Assembly (NCBI RefSeq): GCF_009789225.1
Contig: NZ_WSTA01000017.1
Span: 1 to 55,763, forward strand
Length of the DNA: 55,763 nucleotides
Origin: Agromyces seonyuensis
GTDB lineage: Bacteria > Actinomycetota > Actinomycetes > Actinomycetales > Microbacteriaceae
Direction: 5' to 3'
Positions within the stretch are counted from its first letter, which is position 1, and each line of letters starts with the position of its first letter. Both the position numbers and the translations under genes were made by a program. The notes beneath the pieces are model-generated. The model was not told the origin of the DNA. It did no database searches and worked only from the letters and a program-made list of their open reading frames with translations. Of this stretch, positions 1 through 55,763 are shown one piece after another.

Positions 1-2
1 CC

Positions 3-440
3 GCCGCCGCCGCCCTCGTCGCGGTCGCCACGGCGATCGGCCTCGTCGGCCGCGCACGCGCCGGGCGGGCTCGGGCGGTCCGCGGCGCGGCCGGCCACGA
101 GCCGCACCGCGAGACCCTTCACGCCCTGCGCCTCTCCGACGACGACCTCGGCGAAGCCGCGACGCTCGTGCAGTTCACGAGCGAGTTCTGCGCCCAGTGC
201 GGCGGGGCGGCACGCCGCCTCGACCAGGTGGCCGGCGACTACGCCGGCGTCCGTCGCGTCGAGGTCGACCTGACGGACGCCCCCGAGATCGCCGCGCACT
301 TCCGCGTCCTCCAGACGCCGACGACCCTCATCCTCGACGCCGCGGGCACGCCGGTCGCCCGCATCGGCGGCCTGCCCCGCGCGGAGGCCGTCCGCGCGCA
401 CCTCGACCGATTGAGCGGGAGCCCCCATGTCGCAGCCTGA
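3..440 (+). CDS. thioredoxin-fold protein, membrane-anchored (5' truncated by window)
   Basis: The reading frame is open from the window edge, so the start lies upstream. The visible part begins with an Ala/Val/Leu-rich stretch ending in Arg-rich residues, like the end of a transmembrane anchor, followed by a thioredoxin-like domain with FTSEFCAQC (redox pair CAQC, codons at 189-200) and the cis-Pro motif LQTPTT. The family reduces or exchanges disulfides; the anchor suggests the domain sits at the membrane. The stop overlaps the start of the DUF4395 gene by 14 bases, so the two are probably co-translated. CAQC differs from the CGPC of the cytosolic thioredoxin at 23388. The exact substrate cannot be read from the sequence. 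Confidence 0.8.
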   Translation, partial: AAAALVAVATAIGLVGRARAGRARAVRGAAGHEPHRETLHALRLSDDDLGEAATLVQFTSEFCAQCGGAARRLDQVAGDYAGVRRVEVDLTDAPEIAAHFRVLQTPTTLILDAAGTPVARIGGLPRAEAVRAHLDRLSGSPHVAA

Positions 441-891
441 TTCCGCGCGAGCGAAGATCGACCCGCGCGGCCCGCGCTTCGGCGCCGCCGTGACCGCGAC
501 GCTCCTGCTGGTCGTCGTCGTGCTCGGGCTCGTCGAGGCGATCGTCGCCGCGTGGGCGCTGCTCGTGCTCCTCGCGCTCCTGTTCGCGTGGGGCGCGTTC
601 GGCGGCATCGAGCAGCACCCGTACGGGCTGTTCTTCAAGCGCTTCATCCGCCCGCGGCTCGCCCCGCCCGCCGAGCTCGAGGACCCGCGTCCGCCGTCGT
701 TCGCGCAGGGCGTCGGCTTCGCCGTGACCGCGGTCGGCGTCGTCCTCGGCGCCCTCGGCCTCCCGGCCGCGGTGCCGATCGCGGCCGCCGTCGCCTTCCT
801 CGCCGCGTTCCTCAACGCGGCCTTCGGCTACTGCCTCGGCTGCCAGTTCTACCTGCTGCTCGTGCGAGCACGGGTCATCCGGCACGCCTGA
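427..891 (+). CDS. DUF4395 integral membrane protein
   Basis: 154 residues. Two pairs of hydrophobic segments (about residues 20-55 and 95-150) flank a polar loop, and the C-terminal part carries FGYCLGCQFY, the Cys-containing signature of DUF4395 proteins. ATG at 427 lies inside the end of the thioredoxin-like gene. DUF4395 genes often sit beside thioredoxin-fold genes in actinobacteria, and the CxxC in the last membrane segment suggests a redox partnership, but no reaction is established that I know of. Function is inference from neighbourhood and the conserved cysteines. Confidence 0.85.
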   Translation: MSQPDSARAKIDPRGPRFGAAVTATLLLVVVVLGLVEAIVAAWALLVLLALLFAWGAFGGIEQHPYGLFFKRFIRPRLAPPAELEDPRPPSFAQGVGFAVTAVGVVLGALGLPAAVPIAAAVAFLAAFLNAAFGYCLGCQFYLLLVRARVIRHA

Positions 892-923
892 ACCCGCTCT
901 CCCCCGGACGGGGGTCGTCTCGC

Positions 924-929
924 TAGGCT
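924..929 (+). promoter_or_regulatory. -10 box of osmC-like gene
   Basis: TAGGCT, the commonest -10 form in this window, lies 32 bases before the ATG at 962; a Shine-Dalgarno GAGGAGG precedes that start, so this gene has a normal short leader. Confidence 0.55.
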
Positions 930-961
930 GTGCCCACCGCACGGAGACGAGGAGGCCCGAG

Positions 962-1387
962 ATGGCGATCACGAGCGAGGCGACGACCGTCTGGAACGGC
1001 ACGCTGTTCGAGGGCGAGGGCACGGTGAGTCTCGACTCGTCGCAGGCCGCCGAACTCCGGGTGGATTGGAAGACCCGCGCCGAGGGCGGCGTCGGCACCT
1101 CCACCCCCGAGGAGCTCATCGCCGCGGCCCACTCGTCGTGCTTCTCGATGGCGTTCTCCAACGCGCTGACGCAGGCGGGCTTCCCACCGACCGCCATCCA
1201 GACGACCGCGGCCGTCACGTTCCAACCGGGCACCGGCATCCTCGGCTCGCACCTGCTCGTCAATGCGACGGTGCCGGGCGTCTCGGACGAGCAGTTCGCG
1301 GCGATCGCCGAGGACGCGAAGGCGAACTGCCCGGTCTCCCAGGCGCTCGCGGCCATCCCGATCACGCTCGAAGCGTCGCTCGCCTGA
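962..1387 (+). CDS. OsmC/Ohr-family peroxiredoxin
   Basis: 141 residues, the usual length of OsmC-type proteins. The two redox cysteines are visible in HSSCFSMAF and ANCPVSQAL, and the loop GGVGTSTPEELIAAAH is the family hallmark. Such proteins reduce organic hydroperoxides with a Cys pair in a dimer. Strong SD (GAGGAGG) and a TAGGCT box precede the ATG. The stop TGA overlaps the ATG of the next gene (TGATG-type coupling), making a two-gene unit with the epimerase. Confidence 0.92.
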   Translation: MAITSEATTVWNGTLFEGEGTVSLDSSQAAELRVDWKTRAEGGVGTSTPEELIAAAHSSCFSMAFSNALTQAGFPPTAIQTTAAVTFQPGTGILGSHLLVNATVPGVSDEQFAAIAEDAKANCPVSQALAAIPITLEASLA

Positions 1388-2310
1388 TGCGGGTGCTCGT
1401 CGCCGGCGCGTCCGGGTTCATCGGCACCGCCCTCGTGGCGCGGCTGCGCGAGCACGGCCACGACGTCGTACGGCTCGTGCGACGCCGCGCGGAATCGGCC
1501 GACGAGTCCAGCTGGTCGCCGGCCTCCGGCATCCTCGATTTCACGGTCATGGACCGCGCGGACGCCGTCGTCAACCTCTCGGGCGCCTCGCTCGCCAAAC
1601 TGCCCTGGACGAAGTCGTACCGGCAGGAGCTCATCGACAGCCGACTCGGTGCGACGCGCACGCTCGCCGACGCGATGCGCAAGGCGCAGCGACCGCCGAG
1701 CGTCTTCCTCAGCGCCTCGGCCGTCGGCTACTACGGCGATCGTCCCGGTGAACTGCTCGTCGAGTCGTCCCCGCGCGGCGACGGCTTCCTCGCCGAACTC
1801 GTCGCCCGATGGGAGACCGCCGCCGCCCTCGCCCCGCGCGCGACGCGCACCGTGCAATTCCGCACCGGTCTCGTGATCGGCGCCGGCGGCGCGCTCGCTC
1901 CCGTGCGCACGCTCACGAAGTTCGGGCTCGGCTCCCGCATCGGCCTCGGCGGACAGCACTGGCCGTGGATCTCGCTCGACGACGAGGTCGGCGCGATCCT
2001 GCATCTGCTCGAGACCTCGCAGCTCGCCGGGCCGGTGAACCTCGCCGGGCCGACGCCCGCGACCGCCGACCGGGTCACCCGTGCGCTCGCCGAGCGGATG
2101 CATCGCCCGCACGCGTTCGTCGTACCCGAGAAGGTGCTCGGGCTCGCGCTCGGCGACGCCGCCGACGAACTGCTGCTCGCGAGCCAGAAGGTCTCCCCCG
2201 TGCGGCTCGTCGCCGACGGCTACGAGTTCGCGCACCCCACGATCGAGGATGCGGTCGACGCCCTCGTCAGCGCGTCGCGTCGTCGGAGCGCGGCGGGCGC
2301 GACAGCCTGA
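1387..2310 (+). CDS. TIGR01777 family NAD(P)-binding epimerase-like protein
   Basis: 307 residues from the ATG that overlaps the osmC stop. N-terminal VLVAGASGFIGTALV is the Rossmann dinucleotide-binding motif of extended short-chain dehydrogenases; SASAVGYYGD is the family's active-site Tyr region (YxxxK-like position altered as is typical in TIGR01777), and the C-terminal domain of about 45 residues resembles DUF1731. The substrate of this widespread family (E. coli YfcH type) is unknown. The longer open frame starting at 1066 is rejected because it runs through the osmC gene. The 3' end overlaps the opposing gene by 44 bases. Confidence 0.88.
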   Translation: MRVLVAGASGFIGTALVARLREHGHDVVRLVRRRAESADESSWSPASGILDFTVMDRADAVVNLSGASLAKLPWTKSYRQELIDSRLGATRTLADAMRKAQRPPSVFLSASAVGYYGDRPGELLVESSPRGDGFLAELVARWETAAALAPRATRTVQFRTGLVIGAGGALAPVRTLTKFGLGSRIGLGGQHWPWISLDDEVGAILHLLETSQLAGPVNLAGPTPATADRVTRALAERMHRPHAFVVPEKVLGLALGDAADELLLASQKVSPVRLVADGYEFAHPTIEDAVDALVSASRRRSAAGATA

Positions 2311-2728
2311 TCGCGGTGCGCACCGCCTCGCGGCCGCGCTTGCGGTCGCCCGCGGCGTCGTAGACGATCCCGAGGCGCATCCAGTCGCGCCACGACTCCG
2401 GCGACGCCTCGACCGCGTCTTTGAACCGGGGGAACGCCTCGGTCGCGGCGGTGCGGTCGGCACGACCGCTCGCGGACGCCGCGATGCCGAGGTCGAGGCC
2501 GCCCTCGGCATCGAGCCGCTTGACGAGCTCCTGCGAGCGCCACCCGAAGGAGAGCTCGCGCCATAGCCCCCACGCCGCGATGATCGGCAGCACGATGAGG
2601 GCGACGCCCATGATCACGGCGACCGGTTCCCCCGTCAGGATGAACTGGACCGCCCGCCAACCGGCGAGGGCCAGGTACAGGGCGAGGAGCACCGCCATGA
2701 CGACGGCGGCGATGCGCGCGGTCTTCAC
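2267..2728 (-). CDS. small membrane protein with TPR-like C-terminus
   Basis: 153 residues from GTG at 2728, one base after the dapB stop; the open frame extends further upstream but only through dapB. Two hydrophobic segments (about residues 5-25 and 33-55) are followed by a soluble tail in which ESWRDWMRLGIVYDAAGDRKRG has the look of one tetratricopeptide unit. This layout, a membrane hairpin with a short TPR tail downstream of dapB, suggests a conserved accessory membrane protein; no enzymatic motif is visible. Probably translationally coupled to dapB. Confidence 0.75.
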   Translation of the reverse strand: MKTARIAAVVMAVLLALYLALAGWRAVQFILTGEPVAVIMGVALIVLPIIAAWGLWRELSFGWRSQELVKRLDAEGGLDLGIAASASGRADRTAATEAFPRFKDAVEASPESWRDWMRLGIVYDAAGDRKRGREAVRTAIRLSRPPRSDDATR

Positions 2729-2729
2729 G

Positions 2730-3479
2730 TCACTCCGAACCGGGCAGGCCGAGCAGGTCGTCGAGCCCGACGGCGACGCCCGCGGCATCGACCGTCGACC
2801 GGACGGCGAGCAGGATGCCGGCCTCGTACGAGGCGTCCGAGAACGTCGTGTGCGTGATCGTCAGGGTCTCGCCGTCGCCGCCGAGGACGACGTCCTGCTT
2901 GGCGAGCAGGCCCGAGAGGCGCATCGAGTGCACCGGCACGCCGGCGACGAGCTGCCCCCGGGCGCGCTGGTCGGCGTGCGGCGCGGCCACCGGGCCGAGC
3001 TCGCTGCGGGCCTCGCCGATGAGCTCGGCCGTGCGCACGGCCGTGCCCGAGGGCGAGTCGACCTTGCCGGCGTGGTGCGCCTCGAGGATCTCGATCGAGG
3101 GGAAGTACGGTGCGGCGAGGCGCGCGAACGCAGTGCCGAGGACGCTGCCGAGCGAGAAGTTCGGCACGAACCGCACGGCGGCGCGCTCGTCGGCCGCGAG
3201 ACGGCGTTCGACCTGCTGCCGGATGCCCGCGATGCGCGAGCGCGACCAGCCCGAGGTGCCGACGACGACGGGGATGCCCGCATCGACGGCGAACGGCACG
3301 ATCTCGGCGCTTGAGTGCGCGACCGTCACGTCGACGAGGACGTCGGCGCCGAGCATCCGCTCGAGCGGGTCGGCCGAGCCGAGCGCCGCATGCAGTTCGA
3401 GGTCGTCGGCCTCCTCGACGAGCCGGACGACGAGCCGCCCCATACGACCGGAGGCCCCGGTCACCGCCACGCGAATCAC
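2730..3479 (-). CDS. dapB: 4-hydroxy-tetrahydrodipicolinate reductase
   Basis: 249 residues, the normal DapB length. It reduces the DapA product in lysine/diaminopimelate synthesis using NAD(P)H. Visible are the nucleotide-binding motif VTGASGRMG at the N-terminus, and the catalytic region EAHHAGKVDSPSGTA with the paired histidines and Lys. The C-terminal helix region THTTFSDASYEAG matches the substrate-binding end. I chose GTG at 3479 because the fold begins directly with VIRVAVTG and because a TAGGCT box ends 7 bases upstream; the longer open frame adds an unconserved tail. Confidence 0.95.
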   Translation of the reverse strand: MIRVAVTGASGRMGRLVVRLVEEADDLELHAALGSADPLERMLGADVLVDVTVAHSSAEIVPFAVDAGIPVVVGTSGWSRSRIAGIRQQVERRLAADERAAVRFVPNFSLGSVLGTAFARLAAPYFPSIEILEAHHAGKVDSPSGTAVRTAELIGEARSELGPVAAPHADQRARGQLVAGVPVHSMRLSGLLAKQDVVLGGDGETLTITHTTFSDASYEAGILLAVRSTVDAAGVAVGLDDLLGLPGSE

Positions 3480-3486
3480 GCCTTCC

Positions 3487-3492
3487 AGCCTA
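3487..3492 (-). promoter_or_regulatory. -10 box of dapB
   Basis: TAGGCT on the minus strand, 7 bases before the GTG start, so the transcript is probably leaderless or has a very short leader (GGAAGG lies in that gap and could also serve as an SD). Confidence 0.55.
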
Positions 3493-3552
3493 GCCGCGCC
3501 GGACTCACAGCCCGGACGCACCCGCCCCGCGTTCAGGTGGGCTGCGCCGACG

Positions 3553-3558
3553 TAGGCT
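3553..3558 (+). promoter_or_regulatory. -10 box of GNAT gene, leaderless
   Basis: TAGGCT ends 6 bases before the ATG at 3565, which places the expected transcription start on or next to the start codon. Confidence 0.55.
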
Positions 3559-3564
3559 CGGAGG

Positions 3565-4050
3565 ATGCTGCGTTTCCGCGAGGTCTCCGCGACCGACCCC
3601 GAAGCCGTCGCGATGCTCGCCGAGTACTTCGCCGAACGCGCGGCGGGCTTCCCGGGCGGCCCGGGCGCCTACCGCCCGGTGTTCCCCTCGGAGGCGACCT
3701 TCGCCCCGCCGGCGGGCGTGCTCCTCATCGCCGACCTCGAGACCGGCGACGGCATGGTCCCGTCGGTCGGCCTCGGCGGCGTGCGGCTGCTGCCGGCCGG
3801 GGATGCGTCCGTGCGCTACGAGGTCAAGCACCTGTGGGTGCGCCCCGAGCGACGGGGCGGCGGCCGCGGCCGCGCGGTGCTCGCCGAGCTGATCGAGCGG
3901 GCGCGGGAGTTCGGCGCGACCGAAGTCGTGCTCGACACGAATGCGAGCCTCGAAGCCGCGGGCAGGCTCTACCGGTCGATGGGCTTCCGGAGCATCCCGG
4001 CGTACAACGACAACCCCAACGCGACCGACTGGTACCTGCTCGAGCTCTGA
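3565..4050 (+). CDS. GNAT family N-acetyltransferase
   Basis: 161 residues. The core shows the acetyl-CoA binding motif A as VRPERRGGGRGRAVLAELI (R/Q-x-x-G-x-G/A), followed by VVLDTNASLEAAGRLYRSMGF, the motif B region of GNAT enzymes. Substrate unknown. Likely leaderless (see -10 box). It is convergent with the histidine phosphatase gene; 38 bases separate the stops. Confidence 0.88.
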   Translation: MLRFREVSATDPEAVAMLAEYFAERAAGFPGGPGAYRPVFPSEATFAPPAGVLLIADLETGDGMVPSVGLGGVRLLPAGDASVRYEVKHLWVRPERRGGGRGRAVLAELIERAREFGATEVVLDTNASLEAAGRLYRSMGFRSIPAYNDNPNATDWYLLEL

Positions 4051-4088
4051 CGCCGAGCACTGACGCACCCCGATCGCGGCACCGCCGA

Positions 4089-4691
4089 TCAGATCGGGTA
4101 CGGCTCCGGCAGTCCCGTGCGGAGTTCGGCGGGCAGGTGGGCGAGGTCGTTGTGGGTCACGACGCTCCAGGGGCGGCCGGGCCGCTGCATGAGCACGGTC
4201 AGGCCGCAGTTCGCCTGGTTGAGCGTCAGCCAGCGCCACTCGGGCGCCTCGAGCACCTCGCGCACGAACCACGCGATCACGAAGTTGTGCGTGATGAGCA
4301 GTTGGTGGTGCGCCCCATTGCCGGCGCCCAGGAACTCGGCCGTGGCATCGGCCATCTGCGCCGCGCCCGCCTCGATCTGCGCCTCGGTGACGCCGCCGAA
4401 GAAACCGTCGTAGACGCTCGGCGTGTCCTGCTCCGGACCGCTCGGCACGCAATCGAAGAGCAGGGCGGATTCCTCGGGCTCGAGGGCGGGCATCTTCTCG
4501 GCGATGATCGCGGCCGTCTCGGCGGCGCGGGTGAGCGGCGAATACCAGGCCTCGTCGAAGGGCACCCCGCCGAGCCGCTCGGCGACGAGCTGCGCCTGGC
4601 GGCGGCCGCGCGGGGAGAGCGGGCCGTCGGGCAGACCGTGCTCGGCGTCGAGCTGCTCGCCGTGGCGCACGAGGTAGAGGAACCGGGTCAT
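4089..4691 (-). CDS. histidine phosphatase family protein (phosphoglycerate-mutase-like)
   Basis: 200 residues. N-terminal YLVRHGEQ holds the RHG signature with the phospho-accepting His; a second arginine is in SPLTRAAETA and the distal His in LLITHNFVIAW. This is the branch-1 histidine phosphatase fold, acting on small phosphorylated molecules; the precise substrate is not determinable. ATG overlaps the M16 stop by 4 bases (ATGA), so the two genes form one transcript. Confidence 0.88.
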   Translation of the reverse strand: MTRFLYLVRHGEQLDAEHGLPDGPLSPRGRRQAQLVAERLGGVPFDEAWYSPLTRAAETAAIIAEKMPALEPEESALLFDCVPSGPEQDTPSVYDGFFGGVTEAQIEAGAAQMADATAEFLGAGNGAHHQLLITHNFVIAWFVREVLEAPEWRWLTLNQANCGLTVLMQRPGRPWSVVTHNDLAHLPAELRTGLPEPYPI

Positions 4692-6124
4692 GCGTGCGCC
4701 TCCCCCGCCCGAGCGGCGGCTGCCGCGGGCGCGACGCCCGCGGACTCCTCGACGACCGGGCCGGACGGGTCGGCGACCCCGTCGAACACTTCGGCGCCGA
4801 CCGCGCCGACCGCCGCGATCGAGAGCGGGCCCGCGGCGAGATCGGCGGCGAGTGCGGCGACGTCCTCCGCCGTCACGGCGGCGATGCGGCGGAGCCCCTC
4901 GTCGAGGTCCGTGAACTCGCCGAGGGTGAGCTCGGCACGGCCGAGCCGCGACATCCGCGTATCGGAGTCCTCGAGGGCGAGTGCCGAGGCGCCGCCGAGC
5001 TGACCCGATGCGCGGCGCAGTTCGACATCGGTGACGCCGTGCTCGGCGAGCCGCTCGAGCTCGCCCCGCAGGATCTTCGCGACTTCGCCGGCCTTGCCGG
5101 GCGTGCAGCCGGCGTACATCGCGAACATGCCGGCGTCGGAGTAGCCCGCACCGAACGAATAGACCGAATAGGCGAGGCCGCGACGCTCGCGGACCTCTTG
5201 GAACAGGCGGCTCGACATGCCGGCGCCGAAGATCGCGTTGAGCACCGAGAGGGTATGGCGGCGGTCGTTGCCGGCGGCGAAGCCGGGCATCCCGAGGAAG
5301 AGGTTGACCTGCTCGTTGGGCCGATGCGTGAGGTTGAGCGCGGCGGCGCGGGAGTACGACGTGGGCACGCCGACGCGGCGCGGCACCGGCGAGCCTGCGA
5401 CGCCGAGGTCCCAGCCGCCCGCGGTGAGACCGTCCTGCAGACGGGCGACGAGGGCGTCGTGGTCGACCGCGCCCGCGGCCGTCACGACGAGGTCCTGGGG
5501 CCGGTAGTTGGCGCGGTAGTGCTCGTGGACCGCATCGCGGGTCGCGGCGCGGATCGTGTCGGGGTTGCCGCCGATCGGGCGCCCGAGCGGGTGGTCGCCG
5601 AAGACCGACTCGAACAGGCGCTCCCCCGCGACGTCGGCCGGGTCGTCGCCCGCCATCCCGAGCTCTTCGAGGATGACGCCGCGCTCGTTCTCGAACTCGA
5701 CCGGGTCGAGGGTCGAGGAGGTGAACATGTCGGCGAGCACGTCGACGGCCATGCCGAGGTCGCGGTCCTGCACCTTGGCGTAGTAGCAGGTGTACTCCTT
5801 GGCCGTGAGCGCATTGTGCTCGCCGCCGACCTCGTCGAACGCGACCGCGAGATCGAGCGCAGTGCGCGTCGGCGTGCCCTTGAAGAGCAGGTGCTCGAGG
5901 AAGTGCGTCGAGCCGTAGCTGCCGGCGCTCGTGCCGTGCGGGCCGGATTCGTCGCGCGAACCGACGGCCACCCAGTAGCCGATCGTGGCGCTGCGCGCGC
6001 CCGGCACGGCCTCGGTGAGGACGCGGACGCCGCTCGGCAGGAGCGTGCGTCGGACGAGCGAGTCGCCGGCCGCCCGGAAGGAGAGTTCGGTCGTTTCGAG
6101 CGGGAGTGCGACGGCGCTGTTCAT
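4688..6124 (-). CDS. M16 family zinc metallopeptidase
   Basis: 478 residues, typical of a single-chain M16B processing-peptidase-like protein. The inverted zinc motif HxxEH is in STHFLEHLLFKGT (about residue 70), with the distal glutamate in ENERGVILEEL about 75 residues later. The C-terminal half has the R/Y pair region RERRGLAYSVYSF used in substrate binding. In actinobacteria this gene commonly lies near pnp and dapB; here it follows that pattern except for the inserted genes 6179-8808. The start is an ATG 7 bases after a TAGGCT box, so probably leaderless. Confidence 0.93.
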   Translation of the reverse strand: MNSAVALPLETTELSFRAAGDSLVRRTLLPSGVRVLTEAVPGARSATIGYWVAVGSRDESGPHGTSAGSYGSTHFLEHLLFKGTPTRTALDLAVAFDEVGGEHNALTAKEYTCYYAKVQDRDLGMAVDVLADMFTSSTLDPVEFENERGVILEELGMAGDDPADVAGERLFESVFGDHPLGRPIGGNPDTIRAATRDAVHEHYRANYRPQDLVVTAAGAVDHDALVARLQDGLTAGGWDLGVAGSPVPRRVGVPTSYSRAAALNLTHRPNEQVNLFLGMPGFAAGNDRRHTLSVLNAIFGAGMSSRLFQEVRERRGLAYSVYSFGAGYSDAGMFAMYAGCTPGKAGEVAKILRGELERLAEHGVTDVELRRASGQLGGASALALEDSDTRMSRLGRAELTLGEFTDLDEGLRRIAAVTAEDVAALAADLAAGPLSIAAVGAVGAEVFDGVADPSGPVVEESAGVAPAAAAARAGEAHA

Positions 6125-6131
6125 CCCGTCC

Positions 6132-6137
6132 AGCCTA
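6132..6137 (-). promoter_or_regulatory. -10 box of M16 peptidase operon, leaderless
   Basis: Minus-strand TAGGCT with 7 bases to the ATG at 6124. Confidence 0.55.
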
Positions 6138-6178
6138 CGGCAGGGGGCCCGACAGCGGGCCGGGCGGTCGGACCGGAG

Positions 6179-7321
6179 TCAGGCGGAGGCGCGATCGAGC
6201 TCGACGAGGTCGCTGCGGCTGAGCTGGAGCGATGCGGCCGCCATGAGCGCGTCCACCTGCTCGGGATCGGCGGCGCTCGCGACGGGCGCCACGACGCCCG
6301 GCTTGGCGGTGAGCCACGCGAGGGCGACGGTCGCCGGCTCGACGCCGTGCTTGAACGCCACGGCGTCCAGTGCCCCGAGCACGCGGTGCCCGCGACGGTT
6401 CAGGTGCCGGGCGACGCGCGAGCCGCGGGCGTCGTGCCGGATGTCGGCGCGTCGGCGCACCGCACCCGCCAGGAAACCGCCGGCGAGGGCGAAGTAGGGC
6501 AGGACCGCGATGCCCTGCGCGTGCGCGACGAGCTCGCGCGCGCCCTCGTAGGCGCGGCGCTGCATGAGGTGGTACTCGACGGTGAGGGCTTCGAATCGCG
6601 GCAGTCCGTTGGCGGCGAGCACCCGGGCTTCGATGAGCGCATCGGGCGAGAAGTCGCTCGCACCGATCGCGCGGACCTTGCCGGCGCGGATGAGGGAGTC
6701 GACCTCGCCGAGGCTCTCGCCGAGCGGGGTCGCCGGGTCTTCGCCGTGGAAGTAGAGCAGGTCGATGCGCTCGATGCCGAGGCGCGAGAGCGAGGCATCC
6801 ACACCGGCCCGGATGCTCGCGGGCGAGAGACCGGGCGCGTCGGGGTGCCGTCCGATCTTCGTCGCGACCGCGACCCGCCCCTGTTGGCGCCGGCTCTTCA
6901 GCCACGCCCCGATCATGAGTTCGCTGCGCCCGGCCGCGTAGGAGTCGGCGGTATCGACGAAGTCGCCGCCGATGCCCGCGAACCGGTCGAGCACCTGGAA
7001 CGCGGCCTCGGGGTCGAGGGTCCAGCCGAACGTGCTGCCGCCGAGGCACAGCGGGTGCACCGTGATGCCCGTGTCGGCGATGGCAGAACGCCGCTGGACG
7101 GCGATCGGCCCGGAGAACAGGTTGGTGTCGACGTACTCGACGCGCTCATCGGCGTCCGGCGCGCGGTGCCGGCCGGAGCGTCGCACGAGCGTCGCGGCCT
7201 CCACGTCGAGACTGCTGAGCTGCTCGCCGATCTCGACCGTGCTCATCGGCTGCGTCTCGATCGGCTGCGTCTCGATCGGCTGCGAGCCGATCGGCGCCGA
7301 GCCGATTGCGTCATCCCCCAC
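6179..7321 (-). CDS. aldo/keto reductase with repetitive N-terminal extension
   Basis: 380 residues from GTG at 7321, chosen because GGAGGAG lies 6 bases upstream and a TAGGAT box lies near 7352; an upstream TTG has no ribosome site. Residues from about 90 on form a TIM-barrel aldo/keto reductase: FVDTADSYAAG (catalytic Asp and Tyr), VAVATKIG (Lys) and LLYFHGED (His). These NADPH-dependent enzymes reduce carbonyl compounds; the substrate is unknown. The first 25 residues contain four pentapeptides of the type I-(G/E)-(S/T)-(A/Q)-P encoded by a tandem 15-base repeat, and residues up to about 85 are not part of the fold. An internal ATG at 7246 could be a second start. Confidence 0.85.
   Translation of the reverse strand: MGDDAIGSAPIGSQPIETQPIETQPMSTVEIGEQLSSLDVEAATLVRRSGRHRAPDADERVEYVDTNLFSGPIAVQRRSAIADTGITVHPLCLGGSTFGWTLDPEAAFQVLDRFAGIGGDFVDTADSYAAGRSELMIGAWLKSRRQQGRVAVATKIGRHPDAPGLSPASIRAGVDASLSRLGIERIDLLYFHGEDPATPLGESLGEVDSLIRAGKVRAIGASDFSPDALIEARVLAANGLPRFEALTVEYHLMQRRAYEGARELVAHAQGIAVLPYFALAGGFLAGAVRRRADIRHDARGSRVARHLNRRGHRVLGALDAVAFKHGVEPATVALAWLTAKPGVVAPVASAADPEQVDALMAAASLQLSRSDLVELDRASA
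7246..7305. repeat. tandem 15-bp repeat, four units
   Basis: Two identical units TCGGCTGCGTCTCGA (7246-7260, 7261-7275) are followed by TCGGCTGCGAGCCGA and TCGGCGCCGAGCCGA. They encode the pentapeptide repeat at the N-terminus of the aldo/keto reductase. The in-frame unit length makes copy-number change tolerable. Confidence 0.9.
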
Positions 7322-7351
7322 GTCGTTCTCCTCCCCCAAGGATTGCCCCCG

Positions 7352-7357
7352 ATCCTA
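7352..7357 (-). promoter_or_regulatory. -10 box of aldo/keto reductase
   Basis: Minus-strand TAGGAT; start expected near 7345, giving a leader of about 24 bases that contains GGAGGAG before the GTG at 7321. Confidence 0.5.
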
Positions 7358-7409
7358 TTCGGGGCCGGGGTGCGCGCCGTAGTCGACGCGGACGACCGTT
7401 ATCGAAAGT

Positions 7410-8006
7410 TCATCGCACCGCGCCGATCGACCCGCCTGTCAGCCTGGCGATCGGGCCGGCGATCGCGAGCACGAGGCGTTCGAGCCCCCATTCCCAGGCC
7501 CTGTCGACATCGCCGCCGAGCCGGAAGGCGCCGGTGAGCTCCATGAGCAGGAAGCCCGTGCTCCAGGCGGTCAGGGTGCGGGCCGCGGGCAGCGCATCCG
7601 CCGGACCGCAGAGCGCGGTCGTGACCTCGAGCAAGGGCGCCGCCGCCTCGGCGAGCGCGGCTTCGCGCCGGCCGTCGCCCGCACCGGGGGCGAAGACGAA
7701 GCGGAACGATTCGGGCCGTTCGTGGGCGAACCTGCGGATCTCACCGGCGAGGGAGACCAGTGCGTCGCGCGGATCGCGCTCGCCGGTCGCGGCGGCGACG
7801 CGGACGCGCAGGTCGGCGAGCGCGGCGTCGGCCACGAGCGCCAGGAGCGCGTCGCGATCGCGAACGCGCTTGTAGAGCGAGGGCGCCTTGACGCCGACGC
7901 GATCGGCGACGGCCTGCATCGTGATCCGATCGGGTCCGCCCCCTTCGAGCAGGTCGCGCGCCACGGCGACGATCTCGGCGTTCGTGGTGCGCACCGGTGC
8001 CGGCAT
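7410..8006 (-). CDS. TetR/AcrR family transcriptional regulator
   Basis: 198 residues. The N-terminal 50 residues hold the TetR helix-turn-helix: ITMQAVADRVGVKAPSLYKRVRDRDALL. The C-terminal ligand domain is unremarkable, with WSTGFLLMELTGAF near the end. An SD AAGGAG precedes ATG at 8006, and a perfect -10 TATGAT is at 8039-8044. The gene diverges from the metallo-hydrolase at 8086, and a palindrome between them fits self- and neighbour-repression. Confidence 0.93.
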   Translation of the reverse strand: MPAPVRTTNAEIVAVARDLLEGGGPDRITMQAVADRVGVKAPSLYKRVRDRDALLALVADAALADLRVRVAAATGERDPRDALVSLAGEIRRFAHERPESFRFVFAPGAGDGRREAALAEAAAPLLEVTTALCGPADALPAARTLTAWSTGFLLMELTGAFRLGGDVDRAWEWGLERLVLAIAGPIARLTGGSIGAVR

Positions 8007-8038
8007 GCTCGTCTCCTTCGTTCGGGGTGGACGAATTG

Positions 8039-8044
8039 ATCATA
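8039..8044 (-). promoter_or_regulatory. -10 box of tetR gene
   Basis: Minus-strand TATGAT, the best -10 match in the window; the operator at 8056-8070 occupies the spacer/-35 region of this promoter. Confidence 0.6.
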
Positions 8045-8053
8045 GCTATTGCG

Positions 8054-8089
8054 CGTAGCCATCATGGCTAACTATCGTAGCCATCATGG
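8054..8089. promoter_or_regulatory. probable TetR operator covering both divergent promoters
   Basis: A perfect 7+1+7 palindrome TAGCCATCATGGCTA spans 8056-8070. A 14-base direct copy CGTAGCCATCATGG occurs at 8054-8067 and again at 8076-8089, 22 bases apart, the second copy running across the ATG (8086) of the metallo-hydrolase. The site sits between the regulator and its divergent neighbour, the usual place for a TetR operator. Confidence 0.7.
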
Positions 8090-8808
8090 AACTCGCACCC
8101 GGACTCCACCGCATCGGCGGCGATCTCGTCGCCATCCACCTCATCGTCACCGACGAGGGCCTCACCCTCGTCGACGCCGGCATGCCCGGCCACTGGGCCG
8201 AACTGGAAACCGAGCTCGAGCGCATCGGCCGCAGCGCCGACGAGATCCGCGGCGTCGTGCTCACCCACGGCGACTCCGATCACGTCGGCATCGCCGAGCG
8301 ACTGCGCCGCGACTACGGCGCGGCGGTCTACGTCCACGAGGCCGACGCCGCACGCGCCCGCGGCGAGGAGTCGACCAAGCCCGCCTGGGGGAAGGTCCGC
8401 ATCGGCCCGCTCGCACGCTTCATCGGCTACGGCCTCCGCAAACGCGGCTTCACGCTCGAGCATCCCGCCGAGGTCGTCCCCGTCCGTGCCGGCGACGTGC
8501 TCGACCTGCCCGGCAGCCCGGTGCTCATCGGCCTGCCCGGCCACTCCCCCGGCAGCGTCGCGGTGCACGTGCCCGCCGTCGGCGCCCTCTTCGTCGGCGA
8601 CGCACTGACCACCGGCCATGTGCTGACCGGCGAGCGCGGCCCGCAGCCGGCGCCGTTCACCGACGATCCGGCGACCGCGCTCGAATCGCTCGCGGCCATC
8701 GATCACCTCGACGCCCGCTGGGTGATCCCCGGCCACGGCCCGGCGCTCGAGGCCGCCCCCGCCGACGTCGTGCGCGCCGTCCGCGAGCGGGCCGGCGCCC
8801 TCCGCTGA
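8086..8808 (+). CDS. MBL-fold metallo-hydrolase
   Basis: 240 residues. The metal site is VVLTHGDSDHVG, the HxDxDH variant seen in many glyoxalase-II-like hydrolases, with a further His in GLPGHSPGS, an Asp in LFVGDAL and a terminal His in VIPGHGP. Substrate unknown. There is no SD; the only in-frame start is ATG 8086, and TATCGT lies 7 bases upstream, so the mRNA is probably leaderless. The start codon lies inside a copy of the TetR operator, so bound regulator would block initiation directly. Confidence 0.88.
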   Translation: MELAPGLHRIGGDLVAIHLIVTDEGLTLVDAGMPGHWAELETELERIGRSADEIRGVVLTHGDSDHVGIAERLRRDYGAAVYVHEADAARARGEESTKPAWGKVRIGPLARFIGYGLRKRGFTLEHPAEVVPVRAGDVLDLPGSPVLIGLPGHSPGSVAVHVPAVGALFVGDALTTGHVLTGERGPQPAPFTDDPATALESLAAIDHLDARWVIPGHGPALEAAPADVVRAVRERAGALR

Positions 8809-8842
8809 CGCCGCACCGCGGCATCCGCGGATCGAACATGCA

Positions 8843-8878
8843 GAACGCCCGCCCCGACCGGAGTCGGAACGGGCGTTC
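8843..8878. terminator. bidirectional hairpin between MBL hydrolase and pnp
   Basis: GAACGCCCG (8843-8851) pairs with CGGGCGTTC (8870-8878); the loop contains a further CCGAC/GTCGG pairing. It lies between two convergent genes. Confidence 0.75.
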
Positions 8879-8902
8879 CGCGGATCTGTCGATCTCGGCG
8901 GA

Positions 8903-11164
8903 TCAGGCCTCGGCGGGAGCCTCGGCGCCTTCCTCCTCGGCGACGACCGGCGCGAGCGAGAGCTTGCCGCGGTCGTCGATCTTCGTGATCTCGACGAGGA
9001 TCTTCTGGCCGACGCCGAGCACGTCCTCGACGTTCTCGACTCGCTTGCCGCCGGCGAGCTTGCGGACCTCGCTGATGTGCAGCAGGCCGTCCTTGCCGGG
9101 CAGGAGCGAGACGAACGCGCCGAAGGTCGCGATCTTCACGACGGTGCCGAGGAACTGCTCGCCGACCTCGGGGTTGGTCGGGTTGGCGATCGCGTTGACC
9201 TGGGCACGGGCGGCCTCGGCCGACGGGCCGTCGACGGCGCCGATGTAGACGGTGCCGTCCTCCTCGATGGAGATGTCGGCGCCGGTCTCGTCCTGGATGC
9301 CGTTGATCGTCTTGCCCTTCGGGCCGATCAGCTCGCCGATCTTGTCGACGGGGATCTGGACCGAGATCACGCGGGGCGCGGTCGGGGCCATCTCGTCGGG
9401 GCCGTCGATCGCGGCGTTGAGCACCGAGAGGATCGTCGTGCGGGCGTCCTTCGCCTGCGTCAGCGCGCCGGCGAGCACCGAGGCGGGGATGCCGTCGAGC
9501 TTCGTGTCGAGCTGGATCGCGGTGACGAACTCCGACGTGCCGGCGACCTTGAAGTCCATGTCGCCGAGGGCGTCTTCGGCGCCGAGGATGTCGGTGAGGG
9601 CCGCGTAGCGCGTCTCGCCCGACTCGTCGGTCTCGGAGATGAGGCCCATCGCGATGCCCGCGACGGGCGCCTTCAGCGGCACGCCCGCGTTGAGCAGCGA
9701 CAGCGTCGAGGCGCAGACGGAGCCCATCGACGTCGAACCGTTGGAGCCGAGGGCCTCGGACACCTGGCGGATCGCGTAGGGGAACTCCTCGCGGCTCGGC
9801 AGCACCGGCACGAGCGCGCGCTCGGCGAGGGCGCCGTGGCCGATCTCGCGACGCTTCGGCGAACCCACACGACCCGTCTCGCCCGTGGAGTAGGGCGGGA
9901 AGTTGTAGTTGTGCATGTAGCGCTTCTTCGTCTCGGGCGAGAGCGAATCGATCTGCTGCTCCATCTTGAGCATGTTCAGCGTGGTGACGCCCAGGATCTG
10001 GGTCTCGCCGCGCTGGAAGATCGCCGACCCGTGCACGCGGGGCACGACCTGCACCTCGGCGTCGAGCGGACGGATGTCGGCGAGGCCGCGGCCGTCGATG
10101 CGCACGCCCTCGGAGAGGACGCGGCCGCGGACGACCTTCTTGGTCGCCGACTTGTAGGCGGCCGAGACCTGGTTGTTCGCCGAGGCGGGCAGCTCGCCGG
10201 CCTCGACCTTGGCGGCCACGGCCTCCTTGACGCGCGCCTTGAGGGCGTCGTCGGCGTTCTGGCGCTCGATCTTGTCGGCGATCTGGTAAACGCCGGCGAG
10301 CTCGGCCGAGGCGAGCTCGGCGACGAACGCGCCGACCTCGTCGGAGTACGACGGGAAGACCGGGTAGTCGGCCGTCGGCTTGGACGCGGTGGCCGCGACC
10401 TTCGCCTGCGCCTCGACGAGCTGCTTGATGAAGGGCTTCGAGGCCTCGATGCCCTCGGCGATGACCGTCTCGTCGGGCTTGATCGCGCCGGCGCGGATCT
10501 GCTCGAACGACGTGTCGGTCGCCTCGGCCTCGATCATCATGATCGCGACGTCTTCGACGCCGTTCGCGTCGGTGACGACGCGGCCGGCGACGACCATGCT
10601 GAACACGGCGTCGTTGAGCTCGGAGTACTTCGGGAACGCGACCCACTGGCCCTTGCCCGGCTCGGTCGGCACGAGTGCGACGCGGACGCCGCCGATCGGG
10701 CCGGAGAAGGGCAGGCCGGCGATCTGCGTCGACATGGAGGCGGCGTTGATGGCCAGCACGTCGTACAGCTCGTCGGGGGCGATCGAGAGGACCGTCACGA
10801 CGACCTGGATCTCGTTGCGGAGACCGTCGACGAACGACGGGCGCAGCGGGCGGTCGATGAGACGGCAGGTCAGGATGGCGTCGGTCGAGGGGCGGCCCTC
10901 GCGACGGAAGAACGAGCCGGGGATGCGGCCCGCGGCGTACATGCGCTCTTCGACGTCGATCGTGAGCGGGAAGAAGTCGAACTGATCCTTCGGCTGCTTC
11001 GAGGCGGACGTCGCCGAGAGCAGCATCGTCTCGTCATCGAGGTAGGCGACCGCGGAGCCCTGCGACTGCTGGGCGAGACGGCCGGTTTCGAATCGGATCG
11101 TGCGGGTGCCGAAGCGGCCGTTGTCGATGACCGTTTCGGCGAACGTGATTTCAGGACCTTCCAA
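8903..11164 (-). CDS. pnp: polyribonucleotide nucleotidyltransferase (PNPase)
   Basis: 753 residues. PNPase degrades RNA 3' to 5' by phosphorolysis and can add tails. Two RNase PH domains (about residues 15-230 and 340-560) are joined by an alpha-helical linker. The first holds [21 protein letters not shown] and the second [11 protein letters not shown] and [19 protein letters not shown]. They are followed by a KH domain ([19 protein letters not shown]) and an S1 domain ([24 protein letters not shown]). Ends in an acidic tail. Preceded by a long leader with a hairpin. It is about 20 kb from rpsO, its usual neighbour. Confidence 0.98.
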
Positions 11165-11359
11165 GAGGTCTCTCTCCTTTGTTTAACGTCGCACCCCGTG
11201 CGGGCACGACTCGAACGCGGAGCAGATCGGCGGAACGGGCGTCTGGCGACGCCGGTGCTGGTAACCCGGAGAAGTCCGCCGAGCCCGACTCGTCGAGCCG
11301 GTGATCGGAAGGCCACTGCAGGAGACCAGCGTTCCGTCGCTGCTCCGCCGTCGATCCTA
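11165..11359 (-). promoter_or_regulatory. pnp promoter and long 5' leader
   Basis: A minus-strand TAGGAT at 11354-11359 would start a leader of about 180 bases. Just before the ribosome site AAGGAGAG it contains a hairpin at 11188-11210 (GTCG...CGAC outer, TGCCC/GGGGTG inner). Long structured leaders allow PNPase autoregulation in other bacteria; here that is inference. The rest of the 347-base gap (11360-11511) holds the divergent GAF-gene promoter and no gene. Confidence 0.45.
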
Positions 11360-11468
11360 GCAGTCGGGCCTGATCGCGCCCCGATTCGCGGCGCACGGTC
11401 GCCCTCCGCTCCGCGCGGTCGGGACCGCGAACCCGGTCGGGGGCTGTCGGATCCCGGCGCGACCTGCC

Positions 11469-11474
11469 TAGGAT
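11469..11474 (+). promoter_or_regulatory. -10 box of GAF regulator gene
   Basis: TAGGAT about 38 bases before ATG 11512; GGAGG lies just upstream of that ATG. Confidence 0.45.
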
Positions 11475-11511
11475 GACGCCGGAATCGGATCGACGGCGAT
11501 CGGAGGCGAGG

Positions 11512-12738
11512 ATGCCCGAGCGCACGAGCGCGCCCCAGCCCGGCGGGCTGCGCGACCTCGTCGCCTCGTCGTGGCTGCGGGCGCGGGCCGCCCGGCTCGA
11601 GCCGGAGCTCGCCGCCGCCCCGCTCGACCTCGACGCCGACGCCCTCGACGACCTCCGCGCCGCGCATCCGCTCGCCGCGGCCCTGCCCGTCGTGCGCCGG
11701 CTCCTCGTGCAGGACGCCGAGCCCGGATCCGGCGTGCTCGTGGCGGTCGGCGACGCGCGGGGCCGGCTGCTCTGGGTCGAGGGCGACCCCGGCCTCCGCG
11801 CGAAGGCCGAGGGCATGCGATTCGTCGAGGGCGCCGACTGGAGCGAGGCGACCGTCGGCACGAGCGCGCCGGGGACGGCGCTCGCCGTCGACCGCGGCGT
11901 GCAGATCCGCGCCGACGAGCACTTCGCGGAGACCGTGAAGCCGTGGAGCTGCACGGCGGTGCCGGTGCACGACCCGGAGCACGGCGAACTCATCGGGGTG
12001 CTCGACGTCACGGGCGGCTCCGACGCGGCGGCCGCGCACGTGCTGCCGCTGCTCGTGGCCACGGCCGCCGCGGTCGAGCGGGAGCTCCTCATCGAACGGC
12101 TGCGCCGGCCGGCGCGATCCCGCCCGAAGCCGACGCGGCGCACGGGAGCGGCGCGGCTCAGCATCCTCGGGCGCGACACGGGCGAGCTCGTCGGCGCGAC
12201 GGGCGAGCGCACGACGCTGAGCGCCCGGCACTCCGAGCTCCTCGCGCTGCTCGCCTGGCATCGCGGCGGCATCGGCGCGGAGGCGCTCGCCGCCCTCGTC
12301 TACGGCGACGCGCCCTCGACGGTGACCCTGCGCGCCGAGATCGTGCGGCTGCGTCGCGCACTCGCGGGCGTCGCCCCGGAACTCGGACCGCTCGCCCGCC
12401 CCTACCGGCTCGGCGCGGAACTCGAGCTCGACCTCGGCGGCGTCGTCGAGTTGCAGCGCCGCGGCGCGCACCGCGCGGCCGTAGAGGCGTTCGGCGGCGG
12501 CCCACTGCCCGGCTCCGCGTCGCCCGGCGTCGCCGAGCTGCATGCCGACGTCGCCGCGGGGCTGCGCGAGGCGCTGCTCGAGTCGGGCTCGGCCGACCTG
12601 CTGCTCGCGTGGGGGCGCGACCGCGGGCGCGACGACGCCGAAGTGTGGCGCGCGGCCCTCCACGCGCTGCCGCGGCTCTCGCCGAAGCGCGCCATCGCGG
12701 TCGCGGCGCTCGAGCGCATCGAGCGCGAACTCGGTTAG
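11512..12738 (+). CDS. GAF-domain transcriptional regulator of the aldehyde dehydrogenase block
   Basis: 408 residues. Residues about 55-190 form a GAF sensor domain ([21 protein letters not shown], then [19 protein letters not shown], as in AcoR-type activators). The AAA+ domain of sigma-54 activators is absent. Residues about 220-290 are a winged-helix-like segment ([15 protein letters not shown]...[16 protein letters not shown]), so it probably works with a sigma-70 type polymerase. Start at ATG 11512 with GGAGG spaced 5 bases; an upstream in-frame ATG at 11473 has no SD. The downstream genes are the aldehyde dehydrogenase and DUF779 gene, which it probably controls. The aldehyde ligand is inferred. 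Confidence 0.82.
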
Positions 12739-12748
12739 CGGTCTCGTC

Positions 12749-12849
12749 GGTCGAGCAGCGAAGCGTCTCGAGACCTGGTCGGGCCTCTGCGGTCTCGAGA
12801 CGCTCCTTCGTCGCTCCTCGACCAGCTCAGGTGCGCTCCTCGACCGACG
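12749..12849. repeat. GGTCGAGTAG-family repeats, head-to-head pair plus fragment
   Basis: A forward copy GGTCGAGCAG...TCTCGAGACC (12749-12775) faces an inverted copy GGTCTCGAGACG...CTCCTCGACC (12791-12823), and a partial copy CTCCTCGACCGACGG ends at 12849. They lie between the GAF regulator stop and the aldehyde dehydrogenase promoter. The facing copies could fold into a long hairpin acting as terminator for the regulator gene. Confidence 0.8.
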
Positions 12850-12852
12850 GCG

Positions 12853-12885
12853 TGCAACGGACTGCAACGTCGCCGCCCGTAGCGT
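12853..12885 (+). promoter_or_regulatory. aldehyde dehydrogenase promoter with direct repeat TGCAAC
   Basis: TGCAAC occurs at 12853-12858 and 12863-12868, one helical turn apart, followed by a -10-like TAGCGT at 12880-12885. The placement over the -35 region fits an activator site, the GAF regulator being the obvious candidate; this is inference. Confidence 0.45.
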
Positions 12886-12934
12886 CCAGATCGGCGCACA
12901 CCCGGTGCGCATGCGAAGTCGAAGGAGCCTTCCC

Positions 12935-14521
<1,587 letters not shown>

Positions 14522-14533
14522 TCGGCGGATGCC

Positions 14534-14935
14534 GTGGGCACCGGTGAGTCCGGGACGTCGCGGGTCGCGGTGACGGCGGAGGCGGGCGACTTCCTCCGCC
14601 GGCTCACCGCGGCCCACGGCCCGCTCATGTTCCATCAGTCCGGCGGCTGCTGCGACGGGTCCTCGCCCATGTGCTACCCCGTCGGGATGTTCCGCACGGG
14701 CCCGGGCGACGTGCGGTTGGGGGAACTCCGCATCGACGGGCTCGAACCGATCGAGGTGTTCATGTCGGCCTTCCAGTTCGAGTACTGGAAGTACACGCAC
14801 CTGACGATCGACGTCGTCGACGGGCGCGGCTCGGGGTTCTCGGTCGAGGCCCCCGAGGGCAAGCGGTTCCTGATCCGCTCGCGCCTGCTGGACGACGCGG
14901 AACTGGCCGAGTTCGGCCTGCTGCCGCAGGGCTGA
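14534..14935 (+). CDS. DUF779 protein
   Basis: 133 residues starting with GTG. The conserved region HGPLMFHQSGGCCDGSSPMC and the aromatic FQFEYWKYTHLTIDV identify DUF779, a small family almost always next to an AldB/ExaC-type aldehyde dehydrogenase. The Cys-Cys and later Cys suggest metal or thiol chemistry, but no function is proven that I know of. Co-transcribed with the dehydrogenase. Confidence 0.93.
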   Translation: MGTGESGTSRVAVTAEAGDFLRRLTAAHGPLMFHQSGGCCDGSSPMCYPVGMFRTGPGDVRLGELRIDGLEPIEVFMSAFQFEYWKYTHLTIDVVDGRGSGFSVEAPEGKRFLIRSRLLDDAELAEFGLLPQG

Positions 14936-14949
14936 GGGAACGGCCGCGC

Positions 14950-14979
14950 GAGGCATCCGATCGGGGGTTCGGATGCCTC
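14950..14979. terminator. hairpin terminator after DUF779 gene
   Basis: GAGGCATCCGA (14950-14960) and TCGGATGCCTC (14969-14979) form a perfect 11-bp stem with an 8-base loop between two convergent genes, so it may serve both. Confidence 0.8.
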
Positions 14980-15023
14980 GTGCGGCGCCCACGCCGCCGT
15001 CGGGCGAGGGGCGCGCCAGGCGA

Positions 15024-17030
15024 TCAGGTGGTCTCGTGCGGCGCCCGCGCGCCGTCGCCCGGCCGCAGCTCGATGAGCCGGTCGTGCTTGGCGGACATCC
15101 CGTCGCCGGCGGTGCGGCCGCGGAGGCGGCGCCAGGCCCAGGGGGCGGCGTGGCGCCGCACCCATTCGCGAGTCGGCAGCGGGTCGTCGCCGTCGCCGTC
15201 GTGCAGCGCGTCGTCGAGCGCGGCGAGGGCCGCGGCATCGGGCACGCCGAGGACGGCGGCGGCGCGGTAGGCCAGCAGCCGGTGCCCGCGGGAGCCGAGG
15301 TGCACGCGGTCGGGCGACCAGACGCGCTCGTCGAGGAACTCGCGGTGCGCCCCGAAGTCGAGCAGGCGGCATCCTCGCCGTTCGGCGATCTGGGCGAGCG
15401 CCCGGTTGAAGCGCGCGAAGCGCGGCTGCAGTCGCGCGACGAGCGGGTTCGGCGGCGTGAACGCCGTCACGAGGAGCACTTCGACCCCGGCGTCGCGCAG
15501 CCGGGCGATGCCCGTGTCGAGGCGCGCGGCGAGCGCGTCGGGCCGGGCCCGCCATTTCACGAGATCGTTCCCGCCGACGAGCACGGCGACGAGGTCCGCG
15601 CCGAGGCCGATCGCGGCGGGGATCTGCTCGTCGACGACGTCCCGGACACGGCGGGAGCGCACGGCGAGGTTCGCGTAGCGCAGGGGCGGCGCATCCTGGC
15701 CGGCGGAGTCGCCCGCCGCGCCGCGCGAGAGCGCGAGGAGCATTGCGAGCCGGTCGGCCCAGCCCCGGTACTGCCCGTCGGCCTGCCGGCTGGTGTCGTC
15801 GAGCCCCTCGGTGAGCGAATCGCCGACGGCGACGAATCGGTCGGGACGCAGCCCCGCCGGCTGCGGCTCCGGGATGCCGCCGACGGCGGTGAGGAAGCGC
15901 GCGTCGCCCGCGCGCGCGAGCTCGATCGCGTCGGCGTAGTGCTCGACGAGCTCGTCGACGAGCCGGTCCCAGCCGCGGCCGCGCATCGCGTCGCGGGCGG
16001 CCTCGCCGAAGGCCCGGCGCTTCGCCGCGTCGCCCACGAGGTCGGCGACGTGCGCGCGCATCCCGGCGAGATCGCCCGGTTCGTAGAGCCATCCGGTGCG
16101 GGAGACGTCGACGAGGTCGAGGGGACCGCCCGCGCCGACGGCGACGACCGGCACGCCGCTCGCGAGGGCCTCCTGGATCGTCTGTCCGAACGTCTCGTGC
16201 GGGCCGGGGTGCACGAAGACGTCGAAGCCCGCGACCGCCTCGGCGAGCGCGTCGCCGTCGAGCCGTCCGAGGAAGACCGCCTCGGGCAGGAGCGCCTCGA
16301 GCCGGCTCCGCTCGGGACCCTCGCCGACGATGACGAGCCGGGTGCCCGGGAGCCCGGCGAGCGCGGCGAGGTCGCTGAGCTGCTTCTCGGGGGCGAGCCG
16401 GCCGACGTAGCCGATGACGGTCTCCCCGCCGGGGGCGTTCCGCGCCCGCCAGGCGCGGCTGCGTCGCTCGGGGCGGAAGCGCTCGGCGTCGATCCCGCGA
16501 CCCCAGGTGCGCACGCGCGGCACGCCGAGGCGTTCGAGATCGGCGACGGCGGCCGTCGAGGGCGCGAGCGTGAGGGTGGCCCGGCCGTGGATGTCCGCGA
16601 CGCGACGGGCGAGCGCGGCCTCCGCCGGCGCGGCGCCGTATCGGCGGGCGTAGCCGGGCACGTCGGTCTGGTAGACGGCGACGGTCGGCACGCCGGCGGC
16701 GGCGCTCGCCCGCACTCCGGCCCCGCCCAGCACGAAGGGCGAGGCGAGGTGGGCGACGTCGGGGCCGAAGCGGCGCACGATCGGCGCGAGGCGCCGAGGC
16801 GTCGCCGGCGCGAGGCGCACCTCCGGATATCCGGGCAGTGCGACCGACGGGATGAGGGCGAGCTCGGCGCCGAACGGGGCGTCGGGTGCGGAATGCCCGA
16901 CGGGCGGCGCCGGTGCGACGACGAGGGCGTCGTGCCCGAGGGCGTCGAGTCGACGCAGCACCTGGACCACGGAGTTGACCACGCCGTTGGCCTGCGGGAG
17001 GAACGTTTCAGCGAAGACGATCACGCGCAC
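15024..17030 (-). CDS. fusion: GT4 glycosyltransferase (MgtA/PimB-like) - SGNH/GDSL hydrolase
   Basis: 668 residues from GTG 17030. Residues about 1-375 are a GT-B glycosyltransferase of family 4: N-terminal FAETFLPQANGVVNSV, the donor region IGYVGRLAPEKQLSDL, and the E-x7-E region HETFGQTIQEALASG, closest to GDP-mannose-dependent alpha-mannosyltransferases. Residues about 410-650 are an SGNH hydrolase: AVGDSLTEG (nucleophile Ser), VGGND (oxyanion), SPDRVHLGSRGH (Asp-x-x-His). The frame is continuous through the junction AGDARFLTAVGGIPEPQPAG. A mannosyltransferase joined to an esterase suggests glycolipid or wall-polymer assembly and trimming. In relatives the two activities are, as I recall, usually separate neighbouring genes. 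A lost stop codon or base error at the junction is the alternative. Confidence 0.88.
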   Translation of the reverse strand: MRVIVFAETFLPQANGVVNSVVQVLRRLDALGHDALVVAPAPPVGHSAPDAPFGAELALIPSVALPGYPEVRLAPATPRRLAPIVRRFGPDVAHLASPFVLGGAGVRASAAAGVPTVAVYQTDVPGYARRYGAAPAEAALARRVADIHGRATLTLAPSTAAVADLERLGVPRVRTWGRGIDAERFRPERRSRAWRARNAPGGETVIGYVGRLAPEKQLSDLAALAGLPGTRLVIVGEGPERSRLEALLPEAVFLGRLDGDALAEAVAGFDVFVHPGPHETFGQTIQEALASGVPVVAVGAGGPLDLVDVSRTGWLYEPGDLAGMRAHVADLVGDAAKRRAFGEAARDAMRGRGWDRLVDELVEHYADAIELARAGDARFLTAVGGIPEPQPAGLRPDRFVAVGDSLTEGLDDTSRQADGQYRGWADRLAMLLALSRGAAGDSAGQDAPPLRYANLAVRSRRVRDVVDEQIPAAIGLGADLVAVLVGGNDLVKWRARPDALAARLDTGIARLRDAGVEVLLVTAFTPPNPLVARLQPRFARFNRALAQIAERRGCRLLDFGAHREFLDERVWSPDRVHLGSRGHRLLAYRAAAVLGVPDAAALAALDDALHDGDGDDPLPTREWVRRHAAPWAWRRLRGRTAGDGMSAKHDRLIELRPGDGARAPHETT

Positions 17031-17144
17031 GAGGCCAGGATGCGCGGTCTGGCGCCCGTCCGGCGCCCGTGGCGGTGCTGATCGCCGAGGGTTCACCCGA
17101 TGGTCGCCGTCCGGTCCGCGGCCGGTCGCCTCCGGGCAGAGGAA

Positions 17145-17186
17145 CGCGGCGGGCGGGCATCCCGATTCGGATGCCCGCCCGCCGCG
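17145..17186 (-). terminator. strong hairpin terminator after FMN reductase gene
   Basis: An 18-bp perfect stem: 17145-17162 (CGCGGCGGGCGGGCATCC) pairs with 17169-17186, loop CGATTC. It lies downstream of the flavin pair on the minus strand. Confidence 0.85.
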
Positions 17187-17199
17187 AGGTGCCGGAGAC

Positions 17200-17829
17200 C
17201 TACTCCCCCGCGAGCCCGCCGAGGAGGTGGCCCATGGGCCGGTCGAGGGCGAACGGGTCGCCGTGCACGGCCGTGCGGTCGAAACGGTCGACCGCCTCGG
17301 CGAACTCGCTCGCACCGCGGCGGATGCGGTCGGGCAGCGAGCGCACGCCGTCGCCGCCGGTGCCCCAGTCGCCCGTCGCCGCGAAGACGCCGGTCGTCAT
17401 GGGCACCGCGTGCAGGTAGGTGAACAGCGGACGCATCGCGTAGTCGATCGCGAGCGAGTGGCGCGGCGTGCCGCCGGTCGCGCCGAGCAGCACCGGCAGG
17501 TCGGTCAGCGCGTCGGGGTCGATCAGGTCGACGAACGACTTGAACAGGCCCGCGTAGCTCGTCGTGAAGATCGGCGTCACGGCGATGAGGCCGTCGGCGC
17601 GGCCGAGCGATTCGAGCACCGCCTCGAGCTTGGGCGGCGCGAAGCCGAGCAGCAGGTGGTTGGCGATGTCGTGGGCGAGGTCGCGCAGCTCGACGAACTG
17701 GAACTCCGCCTCGACGCCGCGCTCGCGCAGCTCGGTCGCGGTGTCGTCGGCGAGCCGGTCGGCCAGCTGACGGGTGGAGGACGGCGTCGAGAGCCCCGAG
17801 GAGACGACGACGATGCGCTTGGTCGTCAT
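17200..17829 (-). CDS. CE1759-family FMN reductase
   Basis: 209 residues. Flavodoxin-like NAD(P)H:FMN reductase fold: VVVSSGLSTPSSTRQLADRL at the N-terminus (phosphate loop), LIAVTPIFTTSYAGLFKSFVD, and GATGGTPRHSLAIDYAMRPL. It is the partner of the upstream luciferase-like monooxygenase in the 'LLM duo' CE1758/CE1759. It would supply reduced FMN. Its ATG overlaps the monooxygenase stop by 4 bases, which fits tight coupling. Confidence 0.93.
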   Translation of the reverse strand: MTTKRIVVVSSGLSTPSSTRQLADRLADDTATELRERGVEAEFQFVELRDLAHDIANHLLLGFAPPKLEAVLESLGRADGLIAVTPIFTTSYAGLFKSFVDLIDPDALTDLPVLLGATGGTPRHSLAIDYAMRPLFTYLHAVPMTTGVFAATGDWGTGGDGVRSLPDRIRRGASEFAEAVDRFDRTAVHGDPFALDRPMGHLLGGLAGE

Positions 17830-19055
17830 CGCACGGCCTCCGTCCGGGTCGCGGCCGGGCCGAATGCCGAGCCGGAACGGCCGACGGGCTCGGCGGGCTT
17901 CGCCGAGGTGTCCTGGTAGGGCGAGCCGCCGGTGACGTTGTCGCCGCGGTTCGCACGCGGACGGGGCTGACGGGGCTCGGCGTCACCGTACTTCGCGGCG
18001 ACCAGCGAGGCGTGGGTCGGCGCGTCGGGCACGTCGGCCGGGCGGCCCTCGGCGAAGCCGGCGCGCAGCGCGGGCAGGATCTCGCCGAGGTGGTCGAGCT
18101 GCTCGAGGACCGTCTTGAGCGGCAGGCCCGCGTGGTCGACGAGGAAGAGCTGGCGCTGGTAGTCGCCGACGTACTCGCGGAAGCCGAGCGTCTTGTCGAT
18201 GACCTCCTGGTGGCTGCCGACGGTGAGCGGGGTCTGCTCGGTGAACTCCTCCATCGTCGGGCCGTGGCCGTAGACGGGGGCGTTGTCGAAGTACGGGCGG
18301 AACGCGTCCTTGGCCGCCTGCGAGGTCTTGCCCATGAAGACCTGGCCGCCGAGGCCGACGATCGCCTGCGCGGCGGTGCCGTGCCCGTAGTGCTCGAAGC
18401 GCTGGCGGTAGAGGGCGATCATGCGCTGCGTGTGCGAGGCGGGCCAGAAGATGTGGTTCGCGAAGAACCCGTCGCCGTAGTAGGCGGCCTGGTCGGCGAC
18501 CTCGGGGGTGCGGATGGAGCCGTGCCACACGAACGGCGGCACGTCGTCGAGGGGTCGCGGCGTCGAGGTGAAGCCCTGCAGCGGGGTGCGGAAGCGGCCC
18601 TCCCAGTCGACGACGTCCTCGCGCCACAGGCGGTGCAGGAGCTCGTAGTTCTCGACGGCGAGGGGCAGGCCCTGACGGATGTCCTTGCCGAACCACGGGT
18701 AGACCGGGCCGGTGTTGCCTCGGCCGAGCATGAGATCGGTGCGACCGCCGGAGACGTGCTGGAGCATCGCGAAGTCCTCGGCGATCTTCACCGGGTCGTT
18801 CGTGGTGATGAGGGTGGTCGCCGTGGTGAGCTGGAGTCGCTCGGTCTGGCCCGCGATGTAGGCGAGGGTCGTCGTCGGCGACGAGGAGAAGAACGGCGGG
18901 TTGTGGTGCTCGCCCAGGGCGAAGACGTCCAGGCCCACCTCCTCGGCGTGCTTCGCGATCGTCGTGATCGCCCGGATGCGCTCCGCCTCGCTGGGCGTGA
19001 CGCCCGTCGTGGGGTCCTCGGTGATGTCCGATACCGAGAAGATTCCGAACTGCAT
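17826..19055 (-). CDS. CE1758-family luciferase-like (LLM) flavin-dependent monooxygenase
   Basis: 409 residues starting MQFGIFSVSDI with AGGAGG 6 bases upstream. TIM-barrel LLM features: GLDVFALGEHHNPPF, LTTATTLITTNDPVKIAEDFAMLQHVSGGRTDLMLGRGN. The C-terminal 60 residues (RQPRPRANRGDNVTGGSPYQ onwards) are polar and likely disordered. Uses FMNH2 and O2 on an unknown substrate, with the reductase encoded directly downstream. A palindrome upstream at 19103-19124 suggests repression, commonly by a MarR-type protein in similar settings; no such regulator is nearby. Confidence 0.92.
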   Translation of the reverse strand: MQFGIFSVSDITEDPTTGVTPSEAERIRAITTIAKHAEEVGLDVFALGEHHNPPFFSSSPTTTLAYIAGQTERLQLTTATTLITTNDPVKIAEDFAMLQHVSGGRTDLMLGRGNTGPVYPWFGKDIRQGLPLAVENYELLHRLWREDVVDWEGRFRTPLQGFTSTPRPLDDVPPFVWHGSIRTPEVADQAAYYGDGFFANHIFWPASHTQRMIALYRQRFEHYGHGTAAQAIVGLGGQVFMGKTSQAAKDAFRPYFDNAPVYGHGPTMEEFTEQTPLTVGSHQEVIDKTLGFREYVGDYQRQLFLVDHAGLPLKTVLEQLDHLGEILPALRAGFAEGRPADVPDAPTHASLVAAKYGDAEPRQPRPRANRGDNVTGGSPYQDTSAKPAEPVGRSGSAFGPAATRTEAVR

Positions 19056-19102
19056 TTTCAGCCTCCTGGGCCAGGGTTGCGGCGAATCGCGTTGCGCGCT
19101 TC

Positions 19103-19124
19103 GTTCAATACGTTTGCATTGAAC
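19103..19124. promoter_or_regulatory. inverted repeat, probable operator of the LLM/FMN reductase pair
   Basis: Arms GTTCAAT (19103-19109) and ATTGAAC (19118-19124) with an 8-base spacer, in an otherwise GC-rich stretch about 50 bases before the start of the LLM gene. Symmetry and A/T content fit a dimeric winged-helix regulator such as MarR; the protein is not encoded close by. Confidence 0.6.
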
Positions 19125-19185
19125 CGAGCGCGGCGCAACTCTATTCCCCGCCGTCGCAGACCTCGCGGACGAATGGCGCACGCAC

Positions 19186-19225
19186 GGGAACGGGGCCCGC
19201 CGCTCACGCGACGGGCCCCGTTCCC
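19186..19225 (-). terminator. hairpin terminator after M28 peptidase gene
   Basis: GGGAACGGGGCCCG (19186-19199) pairs perfectly with CGGGCCCCGTTCCC (19212-19225), 12-base loop, 15 bases after the M28 stop. Confidence 0.85.
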
Positions 19226-19240
19226 GGGATCATCCGGCGA

Positions 19241-20869
19241 TCAGGATGCGTCGCCCGGTCCGTGCGAGTGGTCGTGGCCGAGACCGCCGCCGCCCGGGTT
19301 GTTCACGGTGAGCTCCGGTCCGGCCGGAGTCTTCGGCAGGAAGTCGCCGACCGTGATGCGGTCGCCGCGCACGCCGTTGACCGCCTCGGTCGAGCCGGCG
19401 AACTCGAGCACCGCCGTCCCGACCGCCCCGAGGTTGGTGTAGAGCGCCTTCTTGTCGATGTTCTCGATCGTGTCGCAGGCCTGGTGGTAGCACTGGTCGT
19501 AGGACTCGCCCGCGACGCCGCCCCAGATGGCCGCCTGCTCCTCGGTCTTGACGACCTCGGCGCCGGTGAAGAGCCCGCCCGACGGGATGCCCGCCAGGAT
19601 GAACGCCTCGTAGTCGCTGCGGCCGCTGAACTCGGCGTCGTCGTAGGGCACCTTCAGCGCGGTGTAGTACCGCTCGAAGAGGTCCTCGATCGCCGTCGAG
19701 CCCGCCGGCACGTCCACCGGGGCCGGCCAGCTCGACTGGTCCGCGTCGTACACCATCTGGATGTAGTTCGGCGAGGCGACCATGTCGAAGTTCAGGTAGA
19801 GCGCGATCTTGTCGAGCTCGGCCTGGGTCCGGCTGTCGACCCACGCCTGGGATCCGAGGAGGCCGTCCTCCTCTGCGCCCCACCACGCGAAGCGGACGGT
19901 GTTCTGCGGCTTGAGCTTGCCGATCTTCTGGGCGATCTCGAGCAGCGCGGCGCTGCCGCTGCCGTTGTCGTTGATACCCGGCCCCGCCGAGACGGAGTCC
20001 AGGTGCGCACCGGCCATCACGACGTTGTTCGGGTTCCTGCCCGGCAGTTCCGCGATGACATTGGTCTGCGGCCGCTGCTCCGGCTCCGGCGTCACGACGG
20101 TCGCGGTCGAGCCGGCGGCGGCGAGGGCCTCGCCCGCCGCATAGCTCGCGCCGACGACGGGGATCTCGAGCGGTTCCGTGTTGACGCCGAAGAGCGTGCC
20201 GAGCAGGACGCCCGAGCGCTCGGGCGTGTTGCCCTGGTTGAACTCGATGACCGCCTCCGCGCCCGCGGCCTGCGCGTTCTGCGCCTTGACGCCGAACTCG
20301 CACGTGCCGCGCTGGATGAGGGCGATCTGGGATCCCGGCGCGTCGAAGCCGAGCCCCGCGAAGTCCTCGGGCTCGCAGCCGCTCGTGACCGCCGTGGAGT
20401 TCGGCTGGCCCAGCACGACGTCGACGGGGATGACGATCCCCTCCACGGTGCCGTAGCCGGTGCCGGTCATCGACTCGCTCTCGTGCGTCGCCGGAGCCGG
20501 GGCGAGCTGAGTGAGCGTCGACGGCCCGTTGTAGGTGTAGTCGAAGGTGTGCGTCGACACCTTCCACCCGGCCGCCTTCATGACCTTCTGGACGTAGGCT
20601 GCGCTCGCGTCGTAGCCGGGCAGCCCGGCGGCGCGGTTGCCGCCGTTGGCATCGGCGATCTTCTGGAACTCCTGGAGATGGCCGATCACGCCGTTCGCGC
20701 TCACGCACGAGAGCAGCTTCGAGACGGAATCGGTGGAGCGGACGTCGCACGCTTTCGAGGAGGGTGCGGCGATCGCGGCGCCCGTGGGCACCGAGGCCAG
20801 TGCGAGGACCGCGACGGATGCGGTCGCCAGCAGCTTGGCCCGACGGGGAAGGGGTGCAGATCTGGACAT
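19241..20869 (-). CDS. secreted M28-family aminopeptidase with PA domain
   Basis: 542 residues. N-terminal signal peptide: basic PRRAKLL, hydrophobic core, cleavage likely after AIAAPS. Residues about 140-265 form a protease-associated (PA) domain. Zinc ligands of an M28 di-zinc peptidase are visible in VVMAGAHLDSV, GINDNGSGSA, FAWWGAEEDGLLGS (catalytic and metal Glu), LNFDMVASPN and CYHQACDT. It would release N-terminal amino acids from peptides outside the cell. The last 15 residues end in GHDHSHG, a small His-rich tail. SD GGAGAGAG precedes ATG 20869. Confidence 0.94.
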   Translation of the reverse strand: MSRSAPLPRRAKLLATASVAVLALASVPTGAAIAAPSSKACDVRSTDSVSKLLSCVSANGVIGHLQEFQKIADANGGNRAAGLPGYDASAAYVQKVMKAAGWKVSTHTFDYTYNGPSTLTQLAPAPATHESESMTGTGYGTVEGIVIPVDVVLGQPNSTAVTSGCEPEDFAGLGFDAPGSQIALIQRGTCEFGVKAQNAQAAGAEAVIEFNQGNTPERSGVLLGTLFGVNTEPLEIPVVGASYAAGEALAAAGSTATVVTPEPEQRPQTNVIAELPGRNPNNVVMAGAHLDSVSAGPGINDNGSGSAALLEIAQKIGKLKPQNTVRFAWWGAEEDGLLGSQAWVDSRTQAELDKIALYLNFDMVASPNYIQMVYDADQSSWPAPVDVPAGSTAIEDLFERYYTALKVPYDDAEFSGRSDYEAFILAGIPSGGLFTGAEVVKTEEQAAIWGGVAGESYDQCYHQACDTIENIDKKALYTNLGAVGTAVLEFAGSTEAVNGVRGDRITVGDFLPKTPAGPELTVNNPGGGGLGHDHSHGPGDAS

Positions 20870-20914
20870 CTCTCTCCGTTCCGAGCGAGTCTCCGACGAC
20901 GCGCTCGGGAGGCG

Positions 20915-20938
20915 ACGCTAGCCCTGAGCCATCCTCAG
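20915..20938 (-). promoter_or_regulatory. M28 peptidase promoter region with small inverted repeat
   Basis: Minus-strand TAGCGT at 20915-20920 is a plausible -10; CTGAG (20924-20928) and CTCAG (20934-20938) form an inverted repeat immediately upstream of it. Confidence 0.35.
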
Positions 20939-20970
20939 TACCAGGGTTGACCTTCGGATGCCTTCCGGCT

Positions 20971-20998
20971 ATGAACGGGCTGAATTCCGGCCGTTCAT
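20971..20998 (-). terminator. hairpin downstream of sixA-like gene
   Basis: ATGAACGG (20971-20978) pairs with CCGTTCAT (20991-20998); it sits 11 bases after the SixA-like stop. Its modest A/T content means it could instead be an operator for the M28 gene. Confidence 0.5.
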
Positions 20999-21008
20999 GA
21001 AGGGACTC

Positions 21009-21494
21009 TCATCGATCGCCCGGAACCGAGAGTCGGGCGAGTTCCCCCGTGCCCTCGACGACCTCCGCCCAATCGCCGACGTCGAGCACGAGTTCCGCGA
21101 CGGCGCAGGTCGGCAGTTCGAGCCATTCGCCGCAGAGCTCCGACACCGCCTCGCTCATGCCGGGGTTGTGGCCGACGAGCATCGCCGATTCCGCCTCCGA
21201 CGGCAGTCCCGCGGCGACCGAGAGGATGCCCCGCGACGACGCCCCGTAGAGCGAGCGCTTCTCCACCACGAGCCCGTCGAGCCCGAGCGCGCCGGCGATC
21301 GCCGCGGCGGTCGTGCGCGCCCGCAGCGCCGTGCTCGTCAGGATGACGTCGGGTCGGACGTGACGCTCGGCGAGTCGGAGCCCCATCGCCGGAGCGTCCC
21401 GTTGGCCGCGCGCGTCGAGGGGTCGATCATGGTCCGCGAGCCCCGGGTCGCCCCAGTCGCTCTTGGCGTGCCGCACGAGGAAGAGCGTCTTCAT
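21009..21494 (-). CDS. SixA-type histidine phosphatase
   Basis: 161 residues, the short form of the branch-1 histidine phosphatases. LFLVRHAKSDWGD has the RHA/G signature with the nucleophile His near residue 8; STALRARTTAAAI and MLVGHNPGMSE give the second Arg and His. SixA of E. coli acts on phospho-histidine in signalling proteins; for this protein the target is unknown. It diverges from the GT2 gene, sharing an 83-base intergenic region. Confidence 0.9.
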   Translation of the reverse strand: MKTLFLVRHAKSDWGDPGLADHDRPLDARGQRDAPAMGLRLAERHVRPDVILTSTALRARTTAAAIAGALGLDGLVVEKRSLYGASSRGILSVAAGLPSEAESAMLVGHNPGMSEAVSELCGEWLELPTCAVAELVLDVGDWAEVVEGTGELARLSVPGDR

Positions 21495-21563
21495 GCGGCC
21501 ATGCTGCCAGCCGGGTCCGCACGAGCGCGAGGCCTCCGCACCGTCCGGGACGTGCGTCGCCCA

Positions 21564-21569
21564 TAGACT
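21564..21569 (+). promoter_or_regulatory. -10 box of GT2 gene, leaderless
   Basis: TAGACT ends 8 bases before ATG 21578, with no SD in between. Confidence 0.5.
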
Positions 21570-21577
21570 CGCACGCG

Positions 21578-22327
21578 ATGAGCACGATCGCGATCGTCAT
21601 TCCCAGCCTGAACGATGCCGAGTTCCTCGAGCGCTGCCTGCGCGCCATCGCCCTGCAGACGCGCGCCCCGGACGAGATCATCGTCGTCGACAACGGCTCG
21701 ACGGACACGACCGCCGAGGTCGCCCGCGCCGGCGGCGCCCGCGTCGTCGACGAGCCGCGGCGCGGCATCTGGCCGGCCTCCAGCGCCGGCTTCGACGCCG
21801 CCACGAGCGACTACCTCGCCCGACTGGACGCGGACTCGCTGCCCGCGCAGGGCTGGCTCGCCGAACTCGAACGGCGCATGGACGCCGAGGACTCGCCGAC
21901 CGTCGTCACGGACTCGGGCGTCTTCTACGGCAACGGGCCGATCGTGCGATGGCTCGGCACGAACGTCTACCTCGGGGGCTATTTCTGGTTCTGCGGCCTC
22001 CTCCTCGGACATCCGCCGGTCTTCGGCTCGAACTTCGGGCTGCGCCGCGACGCCTGGCTCGAGCTCCGCGACGTCGTGCACCGCGACCGCGCCGACCTGC
22101 ACGACGACCTCGACCTGGCGTGGATGCTGCGCCCGGGCATGGACGTCGTCCGCGATCGCGATCTCGTCGTCGGCATCTCGGCGCGGCCGTTCGACACCTG
22201 GCCGGGCTTCCTCCGGCGGGTGCGCATGGCCTTCCACACCCTCGCCGTCCTCCAGCGCGCCTGGCCGCTGCACCGCCGCGCCCGCGAGCGCCGCGGGGCC
22301 GCGCCGTGGCGCGCTAGCGGGCGGTGA
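21578..22327 (+). CDS. family 2 glycosyltransferase
   Basis: 249 residues. GT-A fold: IAIVIPSLNDAEFLERCL, DEIIVVDNGSTDTT and the metal-binding DxD in ARLDADSLPAQG, with FGSNFGLRRDAW and DDLDLAWML as the acceptor/catalytic region. There is no clear transmembrane anchor, although YFWFCGLLLG is hydrophobic. Probably adds a sugar to a lipid or wall precursor; donor unknown. Its 3' end overlaps the opposing hydrolase gene by 14 bases. Confidence 0.9.
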   Translation: MSTIAIVIPSLNDAEFLERCLRAIALQTRAPDEIIVVDNGSTDTTAEVARAGGARVVDEPRRGIWPASSAGFDAATSDYLARLDADSLPAQGWLAELERRMDAEDSPTVVTDSGVFYGNGPIVRWLGTNVYLGGYFWFCGLLLGHPPVFGSNFGLRRDAWLELRDVVHRDRADLHDDLDLAWMLRPGMDVVRDRDLVVGISARPFDTWPGFLRRVRMAFHTLAVLQRAWPLHRRARERRGAAPWRASGR

Positions 22328-23246
22328 CGTCCGCGTCCGAGGCGTAGAGCGCCAGCAGGTCCCGCACGAGCTGGTGCGGGGTCGTCTCGCACGGCGAGTG
22401 CCCCGTCGGGTAGACCGCGAGGTCCGCGCCGATCGATCTCGCGTACGCCTCGTGGTCGGAGATCGGCCAGAGATCGTGCTCGCCGACCGCGACGAGCTTG
22501 GGGATGCGCGCCGCCCGCACCGCATCGCGGAGATCCGGCGTCCGCATCATCAGCCCGATGATGTCGTCGACGCTCGCCCGCCTCGTGAGGTCGAACCGCT
22601 CGCGCACGAACCGCAGCCGCCCCGGCGGCACCTTGTTGAGGTTGTTGCGCACGCCCCAGAGCATCAGCGCGGCCCCCTGGTGCGGGGTCGTGAAGCGGCT
22701 GAGCGGTCCGATCGTCTTCACGCCGCGGAAGGCCTGCCCCGGCAGCGGCGGCGAGCTCAGCAGCGTGAGGCTCGCGAAGCGTCGCGGCCGGCGGAGGAGC
22801 GCGAGCTGGGCGAGCGTGCCGGCGAAGGAGAGCCCGAGCACGTGCACCGGCCGGCGCTCCGTTCCCGGCACGTCGCCGTCGTCGAGCACTGCGAGGAGGT
22901 CGTCGAGGAACAGCCGTTCGTCGTAGGACTCCCTGCCGAGGCGTTCGGGACCGGCTTCGGCCGACTCGTACTGGCCGGCGAGATCGAAGGATTCCACGCG
23001 GTAGCCGGCAGCCGCCAGCAGCGGCAGCATCAGGAGGAAGTCCTCCTTCGAGCCGGTGGCGCCGGGCACGAGCAGCACCCGTTGCCCGTTCTCCGGCCCG
23101 TGCTCGATGCGCGCGAGCGGACCGCTCGGCGCCTCGAAGAACGAGCGCCGCGTCCCCGCGGGGAGCGCGCGCCAATCCAGATCGGGGATCCCGGCATCCA
23201 GTTCTGCCGGCCCGTTCGCACCTCGGAGCGATTCGTGCGCCGTCAC
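22314..23246 (-). CDS. alpha/beta-fold hydrolase with GxSxA elbow
   Basis: 310 residues from GTG 23246; the open frame runs on upstream through the thioredoxin region, which belongs to the other strand. Features of the fold: VLLVPGATGSKEDFL (oxyanion loop), the nucleophile elbow HVLGLSFAGTLA, acid in AVGEHDLWPI and the catalytic His in PTGHSPCETTP. The usual GxSxG is GLSFA here, one residue off the consensus. Substrate unknown. Convergent with the GT2 gene. Confidence 0.85.
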   Translation of the reverse strand: MTAHESLRGANGPAELDAGIPDLDWRALPAGTRRSFFEAPSGPLARIEHGPENGQRVLLVPGATGSKEDFLLMLPLLAAAGYRVESFDLAGQYESAEAGPERLGRESYDERLFLDDLLAVLDDGDVPGTERRPVHVLGLSFAGTLAQLALLRRPRRFASLTLLSSPPLPGQAFRGVKTIGPLSRFTTPHQGAALMLWGVRNNLNKVPPGRLRFVRERFDLTRRASVDDIIGLMMRTPDLRDAVRAARIPKLVAVGEHDLWPISDHEAYARSIGADLAVYPTGHSPCETTPHQLVRDLLALYASDADVTAR

Positions 23247-23375
23247 GGGGACACGATAGCGAGCGTGCGCGCCGACGTCTTCCGCACTCGCCCGGATGCC
23301 CGCTCGAGGGTGGCCGGACTGTTCGCTTTCAGCGTCCGCATCGCCGAACCTGGCCGAGCTCACGGAGAACGGCCG

Positions 23376-23381
23376 TACGCT
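23376..23381 (+). promoter_or_regulatory. -10 box of thioredoxin gene, leaderless
   Basis: TACGCT ends 6 bases before ATG 23388. Confidence 0.5.
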
Positions 23382-23387
23382 GGGGCA

Positions 23388-23783
23388 ATGGCCACCGTCG
23401 CATTGACCCTGGACGACTTCGAGCAGACGATCCTCGAGGGCGGAACCGTCTTCGTCGACTTCTGGGCCGCCTGGTGCGGACCGTGCCTCATGTTCGCACC
23501 CCACTACGAGGCCGCGAGCGAGGAGCACCCGGACGTGGTGTTCGCCAAGGTCGACACCGAGGCGCAGCAGCAGCTCGCCGCCGCGATGAACATCACCTCG
23601 ATCCCGACGATCATGGCGTTCCGCGACGGCATCGGCGTCTTCGCGCAGGCCGGGGCCCTGCCCAAGCCCGTCCTCGACGACCTGATCACGCAGGTCAAGG
23701 CGCTCGACATGGACCAGGTCCGCGCGCAGCTCTCCGCCGCCGAGGCGGCCGAGGAAGCGGCCACGCCGGTCGACGCCTCCTGA
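23388..23783 (+). CDS. thioredoxin
   Basis: 131 residues. FVDFWAAWCGPCLMFAPHY holds the canonical WCGPC redox centre (about residues 28-32) and ITSIPTIMAF the cis-Pro loop. Cytosolic protein-disulfide reductase. The C-terminus has a 20-residue Ala/Glu-rich helix (VRAQLSAAEAAEEAA) beyond the thioredoxin fold, making the protein longer than the usual ~108 residues. Probably leaderless. Confidence 0.95.
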   Translation: MATVALTLDDFEQTILEGGTVFVDFWAAWCGPCLMFAPHYEAASEEHPDVVFAKVDTEAQQQLAAAMNITSIPTIMAFRDGIGVFAQAGALPKPVLDDLITQVKALDMDQVRAQLSAAEAAEEAATPVDAS

Positions 23784-23853
23784 TCCGAAGCGCCCGTTCG
23801 ACGCAGTCGGAACCCACCGCGCGGCGCTATCGCCCCGCCGATCCCCGGCACTA

Positions 23854-23859
23854 CGGTGT
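23854..23859 (+). promoter_or_regulatory. -10 box of SHOCT-domain gene
   Basis: TACGGT; expected start near 23866 leaves a leader of about 40 bases containing AGGGGG before GTG 23905, which supports that start over an upstream GTG at 23863. Confidence 0.45.
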
Positions 23860-23904
23860 GGCGTGGGGGCCGCGAACGACGGACCCCCGATCGAGGGGGA
23901 AATC

Positions 23905-24288
23905 GTGTTCGAGTCGCTGTGGGACTGGTTCTGGCTGATGATCTGGATCTTCATCGAGATCGCGTATCTGTTCGCGATCATCTGGATCATCATCGACGTG
24001 TTCCGCGATCACAGCCTCGGCGGCTGGGGCAAGGCGGGGTGGCTGCTCTTCCTCATCGTCGTGCCCGTCATCGCGGGCCTGGTGTACCTCATCGCCCGAG
24101 GCCAGGGCATGGCCGAGCGCTCGCAGAGCCGTCGCAGCGCGGTGTACGAGGACGACGACTACCGACCGCGGCCCGCGGCGAATCCGACCGAGGAGATCGC
24201 CAAGGCCCAAGAGCTGCTGAGCAGCGGCGTCATCACCCAGGGCGAGTTCGAGGCGATCAAGAGCAAGGCCCTCACCGGGCGCTACTGA
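23905..24288 (+). CDS. PLDc_N/SHOCT domain membrane protein
   Basis: 127 residues. Two transmembrane helices (LMIWIFIEIAYLFAIIWIII and WLLFLIVVPVIAGLVYLIA) with the loop DVFRDHSLGGWGKAGW are the phospholipase-D-nuclease N-terminal (cardiolipin-synthase N-terminal-like) module; the last 30 residues (EEIAKAQELLSSGVITQGEF) are a SHOCT motif, a short oligomerisation element. No catalytic residues. Such proteins are common and functionally unassigned. Start chosen by the SD at 23895-23900. Confidence 0.85.
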   Translation: MFESLWDWFWLMIWIFIEIAYLFAIIWIIIDVFRDHSLGGWGKAGWLLFLIVVPVIAGLVYLIARGQGMAERSQSRRSAVYEDDDYRPRPAANPTEEIAKAQELLSSGVITQGEFEAIKSKALTGRY

Positions 24289-24306
24289 CCCGCCGGCCGG
24301 CCGCTG

Positions 24307-24963
24307 TCAGCGGCAGCCCGGGGCGAGCGAGCTCAGCGCGCGCTCGTCCTCGGGCGCGATCGTGAGGCCGTACTCGACGAGCACGGCCTCGAACCGGTCC
24401 GCGTACGCGCAGACGTAGGCGTCGCCGGGCAACCACTCCCCCGGTCCCGAGTCGGACTTGGCGTTGTTCGCCGGGCCGTCGACCGCGAGCAGGTTCTCGG
24501 GATCGTTCGCGAAGCGCTCGCGAAGGCCTTCGTCCCACTCGTCGGCGCCGTGCCGCCACGCGTAGGACAGCGGCACGACGTGGTCGATCTGTACGGCGGC
24601 CGAGGTGTCGACGCCGCGCGCGAAGGCGATCTGCGAGCCGGTGTACGGGTCGTCGAGAATCCCCGTGAGCACGGTGCACCCGTCCCCGTCGAGAGTGATC
24701 GACGCGAGATCGCGGGCGAGCACGTCGTTGCGGGCGTCGCAGCCGTTGCCGTCGGGATCGAGCCATCCGTGGCCGAACAGATCCCGTTCGTAGTCGCGGC
24801 CGTCGCCGCCGGCATCCACCACGGGGCCGTCGCCCGGATCGGCGCCGCTCGAACCGTCGGGTTCGGCGAGCAGGTACCAGGCGAGGAGCACGAGGATCGC
24901 CAGCGCGATGGTGGTCAGGGCGGAGCGCGCGCTCGTGCGCGCGGTTCGGCGTCGGGTTCGCAC
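24307..24963 (-). CDS. membrane-anchored or secreted HNH endonuclease family protein
   Basis: 218 residues from GTG 24963, preceded at 6 bases by TAGCCT. The N-terminus is Arg-rich then a hydrophobic helix (ALTTIALAILVLLAWYLLA), so it is exported or anchored. The nuclease centre is VQIDHVVPLSYAWRHGA with NDPENLLAVDGPANNAKSD downstream, the GmrSD/DUF1524-like H-N-H arrangement. Extracellular nucleases of this type are widespread in actinobacteria and probably serve nutrient DNA use. Four cysteines (GCD, GCTV, VCAY, PGCR) could form disulfides outside the cell. Confidence 0.88.
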   Translation of the reverse strand: MRTRRRTARTSARSALTTIALAILVLLAWYLLAEPDGSSGADPGDGPVVDAGGDGRDYERDLFGHGWLDPDGNGCDARNDVLARDLASITLDGDGCTVLTGILDDPYTGSQIAFARGVDTSAAVQIDHVVPLSYAWRHGADEWDEGLRERFANDPENLLAVDGPANNAKSDSGPGEWLPGDAYVCAYADRFEAVLVEYGLTIAPEDERALSSLAPGCR

Positions 24964-25019
24964 CGGGCGAGGCTATCGGCCGCGCGCGGCTCGGCGCGAA
25001 CCGACGCGCTCAGGCGCGC

Positions 25020-25634
25020 TCAGGCGGGGTCGAGCGCGTCCAGGTCGTCGAGCCCCGAGAGGTCGAGGTCGAGCCCGTAGGGCTGCTGGTCGCCCGTGAT
25101 GCGCACCGGGACGCGGACGTAGCGCCCCTGCTGCGCGAGCGCGTCGAGCTGCTCGCGACGGCGCTCGTCGGCGGCGGGCTGCAGGTACCCGCCCTGGCGC
25201 GGCTTGCCGCCGCCCTCGAGGACGACGCCGACGCGGTAGCGGGGGCTGAGCCAGCGCCGGGAGCGCGGCACGAGCACGGCGTGCTGCGACGGACCGGCCG
25301 CGATGCGGGCGAGGTCGATCTTCGACTGCCGACGCTGCACGTCGACCGGCACGAGCGTCTGCAGCTCCCGGTCGACCGCCGCGGGCGCGTCGACGAGCTC
25401 GGCGTGCTCGAGGCTCTCGAACGAGCCCCACCGGTCGGGATTGCGCGCGGGATCGGGCCGGAGGACGACGACGAGGACCCAGATCACGACCGCGACGAGC
25501 AGCGCGTTGTACGCCCAGAAGAGGGGCGCGGGCCCGTCGGGCCGGACGACCCCGGTGCCGAGGGCGAGCACGAGGAGCACGAGGAACGGGAGTGGCTCCC
25601 AGCGAAGCAGGGGGACGCGTCGGGGGGCGCTCAT
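25020..25634 (-). CDS. hypothetical membrane protein
   Basis: 204 residues, not recognised. Two hydrophobic segments near the N-terminus (FLVLLVLALGTGVV and YNALLVAVVIWVLVVVL) are followed by about 145 polar residues rich in Arg, Leu and Asp, probably cytosolic, with QRRQSKIDLARIA and a C-terminal YGLDLDLSGLDDLDALDPA tail. TACCCT lies 7 bases before ATG 25634, suggesting a leaderless mRNA. No catalytic motif seen. Eighteen bases separate it from the EamA gene upstream on the same strand. Confidence 0.7.
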   Translation of the reverse strand: MSAPRRVPLLRWEPLPFLVLLVLALGTGVVRPDGPAPLFWAYNALLVAVVIWVLVVVLRPDPARNPDRWGSFESLEHAELVDAPAAVDRELQTLVPVDVQRRQSKIDLARIAAGPSQHAVLVPRSRRWLSPRYRVGVVLEGGGKPRQGGYLQPAADERRREQLDALAQQGRYVRVPVRITGDQQPYGLDLDLSGLDDLDALDPA

Positions 25635-25652
25635 ACGCTCCAGGGTATCCGT

Positions 25653-26780
25653 CTAGGCTCCGGCGATCCTGACGGCGGCAGTCGGCAGGGCGGCGGCCGC
25701 GTTCGGCACGATCGGGATCTCGGCGGTCGGCGGGGTGCGCCCCTCGGTCGGGGCGGCGGACGCGTCGACGCCCGGGCTCGGGACGACGGAGGTCGCGGTC
25801 ACGATCGGGATGGCCGCGGTGATCGGCACCGGCTGGGCGCCGAGCTCGACGGCGGGCGCGGGCGAGTCATCCACCTGCTCGGGCACGCGCGAGCGCTCGA
25901 GCCGGACGCACACGATGCCCGCGAGGATGAGCGCGCCGCCGAGCAGTTGCAGCGCGCCGAGCGCCTCGCCGAGCAGGAGCCAGCCCGCGACCGCGGCGAA
26001 GACGACCTCGGAGAGGCCGAGGAAGGCGGCGACTCGGGTGCCGAGCAGACCGATGGCGGTGACGCCCGCGAAGTAGGCGAACGCCGTCGAGAGCGCGCCG
26101 ACCACGACGAGCGGCACCCACCACGGAGCCGCGCCGCCGAGGAAGGCGACCTCGCCGAAGTTCGCCTCCATCGGCAGCAGTCCGGTCGCGCCCACGAGCC
26201 CGAGGGCGATCGCGCCGACGACGAAGCCGGCGGCGATGAGGGCGATGGGCGGGAGGTCGCCGGCCTTCTCGCCGACGGTGTAGTAGACGCAGACGCCGAT
26301 CATGGCGATGCCGGCGAAGAGCAGGCCGAGCGGATCGAGCGTCCCGCCGCCGGGGCCGATCACGAGCACGAGGCCGCCGAGGGCGAGGAGCGAACCGAGG
26401 ATGACGATGCCCTGCGGGCTACGGCGCGTACGGACCCAGACGAGGCCGACGAGGGCGATGGGCGCGAGGTACTCGATGAGCAGCGTCATCGAGACGGGGA
26501 TGCGGGAGAGCGAGGCGTAGAAGAAGAACTGCACCGCGGCGACGGCGACGAGGCCGTAGAGCAGCACGATCCAGCGCGCTTTCCACAGCGGCCGCAGATC
26601 CCACTTCAGGGCGATGAGCGCGGGCACGGCGAGGATGAGCGCGGCGACGGTGATGCGCGCGAGAACTGCCGCACCGGGCGACCAACCGGCCTCCAGGAGC
26701 GGCTTGACGAAGACGCCGCCGACGCCGAACGCGAGGCCGGCGGCGAGGCCGAGGATGATGCCGAGAACGCCCTTCGACAC
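25653..26780 (-). CDS. EamA (DMT superfamily) transporter
   Basis: 375 residues from GTG 26780, chosen for the AAAGGG 6 bases upstream and because the helices start with KGVLGIILGLAAGLAFG. About ten transmembrane helices in two EamA repeats; the second ends with LSEVVFAAVAGWLLLGEALG, typical of the family. The last ~85 residues are a soluble Pro/Ala/Thr-rich tail. It exports or imports small metabolites; substrate unknown. It diverges from the CGNR gene, an arrangement that suggests control by that regulator. Confidence 0.9.
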   Translation of the reverse strand: MSKGVLGIILGLAAGLAFGVGGVFVKPLLEAGWSPGAAVLARITVAALILAVPALIALKWDLRPLWKARWIVLLYGLVAVAAVQFFFYASLSRIPVSMTLLIEYLAPIALVGLVWVRTRRSPQGIVILGSLLALGGLVLVIGPGGGTLDPLGLLFAGIAMIGVCVYYTVGEKAGDLPPIALIAAGFVVGAIALGLVGATGLLPMEANFGEVAFLGGAAPWWVPLVVVGALSTAFAYFAGVTAIGLLGTRVAAFLGLSEVVFAAVAGWLLLGEALGALQLLGGALILAGIVCVRLERSRVPEQVDDSPAPAVELGAQPVPITAAIPIVTATSVVPSPGVDASAAPTEGRTPPTAEIPIVPNAAAALPTAAVRIAGA

Positions 26781-26820
26781 GGGGTGCCCTTTCGAACTCG
26801 CCCGACCGGGGCGGCGGCGC

Positions 26821-26854
26821 CCGTCATGGGCGAAGGTGGTTATGCTCATGACGG
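26821..26854. promoter_or_regulatory. inverted repeat and promoter between EamA and CGNR genes
   Basis: CCGTCATG (26821-26828) and CATGACGG (26847-26854) form an 8-bp inverted repeat around the -10-like TATGCT (26841-26846) of the CGNR gene. Probable operator in the divergent intergenic region. Confidence 0.5.
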
Positions 26855-26880
26855 TAAATCCCCGGGCCGTCAGGAGTCAA

Positions 26881-27426
26881 ATGCTTTTCACCCATGACAC
26901 GATCGTCGGGCTCGCGTTCGTCGTCGCCCTCTCCGACACGGCCCCCGAAGCATCCGAATCGGGCGCCGACGAACTGGGCTCCCCGGCCCGGCTGACGGCC
27001 CTCCTCGACGACTACGACTACGCCGGCCGACGCGACGGCGACGCCGCCGAGCTCGCCGAGGTGGCCGCGGCACGCACCCGGCTCCGCGAACTCTGGATGC
27101 TCGATCGCGACGAACTCGTCGACGCCGTCAATCTGATCCTCGCCTCGTCGAACGCCGTGCCCCAGCTGGCCCGCCACGACCGCCTCGACTGGCACCTGCA
27201 CGCCACCAGCCGGGAGGCGCCGCTCGCCGAGCGCATCCTCGTCGAAGCGTCGCTCGCCCTCGTCGACGTCATCCGGGCGGATCAGACCGACCGTCTCCGC
27301 GACTGCGAGGCCGAGGACTGCGGCAGCCTCTACGTCGACCTCTCGAAGAACGCGTCGCGGCGATTCTGCTCGACGAAATGCGGCAACCGGATGGCCGTGC
27401 GCGCCTACCGTGCGCGTCAGGACTGA
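26881..27426 (+). CDS. CGNR zinc-finger regulator
   Basis: 181 residues. The N-terminal ~130 residues are the ABATE-like ligand domain; the C-terminus has the zinc finger CEAEDCGSLYVDLSKN...RFCSTKCGNRMAVRAYR with four cysteines and the name-giving CGNR. Such proteins are presumed DNA-binding regulators. AGGAG precedes the ATG. Paired divergently with a DMT transporter, which it probably regulates. Confidence 0.93.
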   Translation: MLFTHDTIVGLAFVVALSDTAPEASESGADELGSPARLTALLDDYDYAGRRDGDAAELAEVAAARTRLRELWMLDRDELVDAVNLILASSNAVPQLARHDRLDWHLHATSREAPLAERILVEASLALVDVIRADQTDRLRDCEAEDCGSLYVDLSKNASRRFCSTKCGNRMAVRAYRARQD

Positions 27427-27501
27427 GGCGACGGCCGCCGACCCGGTCGCGACTTCGTTCGAACCGCCCCGACGCTCTCGCGCCCGACCCCGCATCCCTC
27501 G

Positions 27502-27507
27502 CTAGAA
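27502..27507 (+). promoter_or_regulatory. -10 box of patatin-like gene
   Basis: TAGAAT, 43 bases before ATG 27551. Confidence 0.45.
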
Positions 27508-27550
27508 TCCGCGGGAGAGTACCTCGGGTCGGCGCGGATGGGGGCGGTTC

Positions 27551-30500
27551 ATGGACGGTCGGCCGGCTGGAGCATCGCAACTCGCCTGGCGCACCCTCCG
27601 CCCCGGGTCGCACTTCGCGGCGAGCGCGATCGACGCGACGTCGGTGTTCGACGAGACCGGCGACGGCTACCACCGTCGGCGCCTCCGCATCGCCCTCGCG
27701 ATGAAGGGCGGCGTGAGCCTCGCGGTCTGGATCGGCGGCGCGGTCGCCGAGCTCGACGTGCTCCGCCGCATCCGCATCATCGAGGGCTCTCCCGAACCCG
27801 ACGGCGGACGCGGGCGTCCTCGTGCGGCGTACTACGGCGGCGACGACCCCGAGGAGCTCGAGCGCGCACGCCGCTACGCGGAGCTGCTCGACCGGCACGG
27901 CTACGACCGCGTCGAGATCGACGTGCTCGCGGGCGCGAGCGCCGGGGGCCTCAACGCCGTCCTCTTCGGCGTCGCCCAGCTCGGCGGCTCCACGATGGAC
28001 GGCGTCTTCGACCTCTGGGAGCGCGCCGGCGCGGTCTGGGATCTGCTCCGCCCCTCCGGCACGACCCGCATCGACTCGGTCCTCGACGGCGACGGCTTCT
28101 TCTGGAAGGCCGCCCGCGACGCGCTCGAGTCCATCCGGGCCGAGCAGTCGGTGCCCGACTCGGTGCGTCCGACCCGGCTCACGATCGACCTGTCGGCGAC
28201 CATGCTCGAGACCGCCGGCGAGTCCGAACGCGGCACGCGCGAGGGCCGCGCCCACTTCCACTTCGTCGGCGGCTCGCAGACCGGCGACGCCGAACGGGAG
28301 CGCCGCCGCATCCCGCTGCCCAGCGCCTCCACCGAGGATCCGGACGGCGTCGACGACGACCTCGACCGACTCGCCTACGCCGCCCGCAGCACCTCCTCGT
28401 TCCCCGGGGCGTTCGAGCCCGCCAAGATCTACTCGACCGCGCCGCTGCGCGTCCCCGCGGATGCGCGCCTGTCCGGTATCCCCGGACCGGCGCACCCGCT
28501 CGATTTCAGCAGAGCGTTCCACGCCCACCGCGAGCTCCGCCCCAGCTACCAGCATCCGCGGCTCGACCCGTTCCGCGTCGTCGACGGCGGCGCGACCGAC
28601 AACGTGCCGATCGACCGGGCGATGCGCACGGTGCTCGATCGCGTCGCCGACGGCGCCGTCACCCGGATGCTCGTCTACCTGGACCCGAGCCCGAAACCGG
28701 ACCTCGCCGGGCTGCGCCCGCCGGCCCGCTACGACGGCCTGCCGCCGATCCGACCCGGCAACGGCGCCCCGCCGACCTCGGCCGACCCGAAGTCCGCGCT
28801 GTTCGGCACCGTGCTGACGAGCCTCGGGCGCATGTTCGGGCGGGAGTCCAAGGACGAGGAGGTCGACGAGGTCGATCGCCTACGCCGTCGGCTCGCCACG
28901 GAGCGGATGCGCGAGGCCCCGCTCGGCGTCCTCCTCGCCCGCGGCCGGCCCGACCCCGACGACCTCGGCGCCGCGTACCTGCGCACCCGGGCGACCGCCG
29001 ACGCGCAGCAGTTCGCCGAACTGCTCGCCGAGCCGTCCCGGTGGCAGCTCACCGCCCGCATCCGGGGCCGGCGGCGCATCGCCCCGTGGGACCGGTCGGG
29101 GCTGCTCGCACTGGAGCGCGTCTTCCACACGTCCTACGCGACCGCCGAGCCCTGGCAGCGCGCGGCGATCCGCCTCGGCCCGCAGGCCCGTGTCGACGCG
29201 TGCCGCACCCTGCTCGCCTGGATCCGGGCGATCGAAGGGGCCGCGGAACGATCGCCGGGCGGCATCCCCGGTCTCGACGATCGCGTCGCCGCCGGGCTCC
29301 GCGCCTCGCTCCGCGACGAACTGGGCCGACGGATGTCGCTCGCGCTCGCCGAGCGCGACGGCGCGCTCTTCGACGCCGTCGCCGGCTGCACCGCGCCGGA
29401 CCCGGCCGCGCTCGCCGCCGAGTGGCTCCGGCGGAACGTCGGCGTCGAGTGGGACCCGGCCTACGACCGGCTCGTCGCCGGACTGCGCGAACTCTCGGAC
29501 GCCGTCGCCGAGTCGGGCGCCGAGTCCTGGGAGGCCACGCCCTGGGCGGCGCTGCGCCGCCTCGAGTCCGCCGCCCCGGACCTCGCGCCGACGATCGCCG
29601 TCCGCGGCATCCCGCTGAACCTGGCCTCGTTGCGCTACGACGAGATCACCGCCGAGGAGACGGACATCGCTCTCGCCCGGGCCGTTCCCGGCGTCGATGC
29701 GGCAGCCCTCCGAGAACGCCAGGCGCGTCGGGGCTTCCGGGCGCTGCTCGGGCTGCCCCACGCCGACCTGCTCGACCTCGCCAGTCCGGGGCCGCAACGC
29801 GTCGTGCCCTACGTCGCGCGTGTCGTCGAGACCGAGCGGCTGCTGCCGACAACGAAGCTCGGCGGCGCGTCGCTCGCGAACTTCGCCGGGTTCCTCAGCC
29901 GTGACTGGCGCAGCGACGACTGGTGGTGGGGCCGACTGGACGCCGCCGCCGGCATCGTCCGCATCCTCGACGGCCTCGGCGCCGGAGACGGATCGGCGTC
30001 CGCCGCCGCGGACGAGGGGTCCCGCTTCGCGCAGCGCGTCGCCGTGCAGACTTCGCTCGTCCGGCAGCGCGCCGGATCGGTCCCTGCGGCCGGCCCCGCA
30101 GACGGCAGTGCCGCGACGCCGGCCGTCCGACAGCCCGACCTCGGCGACGAGGAGCGCGCGGGGCTGCCCGCACTCGATGCGGGCTACCGGGTCGCCGTGC
30201 TCTCCCGGCTCGTGCGCCTGCTGCCGCTCGCGCTCGAGCGCGGCGCGTTCGCCCGCGCCGTCGTCTGGGTGCTGCGTCCGGCCCTCGCGGTCGTGCCGGC
30301 CGTCGCAGATCCGCCGCGGCTCGCCGTCGTCGCGGCGCTCGCCGTCGCCCCGATCGTCGTGCTCGCACCGCCCGCGGGCGCGGGGCTCGACCTCGTCGCC
30401 GCGACCGCGCAGCTCCTGCTCTGCGCCCTCGCGCTCGGCATCGCCGCAGCCGCCGTCGGCCGCACCCGCTCGCAACGGGAGGCCGTCCTCAAGACGCTGG

Positions 30501-31159
30501 ATCCGGAGCGGCAGTACCTCGTCGGCCCCGTCTCGACCGGCGCGGGCTGGATCGCCGCACCGGCCGCCGCGACCGCGCTCCTGGTCGCACTCGACGCGCT
30601 GCACGCATGGAGCATCCTGCCGTTGCTCGACCGTCTGCCGCCCGCCCTGCCCTGGCTGCTCGCGATCCTCGTGGTCGTGCTCGCGGCGCTGCCCGGCCTG
30701 CGGGCGAACCGCCCGCGGGTCCGTCACGCGCGCGGCCGCTGGCGCCGTTGGGGGTACGCCCTCGCGGGCGCGATCCTCGGAGCGGCGGGCGTCCTCGGCT
30801 CGATCGGACTCCCGTCCGCGCCGTGGCTGCCCGCGGCGGCCGGCGGCCTGCTCGGGCTCGCGGCGGCCCTCGCCCTCACGCTCGGCTGGCTGACCGGCCG
30901 TGCACCGAACGCGCCGCGGGTCGCCCGCATCGGCATCGGCGTACTGCTCGAGACGTGCCTCGTCGCCGCGCTCGCCGCGGCCGCGCCGCTCGCGCTGTGG
31001 GAGGCCGCACCCGAGTGGCGCGGCTGGCTCGTCGTCGGTGCGATCTGGCTCTGGGGCACGGCGCTGTGGTGGCTGCCCCAGCTCTTCCCGTGGCCCTCGG
31101 GCGATCTGCGCTATCGGCCGGACGACTCGGCGCGGGCGCCGGAGTTCCGGCCCCGGTAG
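27551..31159 (+). CDS. large patatin-like (DUF3376) membrane phospholipase
   Basis: 1202 residues. Residues about 45-400 contain the patatin fold: oxyanion loop ALAMKGGVSLAVWIGG, nucleophile Ser in VLAGASAGGLNAV, and the Asp of the Ser-Asp dyad in VVDGGATDNVP. The middle ~500 residues match the DUF3376 patatin-related architecture (helical, Arg/Asp-rich, function unknown). From about residue 905 there are roughly eight hydrophobic segments, anchoring the enzyme in the membrane. Patatins hydrolyse acyl chains from membrane lipids. The gene stands alone on the plus strand; its stop is shortly before the hairpin shared with rpsO. Confidence 0.9.
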   Translation: MDGRPAGASQLAWRTLRPGSHFAASAIDATSVFDETGDGYHRRRLRIALAMKGGVSLAVWIGGAVAELDVLRRIRIIEGSPEPDGGRGRPRAAYYGGDDPEELERARRYAELLDRHGYDRVEIDVLAGASAGGLNAVLFGVAQLGGSTMDGVFDLWERAGAVWDLLRPSGTTRIDSVLDGDGFFWKAARDALESIRAEQSVPDSVRPTRLTIDLSATMLETAGESERGTREGRAHFHFVGGSQTGDAERERRRIPLPSASTEDPDGVDDDLDRLAYAARSTSSFPGAFEPAKIYSTAPLRVPADARLSGIPGPAHPLDFSRAFHAHRELRPSYQHPRLDPFRVVDGGATDNVPIDRAMRTVLDRVADGAVTRMLVYLDPSPKPDLAGLRPPARYDGLPPIRPGNGAPPTSADPKSALFGTVLTSLGRMFGRESKDEEVDEVDRLRRRLATERMREAPLGVLLARGRPDPDDLGAAYLRTRATADAQQFAELLAEPSRWQLTARIRGRRRIAPWDRSGLLALERVFHTSYATAEPWQRAAIRLGPQARVDACRTLLAWIRAIEGAAERSPGGIPGLDDRVAAGLRASLRDELGRRMSLALAERDGALFDAVAGCTAPDPAALAAEWLRRNVGVEWDPAYDRLVAGLRELSDAVAESGAESWEATPWAALRRLESAAPDLAPTIAVRGIPLNLASLRYDEITAEETDIALARAVPGVDAAALRERQARRGFRALLGLPHADLLDLASPGPQRVVPYVARVVETERLLPTTKLGGASLANFAGFLSRDWRSDDWWWGRLDAAAGIVRILDGLGAGDGSASAAADEGSRFAQRVAVQTSLVRQRAGSVPAAGPADGSAATPAVRQPDLGDEERAGLPALDAGYRVAVLSRLVRLLPLALERGAFARAVVWVLRPALAVVPAVADPPRLAVVAALAVAPIVVLAPPAGAGLDLVAATAQLLLCALALGIAAAAVGRTRSQREAVLKTLDPERQYLVGPVSTGAGWIAAPAAATALLVALDALHAWSILPLLDRLPPALPWLLAILVVVLAALPGLRANRPRVRHARGRWRRWGYALAGAILGAAGVLGSIGLPSAPWLPAAAGGLLGLAAALALTLGWLTGRAPNAPRVARIGIGVLLETCLVAALAAAAPLALWEAAPEWRGWLVVGAIWLWGTALWWLPQLFPWPSGDLRYRPDDSARAPEFRPR

Positions 31160-31187
31160 GCGCCGGCACGGTCGTCCGGAAACGACG

Positions 31188-31224
31188 AACGCCCCCGGCG
31201 GCCCGAAGGCGGCGGGGGGCGTTC
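31188..31224. terminator. bidirectional hairpin between patatin-like gene and rpsO
   Basis: GAACGCCCCC (31188-31197) pairs with GGGGGCGTTC (31215-31224) with a GC-rich loop that can pair further; it lies between convergent genes. Confidence 0.78.
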
Positions 31225-31272
31225 GCAAGAAGCTCGCGGTATCCCGAAGAGCCGTGTTCTCTCGAGGAGGAC

Positions 31273-31542
31273 TTAGCGGCGCAGGCCGAGGCGCTCGATG
31301 AGCGAACGGTAGCGGTTGATGTCCACATCGGCGAGGTAGCCGAGCAGACGGCGGCGCTGACCGACCAGGAGGAGCAGGCCACGACGCGAGTGGTGGTCGT
31401 GCTTGTGCTCCTTGAGGTGCTCGGTGAGGTCCTTGATCCGCTTGGTCAGGATCGCGACCTGGACCTCGGGGGACCCGGTGTCACCGGGGTGCGTCGCGTA
31501 CTCTTCGATGATCGCCTTCTTGACGTCTGCATCCAGTGCCAT
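31273..31542 (-). CDS. rpsO: 30S ribosomal protein S15
   Basis: 89 residues, exact S15 length. [17 protein letters not shown] and [17 protein letters not shown] are the 16S-binding signatures. S15 nucleates assembly of the 30S platform. AAAGGGG precedes the ATG. It is transcribed toward pnp on the same strand but the two are about 20 kb apart here. Confidence 0.98.
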
Positions 31543-31632
31543 AGAGGGATCCCCTTTCTCTCGTTGCGCGCTGCTCCGGACCTGTTGTCCGGGGCTCTCT
31601 TCGTGCGCGGCCGTCGTGACGGCAACCTGAAG

Positions 31633-31638
31633 AGTCTA
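31633..31638 (-). promoter_or_regulatory. -10 box of rpsO
   Basis: Minus-strand TAGACT gives a leader of roughly 85 bases upstream of rpsO, long enough for S15 autoregulation as in other bacteria; no specific fold was verified. Confidence 0.5.
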
Positions 31639-31710
31639 CCAGTGTTTCCAGCTCGTGACGAACGCCCACAGGCGGCGGCCAGGTCGGTCGCCCGGCTCGG
31701 CGCCCTGCGC

Positions 31711-32520
31711 TCAGTGGACGGTCAGCCCGCGGGCGAGGAACTGCGACCGCACCCGGTCGATCAGCGCGGGTTCGGGCGGACGCACGTCGTCGAGCGCGTA
31801 CGGCCGGTCGAGCTTCGCCCACTTGTCGCGGCCCATCTGATGGAACGGCAGCACCTCGACGCGCGCGACGTTGTCCCAGCCGGCGACGAGGTCGGCGACG
31901 GCTTCCACGTTCTCCCACGCGTCGGTGAGGCCGGGCACGAGCACGAAGCGCACCCACACCCGGGTGCCGCGCTCGGCGAGCCGCTTCCCGAACTCGAGGG
32001 TCGGCGCCAGCTCCCGCTCGGTGACGTCCCGGTAGGTCTCGGGCAGCCCCGACTTGACGTCGAGCAGCACGAGGTCGGTGTCGGCGAGCAAGGCGTCGGA
32101 TGCCCGTCGACCGAGATACCCGGACGTATCGAGAGCCGTGCGGATGCCGCGCTCGCGCAGTTCGCGGAACAGGCGCTCCACGAACTTCGACTGCAGCAGC
32201 GGCTCGCCGCCGGAGATCGTGACGCCGCCGCCCGTGGCGTCGAAGACCCGACGATATCGCTCGGCGAGCCGCACGATCTCCTCGAGCTCGGTCAGCCGCC
32301 CGTCCCGCTCGTACCAGGTGTCGGGATTGTGGCAGTACTTGCAGCGCAGCGGGCATCCGGCCAGGAAGACGGTCAGCCGGGTGCCGGGACCGTCCACGGC
32401 GGTCACGAGCTCCCACGAGTGGACGCTCGCGACCTCGCCCGACCGCCGCGCGAGCAGGCGCTCGGTGCGGTCGAGTTCGACGGGGGGCAGCCCCCGCGAG
32501 GGCAGTCGCACGACGCTCAT
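31711..32520 (-). CDS. pflA: pyruvate formate-lyase activating enzyme
   Basis: 269 residues. Radical SAM protein with the cluster motif in GCPLRCKYCHNPDTW (CxxxCxxC, about residues 55-62) and GGGVTISGGEPLLQ. It makes the glycyl radical on PflB. ATG lies 2 bases after the pflB stop (TGATCATG), so the genes are translationally coupled. Length and motif order fit PflA well. Confidence 0.95.
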   Translation of the reverse strand: MSVVRLPSRGLPPVELDRTERLLARRSGEVASVHSWELVTAVDGPGTRLTVFLAGCPLRCKYCHNPDTWYERDGRLTELEEIVRLAERYRRVFDATGGGVTISGGEPLLQSKFVERLFRELRERGIRTALDTSGYLGRRASDALLADTDLVLLDVKSGLPETYRDVTERELAPTLEFGKRLAERGTRVWVRFVLVPGLTDAWENVEAVADLVAGWDNVARVEVLPFHQMGRDKWAKLDRPYALDDVRPPEPALIDRVRSQFLARGLTVH

Positions 32521-32522
32521 GA

Positions 32523-34793
32523 TCAGGCCTGGTGGAAGGTGCGGCTGATGACGTCGAGCTGCTGCTCGCGCGTGAGGCGAACGAAGTTGACCGCATAGCC
32601 GGAGACGCGGATGGTCAGCTGCGGGTACTCCTCGGGGTGCTCCATGGCGTCGAGGAGCGTCTCGCGGTTCAGCACGTTGATGTTCACGTGGTAGCCGCCC
32701 TCCCCGGTGAAGGCGTCGAGGAGGCCGACGAGGTTCGTCACCTGCTCGTCCGTCGTGCGACCGAGTCCCTGCGGGACGACCGTGTTGGTGAGCGAGATGC
32801 CGTCCTGCGCCTCGTCGAAGGGCAGTTTCGCGACCGAGAGCGCCGACGCGAGCATCCCGTGGGTGTCACGGCCGTTCATGGGGTTGGCGCCGGGGGCGAA
32901 GGGTACGCCCGCGCGGCGGCCGTCGGGGGTGTTGCCGGTGGCCTTGCCGTAGACGACGTTCGAGGTGATGGTCAGCACCGATTGCGTGTGGGTCGCGCCG
33001 CGGTAGCTCGGGTACGTCCGCACCCGCTCCATGAACTCGTGCACGATCGCCGCGGCGATCTCGTCGACGCGGTCGTCGTCATTGCCGAAGGTCGGGAAAT
33101 CGCCCTCGGTGACGTAGTCGACGATGAGGCCGTGCTCGTCGCGCACGGGGCGGACGGTCGCGTACTTGATCGCCGAGAGCGAGTCGGCCGCCACCGACAG
33201 GCCTGCGATGCCGCACGCGAGGGTGCGCAGCACGTCGCCGTCGTGGAGGGCCATCTCGAGGCGCTCGTACGCGTACTTGTCGTGCATGGCGTGGATGCAG
33301 TTGAGCGCCTCGACGTAGGTGCCGGCCAGCCAGTCGAGCAGCCCGAGGTAGGCGCTCCAGACGGTGTCGTAGTCGAGGACGTCGCCGGACATCGGCGCGG
33401 TCGCCGGGGCGACCTGCTTGCCGGTGATCTCGTCGCGGCCGCCGTTGATGGCGTAGAGGAGCGACTTCGCGATGTTCACGCGCGCGCCGAAGAACTGCAT
33501 CTGCTTGCCGACCTGCATGGGCGACACGCAGCACGCGATGGCCGCATCGTCGCCGCAGAGCGCGCGGATGTCGTCATCCGATTCGTACTGGATGGCCGAC
33601 GTGTCGATCGAGACCTGCGCGCAGAACCGCTTGAACCCGTCGGGGAGTCGGTCGCTCCAGAACACGGTGAGGTTCGGCTCCGGCGCGGGCCCGAGGTTGT
33701 AGAGCGTCTGGAGGTAGCGGAAGGAGTTCTTCGTCACGAGCGGTCGCTCGTCCTCCCCGATGCCGCCGATCGACTCGGTGACCCACGTCGGGTCGCCCGA
33801 GAAGAGCGCGTCGTACTCGGGGGTGCGGAGGAAGCGCACGATGCGCAGCTTGATGACGAGGTCGTCGATGAGCTCCTGCGCGAACTCCTCCGTGATTCGG
33901 CCGGCGGCGAGGTCGCGCTCGAGGTAGACGTCGAGGAAGGTCGCGTTGCGGCCGATCGACATCGCGGCACCGTTCTGCTCCTTCACCGCGCCGAGGTAGG
34001 CGAGGTAGAGCCACTGCACGGCCTCATGGGCGTCGCGAGCCGGGCGGCGGAGGTCCGCGCCGTACGACTCCCCCATCGCGATGAGCTCGCGCAGGGCCTT
34101 GATCTGCTCGGCGTTCTCCTCGCGGTCGCGGATGACGTCCTCGCTCGAGAACTTCGCGTCGAGCTCGGCGCGCTCGCCCTGCTTGGCGGCGATGAGCGCA
34201 TCCACGCCGTAGAGGGCGACGCGGCGGTAGTCGCCGATGATGCGGCCTCGGCCGTAGGCGTCGGGCAGGCCGGTGACGATGTGGGAACTGCGGGCGCGAC
34301 GGACGGCGGGCGGGTACACGTCGAAGACGCCGTCGTTGTGCGTCTTGCGGTACTTCGTGAAGATATCGCGGAGGTCGTCCGGCACCTCGTAGCCGTAGGT
34401 CGTGAGGGCGCCCTCGACCATGCGCCAGCCGCCGAAGGGCATGATGGCGCGCTTGAGCGGCGCATCCGTCTGGAGGCCGACGATGAGCTCGTTGCCCTCG
34501 TCGATGTAGCCGGGCGCGTGGGCGGTGATGCTCGAGGGGGTGCGAGTGTCGACGTCGTAGACGCCCTGCTCGCGCTCTTCGGGGAACAGCTCGGTCAGCT
34601 TCGACCAGATGCCGAGCGTGCGCTCGGTGGGGCCGGCGAGGAAGGCCGCGTCGCCCTCGTAGGGCGTGTAGTTGCGCTGGATGAAGTCGCGCACGTCGAT
34701 GCCGTGCTGCCACGCGCCCTCGGCGAATCCCTCCCAGGCGTCCAGCCCTTCGGTTCCGCTCGCCCGGCTGCGGCTCGGCGTGGTGATCGTCAT
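32523..34793 (-). CDS. pflB: formate C-acetyltransferase (pyruvate formate-lyase)
   Basis: 756 residues, the size of E. coli PflB. Splits pyruvate plus CoA into acetyl-CoA and formate without O2. The catalytic cysteine pair is in [10 protein letters not shown] and the glycyl-radical site in RVSGYAVNF near the C-terminus. GAAGGGAG lies 5 bases before ATG 34793; the longer open frame upstream is leader sequence. The first 20 residues are a Ser/Thr/Arg extension. The enzyme is oxygen-sensitive, and the promoter with two operator-like sites suggests tight control. The full activase is next to it, so the system looks functional. Confidence 0.97.
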
Positions 34794-34883
34794 GTCGACT
34801 CCCTTCGTCCGACGGTCGGTGACCGTCGGCGGCTCCTGCGGCGGGCCCGAACGGACGGCCGCGTCGCGCTCAGGTGCGTCATT

Positions 34884-34937
34884 ATTGTTGAACAATTAGG
34901 CACGTTCAGCCTAGTCCTCGTTTTGTTCGACAATCAA
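34884..34937 (-). promoter_or_regulatory. pflBA promoter with two GntR/FadR-type operators
   Basis: Minus-strand -35 TTGATT (34932-34937), an 18-base spacer and -10 TAGGCT (34908-34913) form the best full promoter in the window. ATTGTTGAACAAT, a perfect 6+1+6 palindrome (34884-34896), lies just after the expected start near 34901. TTGTTCGACAA (34923-34933) overlaps the -35. Both fit TNGTNNNACNA, the consensus of FadR-subfamily GntR regulators. The leader to the pflB ATG is about 108 bases. No regulator gene is adjacent. Confidence 0.7.
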
Positions 34938-35017
34938 GCGGAACGGACGATCGGCGAGTCGGCCGCAGCATCGGCCGATGCTCGTCGGATGCCCCGCAAC
35001 TGCGGTAGAGAGGGGGC

Positions 35018-35416
35018 ATGGTGTTCGCGATCAAACGGATCTACGACCCGGCCGACCCGGCCGACGGCACCCGGATCCTCGTCGACCGGCTGTGGCCGCG
35101 CGGCGTCTCCAGAGAGCGCGCCGAGCTCGACGAGTGGGCCAAGGACGTGTCGCCCTCCCCCGAGCTCCGCACCGAATGGCACCACGACCCCGACCGCTTC
35201 GACGAGTTCGCGGCGCGCTACCGCGCGGAGCTCGACGACAACCCGGCCGCAGCGGATCTGCTCGCGCGCAGCGCCTCCGATGCGCACGTGACCCTGCTCT
35301 TCGGCGCGCGCGACCGCCTCGTCAATCACGCCCACGTGCTGCTCGACTGGCTCCGCCACCACGGCGCGGAGGTCGAGGAGCCGGCGCCGCCGGTCGAGCC
35401 CCCGCCGGTCGAGTAG
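35018..35416 (+). CDS. DUF488 family protein
   Basis: 132 residues. KRIYDPADPADGTRILVDRLWPRG and the later WAKDVSPSPELRTEWHHDPDRFDEF are the DUF488 signatures; LLFGARDRLVNHAHVLLDWL closes the domain. The domain is small, of unknown function. The last residues PAPPVEPPPVE and the TAG stop are encoded by two truncated copies of the GGTCGAGTAG repeat, so the original end of the gene has been replaced or extended. Confidence 0.9.
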   Translation: MVFAIKRIYDPADPADGTRILVDRLWPRGVSRERAELDEWAKDVSPSPELRTEWHHDPDRFDEFAARYRAELDDNPAAADLLARSASDAHVTLLFGARDRLVNHAHVLLDWLRHHGAEVEEPAPPVEPPPVE

Positions 35417-35653
35417 GCGCGCACCGCCCCCGCTGGTCGAGTAGGCGCGAAGCGCCGTATCGAGACCCCGCGACCCGCCCTCCCGCTGGTCGAGCAGGCG
35501 CGAAGCGCCGTATCGAGACCCCGCGACCCCTTCCGCCGGTCGAGTAGGCGCGCAGCGCCGTATCGAGACCCCGCGACCCGCCTTCCCCCGCCGGGGTCTC
35601 GATACGCTTCGCTACTCGACCAGCGAGGTCTCGATACGCTTCGCTACTCGACC
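35407..35653. repeat. cluster of GGTCGAGTAG repeats: four forward, two inverted
   Basis: A partial forward copy (from 35407), then full forward copies GGTCGAGTAGG...TATCGAGACC at 35435-35467, 35488-35520 and 35538-35570, spaced by about 50-53 bases with similar spacers (CCGCGACCC...). Two inverted shorter copies GGTCTCGATACG...CTACTCGACC follow at 35595-35621 and 35627-35653. Forward copies carry an extra GC-rich insertion in the middle (GCGCGAAGCGCC) relative to the inverted ones. The facing copies could form a large cruciform or transcript hairpin. Confidence 0.9.
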
Positions 35654-35660
35654 AGCGAGG

Positions 35661-35762
35661 TCCGGCCTCGACGGCTTCGCCGGCGCGACGATCCCGGGGC
35701 TCCAGGCGGGCCTCCCGACGGAGGCGTTCGCCGAGCGGCTCGGCATCCGCGTCGGTGACTGA
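35661..35762 (+). pseudogene. C-terminal remnant of a gene, unidentified
   Basis: An open frame starting abruptly at the end of the repeat cluster encodes a protein-like 33-residue end, beginning SGLDGFAGATIPGLQ and ending AFAERLGIRVGD then TGA. It has the codon bias of real genes here and no start or ribosome site. I read it as the 3' end of a gene whose front was lost when the repeats were inserted or recombined. Family not recognised. Confidence 0.45.
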
Positions 35763-35778
35763 GCACGGACGCCCGGGC

Positions 35779-36309
35779 TCACCCGAGCTCGGCCTCGAGC
35801 CCGGCGAGCCGCGCCGCCGGGCTCCCGCCCAGCTCGACGACCCGCGCGCCGCCGGTCAGGTCGATGTCGTCGGCGAGGTCGAGCAGCGCGCCGTCCATCG
35901 CCGCGCGGAGCTCCGGATCCTCGTCCTCCGGCACGCGGATGCCCGCTTCCAACGGCAGCAGCACGAGCAGGTCGACGTTCGACATGGCCCGCGCGGCGAG
36001 ATCGACACCCTGCTCGAACAGCGCGCCCGCGCGCCCCGGCCGCCCGAGCGCGTCGAGCGCCGCGAGATAGGCGAGGAAGTCGAGCGGCCCGCGCTCGGCG
36101 ATCGCCCGCTCCGCCGGCGCGAGCGCGATGAGCCGCGCACTCGCGATGCGGAGCTGCGCGGCGAACACCCCGGCATCCGGCTCGTCGCCCGCGTCGTCGA
36201 CGAACTCGAACGGGTCGGCGAGCACCTCGAACCCCGGATGCCGGTCGGCGAACGCGTCGACGAGCGTCGACTTGCCGCTCGCATGGGTGCCGGAGACGAC
36301 GATGCGCAT
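35779..36309 (-). CDS. P-loop ATPase/kinase-like protein (AAA_28 type)
   Basis: 176 residues. Walker A VVSGTHASGKSTLV at the N-terminus; NVDLLVLLPLEAGIRVPEDEDPELR resembles the lid region of NadR-type or thymidylate-kinase-like small-molecule kinases. It probably phosphorylates a small metabolite; substrate unknown. TAGCAT lies 6 bases before ATG 36309, so the transcript is probably leaderless. It lies between the two repeat clusters and is convergent with the DUF488 gene. Confidence 0.85.
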   Translation of the reverse strand: MRIVVSGTHASGKSTLVDAFADRHPGFEVLADPFEFVDDAGDEPDAGVFAAQLRIASARLIALAPAERAIAERGPLDFLAYLAALDALGRPGRAGALFEQGVDLAARAMSNVDLLVLLPLEAGIRVPEDEDPELRAAMDGALLDLADDIDLTGGARVVELGGSPAARLAGLEAELG

Positions 36310-36315
36310 GCGGCG

Positions 36316-36321
36316 ATGCTA
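36316..36321 (-). promoter_or_regulatory. -10 box of P-loop gene, leaderless
   Basis: Minus-strand TAGCAT with 6 bases to ATG 36309. Confidence 0.5.
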
Positions 36322-36464
36322 TCGGCGGGCCTTGCGTCGCACGCTGCGGGTTCGTATTGCTTCTCCACTACCTCGACAAACGATACGAGGAGCCCAGCGC
36401 TCGAGCCCGGCGAGGAAGCCGGATACTGGCACTTGCACGCTGAGATCGAGGAGTCGGCTCCGGT

Positions 36465-36687
36465 GGTCGAGTAGGCGCGCCAGCGCCGTATCGGGGCCCC
36501 GTGACCACCCTTCCCGTGCGCCGACGACTTCCTCCAGCCAGTGAGCTTCTCGACCGCCGGGCACTCAACCGACGGGGTCTCGATACGCTGCGCTACTCGA
36601 CCGACGGGTCTCGATACGCTTCGCTACTCGACCGACGGGGGTCTCGATACGCTTCGCTACTCGACCGACGGGGGCGCTACTCGACCA
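36465..36687. repeat. second cluster of GGTCGAGTAG repeats: one forward, four inverted
   Basis: Forward copy 36465-36498, then inverted copies GGTCTCGATACG...CTACTCGACC at 36576-36602, 36607-36633 and 36640-36666, and a fragment CGCTACTCGACC at 36671-36687. The inverted copies are spaced 31-33 bases and nearly identical. The 367-base gap 36310-36676 holds only this cluster and the P-loop gene promoter; I found no gene there. The stop codon of the next gene is inside the last fragment. Confidence 0.9.
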
Positions 36688-37567
36688 GCGGGGACGGCAC
36701 CAGGAAGATCGGCGGCACGCCCGTGTGCGCGTAGACGATCACGAGGAAGACGACGAGGTCGAAGATCAGGTGCACCGTCAGCACGTAGGTGAGCGACTTC
36801 GTGAGGCGGAACGTCCAGCCCTGCACGAGGGCGAACGGGATCGTCAGCAGCGGGCCCCACGACTGGTAGCCGAGTTCCCAGAGGAACGAGACGAACACGA
36901 CGGCCTGCAGCAGGTTCGCGAGCCAGTCGGGGAACCAGCGCCGCAGCAGCGCGAAGACCGTGCAGATGAAGAACAGCTCGTCCCACGTGCCGACGGCGTT
37001 GACGCCGACGAACAGCCGTGCGATCTCAGACGGCTCGGTCACCGTCGGCCAGTTCGTGTAGACGCCGCTCGTGATGAAGTAGAACGGCAGGATCAGCCAG
37101 CCGGCGAACGTCACGCCCAGGAGGTACGCCCACTGCACACGGGTCCAGGGCCAGGTCGCCCGCCAGGGGAAGCGGATGCGGTCGAGGCCGCGATCGCGGA
37201 AGACGAAGCGCTGCAGCAGGAACGGCACCGCCACGGCGAGCGAGAGCACGATGCCCATGCGCGCGATGTTGCCCCAGGAGATGTCGGCCTCGACCGAGAT
37301 CGTCGAGATGATCGCCTGGCCGATCGCGATGAGCCCGAGATCGCGGGCGAGCCCGACCCGGGTGCCGGATGCCCGTGCGCGCCGGTCCACGAGGAGTGCC
37401 CAGGCGACGCCGAGCGCGAGCGCGATCCAGCCCGCCCAGACGACCTGCACCCCGAAGAGCAGCACGGCCGCCCCGACGACGAGCAGCGCGGGCCCGAGCC
37501 GCGCGGGCGCATCGCGGAGCGAGGGCGGCGGTGGCAGGAGCGTGGTGTCGGGCGTCGGCGCGGGCAC
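36677..37567 (-). CDS. CPBP-like intramembrane protein with altered catalytic residues
   Basis: 296 residues from GTG 37567, with about eight transmembrane helices. The arrangement matches the CPBP (Abi) intramembrane peptidase core: WDELFFICTVFALLRR where EExxxR is expected, then FVSFLWELG where FxxxH is expected, then LTVHLIFDL with HxxxD. The first glutamate is Asp and the second-motif His is missing, so peptidase activity is doubtful. The C-terminal LVE and stop are provided by the GGTCGAGTAG repeat. It diverges from the M4 protease gene. Confidence 0.78.
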   Translation of the reverse strand: MPAPTPDTTLLPPPPSLRDAPARLGPALLVVGAAVLLFGVQVVWAGWIALALGVAWALLVDRRARASGTRVGLARDLGLIAIGQAIISTISVEADISWGNIARMGIVLSLAVAVPFLLQRFVFRDRGLDRIRFPWRATWPWTRVQWAYLLGVTFAGWLILPFYFITSGVYTNWPTVTEPSEIARLFVGVNAVGTWDELFFICTVFALLRRWFPDWLANLLQAVVFVSFLWELGYQSWGPLLTIPFALVQGWTFRLTKSLTYVLTVHLIFDLVVFLVIVYAHTGVPPIFLVPSPLVE

Positions 37568-37641
37568 GGGTCCACCCTGCCATGCGCGGCGCGCCGCCGC
37601 GCGGGTGCCGGGACGTCGGCGGTGGCTGCCACCATGCCTGC

Positions 37642-38703
37642 ATGCCCTACGCGATCGTGCCCCCGTACCTGCTCCGCCGCGTCGCCGCCGCGGGCGACCA
37701 CTACCCGACGGCCGCGGCCGCGGCCCGTCGTTCGCTGCGCGCCGGGGCGCCGAGCGAACCCGCACCGGTGCGCCCGTTCGACCCGTCGCAGTCCTACGCG
37801 CTGCCCGACTCCCCCTCGCAGCCGGACCGCCGCATCTCCGACGCCGGCGGCACCACGCGACTCCCGGGCCGCCTCGTGCGCCGCGAGGGCGAGCGCGCGA
37901 CGGGCGACGAGGCGGTCGACGACGCCTACGACGGTCTCGGTGACACGCATCGCCTGTTCGACCAGGTCTACGGCCGCGACTCGATCGACGGCCGGGGCAT
38001 GCCGCTCGAGGCGAGCGTGCACTACGGCCGCGACTACGACAACGCGTTCTGGGACGGCGCCCGCATGGTCTTCGGCGACGGCGACGGCGAGGTGTTCGCG
38101 GGCTTCGCGAACTCGCTCACGGTGATCGGCCACGAGCTCTCCCACGGCGTCGTCGAGCACACCGCGCGGCTCCGCTACGAGTACCAGTCCGGCGCCCTCA
38201 ACGAGCACGTCGCCGACGTCTTCGGCTCGCTCGTCGAGCAGTACGCGCGGGGGCAGTCCGCCGAGACCGCCTCGTGGCTCGTCGGCGCCGAGGTCTTCAC
38301 GGATGCCGTGGAGGGCAGGGCCCTCCGCTCGATGCTCGAGCCCGGCACGGCCTACGACGACGACGTGCTCGGCCGCGACCCCCAGCCCGCCCACTTCGAC
38401 GACTTCATCGACACCGACGAGGACAACGGCGGCGTGCACCTGAACTCGGGCATCCCGAACCGCGCGTTCGCGCTCGCCGCGCGCGCGGCCGGCGGGTTCG
38501 CGTGGGAGGGCGTCGGGCGCGTCTGGTACGACGTCCTCGTCTCCGGCGAGCTCGCCGAGAACGCGAAGTTCGCCGCGTTCGCCGACCTCACGATCGCGGC
38601 GGCCGTCCGTCGATACGGCGTCGGCTCGGCGATCGCCGCAGCGGTGCGCTCCGGCTGGGAGACCGTCGGCGTGCCGGTGGCCGCGGCGGAACCGGCCCGT
38701 TGA
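37642..38703 (+). CDS. protealysin-type M4 metallopeptidase
   Basis: 353 residues. Zinc site HELSH (VIGHELSHGVV) and the third ligand Glu in GALNEHVAD; GVHLNSGIPNRAF is the M4 substrate region. There is no signal peptide and the propeptide is short, with the VPPYLLRRVA motif seen at the start of protealysin-like precursors. Such proteases stay in or leave the cell without Sec export. Adjacent downstream is a gene with the features of its inhibitor emfourin. The exact ATG is uncertain: there is no SD, and an out-of-frame ATG lies 8 bases upstream. Confidence 0.92.
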   Translation: MPYAIVPPYLLRRVAAAGDHYPTAAAAARRSLRAGAPSEPAPVRPFDPSQSYALPDSPSQPDRRISDAGGTTRLPGRLVRREGERATGDEAVDDAYDGLGDTHRLFDQVYGRDSIDGRGMPLEASVHYGRDYDNAFWDGARMVFGDGDGEVFAGFANSLTVIGHELSHGVVEHTARLRYEYQSGALNEHVADVFGSLVEQYARGQSAETASWLVGAEVFTDAVEGRALRSMLEPGTAYDDDVLGRDPQPAHFDDFIDTDEDNGGVHLNSGIPNRAFALAARAAGGFAWEGVGRVWYDVLVSGELAENAKFAAFADLTIAAAVRRYGVGSAIAAAVRSGWETVGVPVAAAEPAR

Positions 38704-38740
38704 GCGCGCCGGAATCTGGCCGACTCGCGGCATCGGCGCG

Positions 38741-38746
38741 TAGCAT
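38741..38746 (+). promoter_or_regulatory. -10 box of emfourin-like gene, leaderless
   Basis: TAGCAT ends 7 bases before ATG 38754, giving the inhibitor gene its own promoter separate from the protease. Confidence 0.5.
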
Positions 38747-38753
38747 CCGTGCC

Positions 38754-39059
38754 ATGGATGTCGTCGTCGTGCGATCGGGCGGGCTCGCCGGCCTGCGCAC
38801 CGAGTGGCGCGTCGACGTCGGCGCGCAGCCCGACGCCGACGAGTGGGACGGGCTGCTCCGGTCGCTGCCGTGGCGCACGGCCACGTCGACCGCCCCGACG
38901 CCCGACCGCTACGTCTACCGCATCTCCTGCGCGTCGCACGAGGCGACCCTCGGCGAGGGGCAGCTCACCGGACCGTGGCGGAGCCTCGTCGACCGGGTGC
39001 AGCAGACGGTCGAGCCGACGCGTCGTTCGCGGCCGCCTGCACGACCCCGATCGCGATGA
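38754..39059 (+). CDS. emfourin-like inhibitor of the M4 protease
   Basis: 101 residues. Begins MDVVVVRSGGLAGLRTEWRV, matching the RSGGxAGxxxxW start of protealysin inhibitors (emfourins), then WDGLLRSLPW and DRYVYRISCASHEATLGEGQL. The gene lies 50 bases after the protease gene, the typical position. The last ~20 residues (VEPTRRSRPPARPRSR) are Arg/Pro-rich and overlap the opposing lysoplasmalogenase-family gene by 95 bases; they may be a read-through extension. Confidence 0.75.
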   Translation: MDVVVVRSGGLAGLRTEWRVDVGAQPDADEWDGLLRSLPWRTATSTAPTPDRYVYRISCASHEATLGEGQLTGPWRSLVDRVQQTVEPTRRSRPPARPRSR

Positions 39060-39759
39060 GGCCCTGCGCCGCGGTGTAGGTCAGCATCACGACGAGGCCG
39101 TTGAGGGCGAACGCGTACCAGCCGTCGCCGAAGCGGTCGAGGGCGAGCAGGCTGTCCGAGACGAGGAACAGCGCGCCGCCGGCGGCGAGCACGGGGGTGA
39201 GCCGGGCCGACATGGCCGCCATTGTCGCGAGAACTCCGGCATACACGAGCACCGGGCCGACAAGGCTCCCGAGACCGGTCCACAGCGAGATCGCCAGGCC
39301 GACGACCGCGATCGGGTACAGCAGGGTCCACGGCGGCAGACGGCGCGCGCGGGCGCCGCGGCCCAGCACGACGAAGGCCGCGATGTACGCCACGTGGGCG
39401 AGCAGGAACGCTCCGAGCCCGACCACGAACATCACCCCGCCGTCGAACGTGAGCAGCGAGTCCCCCGCCCACGACGCCAGGATGCCGGCCACGAGCAGCG
39501 CGACCGCCGCGGGCCGGGCCGGGCGGCGCAGGCGCACGGCGACGAGCACCGAGCCGGCGAGCACGGGCATGAGCAGGTACTTGCTGAGGCGGGCGGCCTC
39601 GTCGAAGCCGCCCGCGATGCAGGCGAGATGGAGCCCGGCGACGAGCAGGTACGGCAGGAACGCCAGCAGCATCGGGAGGCCGGGGCGGGCGGCCGCGTCG
39701 AGGTCGGTCGGCGCGGGCTCGCGCCCGGCACGGGCGGCAGCGCCCAGGGAGTCGGTCAC
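38965..39759 (-). CDS. YhhN family (lysoplasmalogenase-like) membrane protein
   Basis: 264 residues from GTG 39759 (AAGGA 9 bases upstream). Eight or so transmembrane helices with AGILASWAGDSLLTF and ALFLVSDSLLAL, the Asp-containing motifs of the YhhN/TMEM86 family. Members hydrolyse the vinyl ether of lysoplasmalogen in animals; bacterial roles are less clear. The C-terminal ~25 residues (NDASARPSAAPGRRG) are polar and overlap the inhibitor gene on the other strand. Confidence 0.88.
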   Translation of the reverse strand: MTDSLGAAARAGREPAPTDLDAAARPGLPMLLAFLPYLLVAGLHLACIAGGFDEAARLSKYLLMPVLAGSVLVAVRLRRPARPAAVALLVAGILASWAGDSLLTFDGGVMFVVGLGAFLLAHVAYIAAFVVLGRGARARRLPPWTLLYPIAVVGLAISLWTGLGSLVGPVLVYAGVLATMAAMSARLTPVLAAGGALFLVSDSLLALDRFGDGWYAFALNGLVVMLTYTAAQGLIAIGVVQAAANDASARPSAAPGRRGSATVR

Positions 39760-39821
39760 TTCGTCGTGTCCTTCGGGTCGGCGGATCCCCGCCATGCTAG
39801 CCGCGCCGGCGGCGGGACGCG

Positions 39822-39855
39822 CGTCGGCCCCGGGAGCGGACTCCCGGGGCCGACG
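39822..39855 (-). terminator. hairpin terminator after FKBP gene
   Basis: CGTCGGCCCCGGGAG (39822-39836) and its complement (39841-39855) form a perfect 15-bp stem with tetraloop CGGA, 14 bases after the FKBP stop. Confidence 0.88.
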
Positions 39856-39869
39856 TCACGAGGTGTCGC

Positions 39870-40241
39870 TCAGGCGACGCCCTTGAGGTCGATGACGAAG
39901 ATCAGGGTCTGGCCGGACAGCGGGTGGCCGCCGCCCGCGGGGCCGTAGGCGAGCGCCGGCGGCACGGTGAGCTTGCGGCGTCCGCCGACCTGCATGCCGG
40001 GGATGCCCTCCTGCCAGCCCTTGATGAGGCGGTTCAGCGGGAAGTTCACCGACTGGCCGCGGCTCCACGACGAGTCGAACTCCTCGCCGCTCTCGTACTC
40101 CACGCCGAGGTAGTGCACGTCGACGGTCGACCCCGCGGTCGCCTCAGCGCCGTCGCCGACGACGATGTCTTCGATCACGAGTTCCGCGGGCGCCGGGCCC
40201 TCGGGAGCGTCGATCTCGGGCTTGCTGTTCGTATCGGTCAT
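39870..40241 (-). CDS. FKBP-type peptidyl-prolyl cis-trans isomerase
   Basis: 123 residues, a single cytosolic FKBP domain. VHYLGVEYESGEEFDSSW, LIKGWQEGIPGMQVGGRRKLTVPP and AYGPAGGGHPL are the FK506-binding-fold signatures with the active-site aromatic residues. Helps protein folding. The first 20 residues are a polar extension. Confidence 0.95.
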   Translation of the reverse strand: MTDTNSKPEIDAPEGPAPAELVIEDIVVGDGAEATAGSTVDVHYLGVEYESGEEFDSSWSRGQSVNFPLNRLIKGWQEGIPGMQVGGRRKLTVPPALAYGPAGGGHPLSGQTLIFVIDLKGVA

Positions 40242-40463
40242 GCACCCAGTCAAGCCCACATCGGGCGGATGCGGCAACGCGGGGCCGCTCGTCCGGGACC
40301 GGTTGCGCGGAGCGCGAACACTGCGGATCCTGGTTGTACGAACCCGCCCGATCGAGTCGGCTGTCGGCACTGCCACACCACCGTCGGGCGGGTTTCATAT
40401 CGCCCGCCGGCAGCCCCGTCAGTCGTGCGACGAGGCGCACCGAGTCCGGGCGGCACCGTTCGA

Positions 40464-40500
40464 GGTCTCGATACGCCGTCTTCGCGCCGGCTCCTCGACC
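40464..40500. repeat. single diverged inverted copy of the GGTCGAGTAG family
   Basis: GGTCTCGATACGCC then TTCGCGCCGG and CTCCTCGACC; related to the other copies but with a longer middle. It lies 26 bases after the PrsW-family stop and away from the FKBP promoter. Confidence 0.7.
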
Positions 40501-40525
40501 GACGAGTGCGCTCGCGACCCGAACG

Positions 40526-41686
40526 TCAGGCCAGCAGACGCATCCGGGCGTCCTCGATGCGGTCGAGGAGCGCGCGCTCGTCGGCGCGCGCGGCGAGGTC
40601 GTCGCCGCCGTCGAGCATCCGCTGCCGGGTGAACGCGAGGTGGGTCGAGTCGGCGATGAGCGAGCGCATGACGTCGGCCCGCGGCGGGCGGAGCGCGGCG
40701 GCCCAGTCGATCGCGTTCCGTCGGCCCTCGGTCGTCGCGAGCATCCGCACCTCGCCCGGGGTGAACCAGCCGGCCTCGCCGTATTCGGCGAGCCGGTCGA
40801 AGGTCGTGCGCGCCTCCGTGGTGCGCAGGTGCAGCACGAACGCGATGACGGCGACGAAGAGCGGCACCTGCACGACCGCGTAGTACGTCGGGTAGTCGTC
40901 GACGAGCAGCAGCGCGGCGTTGTAGCCGCCGTGCAGCAGCATCGCCCCGAGGAGGCCGACGAGGTAGGCGCCCGTGACGACGGCTGGTCCGCGTCTCGCG
41001 GCCCAGCCGAGGGCGATGCCGACGCACGCCGTGAAGACGACGTGCGCGAACGGCGAGAACAGCCCGCGGATGACGAAGGTCGCCCCGAGGGCGTCCCCGC
41101 CTCGGCCGAGCGCGTCGGCGAAGTAGAGGATGTTCTCGCTGAACGCGAAGCCCGCCGCGACCGTCGCCGCGTAGACGACGCCGTCGAGCGGGCCGTCCCA
41201 GTTCGTGCGCCAGACGAGGAAGATGAGCAGCACGCCGAGCCCCTTGACGCCCTCCTCCACGATCGGCGCCTGGATCGCCGTGGAGAGGAAGCGGGCCGTC
41301 GCATCGTCGTCCGCGATGCGGCCGAACGCGGACTGCGCCCACGCGTCGAAGATGAGGGCCGCCGCGACCGAGACCGCCGCCCCCCACAGGAACGCGAACC
41401 AGCGCGCCCAGCGCGGCTCCGGCTCCCACCGGTCGACCCAGCGGATCGAGAACAGCACGATCGCGAGCGGCACGAGCGCCAGCAGGAACGAGACCGCGAC
41501 CCCGAAGAAGCCGATGCCCGAGATGAAGTACACGAGCAGCAGCACGGCGACGACGGCCGTCAGGGCGATGCCGACCCCCGCGACCCAGACGCCGCGCGCG
41601 CGCGAGGTACGACGACGTGCGGCCGAGCGCACGGCATCGATCCACGCCGACTGATCCGGCTCCGCCGCGTGCGCCCCCTGCCCCAC
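40526..41686 (-). CDS. PrsW family intramembrane metalloprotease
   Basis: 386 residues from GTG 41686. About nine transmembrane helices; the catalytic motif is APIVEEGVKGL (EExxK), with FSENILYF, SPFAHVVFTA and LLHGGYNAAL holding the other conserved residues of PrsW. In Bacillus PrsW starts anti-sigma-factor cleavage. The C-terminal ~110 residues are soluble (GWFTPGEVRMLATTEGRRNAI). TAGGCT ends 7 bases before the GTG, inside the stop region of the upstream gene; probably leaderless. Confidence 0.93.
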   Translation of the reverse strand: MGQGAHAAEPDQSAWIDAVRSAARRRTSRARGVWVAGVGIALTAVVAVLLLVYFISGIGFFGVAVSFLLALVPLAIVLFSIRWVDRWEPEPRWARWFAFLWGAAVSVAAALIFDAWAQSAFGRIADDDATARFLSTAIQAPIVEEGVKGLGVLLIFLVWRTNWDGPLDGVVYAATVAAGFAFSENILYFADALGRGGDALGATFVIRGLFSPFAHVVFTACVGIALGWAARRGPAVVTGAYLVGLLGAMLLHGGYNAALLLVDDYPTYYAVVQVPLFVAVIAFVLHLRTTEARTTFDRLAEYGEAGWFTPGEVRMLATTEGRRNAIDWAAALRPPRADVMRSLIADSTHLAFTRQRMLDGGDDLAARADERALLDRIEDARMRLLA

Positions 41687-41693
41687 AGTCAGG

Positions 41694-41699
41694 AGCCTA
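41694..41699 (-). promoter_or_regulatory. -10 box of PrsW-family gene, leaderless
   Basis: Minus-strand TAGGCT overlapping the stop codon of the FAD oxidase, with 7 bases to GTG 41686. Confidence 0.5.
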
Positions 41700-43118
41700 G
41701 GACATGCCCGGCTCGAACATGACGTCCGGATTGAGGATGCCGCTCGGGTCGAAGAGCGACTTGATGCGGCGCTGCCACTCGACCTGCTCGGGCCCGAGCT
41801 CGTCGGCCAGCCAGCGCCGCTTGAGCACGCCGACCCCGTGCTCGCCCGTGAGCGTGCCGCCGAGCGCGAGCGCCGCGCGGAAGAGCTCGTCGGCCGCCGA
41901 CCACACCGCATCGTCGGGCTCGTCGCCCTCGACGACGAAGTTCGGATGCAGGTTGCCGTCGCCCGCGTGCGCGATCGTCGGGATCGGGATGCCCGTGCGC
42001 GCGCTGATCGCCTCGATCGCCCGGAACATCGCCGGCAGCGCGGAGCGCGGCACCGAGACGTCCTCGATGAGCACGCTCCCCCGCGCTTCGAGGGCGCCGT
42101 GGAAGGCGCGGCGGATCGCGAGGAGCCGCTCGCCCGTCGCGGCATCCTCGGTCAGCTCCACTCGGCCGCCGTGCGAGGCGAAGGCCGCGAGCACCCCGGC
42201 TGCTTCCTCGGCGGCGCCCCGGCCGTCGCATTGCGCGACGACGAACGACTCCCCCGGGGCGACGTCGGCCGCCGGCGTGCCGGCGAGGGCATCCGGGCCG
42301 AGGAAGTCCGCGACGCGCGAGAAGGCATCGGCGCCCATCAGTTCCAGGATCGACGGGGCCAGCCGCGCCGCCGTGACGGCGCTGCACGCGCTCGCCGCGG
42401 CTTCGACGTCGGGGAAGGCGGCCGCGACGGTCACCGGAGCGCCCGGCGGCAGCGGCCGCACCCGCACGGTCGCCTCCACGATCACGCCGAGCGTGCCCTC
42501 CGAGCCGGTGAAGAGCGCGGTGAGGTCGTAGCCGGCGACGCCCTTGACGGTGCGCCGCCCCGTGCGGAGCAGCGTGCCGTCGGCGAGCACGATCGAGAGG
42601 CCCAGCACCGCCTCGCGCGTCACGCCGTACTTGGCGCAGAGCAGCCCGCCCGCGTTCGTGGCGATGTTCCCGCCGATCGAGCAGATCGCGCGGCTCGCCG
42701 GGTCGGGCGCGTACCAGAGCCCCAGCGGTGCGAGCGCATCGTTCAGGTCGCCGTTGAGCACGCCCGCCTCGACGACGGCGATGCCGTCGGCCGCGTCGAT
42801 CTCGAGGATGCGGTCGAGCCCGGCGAGGTCGAGCACGAGCCGCCCGGCTCCGCCCATGGCGCCGCCCGCGAGCCCGGTGCCGGCACCGCGGGGCACGACG
42901 GGGAGGCCGCGTGCGTGCGCGATCCGCAGGCACTGCTGAACGTCGGCGACCGAATGCGCCCGCACGAGCGCCATCGGGCGACCGGTCGCGCGCTGTCCGG
43001 ACTTGTCGGCGCGGGCCGCCTCGAGGGACCGGGCATCGGTCGCGACGTCGAGCCCCGCCCCCGTCATCTCCGCGAGGAGGCTCGGATCGGCGGGTTGCGG
43101 CGCGGTCGACGGAGTCAT
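41697..43118 (-). CDS. FAD-binding oxidoreductase (glycolate/lactate oxidase GlcD type)
   Basis: 473 residues. The PCMH-type FAD domain is at residues ~45-225 (VVPRGAGTGLAGGAMGG, CSIGGNIATNAGG, GVAGYDLTALFTGSEGTLGV) and the FAD-oxidase C domain at ~230-470 (IPTIAHAGDGNLHPN and LTGEHGVGVLKRRWL). It oxidises 2-hydroxy acids such as glycolate or D-lactate. No glcE/glcF partner is nearby, so a single-chain D-lactate-type enzyme is also possible. TAGCCT lies 6 bases before the ATG. Confidence 0.93.
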   Translation of the reverse strand: MTPSTAPQPADPSLLAEMTGAGLDVATDARSLEAARADKSGQRATGRPMALVRAHSVADVQQCLRIAHARGLPVVPRGAGTGLAGGAMGGAGRLVLDLAGLDRILEIDAADGIAVVEAGVLNGDLNDALAPLGLWYAPDPASRAICSIGGNIATNAGGLLCAKYGVTREAVLGLSIVLADGTLLRTGRRTVKGVAGYDLTALFTGSEGTLGVIVEATVRVRPLPPGAPVTVAAAFPDVEAAASACSAVTAARLAPSILELMGADAFSRVADFLGPDALAGTPAADVAPGESFVVAQCDGRGAAEEAAGVLAAFASHGGRVELTEDAATGERLLAIRRAFHGALEARGSVLIEDVSVPRSALPAMFRAIEAISARTGIPIPTIAHAGDGNLHPNFVVEGDEPDDAVWSAADELFRAALALGGTLTGEHGVGVLKRRWLADELGPEQVEWQRRIKSLFDPSGILNPDVMFEPGMS

Positions 43119-43124
43119 CCGTTC

Positions 43125-43130
43125 AGGCTA
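43125..43130 (-). promoter_or_regulatory. -10 box of FAD oxidase gene, leaderless
   Basis: Minus-strand TAGCCT with 6 bases to ATG 43118. Confidence 0.5.
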
Positions 43131-43238
43131 CGACGCGCGTCGCTCAGCGCATCCCGGGCACCGCAACTGCGGATTCCCACAACATCCGCCCGCGTTCCGG
43201 AGCCCGGAGGTCGACGGCTCCCGCCCCCTCGTCGGCAC

Positions 43239-43244
43239 TACCGT
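43239..43244 (+). promoter_or_regulatory. -10 box of FAH-family gene, leaderless
   Basis: TACCGT ends 7 bases before GTG 43252. Confidence 0.45.
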
Positions 43245-43251
43245 GGAGAGC

Positions 43252-44130
43252 GTGAGATTCGCGCACCTCCGGACCGACGGCGACCCCGAGCCCAGACTGG
43301 TCGTGGTGCTCGGCGATCACGCGCTCTTCCTGGACGAATCGATGCCGGACGCGCCGCTCGACCTGCAGGAGCTCATCGAGCGCGGCGACGAGGGACTGGC
43401 TGCGGTGCGCGAGCACGTCGACCGCGCCACCGCCGACGGCAGCGCCGTCCTCCGCCCCGTCGAGGGCTTCCGCCACGCCTCCGCCGTCCTGCGCCCGCCG
43501 CACGTCCTCGCCGTCGGCGCCAACTACGCCGCGCACGCGAGCGAGCTGAAGCTGCGCAGCGAGACCGCGATGACGGTCTTCGCGCTGTGGCCGAACTCCC
43601 TGTCCGGGCACGGCCAGACGACGACCTGGCCCGACGACCTCACGCAGCAGGTCGACTACGAGGCCGAACTCGGCGTCATCATCGGCCGGCCGACGCGCAA
43701 CGTCGCCGAGCGCGACGCCCTCGACTGCGTCTGGGGCTACACGGTCGTCAACGACATCACGGCCCGCGACATCCAGTTCTCGGAAGCCCAGTGGTCGCGC
43801 TGCAAGTCGTTCGACGGGTTCACGCCGACGGGGCCGGTCGTGGTCACCGCCGACGAGGTCGCCGACCCGCAGGACCTCTGGCTCACGACGAACGTCGACG
43901 GCCGCATCCTGCAGGACGGCTCGACGGGCGAGATGGTGCGCAGCGTCGCCGAGATCGTCGCCTACCTCTCGAAGTCCGCGACGATCCCGCCCGGCACGCT
44001 CATCTCGACGGGCAGCCCCGGCGGCGCCGGCTACTCGCGCAAGCCGCCGGTATTCCTCGGCGACGGCTCGACCGTCACCGTCTCGGTGGTCGGCATCGGC
44101 TCGCTGACGACCCACTGCCGGGTGGTCTGA
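43252..44130 (+). CDS. fumarylacetoacetate hydrolase (FAH) family protein
   Basis: 292 residues. A short N-terminal cap is followed by the FAH fold: AVGANYAAHASE, QVDYEAELGVIIGRP (metal Glu residues) and YTVVNDITARDIQ (metal Asp), ending in PGTLISTGSPGGAGYSRKPP. Members hydrolyse or decarboxylate 3-oxo and 2-oxo acids; some act on oxaloacetate. It diverges from the FAD oxidase gene, which suggests shared use in hydroxy- or keto-acid breakdown, though no common operator was seen. Confidence 0.92.
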   Translation: MRFAHLRTDGDPEPRLVVVLGDHALFLDESMPDAPLDLQELIERGDEGLAAVREHVDRATADGSAVLRPVEGFRHASAVLRPPHVLAVGANYAAHASELKLRSETAMTVFALWPNSLSGHGQTTTWPDDLTQQVDYEAELGVIIGRPTRNVAERDALDCVWGYTVVNDITARDIQFSEAQWSRCKSFDGFTPTGPVVVTADEVADPQDLWLTTNVDGRILQDGSTGEMVRSVAEIVAYLSKSATIPPGTLISTGSPGGAGYSRKPPVFLGDGSTVTVSVVGIGSLTTHCRVV

Positions 44131-44134
44131 GTGA

Positions 44135-44174
44135 CCGGTCGGACGGACCGCGGGATGCGGCGTCGCCCGACCGG
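44135..44174. terminator. possible hairpin between FAH gene and aspA
   Basis: CCGGTCGG (44135-44142) and CCGACCGG (44167-44174) with a 24-base loop, between two convergent genes. Confidence 0.5.
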
Positions 44175-44180
44175 CACGCC

Positions 44181-45650
44181 TCACTCCGCGGGCTCGGCCT
44201 TCAGCTTCACGACCGGAATCGCCTGCGTGACGGGCTGCAGGCCCGAGAGCTTCGACGGTCGCAGCTGCCGCTCGACGTCCTCGCGGCTCATGAGCCCCGC
44301 CTCGACGACGAGGTCGGCGACCGGGCGGCCCGTCAGCAGGGCGAGCTTGGCGAGCTTCGACGCCTCCTGGTAGCCGATGAACGGGATGAGCGCGGTGATG
44401 ACGCCCACGCTCGAGGCGACCATCTCGGCGAGCCGGTCGGTGTTCGCCGTGATGCCGTCGATGCAGTTGATGCGGAGCGTGCGGCAGGACTGCCGCAGCC
44501 ACGTGATCGACTGGAACAGCGAGTGGGCGATGATCGGCTCGAACGCGTTGAGCTGGAGCTGCCCGCCGTCCGCGGCCATGGTGATCGTGAGGTCGGAGCC
44601 GGCGATCGCGTAGGCGACCTGGGTGACGGCCTCCGGGATCACCGGGTTGACCTTCCCGGGCATGATCGAGGACCCGGCCTGGCGCGGCGGGAGGTTGATC
44701 TCGCCGAGCCCCGCCTGCGGGCCCGAGGAGAGCAGCCGCAGGTCGTTGCAGATCTTCGAGAGCTTGATCGCCGCGCGCTTGAGCGCCGCCGAGAGCGACA
44801 TGAAGACGCCGACGTCGCTCGTCGCCTCGATGAGGTCGTCGGCGGCGACGATCTCGAGGCCGGTGATCTTGCGGAGGTTGCGGATCGCGGCGGCGCCGTA
44901 GCCGGGTTCGGCGGTGATGCCGGTGCCGATCGCGGTCGCGCCGAGGTTGACCTCGGAGAGCAGGCGGATGAGCTCGTAGAGCCGCTCCCGGTCCTCCTCG
45001 ACCGTCGTGGCGAAGCCATGGAACTCCTGGCCGAGCGTCATGGGCACGGCGTCCTGGAGCTGGGTGCGGCCGACCTTCAGCACGTCGTGGAACTCGCGGC
45101 CCTTCGCGTCGAACGCGTCGCGCAGCAGCGCGTGCTCGTCGAGGAAGCTCTTGACCATCGCGATGAGCGCGACCTTGAGGGCGGTCGGGTAGGTGTCGTT
45201 CGTCGACTGGCTGCGGTTGACGTGGTCGATCGGGTGGATGACGTCGTAGCGGCCCTTCTCGTAGCCGCCGAGCTCGAGCGCGAGGTTCGCGATCACCTCG
45301 TTCGCGTTCATGTTCGTCGAGGTGCCGGCGCCGCCCTGGACGACGCCGACCACGAACTGGTCGTGGTGCTCGCCCGCGATGATGCGGCGGCAGGCCTCGT
45401 CGATGAGCGCGGCCTTGTCGGGCGCGAGCACGCCGAGCTCCAGGTTCGCGCGGCACGCGGCGAGTTTCACCTGCGCGAGCGCTACGACGAACTCGGGGTA
45501 CACCGAGATCGGTCGCTTGGAGATGGGGAAATTCTCTTCGGCGCGCATCGTGTGCACGCCCCAGTAGGCCTCGGCGGGAACGGCGATCGAACCGAGCGAG
45601 TCGGTCTCGATGCGCGTCGCCCCGTCGACGCTGACGGTGATGGCGGTCAT
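44181..45650 (-). CDS. aspA: aspartate ammonia-lyase
   Basis: 489 residues. GSSIMPGKVNP is the fumarase/aspartase signature with the catalytic loop Ser; QGGAGTSTNMNANEVIANLA and HVNRSQSTNDTYPTALK are the AspA substrate regions. Converts aspartate to fumarate and ammonia. TACCCT is 7 bases before ATG 45650; the longer open frame runs upstream into other genes and is rejected. Fumarase C shares the fold; the YWGVHTMRAEENFPIS start and sequence style favour aspartase. Confidence 0.93.
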   Translation of the reverse strand: MTAITVSVDGATRIETDSLGSIAVPAEAYWGVHTMRAEENFPISKRPISVYPEFVVALAQVKLAACRANLELGVLAPDKAALIDEACRRIIAGEHHDQFVVGVVQGGAGTSTNMNANEVIANLALELGGYEKGRYDVIHPIDHVNRSQSTNDTYPTALKVALIAMVKSFLDEHALLRDAFDAKGREFHDVLKVGRTQLQDAVPMTLGQEFHGFATTVEEDRERLYELIRLLSEVNLGATAIGTGITAEPGYGAAAIRNLRKITGLEIVAADDLIEATSDVGVFMSLSAALKRAAIKLSKICNDLRLLSSGPQAGLGEINLPPRQAGSSIMPGKVNPVIPEAVTQVAYAIAGSDLTITMAADGGQLQLNAFEPIIAHSLFQSITWLRQSCRTLRINCIDGITANTDRLAEMVASSVGVITALIPFIGYQEASKLAKLALLTGRPVADLVVEAGLMSREDVERQLRPSKLSGLQPVTQAIPVVKLKAEPAE

Positions 45651-45657
45651 GCATTCG

Positions 45658-45663
45658 AGGGTA
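45658..45663 (-). promoter_or_regulatory. -10 box of aspA, leaderless
   Basis: Minus-strand TACCCT with 7 bases to ATG 45650. Confidence 0.5.
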
Positions 45664-45702
45664 GTCGCACTCGCATGCCCCTTCCGCCGTCCGTGAACGG
45701 CA

Positions 45703-45733
45703 CCGGGGCGGCGCCGGATCGGCACCGCCCCGG
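45703..45733 (-). terminator. hairpin terminator after DUF4190 gene
   Basis: CCGGGGCGG (45703-45711) pairs with CCGCCCCGG (45725-45733), 13-base loop, 15 bases after the DUF4190 stop. Confidence 0.75.
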
Positions 45734-45748
45734 GTCGTCCCGCACTGC

Positions 45749-46066
45749 TCAGCCGATGAACGCGAACGGCAGCGCCAGGAGGCCGAGGGCCGCCACGGCG
45801 AGGCCGAAGAGGATGACGCCCGCGAGCATCACCGAGTTGAGCACGATGCCCCAGATCGCCATCGTGCGGCCGGCGGGCTCGCGCTTGAGGCCGAGGATGC
45901 CCGTCACCAGGCCGGCGATCGGGACGATGAAGGTGAAGCCGGCGACGATCGAGACGAGTCCGAGCACGAGGCTCGAGACGCTGAAGCCGCGGGGCTCGTC
46001 GCCCGCCGCGGTGCGGGGCGCGGTGCCGTACGTGTCGGCGGTCGCGTTCGGGCTGACGGTGGTCAT
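45749..46066 (-). CDS. DUF4190 small membrane protein
   Basis: 105 residues. After a polar N-terminus of ~28 residues come two hydrophobic segments, LVLGLVSIVAGFTFIVPIAGLVTGILGL and a second ending LALPFAFIG, the DUF4190 hairpin. No known function. SD GAGGAGC precedes ATG. Confidence 0.85.
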   Translation of the reverse strand: MTTVSPNATADTYGTAPRTAAGDEPRGFSVSSLVLGLVSIVAGFTFIVPIAGLVTGILGLKREPAGRTMAIWGIVLNSVMLAGVILFGLAVAALGLLALPFAFIG

Positions 46067-46146
46067 GGGATGCTCCTCGTTGGGGAATGCCCCGGAACGG
46101 TTCCGAGTGCGGCTTCGACGCTACGCAAGCCCGTTCCCCGACGGTA

Positions 46147-46181
46147 TGCGGACAACCCCCCGTTGCGGCCTGCGGTCCGCA
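46147..46181. promoter_or_regulatory. inverted repeat upstream of uracil-permease gene
   Basis: TGCGGAC (46147-46153) and GTCCGCA (46175-46181) lie between the divergent DUF4190 and permease genes, just before a weak -10 near 46186-46193. Possible operator. Confidence 0.3.
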
Positions 46182-46220
46182 TCCCCATATTGAGAGCACC
46201 ACCGAGCACAGGAGATCCGG

Positions 46221-47510
46221 ATGCAGCTACCCTGGACCGTCCACGGCGACGGCCGGAACGTCGGCCCCGACGAGATCGTCGCCCCCGGCGAACGACTCAG
46301 CTGGCCCCGCACGATCGGGCTCGGCGCGCAGCACATTGTGGCGATGTTCGGCGCGACCTTCCTCGTGCCGATCCTCACGGGCTTCCCGCCGACGACGACG
46401 ATCTTCTTCTCCGGCATCGGCACGCTGCTCTTCCTCACGATCACGCGCAACCGGGTGCCGAGCTACCTGGGTTCGTCGTTCGCGTTCATCGCCCCCATCG
46501 TCGCGGCGATGTCCGCTGAGGGCGTCGCCGACCCCATGGGCGCGGCCCTCGTCGGCATCGTCTCGGTCGGCCTGCTGCTCGCGATCGTGGGCGCCATCGT
46601 CATCTGGACGGGCACGGGCTGGATCGACGCGCTCATGCCGCCGGTGGTCGCGGGCAGCATCGTCGCCCTCATCGGCTTCAACCTGGCGCCGGCGGCGCGG
46701 GACAACTTCACCCAGGCGCCGCTCACTGCGACGATCACCCTCGCCGCGGTCCTCATCTGCGCGGTGCTCTTCCGCGGCCTCCTCGGCCGTCTCTCGATCC
46801 TCGTGGGTGTGCTCGTCGGCTACCTCGCGGCGACGATCCAGGGCGAGATCGACTTCGCGCCGATCGAGAGCGCCGCATGGATCGGGCTGCCCGAGTTCCA
46901 CCTGCCGGCGAACCCGTTCGCGGACGCCGCGATCTGGGGGCTCCTGCCCGCGTTCGTGCCCATCGTGCTCGTGCTCATCGCCGAGAACGTCGGGCACATC
47001 CGCGGCGTCGCGCAGATGACGGGCGACCAGAGCATCAACCGGTCCACGGGCAAGGCGCTCCTCGCCGACGGCGTCGCGACGACCATCGCGGGCTTCTTCG
47101 GCGGCTCGGGCACGACCACATACGGAGAGAACATCGGCGTCATGGCCGCGACGCGCGTCTACTCGACGGCCGCGTACTGGGTGGCCGGCGGCGTCGCGGT
47201 GCTGCTCGGCCTCTCGCCGAAGTTCGGCGCGGTCATCTTCACGATCCCGCCGGGCGTGCTGGGCGGCGTCACGACGGCCCTCTACGGCCTCATCGGGATC
47301 ATCGGCATCAAGATCTGGGTCGACAACAAGGTCGACTTCTCCAAGCCGGTGAACCAGTTCACGGCGGGCACCGCGCTCATCATCGCCATCGCCGACTTCA
47401 CGCTCCAGCTCGGCACGCTCACCTTCAACGGCATCGCGCTCGGCACCATCGCCGCGATCGTGATCTACCACGTCATGCACGCGATTGCGAAGGCGCGCGG
47501 CACGTCCTGA
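46221..47510 (+). CDS. NCS2 uracil/xanthine permease (UraA type)
   Basis: 429 residues, about 14 transmembrane segments of the UraA fold. IGLGAQHIVAMFGATFLVPIL, PSYLGSSFAFIAPI and the NCS2 signature region LIAENVGHIRGVAQMTGDQ (with the conserved Glu) are visible, plus GGSGTTTYGENIGVMAATR. Imports uracil or xanthine with H+. AGGAG precedes ATG 46221. Confidence 0.94.
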   Translation: MQLPWTVHGDGRNVGPDEIVAPGERLSWPRTIGLGAQHIVAMFGATFLVPILTGFPPTTTIFFSGIGTLLFLTITRNRVPSYLGSSFAFIAPIVAAMSAEGVADPMGAALVGIVSVGLLLAIVGAIVIWTGTGWIDALMPPVVAGSIVALIGFNLAPAARDNFTQAPLTATITLAAVLICAVLFRGLLGRLSILVGVLVGYLAATIQGEIDFAPIESAAWIGLPEFHLPANPFADAAIWGLLPAFVPIVLVLIAENVGHIRGVAQMTGDQSINRSTGKALLADGVATTIAGFFGGSGTTTYGENIGVMAATRVYSTAAYWVAGGVAVLLGLSPKFGAVIFTIPPGVLGGVTTALYGLIGIIGIKIWVDNKVDFSKPVNQFTAGTALIIAIADFTLQLGTLTFNGIALGTIAAIVIYHVMHAIAKARGTS

Positions 47511-47577
47511 GGCGGGCATCCGTCGCTCGCGGGCATCCTCGACGCGGGCGGATGACCGCGGGTCGACGCTGCGTCCG

Positions 47578-47605
47578 CCCGGGGCCGGGCGGGCCCGGCC
47601 CCGGG
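47578..47605. terminator. hairpin between convergent NCS2 permease genes
   Basis: CCCGGGGCCGGGC (47578-47590) is complementary to 47593-47605; a very GC-rich stem ending 6 bases before the minus-strand stop. Confidence 0.75.
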
Positions 47606-47610
47606 CATGC

Positions 47611-49065
47611 TCAGAGGCCGAGCAGCGACTCGATCGGACCGCGCGCGAAGAAGATCACGAAGCCGGCCGCGACGACCCAGAGGATCGGGCTGATCGCGCG
47701 CCCCTTGCCGGCTGCGGTGCGGATGACCACCCAGCTGATGAAGCCGGCGCCGATGCCGTTGGCGATGGAGTACGTCAGCGGCATGACGGCGATCGTCAGG
47801 AAGACCGGCAGCAGCACGGTGAAGTCGACGAGTTCGATGCGCGCGATCTGCGACATCATCATGGCGCCGACGATGACGAGCGCGGCGGCCGCGACCTCGG
47901 TCGGCACTATGGAGACGAGCGGCGTGAAGAACATGCCGATGAAGAACAGCAAGCCCGTCACGAGGTTCGCGACGCCGGTGCGCGCACCCTCCCCGATGCC
48001 CGAGCCGGACTCGATGAAGACGGTGCTCGAGGAGGAGCTCGTCGCCCCGCCGGCGATCGCGCCGAAGCCCTCGACGAGCAGCGCCTGGCGCAGGCGCGGG
48101 AAGTTGCCGTGCTCGTCGGCGAGGCCAGCTTCGCGCGAGAGCCCCGTGAAGGAGCCCATGGCGTCGAAGAAGTTCGTGAAGACGAGGGTGAACACGAACA
48201 TGAACGCCGCGATCCCGCCGACGCGCTGGAACGATCCGAGCAGGTCGACCTGGCCGACGAGCGAGAGGTCCGGCCAGGCGACGAGCTGCGTCGGCAGCGA
48301 AGGCACCGAGAGCCCCCAGCCGCCGGGGTTCTCGGTCGCGGCCCCGAGGTGGAGGATCGATTCGAGGACGATCGCGATGACTGTGCCGGACACGAGTCCG
48401 ATGAGCATCCCGCCGCGCACCTTGCGCGCGACGAGCACGCCGGTCAGCAGCAGCGTCACGACGAAGACGAGCGTCGGGATCGTCGCGATCGAGCCGTCGA
48501 CGCCGAGGGTGATCGGCGGCGAAGCCGCCCCGGTCGATGTCACGAATCCGGCATCCACGAACCCGACGAAGGCGATGAAGAGGCCGATGCCGACCGTGAT
48601 CGCGAGCTTGAGCTCGACGGGGACGGCGTCGAAGATCAGCTTGCGCAGGCCGGTCGCCGCGAGCAGCACGATGATGAGGCCGTTGATCACGATGAGGCCC
48701 ATCGCCTCGGGCCAGGTGAGCTCGCCGACGACGGAGGCGGCGAGGAACGAGTTGATGCCGAGCCCAGCGGCGAACGCGAACGGGAGCCGTGCGATGACGC
48801 CGAAGAGGATCGTCATGACCCCCGCGGTGAGCGAGGTCGACGCCGACACGGCGGCGAACGGGAGCACGTCGCCGTCGACGTCCGGCGCCGACGACAGGAT
48901 GATCGGGTTCAGGATGACGATGTAGGCCATCGTCACGAAGGTGACCACGCCGCCGCGGATCTCCGTCGAGAGCGTGGAGCCGCGGGCGGTGATCTCGAAG
49001 TACCGGTCGAACCCGGAGACCCGGCGCTCCGGCGCCTCGGAGCCCTGCTCGGTCGAACTCGTCAT
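47611..49065 (-). CDS. NCS2 family permease, AzgA-type (hypoxanthine/guanine/adenine)
   Basis: 484 residues. GGVVTFVTMAYIVILNPIIL and FAAGLGINSFLAA are hallmarks of the AzgA-like branch; FFDAMGSFTGLSREAGL holds the conserved Asp region. Proton-coupled purine-base uptake. It is convergent with the UraA-type permease, giving the cell a purine and pyrimidine base uptake pair, though separately transcribed. Confidence 0.93.
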   Translation of the reverse strand: MTSSTEQGSEAPERRVSGFDRYFEITARGSTLSTEIRGGVVTFVTMAYIVILNPIILSSAPDVDGDVLPFAAVSASTSLTAGVMTILFGVIARLPFAFAAGLGINSFLAASVVGELTWPEAMGLIVINGLIIVLLAATGLRKLIFDAVPVELKLAITVGIGLFIAFVGFVDAGFVTSTGAASPPITLGVDGSIATIPTLVFVVTLLLTGVLVARKVRGGMLIGLVSGTVIAIVLESILHLGAATENPGGWGLSVPSLPTQLVAWPDLSLVGQVDLLGSFQRVGGIAAFMFVFTLVFTNFFDAMGSFTGLSREAGLADEHGNFPRLRQALLVEGFGAIAGGATSSSSSTVFIESGSGIGEGARTGVANLVTGLLFFIGMFFTPLVSIVPTEVAAAALVIVGAMMMSQIARIELVDFTVLLPVFLTIAVMPLTYSIANGIGAGFISWVVIRTAAGKGRAISPILWVVAAGFVIFFARGPIESLLGL

Positions 49066-49135
49066 ATCGGCACCATATCGCCGAGGAACTCTCAGGATCG
49101 AGTCCCGCTCCGCGACTCGGCCGGACCGGGCAGCC

Positions 49136-49486
49136 TCAGAGACCGAGGTGGTGCATGACGTTCTCGCCGACGATCAGCCAGATCCCGATGAGCACGGCGA
49201 GCGCCGAGAGGCCGAAGCAGCCGTAGGCGCCGAGGTACGCGAAGCGCTTCTCGCGCTCCGTCAGCGGCGACTTGCGGGCGGCCTTCGCCGCGCGCTTCTC
49301 GGCCTTCTCGAGCTCTGCCGGCGTGATGATCGCGATCGCGTCGGTGAACTCCGCCGGGGCGACGATCGGGGTGCGTCCCGAGACCGTCAGCAGGCGCAGG
49401 CCGAGCGAGTAGAGCGAGACGACGATCGCCGTCACGATCAGCGCGGCGATGAGGACGACGCCGAAGGCGCCCCAGTCGATGGTCAT
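49136..49486 (-). CDS. small membrane protein coupled to phosphate transporter
   Basis: 116 residues. Two hydrophobic helices (VVLIAALIVTAIVVSLYSLGL and CFGLSALAVLIGIWLIVG) flank a basic loop (AEKRAAKAARKSPLTEREKR). Its ATG overlaps the transporter stop by 4 bases, so the two proteins are made together. Family not named; the coupling suggests an accessory subunit of the Pit transporter. Confidence 0.75.
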   Translation of the reverse strand: MTIDWGAFGVVLIAALIVTAIVVSLYSLGLRLLTVSGRTPIVAPAEFTDAIAIITPAELEKAEKRAAKAARKSPLTEREKRFAYLGAYGCFGLSALAVLIGIWLIVGENVMHHLGL

Positions 49487-50667
49487 GACTTGGACTTCGC
49501 CTTCTTGATCGGCTTCGGGTTCTTCTTGATCTTCACCGCGAGACCCGAGTCCGCGACCTCGGAGACGACGCCGCGCGGCTCGCTCTCGCCGCGACGCGAC
49601 CACAGGAAGATGAAGAGGATCACGGCGGAGCCGACCACCGCATCCAGGACGACGCCGACGATGCCGAAGCTCGCCACGTAGGCGGCGATCGCGCCGACGA
49701 TGCCGGCGGCCGGGAGCGTCAGGAGCCAGCCGAGGCCGATCTTGCCGGCGGTGCGCCAGCGCACCTTCGAGCCGCGGCGGCCGAGGCCCGACCCGATGAC
49801 CGAGCCCGAGGCGACCTGCGTCGTCGAGAGCGCGAAGCCGACGTGGCTCGAGGCGAGGATCGTGACGGCCGTCGAGGTCTCCGCCGCGAAGCCCTGCGCG
49901 GGCTTGACGTCGGTGAGGCCCGTGCCGAGGGTCTTGATGATGCGCCAGCCGCCGACGTACGTGCCGAGCGCGATCGCGAGGGCGCACGCGGTGATGACCC
50001 AGAACTCCGGGCCGGTGCCGGGCGCCTGCAGGTTCACCGAGATGAGCGTCAGCGTGATGACGCCCATCGTCTTCTGCGCGTCGTTCGTGCCGTGCGCGAG
50101 CGCGACGAGCGAGGACGAGAAGATCTGGGCGTAGCGGAAGCCGTCGCGCCCGTCGGGCTTGCCGTCGTAACGCCGGGTGATCGCGTAGGCGAGCTTGGTG
50201 GCCGTGTACGCCACGAGCCCGGCGGTCAGCGGCGCGAGGAGCGCGGGCAGGATGACTTTGGACATGACGACGCCGAAGTCGACGGCGGCGACGCCGGCGC
50301 CGACGATCACCGCGCCGATGAGCCCGCCGAAGAGCGCGTGGCTGGAGGAGGACGGCAGACCAAGCAGCCACGTCAGCATGTTCCAGATGATCGCGCCGAT
50401 GAGGCCGGCGAGGATCAGTTCCGGGCCGATCGCGATGCCGTTCTCACCCTCGCGGATGATGCCGCCCGAGATGGTCTTGGCGACCTCGGTCGAGAGGAAG
50501 GCGCCGATCAGGTTCAGGATCGCGGCGATCGTGACGGCCGTCTTGGGGCGCAGCGCGCCCGTCGCGATCGGCGTCGCCATCGCGTTCGCGGTGTCGTGGA
50601 AGCCGTTCGTGAAGTCGAAGAACAGGGCCAGCGCGATGACCAGCACGACGATGAGGGTGAGTTCCAC
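49483..50667 (-). CDS. inorganic phosphate transporter, PiT family
   Basis: 394 residues, about ten helices. The two duplicated PiT signatures are visible: FDFTNGFHDTANAMATPI and LVALAHGTNDAQKTMGVIT. Low-affinity metal-phosphate:H+ symport. The C-terminus is a Lys-rich tail (KIKKNPKPIKKAKSKS). Upstream 148 bases contain no obvious consensus promoter. Confidence 0.95.
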   Translation of the reverse strand: MELTLIVVLVIALALFFDFTNGFHDTANAMATPIATGALRPKTAVTIAAILNLIGAFLSTEVAKTISGGIIREGENGIAIGPELILAGLIGAIIWNMLTWLLGLPSSSSHALFGGLIGAVIVGAGVAAVDFGVVMSKVILPALLAPLTAGLVAYTATKLAYAITRRYDGKPDGRDGFRYAQIFSSSLVALAHGTNDAQKTMGVITLTLISVNLQAPGTGPEFWVITACALAIALGTYVGGWRIIKTLGTGLTDVKPAQGFAAETSTAVTILASSHVGFALSTTQVASGSVIGSGLGRRGSKVRWRTAGKIGLGWLLTLPAAGIVGAIAAYVASFGIVGVVLDAVVGSAVILFIFLWSRRGESEPRGVVSEVADSGLAVKIKKNPKPIKKAKSKS

Positions 50668-50815
50668 CGGCGTCTTTCGTTCGAGGTCGCGATCGAGGAG
50701 TTCGTCGATCGTTCAGGAAAGTTCGGTTGCGGAAACGGGCGGAGCCGTGCAACCGGTCGATGGTTTCACGGGCCGCCCGAGAGGTCAAACGGAGGATGCC
50801 CTCCCGGGCCGATCC

Positions 50816-51295
50816 TCAGCCGATCGGAAGCTCGCGCGCGACGTGCGCGAGGTCGGGCGCGAACTCGAACGCGCGCCGGACGACGCCGCCGGCGAGCACC
50901 CCGGGCAGCCAGCGCGCCGCGTCGTCCCACATGTCGGCGTAGGGGACCGCGTCGAGGTCGAACCACTCGGGATCGAGCTCGTCCGACGGCGTCGCCTCCC
51001 CCGCGGACGTACGGCACACGAACACGTGGGACTCCTGCGACCAGGCGTGCCGGGTCGGGAACGTGTACGTCAGCCGGCCGCGGGCCTCGAGGTGCGCGGG
51101 GTCGAGTTCGAGCCCGACCTCCTCGCGCACCTCGCGCACCGCGGCCTGCACCGGGGTCTCCCCCGGTTCGAGCTTGCCGCCGGGGCCGACGAGGCGGCCC
51201 GCACCGAGCCCCTCGCGCTTGCGGCCGAGGAGCACCCGGGTGCGGCCGCCGCGTTCGCGCAGCACGTAGACCACGCACACCTGCGGCAAGCCCAT
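50816..51295 (-). CDS. NUDIX hydrolase (MutT-like)
   Basis: 159 residues. The Nudix box GGKLEPGETPVQAAVREVREE fits Gx5Ex7REUxEExGU. LLGRKREGLGAGRLVGPGGK is typical of MTH1/MutT-type 8-oxo-purine nucleotide hydrolases. It lies 13 bases after the pfkA stop on the same strand and may be co-transcribed. Confidence 0.93.
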   Translation of the reverse strand: MGLPQVCVVYVLRERGGRTRVLLGRKREGLGAGRLVGPGGKLEPGETPVQAAVREVREEVGLELDPAHLEARGRLTYTFPTRHAWSQESHVFVCRTSAGEATPSDELDPEWFDLDAVPYADMWDDAARWLPGVLAGGVVRRAFEFAPDLAHVARELPIG

Positions 51296-51308
51296 GGAAC
51301 GTCGCCGC

Positions 51309-52340
51309 TCAGCCGAAGAAGATCTTCGCCTCGGCGTAGCGGCTCTCCGGCACGACGTTGAGCCCGCCGGTGGCCTCGGCGATGCTCACCCGCTCGATCT
51401 CGGTGCCGCGCAGCGTCACCATCTCGCCCCAGGCGCCGTCGTAGGCGGCTTCGACCGCGTGGATGCCGAGGCGCGTCGCGAGCACGCGGTCGTAGCCGGT
51501 GGGCGCGCCGCCGCGCTGGATGTGGCCGAGGACGGTGGCGCGCGACTCGATGCCGGTGGCCGCCTCGATCATGGGCGCGAGCTGCTCGGCGATGCCGCCG
51601 AGACGCGGGCGGTTGAAGGCGTCGAGCCCCTTGTCGGAGTACGCCTCGGTCATGCCGTCGAGCATGAAGCCCTCGGCGACGACGACGAGCGGGGCGCGGC
51701 CGCGGTCGCGGACCGACTCGACCCACTCGGCGATCTGCTCGATCGACTGCGGGTGCTCGGGGATGAGGATGGCGTGCGCGCCGCCTGCGATGCCCGAGTG
51801 CAGGGCGATCCAGCCGACGTGGCGGCCCATGACCTCGAGGACCATGCAGCGGCCGTGCGAGTCGGCCGTCGTGCGGAGGCGGTCGATCGCCTCGGTGGCG
51901 ATCTCGACGGCCGTGTCGAAGCCGAACGAGTAGTCGGTGGCGGCGAGGTCGTTGTCGATGGTCTTCGGCACGCCGATGACCTTGATGCCGCCCTCGTCCC
52001 AGAGCCGGCGCGCGGCGGTGAGCGTTCCCTCGCCGCCGATGACCATGAGCGCGTCGATGCCGTTGCGGTCCATCATGCGCTGGATGTTCTCGGGGCCGCC
52101 GCCCTCGCCCTCGAAGGGGTTCGTGCGGGACGAGTGGAGGATGGTGCCGCCCTGACGCGCGAGACCGCGGACGTCGTGGCGGACGAGCGGGACGAAGTCC
52201 TCCTCGACGACGCCCTTCCACCCCCACTTGAATCCGACGAACTCGGTGTCGTGCTCGATGACGCCTTGGAGGACCGCTCCGCGGATGACCGCATTGAGTC
52301 CGGGGCAGTCGCCGCCGCTGGTGAGGATTCCGATTTTCAT
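51309..52340 (-). CDS. pfkA: 6-phosphofructokinase
   Basis: 343 residues. ILTSGGDCPGLNAVIRG, IGGEGTLTAA, PKTIDNDLAATDYSFGF (catalytic Asp) and MGRHVGWIAL are PFK signatures. The Gly in GGEG (position 104 of the E. coli scheme) points to ATP rather than pyrophosphate, while the Lys in PKTIDND (position 124) is typical of the group III enzymes of actinobacteria. So ATP dependence is likely but not certain. The mRNA starts at or near a strong hairpin. Confidence 0.96.
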   Translation of the reverse strand: MKIGILTSGGDCPGLNAVIRGAVLQGVIEHDTEFVGFKWGWKGVVEEDFVPLVRHDVRGLARQGGTILHSSRTNPFEGEGGGPENIQRMMDRNGIDALMVIGGEGTLTAARRLWDEGGIKVIGVPKTIDNDLAATDYSFGFDTAVEIATEAIDRLRTTADSHGRCMVLEVMGRHVGWIALHSGIAGGAHAILIPEHPQSIEQIAEWVESVRDRGRAPLVVVAEGFMLDGMTEAYSDKGLDAFNRPRLGGIAEQLAPMIEAATGIESRATVLGHIQRGGAPTGYDRVLATRLGIHAVEAAYDGAWGEMVTLRGTEIERVSIAEATGGLNVVPESRYAEAKIFFG

Positions 52341-52378
52341 TTCTGGTTCGACTCCCGTGGCCTGTCGTCGATGGTGAT

Positions 52379-52424
52379 GATGTCGCCGCCGGCGTCATCG
52401 GAAGCGGCGACATCGGTCAGCCTA
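52379..52424 (-). promoter_or_regulatory. pfkA promoter and 5' hairpin
   Basis: Minus-strand TAGGCT (52419-52424) puts the transcript start near 52412. A perfect 11-bp stem, GATGTCGCCGC (52379-52389) with GCGGCGACATC (52404-52414) and a 14-base loop, is then at the very 5' end of the mRNA. It could stabilise the transcript or also end helicase transcription. Confidence 0.55.
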
Positions 52425-52433
52425 GCGGGAACC

Positions 52434-54560
52434 TCACAGGGTGCCGTCGAGGGCCGCTCGCAGCAGGTGCTGGAGGGCGTCGAGCTGCACCGAGTCGGCC
52501 GAACCGGGCTCGACGTCGACGCCGTCGAGGGCGCGCGCGGCGAGCCCCTGCTTGGCGTCGATGAGCTCGGCGATGCGCGCGTCGATCGTGTGCGCGGCGA
52601 TGATGCGCCATGCCGTCACGGGCTCGTCCTGGCCGATGCGGTGCACGCGGTCGATGGCCTGCGTCTGCTCCGCGCTCGTCCACGACAGCTCGGCGAGCAC
52701 GACGTTGGAGGCGGCCTGCAGGTTCACGCCGACGCCTGCCGCGGTGAGCGAGCAGACCGCGATCGAGACCTCGGGGTCCTTGTTGAACGCGTCGATGGCC
52801 GCCTGGCGGGCGATCGCCGACTGGTCGCCGCGGAGCGAGACCGTCTTGAGCTCGCGTGCCGCGAACGCGGCCTCCGCCTGGTCCATGACGTCGATGTGCT
52901 TGGCGAAGAACACGACCTTGCCGACCGAGCGGGCGAGCTGCGCCGCATAGTCGGAGGCGAGGCCGGCCTTGGCCTGGCCGATGCGGCGCACCATCGTGAA
53001 GACGTTCTCGCCGGACTTCGCGGACTTGGATTCCTCGAGCTCCGAGTGGGCGACCGCGCGGATGAGCTGGTCGCGCACGTCGTCGTCGAGGTCGCCGCGG
53101 CGCAGGCCCCGTGCTTCGACGAGGGAGGTGAAGCGTGCGAGCAGGCGGTGGCCGAGCTCCCGCTCGGCGGCGCGGATCGAGCGGCCGAGCTCGTCGTCGA
53201 GTTCGACGGGGAGGTCGGCGATGCGCTTGGCGGGCAGGTCGGCGGCGACGTCGACCTTGCGGCGGCGCACGATGCCGAGGTCGACGACCGTCTGCCGCGC
53301 CTCCGGGTAGAACCCGTGCTCGGCCGGGGTGAGGCCGTTCTCCTCGAGCTTGCCGAGCAGTTGGGCGGACGGCTTGTCGCCCTCGATCCAGCCGAGGAAG
53401 CGCCAGATCGCGCGGAAGTCGTCGACGTCGTTGATGAGCGGGGTGCCGGTGAGCGCGAGCAGCAGCGGGTCGTGGCCGGGCGTGCGCTGGCGGATGCGGT
53501 CGGCGAGGGCGAGCACGTTCTTCGAGCGCTGCGACTGCAGGTTCTTGATGAAGTGCGCCTCGTCGACGACCATGCCCTTGAAGCCGTACTCGCCGAGCCA
53601 GGACATGTGCCGATCGAGCACGTCGTAGTTGACGATGATGACGTCGGCGAACGCGTCGAGACCAGCGCCATCGCCGTGGATGACCGTGGCGCGACGGTGC
53701 GGCGTCCAGCGCTCGACCTCGCGGGCCCAGTTCATCTTGACGACGTTCGGGACGATCGCGAGCAGCGGGTACGCGTCGGCGACGGAGGCGGCGAGCACCG
53801 ACTGCGCGGTCTTGCCGAGGCCGGGCTCGTCGGCGAGGAGGAACGTGCGGTGGCCCTCGCGCGCCGACTCGATGAAGCGCACCTGGTGGGGCATGAGCTC
53901 GAGGCCGCGCGGCGAGAGCCGGTCGACCTTCGGCGTGGGCGGCAGTTCCATGCTCGCGGCGCGGCCGCCGGCGCCCTGCTCGAACGACTTGAAGAGCGGG
54001 CCGAGGAGTTCCCAGTTCGCGAGGCGGCGCACCGGGACGGCCGGCTCCGGAGCGCTCTCGAGGTCGGGGGCGAGGAACGGGTTCGCGAGGTGGAACGACT
54101 TCACCGACGCCGGCACGACCTGGTTCGCGGCCGGCTGGATGGGGGTCGGCTCGGGGTCGCGGGTGATGATGAGTTCGTCGGGGCTGAGTTCCGCGCCGGA
54201 TTCGAGCAGCCAGTCGCGGCGGAAGCGCTGCGCGACCTGGCCGACGGAGGCGTCGGGCTCGAGGAGGGCGATGAGGCTGGTGTCGCGCGCCGCGGTGCGT
54301 GCGAGGATCTGGGCGATGCCGTCGAGGCGCTTCAGCAGCTCGGCGCGGGCGGCCTCGCCGATCTCGCCGTCGGCCTTCACCCGGGCGCGCTCCTCGCGCA
54401 TGAGCAGCGCGATGACCTGGAACTTCGTGCGGTTCGTGGGGCCGAGCCGGCCCTTCTGGGCCTTCGCCTCGACCTCGCGCACCTTGCGGGCGAGGATCGG
54501 GATGACGGGGGCGTCGTCGTCGCGCGATCGCACGCGCGATCGCTGCCTCGTCTGAGCCAT
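52434..54560 (-). CDS. SNF2-family DEAD/DEAH helicase
   Basis: 708 residues from ATG 54560. An N-terminal ~220 residues without clear domain precede the SNF2 motor: FLLADEPGLGKTAQSVLA (motif I, with DEPG where DDMG is usual), VVDEAHFIKN (DEAH box II), LALTGTPLINDV (III), VVFFAKHIDVMDQ and AIDRVHRIGQDEPVTAWRI (VI). ATP-driven remodelling of DNA-protein complexes; the SMARCAL1/HepA-like order fits repair or transcription restart. Alone on its strand with 281 bases of gene-free upstream DNA in which I saw no strong promoter. Confidence 0.92.
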   Translation of the reverse strand: MAQTRQRSRVRSRDDDAPVIPILARKVREVEAKAQKGRLGPTNRTKFQVIALLMREERARVKADGEIGEAARAELLKRLDGIAQILARTAARDTSLIALLEPDASVGQVAQRFRRDWLLESGAELSPDELIITRDPEPTPIQPAANQVVPASVKSFHLANPFLAPDLESAPEPAVPVRRLANWELLGPLFKSFEQGAGGRAASMELPPTPKVDRLSPRGLELMPHQVRFIESAREGHRTFLLADEPGLGKTAQSVLAASVADAYPLLAIVPNVVKMNWAREVERWTPHRRATVIHGDGAGLDAFADVIIVNYDVLDRHMSWLGEYGFKGMVVDEAHFIKNLQSQRSKNVLALADRIRQRTPGHDPLLLALTGTPLINDVDDFRAIWRFLGWIEGDKPSAQLLGKLEENGLTPAEHGFYPEARQTVVDLGIVRRRKVDVAADLPAKRIADLPVELDDELGRSIRAAERELGHRLLARFTSLVEARGLRRGDLDDDVRDQLIRAVAHSELEESKSAKSGENVFTMVRRIGQAKAGLASDYAAQLARSVGKVVFFAKHIDVMDQAEAAFAARELKTVSLRGDQSAIARQAAIDAFNKDPEVSIAVCSLTAAGVGVNLQAASNVVLAELSWTSAEQTQAIDRVHRIGQDEPVTAWRIIAAHTIDARIAELIDAKQGLAARALDGVDVEPGSADSVQLDALQHLLRAALDGTL

Positions 54561-54829
54561 GGTCCTCCAGTCTCGGGCCGCGCCCCTCGCGCGACCGCTT
54601 CCGGTCCGTCGCGCGCAGCCGTGCCGCACGAAACGGCCTGCGGCTCGATGGAGCACTGTCGGGTCGCGGCTTCCGCTGAAGGTGCCGCGGACGCGGCGGG
54701 CGGTCGAGCACCGCGTGCAGTTCGCACGCCGTCGACCACGGGAACGAGCCGGTCAGGCGTCGACTATTCTACGCCCCGAATCCTCACCTTCGCACCACGG
54801 GACACGCGGACGCCGCGAACCCACGGGAT

Positions 54830-54835
54830 TACACT
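54830..54835 (+). promoter_or_regulatory. -10 box of small acidic protein gene, leaderless
   Basis: TACACT ends 6 bases before ATG 54842. Confidence 0.5.
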
Positions 54836-54841
54836 GAGGAT

Positions 54842-55081
54842 ATGTCAGGACTCGTGGGGACGGGCGACGGCTTCACGCCCGAAGACGAAGACCTCGAAGC
54901 CGAGGAGCTCGAGCACGAGTACGCGCTCGCGGCGGCCGACGAGGACCGACCGGTCGACGACTCGCTCGAAGACGAGCCGCTCGGCGTCGATGCGGAACGA
55001 CGCGTCGACCTCGGCGACGGCGCCCCGGAAGCGACCGGTGCCGCCGAGGCCGCGGACGTCGACGACGACGGCGAGGAGTAG
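54842..55081 (+). CDS. small acidic hypothetical protein
   Basis: 79 residues, about one third Asp/Glu, with EDLEAEELEHEYALAAADEDRP and an acidic end ADVDDDGEE. No fold is apparent; it is probably disordered. The promoter and codon use support a real gene. No function assigned. Confidence 0.65.
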   Translation: MSGLVGTGDGFTPEDEDLEAEELEHEYALAAADEDRPVDDSLEDEPLGVDAERRVDLGDGAPEATGAAEAADVDDDGEE

Positions 55082-55129
55082 GCCGCCCGCGACGAGCGTC
55101 GCCGCGGCGACCCGGGAGGGGTGCGCCCG

Positions 55130-55763
55130 TCAGCGCCGCGCGAGGCGCAGCGAGTTGAGCACGACGAAGATCGACGAGGCCGCCATCGCGACCGCCGCCG
55201 CCGCCGCGGGCAGGATGCCGAGCACGGCGAGCGGGATCGCGAGCGCGTTGTAGGCGAAGGCCCAGAACAGGTTGCCGCGGATCGTGCCGAGCGTCGCGCG
55301 GGCGAGCGAGACCGCTTCCGGGATCGCACGAGGGTCGCTGCGGACGAGTGCGAGGTCGCTCGCGGCGAGCGCCGCGTCCGTGCCGCCGCCCATGGCGATG
55401 CCGAGATCCGATGCCGCGAGCGCGGCCGCGTCGTTGACGCCGTCGCCGACCATCGCGACCCGCTCCCCCGCCGCCTGCCGGGAACGCACCTCGGCGAGCT
55501 TGCCCTCGGGGTCGACGCCCCAGCGCACGTCGTCGGCGGCGATGCCGACCTGGGCGGCGAGCCGCTCGGCCGGTGCCCGGCGGTCTCCCGTGAGGAGCAC
55601 GGGACGGAGCCCGAGACCACGGAGCGAGGCGATCGCGTCGGCCGCGCCCTCGGCGGGCTCGTCGCGGAGCTCGAGGAGACCGAGCGCGCGTCCCGCGCGC
55701 GCGACGGCCACGAGGGTGCCGTCGGCCGCGTCCGCCGCCTCGGCGAGGGGCGCCGGCAGCGCG
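55130..55763 (-). CDS. heavy-metal P-type ATPase, C-terminal part (truncated by window)
   Basis: The frame is open to the window edge, so the N-terminal domains lie outside. Visible are the HAD P-domain motifs PVLLTGDRRAPAERLA and VAMVGDGVNDAAALAASDLGIAMGGGTDAA, then two transmembrane helices ending IFVVLNSLRLARR. This end (FVVLNSLRL) is typical of copper/heavy-metal exporters of the P1B class. The metal-specific CPx motif is not in the window, so the metal is inferred. Confidence 0.92.
   Translation of the reverse strand, partial: ALPAPLAEAADAADGTLVAVARAGRALGLLELRDEPAEGAADAIASLRGLGLRPVLLTGDRRAPAERLAAQVGIAADDVRWGVDPEGKLAEVRSRQAAGERVAMVGDGVNDAAALAASDLGIAMGGGTDAALAASDLALVRSDPRAIPEAVSLARATLGTIRGNLFWAFAYNALAIPLAVLGILPAAAAAVAMAASSIFVVLNSLRLARR

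What the first reader, a model, noticed from the sequence alone, without database searches (positions are those of the whole stretch)
35407..35653. Array of facing GGTCGAGTAG...TATCGAGACC repeats beside DUF488
Three full and one partial forward copies at ~50-base spacing are followed by two inverted copies. Forward copies carry a longer middle than inverted ones. The head-to-head layout resembles REP/REPIN doublets, elements mobilised in other phyla by REP-associated transposases. The family seems familiar from Microbacteriaceae intergenic DNA, but I know of no named element or mechanism.
Basis: partly seen in the sequence, partly recalled or inferred. Interest (0 to 1): 0.72.

Follow-up and report, generated by a model that had tools for sequence, protein, structure and literature searches.

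The report
REP-like repeats without their usual transposase
The array is one small patch of a very abundant family of short hairpin repeats that sit just after genes in soil bacteria of the genus Agromyces and its relatives; they look like the REP repeats of E. coli and Pseudomonas, but none of the Agromyces genomes searched carries the enzyme thought to move those, so what spreads them is open.

Summary
The window's genome (taken to be an Agromyces) has 280 exact copies of GGTCGAGTAG-N0-20-TATCGAGACC and none of the reversed control. The unit is a stem-loop: an outer stem that covaries in relatives (GGTC/GACC, GATC/GATC, GGTT/AACC), the tetranucleotide GTAG, then a variable inner hairpin. Copies often pair head to head; in the 66 distinct doublets tested the two halves never carry like hairpins (about 10.6 expected). 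In the sample they lie between convergent genes or downstream of genes, with no cluster in a divergent gap, and supply the stop of 20 of 53 TAG-ending genes. Copy number in 60 Agromyces runs from 0 to 280; orthologous sites tested are mostly empty. These are hallmarks of GTAG-type REPs, reported from Proteobacteria, Cyanobacteria, Chloroflexi and the PVC group. GTAG is enclosed by the outer stem, not terminal. I read it as a REP-like mobile family, new to Actinomycetota as far as I found, with its mobiliser lost or unknown.

The parts
35407..35428 (+). partial forward copy: intact 5' arm GGTCGAGTAG, rest degenerate; its TAG (35414-35416) is the stop codon of the DUF488 gene
35435..35467 (+). 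full copy, long (inner hairpin GGCGC-GAA-GCGCC)
35488..35520 (+). full copy, long, one arm substitution (GGTCGAGCAG)
35538..35570 (+). full copy, long; forward partner of the head-to-head doublet
35595..35621 (-). full copy, short (inner hairpin GC-GAA-GC); inverted partner, 24 bases from the previous copy
35627..35653 (-). full copy, short; looks like a tandem duplicate of the inverted partner
36465..36498 (+). degenerate forward copy (TATCGGGGCC end)
36576..36602 (-). short inverted copy, first of three in tandem
36607..36633 (-). short inverted copy
36640..36666 (-). short inverted copy
36677..36686 (-). arm only (CTACTCGACC on +), the 3' end and stop codon of the Rce1-like gene
12749..12823 (.). 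variant head-to-head doublet: short (+) 12749-12775 and long (-) 12791-12823, right arms TCTCGAGACC
40464..40500 (-). lone variant copy 25 bases downstream of the gene at 40526-41686 (-)
35018..35416 (+). neighbouring DUF488 gene (Pfam DUF488-N3i), stop codon inside the first repeat arm; host gene, not part of the element
36677..37567 (-). neighbouring Rce1-like (PF02517) gene, stop codon inside a repeat arm; host gene, used for the orthologous-site test

Best explanation
A GTAG-tagged REP-like repeat family. Shown: each unit is a constrained stem-loop (outer stem, enclosed GTAG, variable inner hairpin), often paired head to head with a partner carrying a different hairpin, present in hundreds of copies, in the sample mostly downstream of genes, patchy between congeneric species and absent at most orthologous sites tested. 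Inferred: the unit spreads as a folded single DNA strand, cut and pasted in trans by an enzyme that reads GTAG plus hairpin, as TnpA-REP does in vitro in E. coli; insertions survive mainly at gene 3' ends because the outward GGTCGAGTAG arms provide a stop codon and no promoter is broken. Since none of the 60 genomes examined in the genus has a Y1 transposase by PF01797, that enzyme is either lost or of another kind. Probability of 'REP-like mobile family without a resident Y1 enzyme': about 0.65; the cut-and-paste step itself is not shown.
For: 280 exact copies against 0 for the reversed control; 0 to 280 copies among 60 congeners, 17 of 60 with none (tallied). Outer-stem covariation with the outer bases left free: pair -1 79/79 paired (largest of 1000 shuffles 76) and pair -3 77/79 (largest 71) in other Actinomycetota; pair -1 30/34 (largest 29) in Chloroflexota. 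Inner stems 3.58, 4.11 and 4.40 bp against 0.65, 0.73 and 0.90 shuffled; G.T pairs 1/86, 7/452, 6/185, rare, which I take to favour DNA over RNA. GTAG after the outer arm in 28/66, 125/175 and 45/54. Heterotypic doublets: 0 same-type of 20, 18, 17, 2 and 9 distinct doublets; expected 3.8, 1.6, 4.6, 0.0, 0.6. Context: of 35 intergenic clusters with both neighbours called, 20 convergent, 15 tandem, 0 divergent, against 42, 103 and 68 gaps (Fisher P 4.7e-7 for divergent). 20 of 53 TAG-ending genes end in the element. Orthologous sites occupied in 1 of 15, 2 of 18 and 1 of 4, the own or query genome included each time. Published GTAG REPs share the tag, head-to-head dimers (heterodimers in some families), the convergent/unidirectional position and TAG stops (PMC3733652 sections 5, 14, 15).
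Against: No transposition event was observed; long matches to the nearest species are only about 70-88% identical, so no clean empty site with target duplication could be read. PF01797 is missing from every Agromyces tested. GTAG is not terminal as in the published definition. Linkers inside doublets differ between most loci (18-mers: mean identity 0.55, shuffled 0.37, largest 0.89) and their two ends do not covary (P 0.94), so recent copying of whole doublets is not shown. Outer pairs -2 and -4 are no better than shuffled in any set, and in the own genome the whole outer stem is nearly invariant and uninformative; shuffling does not remove relatedness, neither nor. Only two of five doublet sets are individually unusual (P 0.016, 0.0025; the others 0.16, 1.0, 0.50), and heterotypy could also arise because perfect long palindromes are deleted. 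With DNA energies only the long form of three test hairpins folds with the outer stem; the short and 13-base forms fold otherwise.
Confidence: 0.65

Rival explanations
1. Relic of a lost RAYT: a standard TnpA-REP once moved these repeats in an ancestor or arrived transiently, and has been deleted; today's copies only decay, duplicate locally and are inherited.
For: 19 of 19 Chloroflexota carriers examined hold PF01797 genes (how many Chloroflexota without the repeat hold them was not tested). REPtrons are reported missing in some species through deletion (PMC3733652 section 16). Several clusters look like local tandem duplications.
Against: 0 of 60 Agromyces and 0 of 25 named actinobacterial carriers keep one, and a survey reports only IS200-type subclass 1.1 in Actinobacteridae (PMC6006769 section 10). 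Hairpin and arm types differ between Agromyces, Rathayibacter, Microterricola and Nocardioides loci, which suggests amplification after they split. Of 25 Chloroflexota Y1 loci looked at (of 75 matches) 5 have a copy within about 1.5 kb.
Confidence: 0.2
2. Not mobile: bidirectional transcription-end or mRNA-stabilising hairpins kept by selection at gene 3' ends.
For: Convergent and 3' placement, no divergent gaps, stop codon inside the element, inner hairpins; one gene end is occupied both in Leifsonia and here.
Against: 17 of 60 congeners have no exact copy (tallied); the same genes lack them in 14 of 15 and 16 of 18 loci; no T-tract terminator was called at the window's repeats; G.T pairs are rare; no Rfam match at 34700-37000.
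Confidence: 0.1
3. MITE of an ordinary (DDE or other) insertion sequence whose ends resemble the repeat.
For: Head-to-head pairs resemble short inverted-repeat elements.
Against: Of 27 genes flanked on both sides by copies none looked like a transposase (my reading of the sequences; Pfam run on 4 of the 27). DUF222/HNH-type genes, flanked in two Rathayibacter loci, show no copy-number correlation in Agromyces (Spearman -0.06, P 0.63, n 60). A 51-base query found no match in plasmids or phages. The rest of the genome was not searched for such an insertion sequence.
Confidence: 0.05
4. Composition artefact or chance.
For: None found.
Against: 280 against 0 reversed control; 30 against 4.3 in the window.
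Confidence: 0

Closest known systems
GTAG-tagged REPs of Proteobacteria, Cyanobacteria, Chloroflexi and PVC bacteria (Di Nocera et al. 2013, PMC3733652)
   Same: GTAG beside a variable hairpin, head-to-head dimers, heterodimers in some families, gene 3' ends, TAG used as stop codon, clusters of repeats
   Different: GTAG is enclosed by a conserved outer stem (GGTC-GA.../...GA-GACC) that covaries in relatives, instead of being the free end; carriers here are Actinomycetota, not named in that paper's main text (0 hits for 'actino'; its figures and supplements were not seen), plus Anaerolineae; no Y1 gene in the actinobacterial carriers examined
REPIN/RAYT systems of Pseudomonas and BIME/TnpA-REP of E. 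coli
   Same: head-to-head pairs, long/short heterodimers as reported for enterobacterial GTAG-3 (PMC3733652 section 14), hundreds of copies, hairpin signature
   Different: no resident RAYT, no REPtron found; linker sequences vary
CGTC-tagged REPs (PMC3733652)
   Same: dispersed tagged hairpins reported to lack a dedicated transposase
   Different: tag is GTAG, not CGTC
T. roseum GTAG-23 and A. variabilis GTAG-15 repeats inserted in palindromes (PMC3733652 section 7)
   Same: GTAG repeat sitting inside an outer palindrome; that T. roseum is a Chloroflexi bacterium is recalled
   Different: published outer palindromes (CCGSSCC...GGSSCGG and an AT-rich one) are not GGTCGA...TCGAGACC; the figure with the repeat consensus could not be read here

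Membership tests
GTAG-tagged REP superfamily | GTAG tetranucleotide directly 5' of the hairpin | tested here: met
   with only outer arms required: 28/66 own, 125/175 other Actinomycetota, 45/54 Chloroflexota distinct sequences; the remainder includes decayed or chance matches
GTAG-tagged REP superfamily | GTAG forms the unpaired terminus of the repeat | tested here: not met
   an outer 4-bp stem beyond GTAG is conserved, and two of its pairs covary in relatives
GTAG-tagged REP superfamily | stem-loop kept through compensatory change | tested here: met
   inner stems 3.58-4.40 bp against 0.65-0.90 shuffled; outer pairs -1 and -3
GTAG-tagged REP superfamily | high copy number, intergenic, convergent/unidirectional, at gene 3' ends | tested here: met
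   about a tenth of the genome, gene calls by my own script; 6 of 46 clusters were called inside genes
REPIN (RAYT-mobilised REP doublet) | two REPs head to head as the common unit | tested here: met
   38 of 71 close pairs are +- in the own sample, spacing peaks 8-9 and 18
REPIN (RAYT-mobilised REP doublet) | a RAYT / Y1 tyrosine transposase gene in the genome | tested here: not met
   PF01797 0 of 60 Agromyces, 0 of 25 named actinobacterial carriers, 7 of them Agromyces, 0 of the 3 other carriers of the family seen (G067, G068, G071); a custom Y1 profile finds nothing in the actinobacterial loci held. Met in 19 of 19 Chloroflexota carriers
REPIN (RAYT-mobilised REP doublet) | RAYT gene flanked by the same repeats (REPtron) | tested here: not met
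   Agromyces: no Y1 gene to flank. Chloroflexota, inconclusive: of 25 Y1 loci looked at (75 matches in all) 5 have a copy within about 1.5 kb, none on both sides
REPIN (RAYT-mobilised REP doublet) | new insertions seen between close strains | not testable with these tools
   one genome per species; long matches to nearest species about 70-88% identical
Rho-independent terminator | stem followed by a T run | tested here: not met
   2 calls in 35300-36800, both within 36331-36350, outside the repeats

The most novel reading that the evidence does not exclude
GTAG-hairpin repeats in Actinomycetota are moved by an enzyme family other than the Y1/RAYT transposases, one that reads a hairpin with an enclosed GTAG and has kept the same 20 bases of arm across Actinomycetota and Chloroflexota.
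Probability: 0.3. Interest if true: 0.82.

Novelty: new variant of a known kind. Interest (0 to 1): 0.6.

Why it matters
REPs are thought to be propagated by RAYTs, and a published survey reports that Actinobacteridae carry only IS200-type members of that enzyme superfamily (PMC6006769 section 10). A family with the REP anatomy and hundreds of copies in a genome where no Y1 enzyme was found separates the repeat from its supposed mobiliser, so the dependence can be tested. Sixty Agromyces genomes with 0 to 280 copies make a ready set for finding the genes that go with amplification.

Tried and rejected
RAYT co-occurrence: rejected for the Actinomycetota examined, also with a profile I built from 26 Y1 proteins (one hit, a Chloroflexota locus, L106). 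DUF222/HNH as mobiliser: suggested by two Rathayibacter loci, no correlation (counts typed over). Single long hairpin over the doublet: linker ends do not covary (P 0.94, 0.40, 0.51 in three sets). Association of hairpin type with downstream flank: none (P 1.0). Empty-site reading: alignments with Agromyces cavernae, Rathayibacter and Leifsonia loci were too diverged for boundaries; the Leifsonia locus carries a copy at the same gene end, so at least one position is shared or reused. Dropped rows: 5 of 20 loci (first gene), 2 of 20 (second) and 16 of 20 (third) gave no hit. My first gene caller chose antisense frames and was replaced; its context counts are dropped. Plasmid and phage collections: no match to a 51-base query at E 0.01; Rfam: none. 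In the listings of the paper searches for the motif and for REPs in these taxa I saw no paper on this repeat; the library is open-access only. Searches count distinct sequences. One search's 130 relaxed matches include some that look like chance inside genes. Part of the listing was cut.

Full report
Observation. The array is at the stated place: a partial forward arm (35407-35416), three full 33-nt forward copies (35435, 35488, 35538) and two 27-nt inverted copies (35595, 35627). In the window, GGTCGAGTAG with up to one mismatch occurs 30 times against a shuffled mean of 4.33. The whole genome (3.92 Mb, 169 contigs) has 280 exact copies of GGTCGAGTAGN{0,20}TATCGAGACC and 0 of the reversed control.

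Host. Contig G050:C1, of a genome in the same genus, has 417,570 bases, the length of Agromyces tardus SJ-23 Scaffold1. I therefore take the genus to be Agromyces; this rests on one length match.

Distribution. Among 120 genomes (own included) 46 carry the exact motif, all in the same family; within the genus 43 of 60 do, with 0 to 280 copies. In an even draw of 396 genomes of the phylum, a slightly wider motif is found in 3, all of the genus. In the class of one Chloroflexota carrier 23 of 199 genomes have the wider motif, up to 210 copies. A 51-base query found nothing in plasmid or phage collections, but 21 viral-contig stretches hold the motif (not followed up).

Anatomy. The unit is an outer stem, GTAG, an inner hairpin, TA, outer stem. 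Leaving the outer bases free, changes are compensated at two pairs: C-G to T-A at the innermost and G-C to A-T at the third, beyond each of 1000 shuffles in other Actinomycetota, and at the innermost pair in Chloroflexota; the second and fourth pairs hardly vary and do not exceed shuffles. The own genome is nearly invariant there and says nothing. Inner stems are far above shuffled, though 10 of 24 distinct own ones have only 2 contiguous pairs; loops are GAA, GCA or GGA in 13 of 24 own, 39 of 110 other actinobacterial and 9 of 42 Chloroflexota inner sequences; G.T pairs are rare. That GNA loops and tandem G.A mismatches are very stable in DNA is recalled, not tested; with DNA energies ViennaRNA gives the expected fold for the long form but not for the short or the 13-base form.

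Doublets. In the own sample, of 71 pairs of neighbours closer than 60 bases, 38 are head to head, with spacing peaks at 8-9 and 18 bases. With a stricter pattern, no distinct doublet has two like hairpins: 0 of 20 (own), 18 (other Agromyces), 17 (Rathayibacter), 2 (Chloroflexota) and 9 (other Actinomycetota); the sets separately reach P 0.016, 0.16, 0.0025, 1.0 and 0.50. The long-forward, short-inverted look of the array is one case. Heterodimers are known in GTAG REPs, and protection from palindrome clearance has been suggested as a reason (PMC3733652 section 14).

Position. In 402,619 sampled bases, chosen from the first listed copies plus the window, 46 clusters were found: 20 convergent, 15 tandem, 0 divergent, 6 called inside genes (some look like chance matches) and 5 at sample edges; background gaps of 50 bases or more number 42, 103 and 68 (Fisher P 4.7e-7 against divergent). 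Genes were called by a script of mine. The element's TAG is the stop codon of 20 of 343 genes, or 20 of the 53 that end in TAG, among them the DUF488 and the Rce1-like genes of the window.

Turnover. Downstream of the Rce1-like gene only the own genome of 15 tested has copies; at an A. tardus site 2 of 18, A. tardus included; at a third site 1 of 4. The relatives tested end the Rce1-like gene at stop codons outside any repeat.

Mobiliser. PF01797 is absent from 60 of 60 Agromyces and 25 of 25 named actinobacterial carriers, 7 of them Agromyces, present in 19 of 19 Chloroflexota carriers (genomes of 45 of the 118 stretches were asked for, 44 held) and in 121 of 396 genomes of the phylum. Whether Chloroflexota without the repeat have it as often was not tested. 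Of 25 Chloroflexota Y1 loci looked at, of 75 matches, 5 have a copy within about 1.5 kb. A survey reports that Actinobacteridae carry only IS200-type members (PMC6006769 section 10). Twenty-seven genes flanked on both sides by copies included none that looked like a transposase to me; two were DUF222/HNH-type genes (one confirmed by Pfam), a family whose number does not follow the repeats.

Reading. It works like a REP. It is not filed as a REPIN/RAYT system because the enzyme was sought and not found, nor as a textbook GTAG REP because GTAG is enclosed. The choice between an unknown mobiliser and a lost one is open; I lean only slightly to ongoing spread, because hairpin and arm types differ between genera and sites are patchy.

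Papers. Read: PMC3733652 abstract, sections 5, 7, 14, 15, 16 and passages; PMC6006769 section 10 and passages; PMC8266576 abstract and introduction; PMC8049555 and PMC5217419 passages only. Statements on E. coli TnpA-REP cutting GTAG-tagged single strands come from PMC8266576.

Noticed in passing
L091, L149, L126, L114 (Chloroflexota): Copies sit in the loop of another hairpin-like sequence (TCATTGCGAG...CGAAGCAATC), as if one hairpin family inserts in the tip of another; that this outer sequence is a widespread repeat is recalled.
   Followed up: no
L163:5973-7037 and L113:6540-7478 (Agromyces): A gene resembling a sulfate adenylyltransferase subunit (my reading) has an N-terminus that seems to read through repeat copies in frame (GLDTGAGASYSTTE, repeated in L163).
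   Followed up: no
L092:1934-3202 and L166:2543-3847 (Rathayibacter): DUF222/HNH-type genes with repeats on both sides; no copy-number link in Agromyces.
   Followed up: partly
L078:1824-1856 and L039:13424-13498: A Leifsonia and the own genome both have copies downstream of the same gene, a shared or reused site.
   Followed up: partly
L252-L272 (viral contigs): 21 stretches of the viral-contig collection hold the motif; provirus or host carry-over not examined. No Y1 profile hit in them.
   Followed up: partly
L217:5117-5837 (G017): Seven head-to-head doublets in tandem, period about 100-108 bases, between convergent genes.
   Followed up: no
window 35779-36309 (-): A small AAA-type ATPase gene (AAA_28, just over the Pfam cut-off) lies between the two repeat clusters.
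   Followed up: no
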